7,747 nucleotides of DNA from DRGV01 sp018903055 [NCBI: bacterium]. GTDB lineage: Bacteria; UBP18; UBA7526. Under the pieces are notes generated by a model. The model did no database searches. It was not told the origin of the DNA and saw only the letters and a program-made list of their open reading frames with translations. Each line of letters begins with the position of its first letter. The first letter of the stretch is position 1. The stretch is taken from NCBI GenBank assembly GCA_018903055.1, contig JAHIPW010000155.1:1-7747 (forward strand), read 5' to 3'. This document shows positions 1-7,747 of this stretch, piece after piece. Both the position numbers and the translations under genes were made by a program.

Positions 1-138
1 AGAGACTCTTAACCCCGGAGCGGCTTAGAGCCTCTTATGAACGAAGTGAATTAGAGACTCTTAACCCCGGAGCGGCTTAGAGCCTCTTATGAACGAAGTG
101 AATTAGAGATTCTTAACCCCGGAGCGGCTTAGAGCCTC
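1..138. repeat. 52-bp tandem repeat, two exact copies plus one partial
   Basis: Copies at 1-52 and 53-104 are identical. A third copy at 105-138 matches the first 34 bases with one change (C to T at 110) and then diverges into the leader of the GIY-YIG gene. The array may extend left of the window. Each full unit contains ACCCCGGAGCGG and an imperfect dyad centred on ACGAAGT (41-47 and 93-99), with CTCT and AGAG as outer arms. Stop codons occur throughout, so the array is not coding. The copies abut without unique spacers, so it is not a CRISPR array. Its function is unknown; placement directly before a GIY-YIG gene suggests the two belong together. Confidence 0.9.
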
Positions 139-165
139 ATGACGTGAGGGAAGCGGAGGGGCCAA

Positions 166-456
166 ATGTCCAGCGAGTTCTGGTACGTGTATATCCTCCA
201 GTGCAACGATGGTTCATACTACACTGGGATTACTCCTAATATTAATCAGCGCCTGCGGAAGCATAATGCGAGTAAGGGGTGCAGATATACAAGGGCTAGA
301 ACACCTGTCGAGTTAGTTTTTCAGGAGAGGCATCCTAATAAGTCCATAGCCCGAAGGCGTGAAATTGAAATAAAAGATTATAGCAGACAGAAAAAAGAGA
401 ATTTGATAAGAACAAATAAGGTCAGGGGTTTCTCTCGGGAGGTACCCTCGAGATAA
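166..456 (+). CDS. GIY-YIG domain protein (UPF0213/YhbQ-like)
   Basis: This 96-residue protein is a single-domain GIY-YIG nuclease-superfamily member of the size usual for the UPF0213/YhbQ group. The paired motifs are YVYIL (residues 7-11) and YYTG (18-21). Arg29 follows in the first helix, then HN at 33-34, RYTR at 40-43 and the RRRExxIK block at 63-70. Glu66 would be the metal-binding catalytic residue. Cellular role is unsettled for this family; DNA binding or nicking is plausible but not shown here. The ATG at 166 has a good ribosome site (GGAGGGG, 155-161). It is the only clear intact plus-strand gene and lies directly behind a 52-bp tandem array. Its last residues, SREVPSR, are encoded by a near-palindrome at 433-453 that runs up to the stop codon. 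Family identity is secure; a mobile or passenger nature is inference. Confidence 0.9.
   Translation: MSSEFWYVYILQCNDGSYYTGITPNINQRLRKHNASKGCRYTRARTPVELVFQERHPNKSIARRREIEIKDYSRQKKENLIRTNKVRGFSREVPSR
433..453. repeat. Near-palindrome at the 3' end of the GIY-YIG gene
   Basis: The arms TCTCGGG (433-439) and CCTCGAGA (446-453) pair with one G-T pair around a GGTACC-containing centre. The element encodes the last seven residues and ends immediately before the TAA at 454-456. No T-run follows, so it is not a standard intrinsic terminator. Confidence 0.6.
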
Positions 457-480
457 ACTTATCCCCTCACCTCCACCATA

Positions 481-580
481 ACACGGATGCACACAGATAA
501 CAGCACGGATTGACACAGATTTATCCATAATTATCCGTGTATTTAATCCTAAATAGTGAGCAGAACAAAGAAATCCGTGT
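481..580. repeat. ACACGGAT / ATCCGTGT repeat cluster
   Basis: ACACGGAT at 481-488 and GCACGGAT at 503-510 are direct copies; ATCCGTGT at 533-540 and 573-580 are inverted copies. CACAGAT variants lie between them (492-498 and 514-520). The arms could fold into nested hairpins. No ORF is supported in 457-660. The same octamer recurs about 6.4 kb away, in front of the aldolase gene. Confidence 0.8.
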
Positions 581-613
581 CTAAAGAGAGAGAAGTAATA
601 AATATTGGAGAAT

Positions 614-643
614 AAAAAAGGCCGCCTAAAAAGACGGCTTTTT
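614..643 (-). terminator. Intrinsic terminator after gspG, probably bidirectional
   Basis: AAAAAAGGCCG (614-624) pairs with CGGCTTTTT (635-643) through a stem with one bulged G. Read on the minus strand the hairpin is followed by a run of T (CCTTTTTTATT), and it lies 17 bases beyond the gspG stop codon. It also has a T-run on the plus strand, so it could stop transcripts coming from the GIY-YIG side. Confidence 0.75.
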
Positions 644-660
644 CCATTTCTAAATATTTT

Positions 661-1146
661 TTATTTGATACAGGTTCTCACAATGTCCTCATTCCAACCC
701 GTTCCTCCTGCTACCCCATCCTTTCCATAAGAGATGATATCGCAGGAGCCGTCATTATTGCGCTGATAGACGTACTTATTCCCCCAGGGATCTGTGGGCT
801 CCTCTACTGTCGCCGGCTTGCAGCCGCATCCCCCGCCGGTAGTGACAGCAAATCTTCGATACTTTATGTACGGCCCATTCCAGGCATCAAGGTTCTCACC
901 TGATTCAGCAGACGGTTTCTTCACTAGAGCGGGAAGGCCTTGACTCGTAGAGGGAAAATGGCCGATGGTGAGGCGATACATTTCCAAAGAGATGCTGAAG
1001 ATATCCATCTCTGCTTTGGCTGCCTTTACCCTTACTTCCTCTTTGCGATGGGGAAGGATCTTCACCGCAGCAATAGATGCTATCAATCCCATGATAACTA
1101 TGACCACCATGAGTTCAATAAGGGTTATGCCTCTTCCTTTATTCAT
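661..1146 (-). CDS. gspG: Type II secretion major pseudopilin, GspG-like
   Basis: The 161-residue product has a type III prepilin signal: a short basic leader (MNKGRG), processing expected after Gly6, and ITLIE following, so Glu11 is mature Glu5. Residues 7-28 form the hydrophobic N-terminal helix. The globular part has the GspG landmarks: YRL (57-59), FPSTSQGLPALV (64-75), GPYIK (91-95), DPWGNKYVY (119-127) and ISYGKDG (138-144). GspG subunits are cleaved by the prepilin peptidase and assemble into the periplasmic pseudopilus. An unusual stretch at 100-118 carries CGC (107-109), and further cysteines sit at 135 and 159. Isoleucine rather than phenylalanine occupies mature position 1. No other secretion genes lie in the window. 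The start follows the coiled-coil gene by 13 bases; the only purine-rich ribosome site (near 1164-1170) is rather far upstream. A related type IV pilin is the alternative, less likely given the GspG signature. Confidence 0.88.
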   Translation of the reverse strand: MNKGRGITLIELMVVIVIMGLIASIAAVKILPHRKEEVRVKAAKAEMDIFSISLEMYRLTIGHFPSTSQGLPALVKKPSAESGENLDAWNGPYIKYRRFAVTTGGGCGCKPATVEEPTDPWGNKYVYQRNNDGSCDIISYGKDGVAGGTGWNEDIVRTCIK

Positions 1147-1159
1147 TTCAAAGATTACT

Positions 1160-1513
1160 TTATCTCCTTACTTTTTTGATCTCTTTCTCTTTCCTTCGAA
1201 TCTTTGTCTCCAGATTCTTTATCTCTTCACTCAGAGACTTTAATCCTTTCTCAGAGATCTTTCCGCTCTTGACCAGATGGTGGGTCTTCTTCCCCAACTC
1301 CTTCAATTTTCTATCCATCCCCTGGACCAAAGGAATAGTCTCCAACCTCAATCTACTAATCCTGGCTGTCTTTCCCACCTCTTCTCTCGCCTTTTTAGCC
1401 AAGGTGGTCGTCCTCTTCCTAAACTCTGCCAGCCTTTTCTTTGCCTCTTCCAAATCCCTGATCAGGCTTTTCCTTGTCCTCTCCAGAATCTTCTCCACTT
1501 CTTTCTTTATCAT
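1160..1513 (-). CDS. Small basic coiled-coil protein of unknown function
   Basis: The 117-residue product is almost entirely charged alpha helix with heptad spacing. Residues 1-45 and 80-117 are rich in Lys, Arg and Glu. A less charged hinge, LRLETIPLVQGMDRKLKELG, lies near 54-73. There is no signal peptide, membrane segment or cysteine. I chose the ATG at 1511-1513: GAAGGGA lies just upstream and AGGAGG slightly further. A TTG at 1538-1540 would add nine residues made from the ribosome-site bases themselves and is unlikely. The gene heads a two-gene unit with gspG (13-base gap), behind an extended -10 promoter at 1673-1702. I do not recognise a named family. A structural or DNA/membrane-associated role is possible, and a link to the pseudopilin is inferred only from adjacency. 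Confidence 0.75.
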   Translation of the reverse strand: MIKKEVEKILERTRKSLIRDLEEAKKRLAEFRKRTTTLAKKAREEVGKTARISRLRLETIPLVQGMDRKLKELGKKTHHLVKSGKISEKGLKSLSEEIKNLETKIRRKEKEIKKVRR

Positions 1514-1540
1514 TTCTCCCTTCTCCCTCCTTTTTTTCAA

Positions 1541-1665
1541 CTTCTCTGAGTCGAGGAATCGGTGTTACCCCGTTACTCCCTTACCCCCTTACTCCGTTTC
1601 ACCCTTTTTCCGTCTCCCCGTTTCATCTCACCTGCTCACTTTCTCCATTACTCTCTAACAGCTTA
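1541..1665 (-). repeat. Purine-rich low-complexity leader of the coiled-coil/gspG unit
   Basis: On the minus strand this stretch is a run of short purine-rich words: GAGTAA, GGGTAA, GTGAAACGG, GAAACGGGGAG and related forms, repeated irregularly. It lies between the promoter at 1673-1702 and the first gene, and would form a 5' untranslated leader of about 150 bases. No ORF or riboswitch fold could be recognised in it. Confidence 0.55.
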
Positions 1666-1672
1666 TGTTCAA

Positions 1673-1702
1673 AGTATAGCACATTATTTAAACTTTTGTA
1701 AG
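1673..1702 (-). promoter_or_regulatory. Extended -10 sigma-70-type promoter for the coiled-coil/gspG unit
   Basis: On the minus strand the -10 box is TATACT (1673-1678), preceded immediately by TGC, an extended -10 motif. CTTACA (1697-1702) is a 4/6 match to the -35 consensus at an 18-base spacing. It lies three bases beyond the nfo stop codon and faces the coiled-coil and gspG genes. Confidence 0.6.
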
Positions 1703-1705
1703 TAA

Positions 1706-2545
1706 TCATTTGGCTAATTTCCGGAGAATTGCTAAGTTGCTTACATCGTCCCCTGATTCTTTAAAGGGGGTCTCAATGATGATTGGTAGATTTCTCATTG
1801 CTGGATGATGCAATAGGGCCCGGAAGCCTTCCTCTCCGATATATCCCTTCCCAATGTGCCAGTGGCGATCGATACGGGAACCCATGGGAGACTTTGAATC
1901 ATTGGCATGGACAACCTTTAATTTCTTCAAGCCAATTAAATTATCAAATAATTTTAAAGTTTCAGAAACGGCCTTTTTCGTCCTAAAATCATATCCGCTA
2001 ACAAAACCATGGCAGGTATCGAGGCAAATCCCAATTCTTTCTTTTTCTTTGATATTCTCAATGATTTTTGCAATCTCTTCGAATCTGCTGCCCAGTTCTC
2101 TTCCTGCCCCGGCGGTATTTTCTAAAAGAAGTATGACCTCATTCTTAATCCTGTTAAAAGCGGTATTTATTCCTTCACTCACCCTCTCCAACCCTTCTTC
2201 CCGACTGGATTCACCAAAGCTTCCGATATGAGTAACGAGATAGGGTGCTCCCAAGACCTCGGATCTTTTTAAATCTTCTTCTAAGGCATTTACTGATTTG
2301 AGATATAATCCAATTTTAGGAGAAGCAAGGTTGGGAAGATAGGGTATATGGACGATGAGGGGATGAATGTCAAATCTTTCTAAATCATCCTTTAATCTTT
2401 TTACCTCATCGGAAAGGAGTTCCTTCAGTTGCCATCCCCGTGGGTTCCGGGAAAAAATCTGAGCAGTGTTGCAGCCTATCCTCTTTGCCCTCTCTGCCAC
2501 CTGATATATCTTTCCGGCAATGGAAATATGAGCCCCAAACCTCAT
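1706..2545 (-). CDS. nfo: Endonuclease IV (AP endonuclease / deoxyribonuclease IV)
   Basis: This 279-residue TIM-barrel enzyme cuts the backbone 5' to abasic sites and removes blocked 3' ends in base-excision repair. All nine zinc ligands of E. coli Nfo are present at a constant offset of three: His66, His106, Glu142, Asp176, His179, His213, Asp226, His228 and Glu258. The surrounding motifs are VHIPYL, THIGS, LLENTAG, CLDTCHGF, VHANDSK, DRHWHIGKG and IIIETP. The protein is full length for the family. The ATG at 2543-2545 gives the conserved MRFGAH start; its ribosome site (GGTGG) is weak. Upstream lies the S23 remnant with its repeats rather than a clear promoter; downstream, three bases past the stop, a promoter for the next genes begins. 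Function is assigned with high confidence. Confidence 0.96.
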   Translation of the reverse strand: MRFGAHISIAGKIYQVAERAKRIGCNTAQIFSRNPRGWQLKELLSDEVKRLKDDLERFDIHPLIVHIPYLPNLASPKIGLYLKSVNALEEDLKRSEVLGAPYLVTHIGSFGESSREEGLERVSEGINTAFNRIKNEVILLLENTAGAGRELGSRFEEIAKIIENIKEKERIGICLDTCHGFVSGYDFRTKKAVSETLKLFDNLIGLKKLKVVHANDSKSPMGSRIDRHWHIGKGYIGEEGFRALLHHPAMRNLPIIIETPFKESGDDVSNLAILRKLAK

Positions 2546-2596
2546 GGATTACCACCAATGTAAAATGCAAAAAAGAGGGTTAAGCGAAAAGCGGAA

Positions 2597-2698
2597 AAGC
2601 GTTAAGCGGTGAAGAATTTGAGTGATAAGATTGAAAGTTTTGAGAATCTTGAAGTCTGGAAACTTGCCCACCAAAAAGCCAAAAAACCCTTAACGCTT
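2597..2698. repeat. TTAAGCG repeats forming inverted arms around the S23 remnant
   Basis: GTTAAGCG, AAAAGCG, AAAAGCG and GTTAAGCG words run through 2579-2608. AAGCGTTAAG (2597-2606) is exactly complementary to CTTAACGCTT (2689-2698), so 10-base inverted arms enclose the S23-like coding fragment. This looks like the ends of a small element, but no flanking duplication was found. Confidence 0.65.
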
Positions 2699-2764
2699 AA
2701 CGTTCTTATTCACTTATTCACTTATTCACTTATTTACTTGTTACTTGTTACTTGTTACTTGTAA
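2609..2764 (+). pseudogene. Truncated S23 / four-helix-bundle protein gene remnant
   Basis: A GTG at 2609 opens 51 codons ending at TAA 2762-2764. Residues 6-21, DKIESFENLEVWKLAH, match the N-terminus typical of the S23/four-helix-bundle family (first found in 23S rRNA intervening sequences), which begins with FEDLEVWKKA and normally runs to about 120 residues. After about residue 24 the similarity stops: the rest is translated TTAAGCG, CTTATTCA and CTTGTTA repeat sequence. The fragment therefore keeps only the first part of helix 1. There is no clear ribosome site, and an in-frame TAA lies six bases before the GTG. It overlaps the 3' end of the PHP gene on the other strand. I read it as a decayed or repeat-truncated gene. 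A functional micropeptide is unlikely. Recognition rests on one short motif. Confidence 0.65.
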
Positions 2765-2771
2765 CTTGTAA
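2705..2771. repeat. Double microsatellite: CTTATTCA x4 then CTTGTTA x5
   Basis: CTTATTCA is repeated exactly at 2705, 2713 and 2721, with a variant CTTATTTA at 2729. The seven-base unit CTTGTTA follows at 2737, 2744 and 2751, with CTTGTAA at 2758 and 2765. The array joins the S23 remnant directly to the PHP gene. On the minus strand it supplies the last seven codons and the stop codon of that gene. Confidence 0.9.
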
Positions 2772-4160
2772 TTTCTTATGGACAAGAGGAAGGATGGCCA
2801 TAATAAGAAGAAGAGCCCCAGAGAATAAAAGGATATTTCCTAAAACAAAGAGGGTTTCATTATATTCCAGATAGCGAACCCAAAGATTTAAGAATATAAC
2901 TCCCTTAGAAAAGAGAAGGAGAGCTATTCCAATTACCGCTAAATTTAAAAATATAGGCCTTATCCTAATGAGGTACAAAAGGAAATAGAATATAATTGAC
3001 CAGATAATCCAAGATAGGAGTTGGGGACTATTTAAACTGGAGAAGTAGTAGAACATTCCTACAAATGGCTCGAAGAGATATCTTAGCCTATTCTGGGGTT
3101 CAATCCTATCATAGAGAATTACTTTGAATAGATTCGTTTTTCTATTGCGTAGAGCGGTAACAATTGCTTCTTCTCTTTCTTTGTTGTTTAGATTTGACCA
3201 GTTCTCTATATGGACTGAAGTCCAGATGTGAGAGGCGCTTCCCCAACCATGCCAGTTACTCGACCCTATCATGATAAGATTATTTTTCTGGCAGACATTC
3301 TTGATCGCTTCCCGAATAGATTCCTCAGGCCCCAGGACGCGAGCGGTATAAATTTCAAACCCGTCCACTCCAGAATTAGCCAGTTTTTCTAAAGTATGGA
3401 ATTTTTTCCGCCACCAATGGGGGACGATGACCGCTCCTTTGTATTTCTCATGAACTAAGTGGGTAACCTTAGCGATCTCTCTACCGTATTTCCGTTCATC
3501 TACTACCTCATCAATTCCCAGAAGGAGGAAGTTTTCTCCCTGCTTTCCCGTGTAACACTTTACCTCCTGCCCAGTAATAATTACTGCTTGAGGATATTTT
3601 TCTTTGGCTATCTCCTTCGCTCTTCTCGCCCCTTCTAATGTCCGGGGATGATCGGTAATCGCCCAGACATCAAAGCCGTGAGCCAAGTGCCATCTTATAT
3701 TCTCTTCTGGAGTAGCAATCCCTTCATGGGAATAGGTAGTGTGGCTGTGGAGATCGACTAAGATTTCCTCAGAACTTTCTGGCTGTAAGCTATACTTTGG
3801 AAGAGGTGCCAAGGTAATAAAAAGGCAGATTAAAGTAAAGGATATGATGACCTTAAATAGCCCCCTTAATTCTTTGAGAAGATTAACTCTTCTCTTCAAA
3901 TTAAAGAGAAGATAGAAGATAACTATCCAGGCCAGCCAGGAGAGGGTCTGAAATCTAAAATTTGTAGAACGCCAGAAATATTGGGAGGTTCCCACAAAGG
4001 GCTCAAGGATATAGGCGACCGGAGGAATCTTTATCTTGTATCCTTCCACGGGCAGGCCAGTTACTCCATCGAGGAGTTTTAATCGCGGAGTGGGGAGCAA
4101 GAAAAGAATGAAGAGAAAAATAATGAAAAAAATTAGCTTTCCATGTTTCGTAGATAACAT
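2748..4160 (-). CDS. Membrane-anchored PHP-domain (metal-dependent hydrolase) protein with duplicated flanking module
   Basis: The 470-residue protein has a PHP domain (about 133-345) between membrane segments. Likely metal ligands are HSH (138-140), TDH (169-171), GQE (197-199), PHW (247-249) and a variant last motif SSNWH (300-304), where GSDxH is usual. PHP domains hydrolyse phosphoesters; the substrate here is unknown. Predicted membrane segments are about 9-22, 73-88, 102-120, 381-398, 403-425 and 436-460. Basic residues at 88-103 and 399-402 suggest that the PHP domain faces outside. Residues 50-90 and 361-401 are copies of one module: EPFVG, an aromatic stretch, then LSWxxWxIIFYxL. The ATG at 4158-4160 has AGGA eight bases upstream; a TTG six bases earlier is less likely. 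tRNA-Leu ends 19 bases upstream. The last seven residues (LQVTSNK) are encoded by the CTTGTTA array. Confidence 0.82.
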   Translation of the reverse strand: MLSTKHGKLIFFIIFLFILFLLPTPRLKLLDGVTGLPVEGYKIKIPPVAYILEPFVGTSQYFWRSTNFRFQTLSWLAWIVIFYLLFNLKRRVNLLKELRGLFKVIISFTLICLFITLAPLPKYSLQPESSEEILVDLHSHTTYSHEGIATPEENIRWHLAHGFDVWAITDHPRTLEGARRAKEIAKEKYPQAVIITGQEVKCYTGKQGENFLLLGIDEVVDERKYGREIAKVTHLVHEKYKGAVIVPHWWRKKFHTLEKLANSGVDGFEIYTARVLGPEESIREAIKNVCQKNNLIMIGSSNWHGWGSASHIWTSVHIENWSNLNNKEREEAIVTALRNRKTNLFKVILYDRIEPQNRLRYLFEPFVGMFYYFSSLNSPQLLSWIIWSIIFYFLLYLIRIRPIFLNLAVIGIALLLFSKGVIFLNLWVRYLEYNETLFVLGNILLFSGALLLIMAILPLVHKKLQVTSNK

Positions 4161-4179
4161 AATCAATATCCTAAAAATT

Positions 4180-4271
4180 TGGTGCCAGAGGTCGGAGTCG
4201 AACCGACACAGGGTTTAAGCCCCACTGGATTTTGAGTCCAGCGTGTCTACCAATTCCACCACTCTGGCACC
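4180..4271 (-). tRNA. tRNA-Leu (anticodon CAA)
   Basis: The 5' end is at 4271. The acceptor stem GGTGCCA pairs with TGGCACC and the discriminator base is A (4180). The anticodon stem is CTGGA/TCCAG with loop CTCAAAA, so the anticodon CAA lies at 4232-4234 and reads UUG codons. The T arm is GTCGG-TTCGACT-CCGAC, and a long variable arm marks a class II tRNA, as expected for leucine. The 3' CCA is not encoded. It lies 19 bases before the PHP gene on the same strand, so a shared transcript is possible. Confidence 0.96.
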
Positions 4272-4284
4272 GCTTTCTCTTATT

Positions 4285-4331
4285 CCCCGTAAAGTCGTCC
4301 GTCCGTCTTTGTCGGACGGACTCCCACGGGG
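4285..4331. repeat. Large GC-rich hairpin between the tRNA and phosphofructokinase genes
   Basis: The outer arms CCCCGT (4285-4290) and ACGGGG (4326-4331) enclose inner nine-base arms GTCCGTCCG and CGGACGGAC with a seven-base loop TCTTTGT. There is no T-run on either side, so intrinsic termination is unlikely. It resembles a palindromic intergenic repeat and may affect tRNA transcript ends or be a mobile remnant. Confidence 0.7.
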
Positions 4332-4335
4332 CAGG

Positions 4336-4500
4336 TGCGTCTTTTCTTATTCGCGTGTATTCGCGTTTTGGCTTTTTCTTTGCGTCTTTCAGTTTTCTTT
4401 TGCGCTTTTGCGGTTGCAATTCGCGTTGATTTCCGCCACACTAACGGCGGACAGGCGTATTTTGTTTATTGCGTTATTGTCTGACAGTTCGCGTTGATTC
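4336..4500. repeat. TTCGCG / TGCGTCTTT repeat region
   Basis: ATTCGCGT occurs at 4349-4356 and 4359-4366. The longer TTCGCGTTGATT is exactly repeated at 4420-4431 and 4488-4499. TGCGTCTTT occurs at 4337-4345 and 4381-4389. TCCGCC (4432-4437) and GGCGGA (4446-4451) form a small hairpin. No coding sequence is supported between 4272 and 4503. Confidence 0.7.
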
Positions 4501-4503
4501 GTG

Positions 4504-5535
4504 TCACTTGAAGAAGACCTTTGCTAAGTCCCGCCATTTCTTATCTACGGTCTTCAATTTTGCTACTGCTTTTTCTAAGGGAACATCGATTATTTCGTTT
4601 CCCCTTAAAGCAACCATCCTCCCAAACTTTTTCTTAGCCACTAAATCGGCTGCTTTTACCCCACACCTCGTTCCCAGCATCCTATCAAATAAGGTAGGAG
4701 GCCCTCCCCTCTGGATGTGACCGATGACCGATGCCCTGGTTTCGAGCCCGGTCTTCTCCTTTATTATTGTTGCCAGATCCTCTCCCACCCCCCTCTTCCT
4801 CAATATCATATGGCCGAACTGGTCTAATTTCTCCTTTTCCGCCCCCATTCCGGGAATCTTTATTCCCTCAGAGGTTACCACTAAGGCATAGTTCTTTCTC
4901 TTATGAACTTTCTTTAGGTGCCTACACATCTTATCGATATCTACTCTTTCCTCGGGGATGAGAATCCAGTCGGCCCCAGAAGCCATGCCGGTGAATAACG
5001 CCACCCAGCCAGCGTGCCTTCCCATGACCTCTAAGATCATTATTCGCCTGTGAGATCTTCCAGTATCCCTTAATCTCTCCGCGGCATCGACAGCAATGGT
5101 CACTGAGGTATCGAAACCAAAGGTATAGTCTGTGGCAGATAGGTCATTATCCATAGTCTTGGGAACGCCCACCACCTTTACCTTACATTCCTTATATAGT
5201 CTGTTCGCTACGCCCAGGGTATCCTCACCGCCCATGGCGATGAGCCCATCGAGTTTGAGCCTCTTAATGTTCTTTAAGGACTTCTCTACCCCTCCCTTCT
5301 CTTTGAAGGGATTGATCCTTGAGGTCCCCAGAATAGTACCTCCTCTACCGACGATTTCTTCCACATCCTTTAGTTTCAAGGGCTTACTCTTTCCCTCAAT
5401 GAGGCCCTTGTATCCTTCCAATATTCCAATGACTTCAAAACCATAATCGAAGGCTCTGGCCACTGCTCCTCTTATGGCCGGGTTCAATCCCGGACAGTCT
5501 CCCCCTCCAGTCAATATCCCAATCCGTTTTGCCAT
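4504..5535 (-). CDS. 6-phosphofructokinase, PPi-type active site (group III-like)
   Basis: The 343-residue enzyme phosphorylates fructose-6-phosphate to fructose-1,6-bisphosphate in the cytoplasm. Motifs seen are GGGDCPGLN (10-18), GGEDTLG (102-108), PKTMDNDL (125-132) with catalytic Asp129, the MGRHAGW substrate motif (171-177) and a GHIQRGG block with downstream FDRMLGTR. Asp105 and Lys126 occupy the two positions that are Gly in ATP-dependent E. coli PfkA (104 and 124). In characterised members Asp and Lys there go with pyrophosphate use and a reversible reaction. GGEDTLGVA with PKTxDND is the pattern of the Amycolatopsis PPi enzyme in the mixed-substrate group III. The ATG at 5533-5535 has AGGAGG six bases upstream; an earlier in-frame start is not needed. 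It is the third gene after aldolase and GxxExxY (55-base gap). Phosphofructokinase identity is certain; the phosphoryl donor is inferred. Confidence 0.95.
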   Translation of the reverse strand: MAKRIGILTGGGDCPGLNPAIRGAVARAFDYGFEVIGILEGYKGLIEGKSKPLKLKDVEEIVGRGGTILGTSRINPFKEKGGVEKSLKNIKRLKLDGLIAMGGEDTLGVANRLYKECKVKVVGVPKTMDNDLSATDYTFGFDTSVTIAVDAAERLRDTGRSHRRIMILEVMGRHAGWVALFTGMASGADWILIPEERVDIDKMCRHLKKVHKRKNYALVVTSEGIKIPGMGAEKEKLDQFGHMILRKRGVGEDLATIIKEKTGLETRASVIGHIQRGGPPTLFDRMLGTRCGVKAADLVAKKKFGRMVALRGNEIIDVPLEKAVAKLKTVDKKWRDLAKVFFK

Positions 5536-5590
5536 ATTTCTCCTCCTTAGCAACGAGATTTAAACAGATAAAAAACTGATTTAGACAGAT

Positions 5591-5983
5591 TTATTTGGCC
5601 CGAAATAGACGAAAGTATTCCAGTTTAGGGGTACCAAAATTAGCCAGAATTCCTACTTGATAAGATGTTCCTTTCAAGTAGGAAATTAATTGATCCTTAA
5701 ATATTTTGGCAGTTGTTGTGGCCGCCTTTAATTCTAATATGATTTTATCTTCTACAACTAAATCCAATTTATACTTACCAATAACTTTAGCGTGATAAAC
5801 TATCTCAATCTCTTTTTCTATTTCAACTTTTAAGTCTTCACGTTTTAGATCCTCTACTACTGCCCGCTGGTAAATTCTTTCTGGAAAACCACAGCCTAAG
5901 GTATTATGAACCTTTATTAAAATCCCGATGATCTTATAGGTAAGTTCTTCATGTAGATATTTCTCGTCTGTATCTGTTTGCAT
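5591..5983 (-). CDS. GxxExxY protein (PD-(D/E)XK-like)
   Basis: The 130-residue protein carries the family signature GFPERIY (32-38) after the helix KIIGILIKVHNTLG, matching the TIGR04256-type GxxExxY family at its usual length. The core YKLDLVV...ILELKA gives Asp74 and Glu84-Leu-Lys86, the spacing of a PD-(D/E)XK nuclease active site. The biological role of this family is unknown to me. The ATG at 5981-5983 has only a weak AGGA upstream. The gene sits between aldolase (28-base gap) and phosphofructokinase (55-base gap) on the same strand, with no metabolic reason to be there. By eye it is AT-richer than both neighbours. CAGAT words flank it, and its own start codons (QTDTD) read through a related ACAGATACAGAC stretch. 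This suggests insertion into an existing glycolytic operon; that part is inference. Confidence 0.88.
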   Translation of the reverse strand: MQTDTDEKYLHEELTYKIIGILIKVHNTLGCGFPERIYQRAVVEDLKREDLKVEIEKEIEIVYHAKVIGKYKLDLVVEDKIILELKAATTTAKIFKDQLISYLKGTSYQVGILANFGTPKLEYFRLFRAK

Positions 5984-6011
5984 CGGCTTCCTATCTGCTT
6001 ACATCTCGTCG

Positions 6012-6875
6012 CTATGCCTTCTTGTTGCAGCCGAAGTGTCTCATCCTGTCCCTGATCACTTCCTTAACCGCTTCCTTCGCTGGACCCAGGATTTTTCTGG
6101 GATCGATTTCATCCGGTTTCTCGGCTAAGACCTCTCTGGTCTTCTTGACAAAGGCCATCCTTATTCTGGTATCGATATTTATTTTGCTCATCCCAGCAGC
6201 GATTCCCTTTTTAATCTCTTCATCATTGCAGCCGCTGGCACCATGTAATACCAAAGGAACCTTAGTTAATTCCCGAATCTTCTCTATTCTGGGAATGTCT
6301 AATTTAGCAAAGGGAGTCCGACAGCCATGTATTGTTCCCACCGCTGCTGCCAAGGAATCCAGACCGGTCAATTCCACGAAACGCTGAGCTTCCTCTGGCT
6401 TGGCATAGAACTCATGGGCCTTCTCTATAGCCACTCCCGGTTCATCGCCGCCAGCCTTTCCAATCTGGCCTATCTCTGCCTCTACTGGGATATCCACCGC
6501 ATGGGCCATCTCGCAGACCTTCTTGGTCAGGGCAACATTCTCATCAAAGGGTAGTTTCGAACCATCAAACATGAGAGAGGTAAAGCCTGCCCTGAGGCAC
6601 TTGATATTCTGAAGATAATCTGTCCCGTGGTCCAGATGTAGAGCCACGGGAATGGTTGCCTTCTCTGCTGCGGTCTTAACCATGGCTACGATGTACTCCA
6701 GACCAGCATACTTTATTGCTCCCTGAGAAGCCTGCAGGATCACCGGCGCCCTCTCCTCCTCCGCTACTTCAATAATGGCCTGGATGATTTCCAGGTTATT
6801 GGCATTGAACGCCCCTACTGCATACCCTTCTGCCTGGGCTTTCTTCAACATCTCCTTCGTAGTCACTAATGGCAT
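6012..6875 (-). CDS. fba: Class II fructose-bisphosphate aldolase
   Basis: The 287-residue zinc enzyme reversibly splits fructose-1,6-bisphosphate into dihydroxyacetone phosphate and glyceraldehyde-3-phosphate. LHLDHGTD (79-86) holds catalytic Asp82 and zinc ligand His83. VEAEIG (131-136) holds Glu134. GTIHG (180-184) gives zinc ligand His183 and LVLHGASG (208-215) gives His211. SKINIDT (230-236) is the substrate loop. GTIHGCRT departs from the commoner GTAHGxYK. Length and ending fit the family. I place the start at the ATG 6873-6875 (MPLVTTKEML), with AAGGAGG eight bases upstream; the longer in-frame reading would translate the ribosome site and repeats. Transcription probably starts from the promoter at 7027-7055, giving a leader of about 145 bases full of ACACGGAT hairpins. 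The gene leads the aldolase, GxxExxY and phosphofructokinase unit. Confidence 0.95.
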   Translation of the reverse strand: MPLVTTKEMLKKAQAEGYAVGAFNANNLEIIQAIIEVAEEERAPVILQASQGAIKYAGLEYIVAMVKTAAEKATIPVALHLDHGTDYLQNIKCLRAGFTSLMFDGSKLPFDENVALTKKVCEMAHAVDIPVEAEIGQIGKAGGDEPGVAIEKAHEFYAKPEEAQRFVELTGLDSLAAAVGTIHGCRTPFAKLDIPRIEKIRELTKVPLVLHGASGCNDEEIKKGIAAGMSKINIDTRIRMAFVKKTREVLAEKPDEIDPRKILGPAKEAVKEVIRDRMRHFGCNKKA

Positions 6876-6894
6876 CTCTTTTTCCTCCTTTTTA

Positions 6895-7024
6895 ACACGG
6901 ATAATCACTGATTCTTTACGGATGGGCACTGATTTATCCGTGTCAATGCTTAATTATTTATGCTCTCTAGGATGCTAACGAAGTGCATCCTGTAATCCGT
7001 ATTGTTATCCGTGCTAATCCGTGT
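6895..7024. repeat. ACACGGAT repeats and hairpins in the aldolase leader
   Basis: ACACGGATAATCA (6895-6907) pairs with TGATTTATCCGTGT (6930-6943), about 13 base pairs with one bulge, ending four bases from the aldolase ribosome site. Further copies are ATCCGTAT (6995-7002), ATCCGTGC (7007-7014) and ATCCGTGT (7017-7024). A second hairpin has arms AGGATGC (6969-6975) and GCATCCT (6985-6991) around TAACGAAGT. No ORF is supported between 6876 and 7173. Confidence 0.8.
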
Positions 7025-7026
7025 TT

Positions 7027-7055
7027 ATTATACTACACGAAGTAGTTTTCGTCAA
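7027..7055 (-). promoter_or_regulatory. Near-consensus sigma-70 promoter for the aldolase unit
   Basis: On the minus strand TTGACG (7050-7055, 5/6) and TATAAT (7027-7032, 6/6) are separated by exactly 17 bases. The spacer contains a small inverted repeat, ACTAC and GTAGT around ACGAA (7032-7046). The -35 box directly abuts the ACCCCGCACCTTTT repeat arm. Confidence 0.75.
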
Positions 7056-7175
7056 CCCCGCACCTTTTCAATATTCACCCCGCTCCTTCTTCTCCTCAAA
7101 TCCCAACCGCAGACAAGGAAGGGGCGGGGTTCATTTTTTATTTTAACACCTTGAATGGATAAAAGGTGCGGGGTC
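7054..7175. repeat. Inverted-repeat element with ACCCCGCACCTTTT arms (REP/MITE-like)
   Basis: ACCCCGCACCTTTT (7055-7068) is exactly complementary to AAAAGGTGCGGGGT (7161-7174). Inside it a second pair lies roughly at 7073-7090 (ATTCACCCCGCTCCTTC) and 7116-7135 (GAAGGGGCGGGGTTCAT), imperfect but clearly related. A small hairpin CACCTT/AAGGTG lies at 7147-7168. The nested symmetry in about 120 bases is that of a small palindromic element. The right arm overlaps the first base of the dnaE stop codon. Confidence 0.75.
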
Positions 7176-7747
7176 AAGCGCTGTAGTAAATAGTTCCTTC
7201 TCCTAATAGCTCCTCAATCTCTTTTTTAAACTCCAGGGTCGCTTTTACCTTAATCCTGGGGCCAGGGTTTATCACCGCCTCCCCATGATGGGTGGTCCTG
7301 AGATGGAGATAGACCTTCGCCTCTCCGGGATGCTTAAGCAAAATTTTCTTTAGGGGATTGAGCATTTCTCCATCCAATCCCGTGGTGGTCATATTGATGT
7401 GAACCGTCTTCGTCAAGAGCTCCTCTGCCTCTTCCATGGGAAGGATCTGAGAGGCAATGACCTTTGCCATCTCACCACTCCTATCCACCCTTCCTTCGAC
7501 AATGAGCATGGTCTCTTTCCTTACCAGGGAGGCCTCTTGATTATAGACATCGGGGAAGACGACGACTTCCACTCTTCCCTTCAGGTCCTCTAAACCAGCA
7601 AAGGCCATCCGTTTTCCGTTCCTGGTAGTGATGAGGCGAAGAGTAGTTATTATTCCCCCCAGGGTAACTTCACTTCCATTGGCCAGTTCGCCCAATTTGG
7701 CAGTGGTGGTCGTGGTATACTTCTCCAGAATCCGGGAGAACCTGGCT
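7174..7747 (-). CDS. dnaE: DNA polymerase III alpha subunit, C-terminal part (cut by window edge)
   Basis: This is the end of the replicative polymerase, the last 191 codons or so; the catalytic part lies beyond position 7747. The visible sequence starts ARFSRILEKY, the stretch that follows the SGHPL motif in DnaE. It continues into the OB-fold: VTLGGIITTLRLITTRNG, MAFAGLEDLKGRVEVVVFP, then LIVEGRV. The C-terminal region follows, with VYLHLR and the usual ending EELLGEGTIYY. The OB-fold binds single-stranded template ahead of the polymerase. The reading frame is open to the edge, so an ATG-like start inside the window (7695) is not real. The stop codon TGA (7174-7176) lies where the REP-like inverted repeat begins, after a normal family C-terminus, so the protein is not visibly shortened. 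Confidence 0.92.
   Translation of the reverse strand, partial: ARFSRILEKYTTTTTAKLGELANGSEVTLGGIITTLRLITTRNGKRMAFAGLEDLKGRVEVVVFPDVYNQEASLVRKETMLIVEGRVDRSGEMAKVIASQILPMEEAEELLTKTVHINMTTTGLDGEMLNPLKKILLKHPGEAKVYLHLRTTHHGEAVINPGPRIKVKATLEFKKEIEELLGEGTIYYSA

Follow-up and report, generated by a model that had tools for sequence, protein, structure and literature searches.

Small genes between inverted short-word arrays in the intergenic gaps of a bacterial contig

Homing endonuclease genes show that a nuclease gene can spread into fixed sites. To our knowledge, the roles of the GxxExxY, free-standing S23 and small GIY-YIG families are not settled. The closest described systems pair a small gene with repeats: RAYT genes lie between inverted repeats (REP/BIME) that also occur as gene-less copies, and mobilisation in trans has been proposed (PMC2817692). 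The Coxiella S23 element carries two or three tandem GACAGAT heptamers, depending on the strain, upstream of its start codon (PMC4990558). A search of open-licence PMC literature, preprints aside, found no title or abstract start describing units of the kind reported below.

We analysed a 7,747-nucleotide stretch of contig JAHIPW010000155.1 from DRGV01 sp018903055 (the window), for which a sequence-only reading had proposed that each intergenic gap holds its own repeat family and that small accessory genes ride with these repeats. Repeat scans recovered all the repeats it listed, and two of its three small genes were confirmed, a UPF0213-like GIY-YIG gene (166..456, plus strand; PF01541, Pfam E 2e-18) and a GxxExxY gene (5591..5983, minus strand; TIGR04256, 122.9 bits against a cut-off of 35). 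The GxxExxY gene sits in a unit (5548..6014, minus strand) with inverted arms at 5548-5590 and 5972-6014 that match at 33 of 43 positions and contain ACAGAT words. These arms are strong, with a score of 36, a score of 34 being reached by 2 of 149 control ORFs. The PFK-FBA gap of G003 and G002 contains no GxxExxY gene.

The closest fold to the GxxExxY protein is that of the Cas4 protein SSO0001 (4ic1, E 8e-5). The two share the D...ExK and QxxxY residues, which are motifs of Cas4/RecB-like nucleases, but GxxExxY has only about 125 residues and the TM-score is only 0.56 by query length. Among 16 homologues E35, E84, K86, Q98 and Y102 are invariant and D74 is nearly so (N replaces it at locus L040), which means that the PD-(D/E)XK catalytic residues E84, K86, Q98 and, nearly always, D74 are kept. 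The ratio dN/dS was 0.02-0.10 in six pairs, so the protein evolves under strong purifying selection; RAYT genes, by contrast, are described as fast-evolving (PMC2817692). GxxExxY genes occur in many bacteria, cultured ones such as Gracilimonas or Gelidibacter among them, and in some archaea. In searches with one query protein, matches were found in 8 of 72,556 plasmid records and in 0 of 50,697 phage records; such scarcity on plasmids and absence from phages is odd for a mobile gene. Carriage by phages was therefore rejected as far as this one-query search reaches, and anti-phage defence was likewise set aside, PADLOC-DB having returned 0 families for four proteins.

To see how general the arms are, we compared flanks across genomes and found GxxExxY genes (PD-(D/E)XK fold) flanked by inverted arrays of the word C-R-C-N-R-A-K. 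A named set consisted of the best 80 of at least 585 confirmed matches to one subfamily profile, and therefore samples one subfamily; L192, with a right flank of 14 bp, was left out of the arm count. In the remaining 79 loci of these best 80, which span about 16 phyla as read from record titles, a gene's own arms matched in 56 cases, and 23 of the 79 fell under an arm score of 28. Swapped pairs matched in 48 of 311 cases and control ORFs in 0 of 125. In the window family (six genomes, all fragmented drafts, with some f1 loci in the counts being orthologues of one another) matched arms were present at 10 of 20 GxxExxY, 14 of 28 S23 and 4 of 149 control loci. The double word CRCNDAD stood in both flanks of 13/20 GxxExxY, 3/28 S23 and 1/149 control loci of this family, an enrichment of gene families for their own repeat kind that the sequence-only reading had anticipated. 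The same was found at 59 of the 79 named loci (best 80 of at least 585) and at 0 of 14 loci of a further S23 set. In at least one flank the double word is not rare, occurring at 28/149 controls versus 17/20 GxxExxY loci.

Arrays of similar words without a gene are common. CRCNRAK double words numbered 66 in 334,109 bases (the window plus sister stretches), compared with 7 in shuffles. Three gene-less arrays of the window look like members of the GxxExxY class from their words. The first (479..588) has ACACGGAT words from 481, followed by ATCCGTGT words. The second (4346..4500) consists of ATTCGCG/TTCGCG words, with TTCGCG at 4350, 4360, 4420 and 4488; ATTCGCG also flanks L025 and L042, and window positions 4286-4493 are mostly missing from G003 and G001, one ATTCGCG being left in G003. 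The third (6894..7025) has inverted arms ACACGGAT.. / ..ATCCGTGT (pair I9, 19-nt arms, 84% complementary). Because ACACGGAT occurs in two gaps, the idea of one repeat family per gap does not hold, and the window's six families collapse into three classes, GxxExxY, S23 and GIY-YIG. The proposed coupling of gene and repeat is general for GxxExxY and S23, but most arrays stand alone, 55 of the 66 lying more than 200 bp from any GxxExxY gene. That the repeats are ordinary intergenic sequence grown by slippage, with small genes nearby only because both occupy gaps, would fit the location of most arrays (51 of 66) in gaps as well as the slippage-like TTACTTG and CTTATTCA runs. We regard this explanation as hardly credible, as control ORFs of the same loci or genomes lack matched arms (0/125 and 4/149), swapped arms match far less than own arms, and a direct test showed a large excess of matched arms at these genes over control genes.

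We then asked whether word and protein vary together, using the 93 of 109 loci with a definable word (L022 and L198 are one contig). The pattern C-R-C-N-D-A-D was set in advance here, so that the shape of the word says nothing independent. Across all 93 GxxExxY loci, protein and word differences correlated with r 0.44-0.47; within the named subfamily (71 loci) r was 0.01, with 800 of 2000 permutations as high. Strictly protein-specific words thus found no support inside this subfamily, a possible difference from RAYT/REP. The GxxExxY protein may act on its own arms, with fine word differences not tracking protein differences. The lack of fine covariation and the gene-less state of most arrays would also suit genes that are passengers, caught by chance while an unrelated transposase or recombination machinery moves stretches between inverted arrays. 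We find this improbable, because one gene family recurs between one word class across about 16 phyla (best 80 of at least 585 loci), S23 favours other words, and dN/dS values as low as those above are hardly expected of passengers.

The third small gene, described as an S23 remnant, belongs to a degraded S23 unit (2579..2707, plus strand) made of a TTAAGCG left arm, an S23 N-terminal remnant and a right arm CGCTTAACG (pair I6, 25 nt, 72%). Its identity stands on 16 residues matching a sister-genome S23 protein (69%, E 2e-6), whereas an HMM search gave no match, and its arms are weak, with a score of 22 on shorter flanks that 9 of 149 control ORFs reach. Adjacent to it lies an CTTATTCA/CTTGTTA array (2705..2769), with 4.4 copies of CTTATTCA and 5.1 of TTACTTG between 2595 and 2769; these runs look slippage-made. 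G001 and G002 have a short form of the CTTGTTA part and no S23 remnant, and G003 has no S23 unit, its aligned Nfo and PHP blocks being only 2 bp apart. Relatives hold full S23 genes. A gene-less TTACCCC/TTACTCC word array (1565..1606), in which the repeat scan found TTACCCC/GGGTAA words, resembles S23-flanking arms when compared by eye (cf. the L067 flank).

For S23 loci, taken from part of the matches listed, own arm pairs matched at 24 of 42 and swapped pairs at 6 of 248, with arm words other than those of the GxxExxY kind; 18 of the 42 fell under an arm score of 28. Short flanks kept L070 and one L115 place out of the count, and L058, L059 and L061-L063 were left out as partial matches or long frames. 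A gene between inverted repeats of one kind, as in RAYT/REP, is therefore seen at 56/79 GxxExxY loci (best 80 of at least 585), at these 24/42 S23 loci and at the window GxxExxY gene, and gene-less copies of the unit's repeats are present in the genome here too. The S23 units are also like 23S rRNA intervening sequences, which combine an S23 ORF, inverted ends and tandem heptamers upstream in about 0.4 kb (PMC4990558). Those sequences lie in rRNA, whereas the units here are between protein-coding genes, the window remnant being located between Nfo and PHP genes and not inside 23S rRNA. S23 units were seen present or absent, but a recent copy at a new site was not seen: none was found among 26 segments compared, in which gene-confined matches were 66-70% identical.

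The window GIY-YIG gene, whose closest solved structures by sequence are 1zg2 and 1ywl, has no matched arms (arm score 15), unlike the GxxExxY gene with its strong arms and the S23 remnant with its weak ones. The gene runs into what is left of a tRNA-Ala gene, its 3' end CCCCTCACCTCCACCA (463..478, plus strand); a tRNA was the sole match in an Rfam scan of the window, and the T-arm AAGGTCAGGGGTT is repeated at 418-430, within the GIY-YIG ORF. The ACACGGAT unit beside this gene is of the GxxExxY class. In G003 (L117:13885-13960) an intact tRNA-Ala stands directly ahead of the same unit. On the other side of the gene, a 52-bp direct repeat (1..138; 2.7 copies, 98% matches) with hairpin-like halves ..GGAGCGGCTTAGAGCCTC / GAACGAAGTGAATTAGAGACTC was present in the window and at no other locus among those compared; by reading, it resembles GAACGnAGTGAA repeats adjoining other GIY-YIG genes.

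Some GIY-YIG genes do stand between hairpin repeats, and GIY-YIG genes often adjoin tRNA genes; UvrC-like and some weak matches were left out of this flank comparison. In G003 (L076) a GIY-YIG gene is flanked by ACCCCGCACCTTTT arms, which form a gene-less hairpin, ACCCCGCACCTTTT / AAAAGGTGCGGGGT, at 7055..7174 of the window (pair I5, 23 nt, 83%). In G008, both small GIY-YIG genes (2/2) have GTCATTC..GAATCC repeats about 120 bp or less away on both sides, repeats that number 26 in the 2.5-Mb genome. The idea that the ACCCCGCACCTTTT hairpin has a RAYT for a partner was rejected, as G000-G003 gave 0 matches to the Y1 (HUH) transposase PF01797.

The comparison of orthologous gaps bore out the suggestion that whole GxxExxY blocks come and go, and added copies at different sites. 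Unit-only copies at different sites were found within G003 (C30 versus C45, 91%), between G004 and G002 (80.5%, 406 bp) and between G002 and G005 (88%, 481 bp), the last judged on the left side only, since in G002 masking covers the flank to the right of the copy. These three cases in relatives, one of them judged one-sidedly, recall MITEs and insertion sequences. Empty sites were seen ahead of an FtsZ-like start (gene named by reading), where the junction measures 549 bp in G000 versus 0 in G003, and between G003 and G004 (478 versus 18 bp). For L004, whose empty site is sharp to the base, we saw no target-site duplication and 13 extra bp beyond the arm; other boundaries are not sharp. GxxExxY gene and arms thus occur jointly as copies at other sites and are jointly present or absent.

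We compared four same-site pairs for synonymous divergence. Two units gave dS values of 0.055 and 0.138, compared with 0.45-0.83 for four other genes in the same two genomes (PFK, FBA, Nfo and DnaE), L024/L031 gave 0.255 with no yardstick genes, and L026/L111 showed ordinary divergence (0.476). The tblastx-based neighbour rows of L001 and L002 were unused, since they seem frame-mixed (dN > dS in 3/5). With copies elsewhere, empty sites and low dS at a shared site in two cases, GxxExxY units behave as mobile. The two low values could reflect homing-type spread, in which the nuclease would cut an allele that is empty or holds an array and repair would then copy in the unit, so that species exchange units at fixed positions. 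In line with this, an array is already present in several of the gaps that lack the gene, and the noncoding unit at 479-588 lies in a 127-bp stretch (462-588, the unit plus 17 bp of tRNA) that is 99.2% identical to G003, other aligned blocks being 72-88%. As a nuclease gene, GxxExxY may spread to fixed sites in the way of homing endonuclease genes, but its units have word-array ends and copies at other sites, which need more than homing. In addition, another same-site pair shows ordinary divergence, and the excess similarity may stem from chimeric assembly of drafts, so that we consider homing an unlikely account of the whole.

The explanation we favour, with moderate confidence, is that the gaps hold small selfish units together with decayed or gene-less derivatives, the arms being the unit ends and the GxxExxY protein promoting copying. 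A full unit would be about 400-550 bp, one small gene between two inverted short-word arms that form its ends. The PD-(D/E)XK protein, with its Cas4/RecB-like fold, may recognise or process the array ends as single- or double-stranded DNA and would promote copying of gene plus ends and, in trans, of gene-less pairs. S23 and some GIY-YIG units follow the same plan with other words. Unlike RAYT/REP, the units here have PD-(D/E)XK, S23 or GIY-YIG proteins, and each arm is an array of short words, not one palindrome.

The units are placed in gaps between neighbour genes, some apparently of one operon. It is possible, if on balance doubtful, that the arms are RNA devices whose folding in the transcript lets RNase III excise them, as in the 23S rRNA intervening sequences that carry S23, with the protein little involved in movement; insertion between operon genes would therefore be harmless. 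The placement between close neighbour genes agrees with this, as does the Coxiella S23 element, which is described as a selfish, RNase III-excised element of 428 nt (PMC4990558) and whose layout matches that of the S23 arms here. However, RNA devices leave unexplained the unit-only copies at new sites and the purifying selection on GxxExxY, which is conserved here whereas the ORF decays in Coxiella. RNA excision is compatible with selfish units whose protein promotes copying, as a way for them to be tolerated.

More tentatively, GxxExxY proteins may be the movers of a class of elements in bacteria and archaea with CRCNRAK inverted-array ends, in which units with and without the gene are copied by a Cas4-like nuclease and not by a transposase, the S23 and GIY-YIG units being parallel inventions. 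This offers a candidate role for three widespread families, GxxExxY, free-standing S23 and small GIY-YIG, and a candidate source of unexplained intergenic repeats such as inverted CACAGAG/CACGGAG word arrays or GTCATTCCCGCGAAAGCGGGAATCC. If true, nuclease-linked units would join REP/RAYT as repeat-gene pairs.

The window spans one contig in full; the draft genome to which it belongs totals 1,085,295 bases (191 contigs). It carries genes for a GIY-YIG protein, GspG, an unassigned protein, endonuclease IV (Nfo), an S23 remnant, a PHP-domain protein, tRNA-Leu, phosphofructokinase (PFK), GxxExxY and a class II aldolase (FBA), and the terminal part of a gene for DNA polymerase III alpha. A sequence-only reading had listed short repeats in the gaps, every one of which was found again, and had proposed that each repeat family and its small gene form a mobile or recombining unit.

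We searched for the GxxExxY family in the window's own and related genomes. The genomes of the window's family (f1, G000 to G005) are all six of the phylum that were available, and GxxExxY was present in 6/6. At many loci the gene is flanked by inverted arrays of a short word ("arms") that varies among loci and is the same on both sides within a locus. Arms were scored by the top local inverted alignment of the two 150-bp flanks, with a threshold of 28. Among the best 80 of 585 matches to one subfamily profile (the named loci; one was dropped), 56/79 scored at least 28, compared with 48/311 swapped pairs and 0/125 control ORFs from the same loci; direct, non-inverted comparison gave 15/79. In f1, 10 of 20 loci, which include loci orthologous to one another, reached the threshold, compared with 4/149 control ORFs and 13/193 swapped pairs. 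The predicted enrichment of repeats around GxxExxY genes was thus borne out, far above controls.

At least three spaced words of a pattern fixed in advance, C-R-C-N-D-A-D, occurred in one orientation at 93/109 GxxExxY loci, the consensus being CACAGAG at 26, CACGGAG at 15, CGCAGAG at 9, CACGAAG at 8, CACGGAT at 7 and other words at fewer. Double words on both flanks were found at 13/20 f1 and 59/79 named GxxExxY loci, at 3/28 f1 and 0/14 other S23 loci, and at 1/149 control ORFs (Fisher p = 1.1e-13 for f1 GxxExxY versus controls); for at least one flank the counts were 17/20 and 74/79, 7/28 and 0/14, and 28/149. At two loci (L032:1441-1893 and L040:1450-1851) the called frame opens within the array and the N-terminus is made of translated words (NPQITQINAD, KTTEDTEYTED); these start codons may be misplaced. 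By our reading of flanks and alignments, betaproteobacterial units L151, L162, L169, L202, L208 and L220 lie in tryptophan operon gaps.

Protein and word distances were correlated across the 93 loci (r = 0.47), also after removing pairs with similar surroundings (r = 0.46) and additionally those of >60% identity (r = 0.44), with 0/2000 permutations as high each time, whereas among the 71 named loci only r was 0.01 (800/2000 permutations). Therefore the protein is tracked by broad word class only, and the data speak against a tight match of protein and word. Across 334 kb, 55/66 double-word arrays lay >200 bp from any GxxExxY gene, the remaining 11 falling within 200 bp, a zone of only 1,313 of 42,056 noncoding bases.

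BLAST among f1 loci revealed similarity limited to the GxxExxY unit (gene plus arms) between G003:C30:3034-3490 and copies in G003:C45 (91%) and G001 (89%), between G002:C24 and G005:C47 (481 bp, 88%; in G002 the sequence to the right of the unit reads N), and between G004:C42 and G002:C88 (406 bp, 80.5%), where the match ends at a word. Comparison of syntenic gaps for empty sites, a check suggested earlier, found GxxExxY blocks present in one genome and absent from another: 549 bp at locus L004 of G000 versus 0 bp in G003, and 478 bp at G003:C30 versus 18 bp in G004. The window stretch 4286-4493 has a counterpart of about 0 bp in G003 (one ATTCGCG remaining) and 4 bp in G001, and the Nfo-PHP gap measures 223 bp in the window versus 2 bp in G003. 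Neither G003 nor G002 has the GxxExxY gene of the PFK-FBA gap (5591-5983, minus strand), and in G003 this gap holds a different gene-less array; in two S23 gaps compared, other short sequence or arrays are found where the gene is absent. From the unit-only copies and empty sites, therefore, units, full and gene-less, come and go.

Two same-site GxxExxY units differ between G000 and G003 by dS of only 0.055 and 0.138, compared with 0.61 for PFK, 0.83 for FBA, 0.78 for Nfo and 0.45 for DnaE. In 100-bp windows, identity is 95-100% within the unit at L001 and mostly 70-90% outside, lower toward the far end. The noncoding unit at 479-588 and the 17 bp of tRNA before it (window 462-588 together) match G003 L117:13775-13901 at 99.2% identity, with other aligned blocks at 72-88%, although the genomes represent two genera; recent exchange or assembly mixing may account for this match. 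The same-site pair L026/L111 shows ordinary divergence (dS 0.476; neighbours 0.51-0.55), and L024/L031 has a dS of 0.255, without a yardstick for comparison.

The GxxExxY protein is under selection, with dN/dS of 0.02-0.10 in four different-site pairs and 0.05-0.07 in two same-site pairs. E35, E84, K86, Q98 and Y102 are kept in 16/16 sequences, and D74 nearly so. A sequence search of solved structures gave no match at E 0.1; by predicted fold (pLDDT 92.3) the closest structure is SSO0001 (4ic1; E 8e-5, TM 0.56), with weaker matches to MGME1 and lambda-type exonucleases (E > 0.001).

S23 genes have their own kind of arms, again as anticipated: of 44 loci tried, 42 had both flanks, and 24/42 scored at least 28 versus 6/248 swapped pairs (f1 subset, 14/28 versus 4/149 control ORFs and 4/272 swapped pairs). 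Their words, among them GGTAAAAG, ATCAGA, GGTTTACGG and GGAGTAAGG, differ in kind from those of GxxExxY. The arm of S23 locus L067 resembles the window's TTACCCC array read on the opposite strand, and 16 residues of the window remnant at 2609 align with S23 (E 2e-6). G003 has an insertion of 352 bp (L116:9182-9533; 6 bp in G004), nested among other repeats, in which inverted words of the ATCAGA type occur but no gene is evident. In G013, S23-like matches form close divergent pairs at several places in the genome, unlike the single S23 genes studied.

For small GIY-YIG genes (19 loci, 18 scorable) the expectation held in part: 7/18 scored at least 28 (L073, L074, L076, L085, L088, L091, L092), but the window's own gene (166-456, plus strand) lacks them, with scores of 15 for the inverted and 13 for the direct comparison. 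The stretches at L088 and L092 are 97% identical in two genomes, and a gene-less hairpin at window 7055-7174 shares its arms with L076. Both small GIY-YIG genes of G008 have GTCATTC..GAATCC copies on either side (26 genome-wide); in G010 (38 copies) four copies lie within 200 bp of one of the three small genes, and the flank of another carries near-variants. At window 418-478 the GIY-YIG ORF leads into tRNA-Ala gene sequence (T-arm and 3' end); an intact copy of this tRNA gene lies at the syntenic position in G003 (L117:13885-13960). A tRNA lies within 230 bp at 10/17 other small GIY-YIG loci scanned, in G006 accompanied in part by duplicated tRNA pieces.

REP/RAYT units, in the available portion of their description (PMC2817692), follow the same plan of one small gene, inverted short-word arms and gene-less copies, with other proteins here. 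The S23 units share their plan with rRNA intervening sequences, as far as the accessible text of PMC4990558 goes; in the Coxiella element that it describes, the S23 ORF is likewise preceded by tandem heptamers. S23 has been suggested, in the accessible part of PMC10053308, to be a homologue of the DGR protein Avd. The comparisons establish the arms, the class specificity of their words, the presence or absence of units at syntenic gaps, the GxxExxY copies that share the unit alone, and selection. We infer that the GxxExxY protein acts on its arms, as the sequence-only reading had proposed for each product and its own repeat, that gene-less arrays would be moved in trans, and that S23 and GIY-YIG units may operate like GxxExxY units.
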